DNA of 5,692 nt from a bacterium (GTDB lineage Bacteria > T1Sed10-126): assembly GCA_003554945.1 (NCBI GenBank), contig PWHN01000091.1:1-5692 (forward strand), written 5' to 3'. Every line of letters begins with the position of its first letter. Position 1 is the first letter of the stretch. Both the position numbers and the translations under genes were made by a program. The notes below the pieces were generated by a model. It did no database searches, had not been told where the DNA came from, and worked only from the letters and a program-made list of their open reading frames with translations. This document shows, piece by piece, positions 1 to 5,692 of the stretch.

Positions 1-80
1 CGGCTCCCCCCTGCCGACCGGGTATATTTTTTTTGTTGAAAAACGGTTGTTCTGAGGGCCGATCTGTTTCTGACGGATTT

Positions 81-125
81 ATAAAGACCTCAAACCCCAG
101 GATGGGGTTGTTTTGAGGTCTTTAT
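81..125 (-). terminator. Probable operon terminator (long hairpin, possibly bidirectional)
   Basis: The perfect arms 81-94 (ATAAAGACCTCAAA) and 112-125 (TTTGAGGTCTTTAT) pair over 14 bp. Inside them CCCC at 95-98 pairs with GGGG at 104-107 around a 5-nt loop, leaving an asymmetric bulge of four bases. The hairpin begins 32 nt past the last stop codon at 157. In the minus direction its right arm ends in TCTTTAT, and this internal U-run is short and followed by A/T, so termination may be moderate. The same stem can act on the plus strand, which would suit a convergent gene to the left. Confidence 0.65.
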
Positions 126-156
126 ACCTCGGAAGTGGCCCCAAACTTTACTTAGC

Positions 157-1473
157 CTACTCCAACACTTCCCCGTCAATCTTCACCTTCCCCCTCAACC
201 TATCCACTGTTGCCGGTCCAATCCCCGTCACGTTCTCAAGATCTTCAAGTCTTCTAAATCTGCGCCGGCGATCACGATAACTAATAATATTTTCAGCCGT
301 CGATTCTCCGATACCAGGCAAAGTCTGCAGTTCACCTGACGTCGCATTGTTTAAATCAACAGCAAGCCGATCACGCGCCTGTCGACGCTCTGCGGCCGGC
401 ACAGGCTTCAATTCAAAATCTGTCACCGGCAAATCTTCTCGCTCCGGTATAGCTACTGATAGATCGGCCGGACGCACCCCGCTGGCTCTTTCTGCTGCCA
501 GGTGTACTCCCAGCTCCGTCTTATTCTCAATTCTTATCTTTTCTCCGTCCAGGAAAGCAAATATCGTCCCTTCCTCATCCGTCCGGTATATCTGCGAGCC
601 AAGCTCACGCAGCCTATCAATTACCTCCGGCGACGGATGTCCGTATGTATTATAGGCCCCTACCGTAAATACAGAGTATTCAGGCGAAACAATCCGGGCG
701 AAGGGATAGCTGGTCGAAGTCCGGACGCTGCCGTGGTGGCCCACCTTCAGAATATCCACATCCAGCTGCTCGCCCCAGTGAATAATTAGCCTTTCTTCTC
801 CCGGAAATTCTAAATCACCGGTGAACATAGCGCTGGTCTCTCCATAACGCAGCTTTACGACCAGACTGCTGTCGTTTACATTTTCGGCGTCCGGATTTGT
901 GTATAGCAGCCACAACTGCGCCCCACAATCAAGTTCTATTTTTGTCCCGGGCAACAAACTCCCCCCGACCTCCTGCGGTGCTTCCACCTTAACGCCCCAC
1001 CGCTCTGCTTCCTGGAGCAGTGCCTCGTTAGCTGATGTCGGATGGTCCTTCCCCGAAATCCATAACTCTCCAATCTCCAGCGACGAAATTACCTCCGGAC
1101 CTCCACCAATGTGGTCACTGTGTGGGTGACTGGTTATAAAATAATCCAGCCGGTTAATGTTATTACACCGCAGAAAGGGAACAATGAGTCTCTCGCCTGC
1201 GTATACACTCTGCGCCTGCGCAAAATCCGGTCGCCCACCTTCGCCGGCGTCTATCAGAATATTCTGTTGTTTTGCCGTCTGTATGAATATGGCGTCCCCC
1301 TGGCCCACGTCCAGAAAAACTATCGCCATTTCGTGGGGCTTTCTCTCCTGGAGAAGAAAGGCACACTCTTCACTCCACCAGTATGCAGCCGCCCCGCCGC
1401 CTACAATCGCTGATATTAAAGTAACTAAAACAATCAGCGCTACAGATTTACTCGCAGGTCGCTCAAACATCAT
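157..1473 (-). CDS. Membrane-anchored ComEC-type metallo-beta-lactamase-fold hydrolase with C-terminal ComEA-like HhH domain
   Basis: A 438-residue protein. One N-terminal hydrophobic helix (residues about 11-30, after R5 and K9) predicts N-in/C-out topology, or a cleaved signal at AAA|Y. Residues 50-310 carry the ComEC/Rec2-type metallo-beta-lactamase fold: VFLDVGQGDAIFI (52-64), NILIDAG (71-77), the metal motif HPHSDH (116-121), NDSSLVV (200-206), FTGD (217-220), GHHGS (245-249) and GHPSPEV (278-284). The putative metal ligands are present, so it should be active, probably as a phosphodiesterase or nuclease. In ComEC the equivalent domain is thought to degrade the non-transported strand. 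The ComEC channel domain is absent. A linker (311-370) joins the ComEA-like double HhH (372-432: VDLNNATSGELQTLPGIG, VTGIGPATVDRL), which has a basic stretch DRRRRFRRLE between the hairpins, suited to DNA binding. GAGGAG lies 7 nt upstream of the ATG, which overlaps the stop of the barrel gene by ATGA. A second ATG directly follows the first. The ComEC-like assignment is firm; the substrate is inferred. Confidence 0.9.
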   Translation of the reverse strand: MMFERPASKSVALIVLVTLISAIVGGGAAAYWWSEECAFLLQERKPHEMAIVFLDVGQGDAIFIQTAKQQNILIDAGEGGRPDFAQAQSVYAGERLIVPFLRCNNINRLDYFITSHPHSDHIGGGPEVISSLEIGELWISGKDHPTSANEALLQEAERWGVKVEAPQEVGGSLLPGTKIELDCGAQLWLLYTNPDAENVNDSSLVVKLRYGETSAMFTGDLEFPGEERLIIHWGEQLDVDILKVGHHGSVRTSTSYPFARIVSPEYSVFTVGAYNTYGHPSPEVIDRLRELGSQIYRTDEEGTIFAFLDGEKIRIENKTELGVHLAAERASGVRPADLSVAIPEREDLPVTDFELKPVPAAERRQARDRLAVDLNNATSGELQTLPGIGESTAENIISYRDRRRRFRRLEDLENVTGIGPATVDRLRGKVKIDGEVLE

Positions 1474-2558
1474 TTAGCCCACTCCTCTTCCCAGCTGGAA
1501 TATTTACCCCTCCATTCTTCGCGCCAGCCAGGCATCTGCCAGGGCCAGGGATCGGGCGGTGCCTCCCAGTATTCTCCACGTTCACCACCAAATTTCAAGC
1601 CCACACTCAGCATATGCTTATCGGTTAACAAATCGGCCCGGCTCCAGCTGTAATCCACCGTCAGGTTTCGATGTTTCACCCCGATACCCAGCGATAGATT
1701 GTCGTCAAAACTCTCTCCTCTGGCATCCTGGCTGCCGGTTCTTAAAAACAAGAAGTCATTAAAACCATATTCTATCCCCAGTCCATATTCAACCGTCTCC
1801 TCCGGTTCCAGGTAGGAAAGATCAAGCGCAACCTGAAGACTGCCCGCCGCTTCCTCTCCAAGCACAAAAGGTGTTCCGGTCAGGTCTCTTTCACTCACAA
1901 CTCCCGCCCTGAACTTACGGGGCAACGGATCCCGCTCGTCCACCATCTTCAACCCTCGACCCAGGTTCTGAGCCGCCAGCCCCACCCGCAGGGGTACAAA
2001 ATAGTCGATCTCAGTCAACAGACCAAGATCAAAAGCAAAGGTCGTTGCCTCCTCACCGGCAAGTCGCTGCTGAATCAAATTAACCCCTGCTCCCCAGTCC
2101 AGGTTTCTACCTACTCTGCCCGCATAATACGCTCCCAGCGATCCACCATAATCCGTAAAGGTGCCTATTTTTCTACCCGTTTCGTCCCGCCTGTCACCGC
2201 CAATATGGGTAAAACGGCCGCTCACTGCAAGCGTCCTGTCATAAGCTATTGGTCGCACGTAACTGGCTATTTCATTGTTTACCTCGTAGACCTCCTCCTG
2301 GTGAGAAAAGCCGAAAGAAGTTCGTTCAATTCGATTTATAGCGGCCGGGTTCCACAACGGAGCGAAGGCATCGTGACTTGCCGCAGCCTGGGCGCCGCCC
2401 ATTGCTGTGGCTCGGGCTCCCGCCGGAAGCTGCAGAAAATCAGCACCGGCTCGGCCCACTGCCGCGTCCGCGGATGACGCCATGACTGTAAACACCGACA
2501 GCAAACCAATTGCCATAAAAACCAATATTAAAACTATCTCATGATTATATCTTTTCAT
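1470..2558 (-). CDS. PorV/PorQ-like (UPF0164-type) outer-membrane beta-barrel protein with Trp-rich C-terminal tail
   Basis: A 362-residue exported barrel. Residues 1-32 are a signal peptide (MKRYNHE, hydrophobic core, ADA|A cleavage likely). The mature start has the family signature: AGADFLQLPAGARATAMGGA, then DAFAPLWNPAAI, where the WNPA block is diagnostic. Alternating amphipathic strands follow (ASYVRPI, TLAVSGRFTHIG, GAGVNLIQQRL, LRVGLAAQNLG, LPRKFRAGV, FLFLRTGS, LTVDYSWSRAD, HMLSVGLKFGG). In the type 9 secretion system PorV is the outer-membrane shuttle that receives cargo by its C-terminal domain; relatives elsewhere are often unassigned. After the last strand a 37-residue tail carries seven Trp with acidic and Pro residues, unusual for a barrel that normally ends in an aromatic residue. 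The ATG at 2558 is preferred because AGGTGAG lies 7 nt upstream; an in-frame GTG at 2570 (366 residues) is possible, with GAGG 9 nt upstream. The 121 bp upstream of that GTG hold no convincing promoter. The TGA stop overlaps the next ATG. Confidence 0.85.
   Translation of the reverse strand: MKRYNHEIVLILVFMAIGLLSVFTVMASSADAAVGRAGADFLQLPAGARATAMGGAQAAASHDAFAPLWNPAAINRIERTSFGFSHQEEVYEVNNEIASYVRPIAYDRTLAVSGRFTHIGGDRRDETGRKIGTFTDYGGSLGAYYAGRVGRNLDWGAGVNLIQQRLAGEEATTFAFDLGLLTEIDYFVPLRVGLAAQNLGRGLKMVDERDPLPRKFRAGVVSERDLTGTPFVLGEEAAGSLQVALDLSYLEPEETVEYGLGIEYGFNDFLFLRTGSQDARGESFDDNLSLGIGVKHRNLTVDYSWSRADLLTDKHMLSVGLKFGGERGEYWEAPPDPWPWQMPGWREEWRGKYSSWEEEWAK
1481..1487 (-). promoter_or_regulatory. Shine-Dalgarno site of the metallo-beta-lactamase-fold gene
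   Basis: On the minus strand the site reads GAGGAGT, 7 nt upstream of the ATG at 1473. It lies inside the end of the barrel gene, so the two genes probably have coupled translation. Confidence 0.75.
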
Positions 2559-2565
2559 TGGTTTA

Positions 2566-2573
2566 CTCACCTT
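2566..2573 (-). promoter_or_regulatory. Shine-Dalgarno site of the PorV-like gene
   Basis: On the minus strand the site reads AAGGTGAG, with AGGTGAG ending 7 nt before the ATG at 2558. It overlaps the alternative GTG start at 2570, whose own possible site is GAGG about 9 nt further upstream. The match favours the ATG. Confidence 0.7.
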
Positions 2574-2691
2574 TTTCAGCCTCGAAAATTGCTTGAAATA
2601 GCTCTCAGCAGCAGAGGATTTCCCTCAGCAAAACTTCCTTCCGCTATCAAATTTCACAGAACAGCAGATTTCTCCTCACCGCCCTCAACAA

Positions 2692-4131
2692 TTATCTGAG
2701 CAAGGTCACGCTGTCCCGGCCCAGCACGTTGTTCCTGCCTTCCACCACGAAAATATAAGTACCGCTGGAGACCGAACGGCCTGAATCGTTGCGACCGTCC
2801 CAGCTAATCCCATCACTGTCCTGACCCTCAAGTTCTCTGATTAGTCGCCCACGCACGTCAAATATCGTGATCCGCTCGCTAATCTCGGGGACCACAAACC
2901 GCGCCTCTTCCCCCCGCACGGGATGAAATGGATTCGGGTAGGCATAAATCTGGCTGGTAAAGTCAGCCGACAACACAGCATCGGCCCACATTGTAATTTT
3001 TGTTTCCCTGGCGCCGGGGTCATCCAGGTTCTCCACGTCTCCCGTCCACTCTTGAAAACTGTAGTCTCTATCTGCCACCGCCTCCAGTTGTAACTCCGTT
3101 CCTTCGTAGACGGTGGTATCGGATATTATCTCCTCTTCAACGTACAGTCTTCCCCCCGCTGGTTGTTCTATCGTCAACGTATACTCTTCCCGTTCTGTCG
3201 TGTTAACCTCAATTTCAAGTGCATCGCTGTCCGACTCAAAAACTCCCTCGCTGTCGGCATCGATCGAGGCTTTTAGCTCCCCCGTCCTTTCAATTCCACT
3301 ATCAAAAGTGATCTCCACCGTCGCTTCTCCACCCTCTGTTGTTGAAACAAGGTTGCCCGCCAACAAATCGTCGATATCGCCTGGCTCCACTGAAACTATA
3401 TCCGTCTCTTCAAAATCACTTAGCTCAAAAATAATCTCAACGTCATCAACATCAGCATCTATTGCTGCCGCCCACTCTTCGGCATGTGTATCACCAAATG
3501 TTCTGATAAAAGTCTCACCGCTTAATTTTACTTCTTTGGCCTCCAGAAAACCCGGATACCTCCAACTGGCTGGAGATTCTTCCATACCTAACCAGGCTGC
3601 CCCTATATACAAAGTATTTTCTATACCATCGCCTCCATCATCCGTTGTTTTTATTTCTACCCCCCCATCATCACCTTCTGTCCCTGTGGTAGTTGCTTCA
3701 TTTGTAACTTCTATCCAATTGGTTTCGTTATCTAATTCTATAGGATCGGACCAGTTAGTATGACCGGAGGGATACTCAATGCCCAACTCAACGGTTCCAG
3801 TCCCTTTCACCCAAACACTGGCATGATACTTGGTTGAAACTTCAGTCAAACCATCTGTTTGTTCTAATGTGCGTTCGCTTCCTCCATCCACTCGAACTGA
3901 ATAATCCCCCACTAACGCATCGGCATCTTGATGCCAATTAGTTTCGAAAGAATGCGAACCTTCCCAATGGTTGGGTTGGGTGTCTCCCCAATCTTCAAAA
4001 AAAGGATTCTGCAGTAAATTTCCACCACTCCCTCCATAAACTGCCGGGAGCAGACTAAAGCTGAAGAACAACAAGAAAAGAAAAAACAGCCCTCCCCTTC
4101 CAAAATAATTATGTTGTCTGCTAAAGTTCAC
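2692..4131 (-). CDS. Secreted multidomain beta-rich protein with InlB B-repeat-like domain and FlgD/T9SS-type C-terminal sorting-like module
   Basis: A 479-residue exported protein. Residues 1-33 are a signal peptide (R5, R12, then a Phe/Leu-rich core, VYG|GSG cleavage likely). Residues about 38-195 begin NLLQNPFFEDW and end near SPASWRYPGF, typical of CBM4/9-like jelly-roll modules that bind carbohydrate or act as adhesin domains. Residues about 200-312 form an acidic Ig-like region. Residues 316-391 match the divergent InlB B-repeat pattern (YTLTIEQPAGG, YEGTELQLEAVADRDYSFQEWTGDV, VLSADF). Residues 396-479 are a FlgD-Ig/type 9 secretion C-terminal module: YAYPNPFHP, ITIFDVRGRLIREL, ISWDGRNDSGRSVSSGTYIFVVEG. 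The start is GTG, 2 nt after the preceding TAA, with only a weak ribosome site, so translation is probably coupled to the upstream gene. It encodes no recognisable catalytic residues. By architecture it is a surface adhesin or stalk-type structural protein and the likely cargo of the PorV-like neighbour. The exact role is not recognised. Confidence 0.85.
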   Translation of the reverse strand: MNFSRQHNYFGRGGLFFLFLLFFSFSLLPAVYGGSGGNLLQNPFFEDWGDTQPNHWEGSHSFETNWHQDADALVGDYSVRVDGGSERTLEQTDGLTEVSTKYHASVWVKGTGTVELGIEYPSGHTNWSDPIELDNETNWIEVTNEATTTGTEGDDGGVEIKTTDDGGDGIENTLYIGAAWLGMEESPASWRYPGFLEAKEVKLSGETFIRTFGDTHAEEWAAAIDADVDDVEIIFELSDFEETDIVSVEPGDIDDLLAGNLVSTTEGGEATVEITFDSGIERTGELKASIDADSEGVFESDSDALEIEVNTTEREEYTLTIEQPAGGRLYVEEEIISDTTVYEGTELQLEAVADRDYSFQEWTGDVENLDDPGARETKITMWADAVLSADFTSQIYAYPNPFHPVRGEEARFVVPEISERITIFDVRGRLIRELEGQDSDGISWDGRNDSGRSVSSGTYIFVVEGRNNVLGRDSVTLLR

Positions 4132-4133
4132 AG

Positions 4134-5417
4134 TTACTCTAAATCCTCAATCAATGAAGGTCCGATTCCCCAGACCTCCTCGAGATCCCATAGGTCTTCA
4201 AAATAACCAACCTGTTCCCGGTGGGCGACAATGTCTTCCGCACGCGCCGGTCCGACACCGGGCAAATCCTCAAGTTCTGATGCAGTGGCGGTGTTAATGT
4301 TTATCCCGTTAGCATATACCGCCGGCGGTCCGTTATCATCCGGTTCAGGGTCCCTCTCCACTGGCGGTTCCAAATCAGGAAAATCCACGTCCTCAGGTGG
4401 TCTTACCCCCGGCGCGGCAGCCAAAATATCATAGGTGAACAACTCAACTTTAGGGCTATCTTTCAGTTGCCTTAAATTTGACTCCCAGAGCTGACTGAAA
4501 TATCCGCCGGTAACTGCATCAATCCGCGCTATTTTACGCCGCAACTGCATCTCGTAGACAACCGCCCGGTCACCGCTCACATCCTCCCGCACCATCTCGA
4601 CAAGATCTTCTTCAATATCAAAATAGAGTTCAGTCAAGTTGTATAACATCTCCTCCCGATCATCTCTTATCGACCGCGCCTCCCGGGATATTCGCTGTTC
4701 TTCCAATGAATCCATAAAATTGTCGGAAAGATCCCAGCCTAAATCTACCTGCCAGTAGTAATCATCAGGTCTGGGGCCAATAGTATCGTCAGGCCAGGTA
4801 GCATCCGTTAAACGGGTTAGGTCCGACTCGTCCTGGCGATAACGGAAGGATAAATCGGGAATCCATATTTTCTGACGCAAGCGTCTCTTCCAGTTCTCTA
4901 CCATCTGCGGGTGCAGGTGATTGTATCGCATAGCCGCATCCTGTATTTCTTCCAGCTCCGGCCAGGCTCGCAGTCGATCCGCAGGCGTCACCACCGGCTT
5001 TACTTCAAACTCCACCCGCCGTCTGACTGTCCTCGCCCCATCAGCCTCTACATAGACCTGGGCTCTGTATCGATCGGCCGACTCCAGTGGCCCCACCTCA
5101 AAACTAACCCCGAATTCTTCTGAGGCACTTAACCGGTCTAACACTTCGGTTTGTTCAAACATCCGGCCACGCTTCTCACCACTTATCTCAAGCGTCACTT
5201 CAATATTTTCTGCCTCAACCCCGGCAGTTTCTTGCACCTTCAGAAAAACTATCCCATAATCCCTGCCCTCGGCCCCATCAGGGAACTCTTCCTGAAAATC
5301 TACCACTTGAAATTGCGGAACATCCCCGGCCACACCTGCTATTGTCCCCACAAAAATCAATAAACCTACAAACACGAATAACACCAGCAACATTCTTACT
5401 CCGGCTGAACTCTTCAT
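4134..5417 (-). CDS. Secreted protein with N-terminal beta-sandwich, TolC-like helical module and C-terminal ComEA-like HhH domain
   Basis: A 427-residue exported protein, first gene of the operon. Residues 1-30 form a Sec signal peptide (K2 and R8, then a long hydrophobic core, GVA|G cleavage likely). Residues about 32-142 are beta-rich and look like an Ig/CARDB-type sandwich. Residues about 145-325 contain a helical stretch, a segment with IPDLSFRYR, WQVDLGWDL and later LTELYFDIEEDL and IDAVTGGYFS. From memory this pattern recalls an uncharacterised envelope family of deltaproteobacteria with TolC-like helices, but I could not check it. A Pro/Asp/Glu linker (338-370) leads to a double HhH (371-427) with NINTATASELEDLPGVGPARA and VWGIGPSL, the ComEA dsDNA-binding fold. 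That HhH is strongly acidic, about 14 acidic against 2 basic residues. The ATG at 5417 is chosen because GGAGGT lies 7 nt upstream and the signal peptide starts there. An in-frame TTG at 5495 would add 26 residues before the signal peptide and has no good ribosome site. The stop lies 2 nt before the next start. The function is unknown; a DNA-binding or scaffold role in the envelope is inferred. Confidence 0.85.
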   Translation of the reverse strand: MKSSAGVRMLLVLFVFVGLLIFVGTIAGVAGDVPQFQVVDFQEEFPDGAEGRDYGIVFLKVQETAGVEAENIEVTLEISGEKRGRMFEQTEVLDRLSASEEFGVSFEVGPLESADRYRAQVYVEADGARTVRRRVEFEVKPVVTPADRLRAWPELEEIQDAAMRYNHLHPQMVENWKRRLRQKIWIPDLSFRYRQDESDLTRLTDATWPDDTIGPRPDDYYWQVDLGWDLSDNFMDSLEEQRISREARSIRDDREEMLYNLTELYFDIEEDLVEMVREDVSGDRAVVYEMQLRRKIARIDAVTGGYFSQLWESNLRQLKDSPKVELFTYDILAAAPGVRPPEDVDFPDLEPPVERDPEPDDNGPPAVYANGININTATASELEDLPGVGPARAEDIVAHREQVGYFEDLWDLEEVWGIGPSLIEDLE

Positions 5418-5424
5418 AATTAAA

Positions 5425-5430
5425 ACCTCC
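5425..5430 (-). promoter_or_regulatory. Shine-Dalgarno site of the first gene
   Basis: On the minus strand the site reads GGAGGT, 7 nt upstream of the ATG at 5417. It decides the start: the alternative TTG at 5495 lacks a comparable site and would put 26 residues ahead of the signal peptide. Confidence 0.85.
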
Positions 5431-5435
5431 AGAAT

Positions 5436-5459
5436 AGTAATCTCTACAGTAATCTCATT
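5436..5459. repeat. 12-bp tandem repeat in the 5' leader
   Basis: AGTAATCTC occurs at 5436-5444 and again at 5448-5456, so a 12-bp unit is repeated twice. On the minus strand the pair reads GAGATTACT twice. It sits between the candidate -10 box and the Shine-Dalgarno site of the first gene, where it could be a regulatory half-site pair or a simple duplication. Confidence 0.45.
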
Positions 5460-5516
5460 CTTTACCACGTAACTTTCCCCTCGGTTAACCTCCAATTGAA
5501 ACTTTCACTCTAATTG

Positions 5517-5522
5517 ATTATA
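5517..5522 (-). promoter_or_regulatory. Candidate -10 box of the operon promoter
   Basis: On the minus strand the site reads TATAAT, a perfect sigma-70-type -10 hexamer about 100 nt upstream of the first start. No good -35 is seen at 16-18 nt; the hexamer at 17-nt spacing is ACCGGA. A second candidate lies further right, TTGGCA at 5655-5660 with a 17-nt spacer and a weak TTTATT at 5632-5637, but its -10 lacks the conserved A. The two could be alternatives; neither is established. Confidence 0.35.
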
Positions 5523-5546
5523 CACTGACAAACTGATTATCCGGTG

Positions 5547-5616
5547 GAATGCCTAACCCGGATTATGCACGAAAAATACTTTTTCGTGCATAATCCGCCT
5601 CTACGAGGTAGCATTC
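5547..5616. repeat. Long imperfect palindrome with an 18-bp perfect core
   Basis: The core arms 5559-5576 (CGGATTATGCACGAAAAA) and 5580-5597 are exact reverse complements around a 3-nt loop TAC. Outer arms GAATGC (5547-5552) and GCATTC (5611-5616) also pair, giving a 70-bp interrupted inverted repeat. It sits about 130-200 nt upstream of the first gene. The poly-A/poly-T part is in the stem next to the loop, not after the stem, so it is not a standard intrinsic terminator. It may be a REP/MITE-like element, a transposon end, or a protein-binding palindrome. Confidence 0.8.
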
Positions 5617-5618
5617 AA

Positions 5619-5639
5619 GCTTTATTTGGCAAATAAAGC
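5619..5639. repeat. Second palindrome, 9-bp arms with 3-nt loop
   Basis: GCTTTATTT (5619-5627) is the exact reverse complement of AAATAAAGC (5631-5639), loop GGC. It lies only 2 nt beyond the end of the 70-bp palindrome. Next to it, GAGTG/CACTC flank a T6 loop at 5668-5683, a weak third hairpin. Confidence 0.65.
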
Positions 5640-5692
5640 AAATTAAAATAAGTATGCCAATTTTACAGAGTGTTTTTTCACTCCACATGACA

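Follow-up and report, generated by a model that had tools for sequence, protein, structure and literature searches.

A candidate detached ComEC-type nuclease with a fused HhH domain in a putative composite operon of envelope-protein genes

The nuclease domain of ComEC (PDB 9ic4; TIGR00361 C-terminus) is an MBL domain, and in the Moorella protein mutation of H598, D600, D602, H603, D700, H725 or S728 stops or weakens the nuclease, whilst joining the ComEA DNA-binding domain to it in an engineered fusion raised nuclease activity (PMC12455585). A 2021 study reported that almost half of bacteria have a ComEC without such a nuclease domain and regarded removal of the non-transforming strand in those bacteria as an open question (PMC8579336). 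Outside the ComEC lineage, a halotolerant, secreted Thioalkalivibrio DNase with a DNase I fold and a duplicate HhH stays active in high salt thanks to a C-terminal HhH domain (PMC4486849). Stand-alone proteins in which an MBL is followed by a C-terminal HhH (annotated as 'MBL fold metallo-hydrolase') are already known from Firmicutes, for example Listeria and Alkalihalobacillus, in genomes that keep an active-site-intact ComEC. In S. pneumoniae a probably inactive ComEC MBL is accompanied by a separate membrane nuclease, EndA, whose nuclease fold is unrelated to MBL. At the cell surface, the T9SS of Bacteroidota couples tailed surface genes to partner barrels, PorV with type A cargo and, in Flavobacterium, PorP/SprF shuttles with type B cargo (PMC12618676).

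The window analysed here, the whole of a 5,692-base contig (C20), comes from a 2.2 Mb draft genome (G000) that is 93.5% complete. Four reading frames, all on the minus strand, fill positions 157-5417 and follow each other 5' to 3' as P4, P3, P2 and P1 (Table 1), with 2 nt between P4 and P3, a gap of 121 nt between P3 and P2 and a 4 nt overlap between P2 and P1. The initial annotation had described four proteins, exported or anchored, whose domains include two HhH, a ComEC-type MBL and a PorV-family barrel, and the reading frames and domain searches confirm this; export is predicted from N-terminal hydrophobic segments and, in P1, also from a predicted helix at residues 9-37, which looks like an anchor in the membrane and not like a secretion signal that is cleaved. 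A single transcript for the four genes, also proposed there, is plausible rather than proven on sequence grounds, given the close spacing, the strong hairpin after P1, the repeat upstream of P4 and the lack of a terminator-like fold in the P3-P2 gap (z 0.25). The symmetry of the upstream repeat would also allow it to be a terminator for a gene beyond the contig, or a binding site.

Table 1 Features of the window and of related loci in the genomes compared.
Feature	Position or locus	Strand	Evidence
P4, 427 aa exported protein, unnamed domain and C-terminal HhH	4134..5417	-	best start ATG 5417, preceded by GGAGG
P4 unnamed domain, motif ...VTRLYFERRRLQ...DALTGG.FS	4485..4964	-	profile match E 4.4e-53
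P4 HhH domain, ComEA-type	4140..4316	-	HHH_3 E 7.5e-19; net charge -12
P3, 479 aa exported surface-type protein, InlB B-repeat and FlgD-like tail	2692..4131	-	domain search
P3 FlgD_ig / type A-like C-terminal tail	2695..2940	-	FlgD_ig above cut-off; T9SS models below; alignment
P2, 366 aa PorV/PorQ-family outer-membrane barrel	1470..2570	-	NF033709 and recurrent pairing
P1, 438 aa predicted membrane-anchored ComEC-type MBL fused to HhH	157..1473	-	domains, fold, predicted helix
P1 MBL (ComEC nuclease-type) domain	529..1335	-	9ic4 by sequence and fold; active site
P1 metal-binding motif HPHSDH, residues 116-121	1111..1128	-	residue alignment
P1 HhH domain, basic run RDRRRRFRR	184..360	-	HHH_3 E 3.7e-18; 12 K/R, net 0
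Terminator-like hairpin after P1	80..126	-	-29.2 kcal/mol, z -6.3
Perfect inverted repeat upstream of P4	5560..5596	.	-22.7 kcal/mol, z -6.8
P4-type domain in diverse phyla	L238, L239, L245, L241, L244, L302, L304, L307		
comEC operon with extra HhH genes and detached MBL	G000 C47 (L011:5314-11081), G001 C106 (L101), G029 C26 (L104)		
comEC operon with extra HhH genes and detached MBL	G176 C17 (L236), G290 C112 (L237)		
Barrel/FlgD-tail gene pairs	G000: window, L112-L117; G001: L102, L246-L250		

The two middle genes belong to a pattern repeated across this genome. P3 matches the InlB B-repeat (1.7e-9) and ends in a FlgD_ig domain (29.8 bits against a cut-off of 27), and it shares its N-terminal part with further large surface proteins found in the family. 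The tail had been read as a sorting module; the FlgD_ig match holds, but the T9SS models fall below their cut-offs (TIGR04183 type A, 20.7 vs 23; CHU_C, 21.5 vs 27), so the sorting module stands as a resemblance. P2 is a member of the PorV/PorQ family (NF033709, 142.5 bits vs 90) and falls well short of the T9SS PorV equivalog (NF033710, 54 vs 250). A PorV-family barrel lies directly downstream of a FlgD-tail gene in 9/10 cases in G000, in 6/6 in a genome of the same family (G001) and in at least three of the seven loci read in G029, from another phylum. By its sequence the P3-P2 unit is thus a surface protein with a dedicated PorV-family partner barrel, a generic, repeated pair and not a DNA module, and it provides no evidence of DNA capture. 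It shares with the Bacteroidota systems a tailed surface gene directly before its partner barrel and differs in that the barrel is PorV-family, with one per tailed protein, and in its tail, which scores below the T9SS cut-offs. The SprA translocon was not found in G000 at its 93.5% completeness, and G001 and G029 gave weak matches below the cut-off. In G000 these genes are likely to form cargo/partner-barrel pairs in a genome with no recognisable T9SS translocon.

P4 carries a domain that matched no Pfam or NCBIfam family in the library searches and for which the structure search found no solved relative. A single-sequence model (pLDDT 45) was too poor for use, and comparison with the TolC profile gave a probability of 0.8% from a two-sequence profile only, so that a TolC-like half-barrel is no more than a lead. 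The domain occurs in 21/386 genomes, and the protein that carries it is usually exported. Fusions to HhH are present in G000, G077 and G219; the domain adjoins an HhH gene in G369 and a ComEC-type MBL in G269, and lies beside lamin-tail-domain genes, or one gene away from them, in G057, G128, G132, G219, G269, G369, G043 and the G381/G093 genus. Often it is also found at the C-terminus of a propeller-like protein. These associations suggest a connection of the family with nucleic acid on the cell surface, and to that extent a DNA link for P4 is upheld. Its own HhH is less accommodating: strongly acidic, with just two K/R residues, it makes DNA binding by P4 doubtful, and DNA binding by both HhH domains, as initially envisaged, cannot be assumed. 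Conservation of the four genes together, also expected, was not found either, as none of the 21 genomes shows the three partner genes in any neighbourhood that was read and the domain is absent from G001 (91% complete), the nearest relative compared, in which the four-gene unit is therefore not conserved.

In P1, profile searches detected the C-terminus of ComEC_Rec2 (1.3e-39) and Lactamase_B (1e-13) in addition to HhH, the ComEC_Rec2 match staying under its equivalog cut-off because the channel is absent. The transmembrane channel domain, Competence (PF03772), was missing from P1 in the profile search and is present in a separate comEC on contig C47; as comEC and ComEA-type genes exist elsewhere in the genome, the window locus does not stand in for the channel. 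The solved ComEC nuclease domain 9ic4 ranked top both by sequence (E 2.5e-35) and in a fold search with the AlphaFold model of P1 (mean pLDDT 82; E 3.7e-22). Aligned to the Moorella residues listed above, the P1 counterparts are H, H, D, H, D, H and S, in which H at position 600 is the usual alternative residue, and the protein has the ComEC-type MBL nuclease pattern of H-x-H/D-x-D-H, a downstream D and H..S. With the catalytic residues intact and the match to 9ic4 in both sequence and fold, P1 is very probably an envelope nuclease that carries a DNA-binding domain, its activity, location and DNA binding being predicted from sequence and model; the earlier assignment of a nuclease fold and a DNA-binding HhH is accordingly retained for P1. 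Relative to ComEC, P1 shares the fold, all metal and catalytic residues and the side of the MBL tree, but is devoid of the channel and the OB fold, has a membrane anchor of its own and is fused to HhH, a layout which resembles the engineered ComEA-MBL fusion (PMC12455585). Partial matches to the anti-phage MBL proteins LmuA, Avs1a and 6A-MBL reflect the shared fold only, and this identity was rejected.

The HhH domains of P1 and P4 are both of the ComEA type, exceeding the cut-off for the ComEA-type HhH region (TIGR00426; 54.4 and 54.3 vs 53.1). Neither protein has the whole-protein ComEA architecture (TIGR01259; 63.1 and 59.3 bits vs 152), and unlike in ComEA the HhH is fused to a nuclease-type domain in P1 and to an unnamed exported domain in P4. 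The P1 HhH is the least acidic among the HhH domains of this genome that were compared, in a proteome that is itself acidic (median pI 4.88 in a sample of 89 reading frames), which suggests a salt-rich habitat.

In a tree of 119 MBL domains, built by quick search and with long pseudo-MBL branches (two of five could not be placed), the P1 domain grouped with the MBLs of contig C35 in G000 and C87 in G001 with support of 100. These fall in a clade of eight, placed on the ComEC side of the tree, that contains only detached MBLs of two small phyla (SH-aLRT 97). The opposite side holds the stand-alone MBLs of Firmicutes along with their five MBL-HhH fusions, and kinship of P1 with those fusions was rejected by the tree and the AU test (p-AU 0.0076 against joining). 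P1 is thus a variant of a kind of fusion already known from Firmicutes, with the same domain order and in a separate clade. Its linker and HhH match the separate HhH genes beside the MBLs of C35 (44%) and C87 (43%), hence P1 most likely arose by fusion of an HhH/MBL pair like that on C35, with the order swapped. Since P1 stands apart from the Firmicutes fusions and seems to derive from its own pair, MBL-HhH fusion has probably arisen at least twice.

The comEC gene of G000, which is full, lies in an operon of ndk, comEC, a triple-HhH protein gene, an MBL gene and a double-HhH lipoprotein gene. The order in G001 is the same from the comEC end onward, where its contig begins, and the core of comEC, HhH protein and MBL recurs in three genomes of another phylum (G029, G176 and G290); in G029 and G176, ndk precedes comEC. 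Residue alignment demonstrated that in all five genomes the metal motif is gone from the MBL that ComEC itself carries: the mapped sites in G000 read S-H-R-R..D..A..A, and the degenerate motifs are SAHPRRSGG in G000 and LSALGPEHSEG in G029. The detached MBL within the operon is intact in G029, G176 and G290 and degenerate too in G000 and G001, so that in these two any rescue would need to come from other loci; intact detached paralogues away from comEC are encoded by C35 and P1 in G000 and by C87 in G001. Eight ComEC MBL domains of other genomes in the same table keep their metal ligands, with the exception of a single Q at D600, a tolerant position. For a control, we examined genomes found via a stand-alone MBL, and 15/19 keep the ComEC metal ligands, so a detached MBL alone does not imply replacement of the ComEC nuclease and was rejected as a general marker of its loss. 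Coexistence of a stand-alone MBL with an intact ComEC is the usual state, and the 5/5 loss is particular to these lineages, its five genomes coming from two small phyla, related within two groups and not representing five independent events.

Several neighbouring observations concern the same gene families. An apparent split of channel and nuclease is seen in Chthonomonas (L134:159-2626) and in Patescibacteria (L197:7760-10756), where comEC is devoid of MBL and the gene after it encodes a ComEC-type MBL, separate and intact. Ozemobacter (G306; L275/L276, L161) encodes two ComEC-like proteins whose MBL sites are lost or absent, alongside another protein with an intact MBL, and is possibly a further case of a detached nuclease. 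In G000 itself, a secretin-like protein whose C-terminal part resembles HhH repeats is encoded upstream of comEC (L011:2-3400), and contig C107 encodes an exported protein of 988 aa that has two HhH domains and whose C-terminal half is long and repetitive (L013:6462-9428).

Building on the domains, the intact and lost motifs, the gene order and the clade, we infer how P1 might act. An anchor would hold the protein in the inner membrane, and both MBL and HhH would lie in the periplasm, where the basic ComEA-type HhH may hold DNA beside the active site and the MBL would cut it with two metals. The raised activity of the engineered fusion (PMC12455585) and the high-salt activity that HhH gives the halotolerant DNase (PMC4486849) both speak for this layout. 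ComEC retains its channel, with its own MBL devoid of the metal motif, and the nuclease step on DNA at the inner membrane would most likely be done by P1 and the unfused paralogue pair on C35. P3 and P2 would remain a generic surface protein/barrel pair, and P4 an exported accessory from a DNA-associated domain family. That the window is a lineage-specific composite operon, and that its P1 is a detached, signal-anchored ComEC-lineage nuclease with a DNA-holding HhH which most likely supplies the lost ComEC cutting together with the C35 pair, is a joint reading to which we give an even chance.

The same genes may be read differently. P1 could be an envelope or external DNase that feeds on or clears extracellular DNA and is unrelated to ComEC uptake, in which case the HhH would give salt-tolerant DNA binding and P3 and P2 would simply share a promoter. 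The position of P1, outside the comEC operon and next to surface-protein genes, agrees with this and counts against an uptake role, as does the coexistence of the detached Firmicutes fusions with intact ComEC nucleases; halophiles, moreover, have HhH- and lamin-tail-fused DNases (PMC4486849), and the family of P4 adjoins lamin-tail genes. The Thioalkalivibrio DNase is like P1 in its C-terminal HhH and salt-adapted setting, but does not belong to the ComEC lineage. Against an external enzyme, the clade of P1 consists of comEC-operon MBLs and their paralogues, ComEC's own site is lost in every one of the five genomes, and P1 has a predicted membrane anchor instead of a cleaved signal, on which grounds we regard this explanation as rather unlikely, though worth keeping in view. 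A role of P1 in uptake is favoured by its clade and the lost ComEC site, one in degradation by its locus.

Two further readings give the neighbouring genes a greater part. P1 could act as a phosphodiesterase on an envelope polymer during surface assembly, with the HhH domains as protein-contact modules, as the second-ranked fold match of its model is phosphorylcholine esterase Pce, the P4 HhH is strongly acidic and P3-P2 is a surface pair; the ComEC nuclease is nevertheless the best match by both sequence and fold, the P1 HhH is basic within an acidic proteome, and we find this improbable. The initial annotation had favoured four proteins working as one dedicated system that captures, docks or degrades external DNA across the envelope, in keeping with the tight gene spacing, two HhH proteins in one unit and, in other phyla, the occurrence of the P4 domain family alongside HhH and lamin-tail genes. 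The gene order was not found elsewhere, P3-P2 is generic, the P4 HhH looks unsuited to DNA and the canonical comEC genes lie elsewhere in the genome, all of which makes such a system highly improbable.

Returning to a detached nuclease that serves ComEC, the loss of the ComEC metal motif in 5/5 genomes and the presence of an intact detached copy in each suggest a two-part ComEC in at least two phyla, in which the nuclease left in place is dead and a duplicated, membrane-anchored copy degrades the strand, here with a ComEA-type grip; we advance this tentatively, at somewhat less than even probability. S. pneumoniae provides the precedent, pairing a ComEC that has an altered site with a distinct membrane nuclease, with the difference that the nuclease here is a ComEC-lineage MBL. 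If true, the two-part ComEC would amount to a counterpart, evolved in nature, of the engineered ComEA-MBL fusion, and a detached ComEC-lineage MBL with a ComEA-type HhH would offer a specific candidate, with known catalytic residues, for the nuclease of ComECs that have none.
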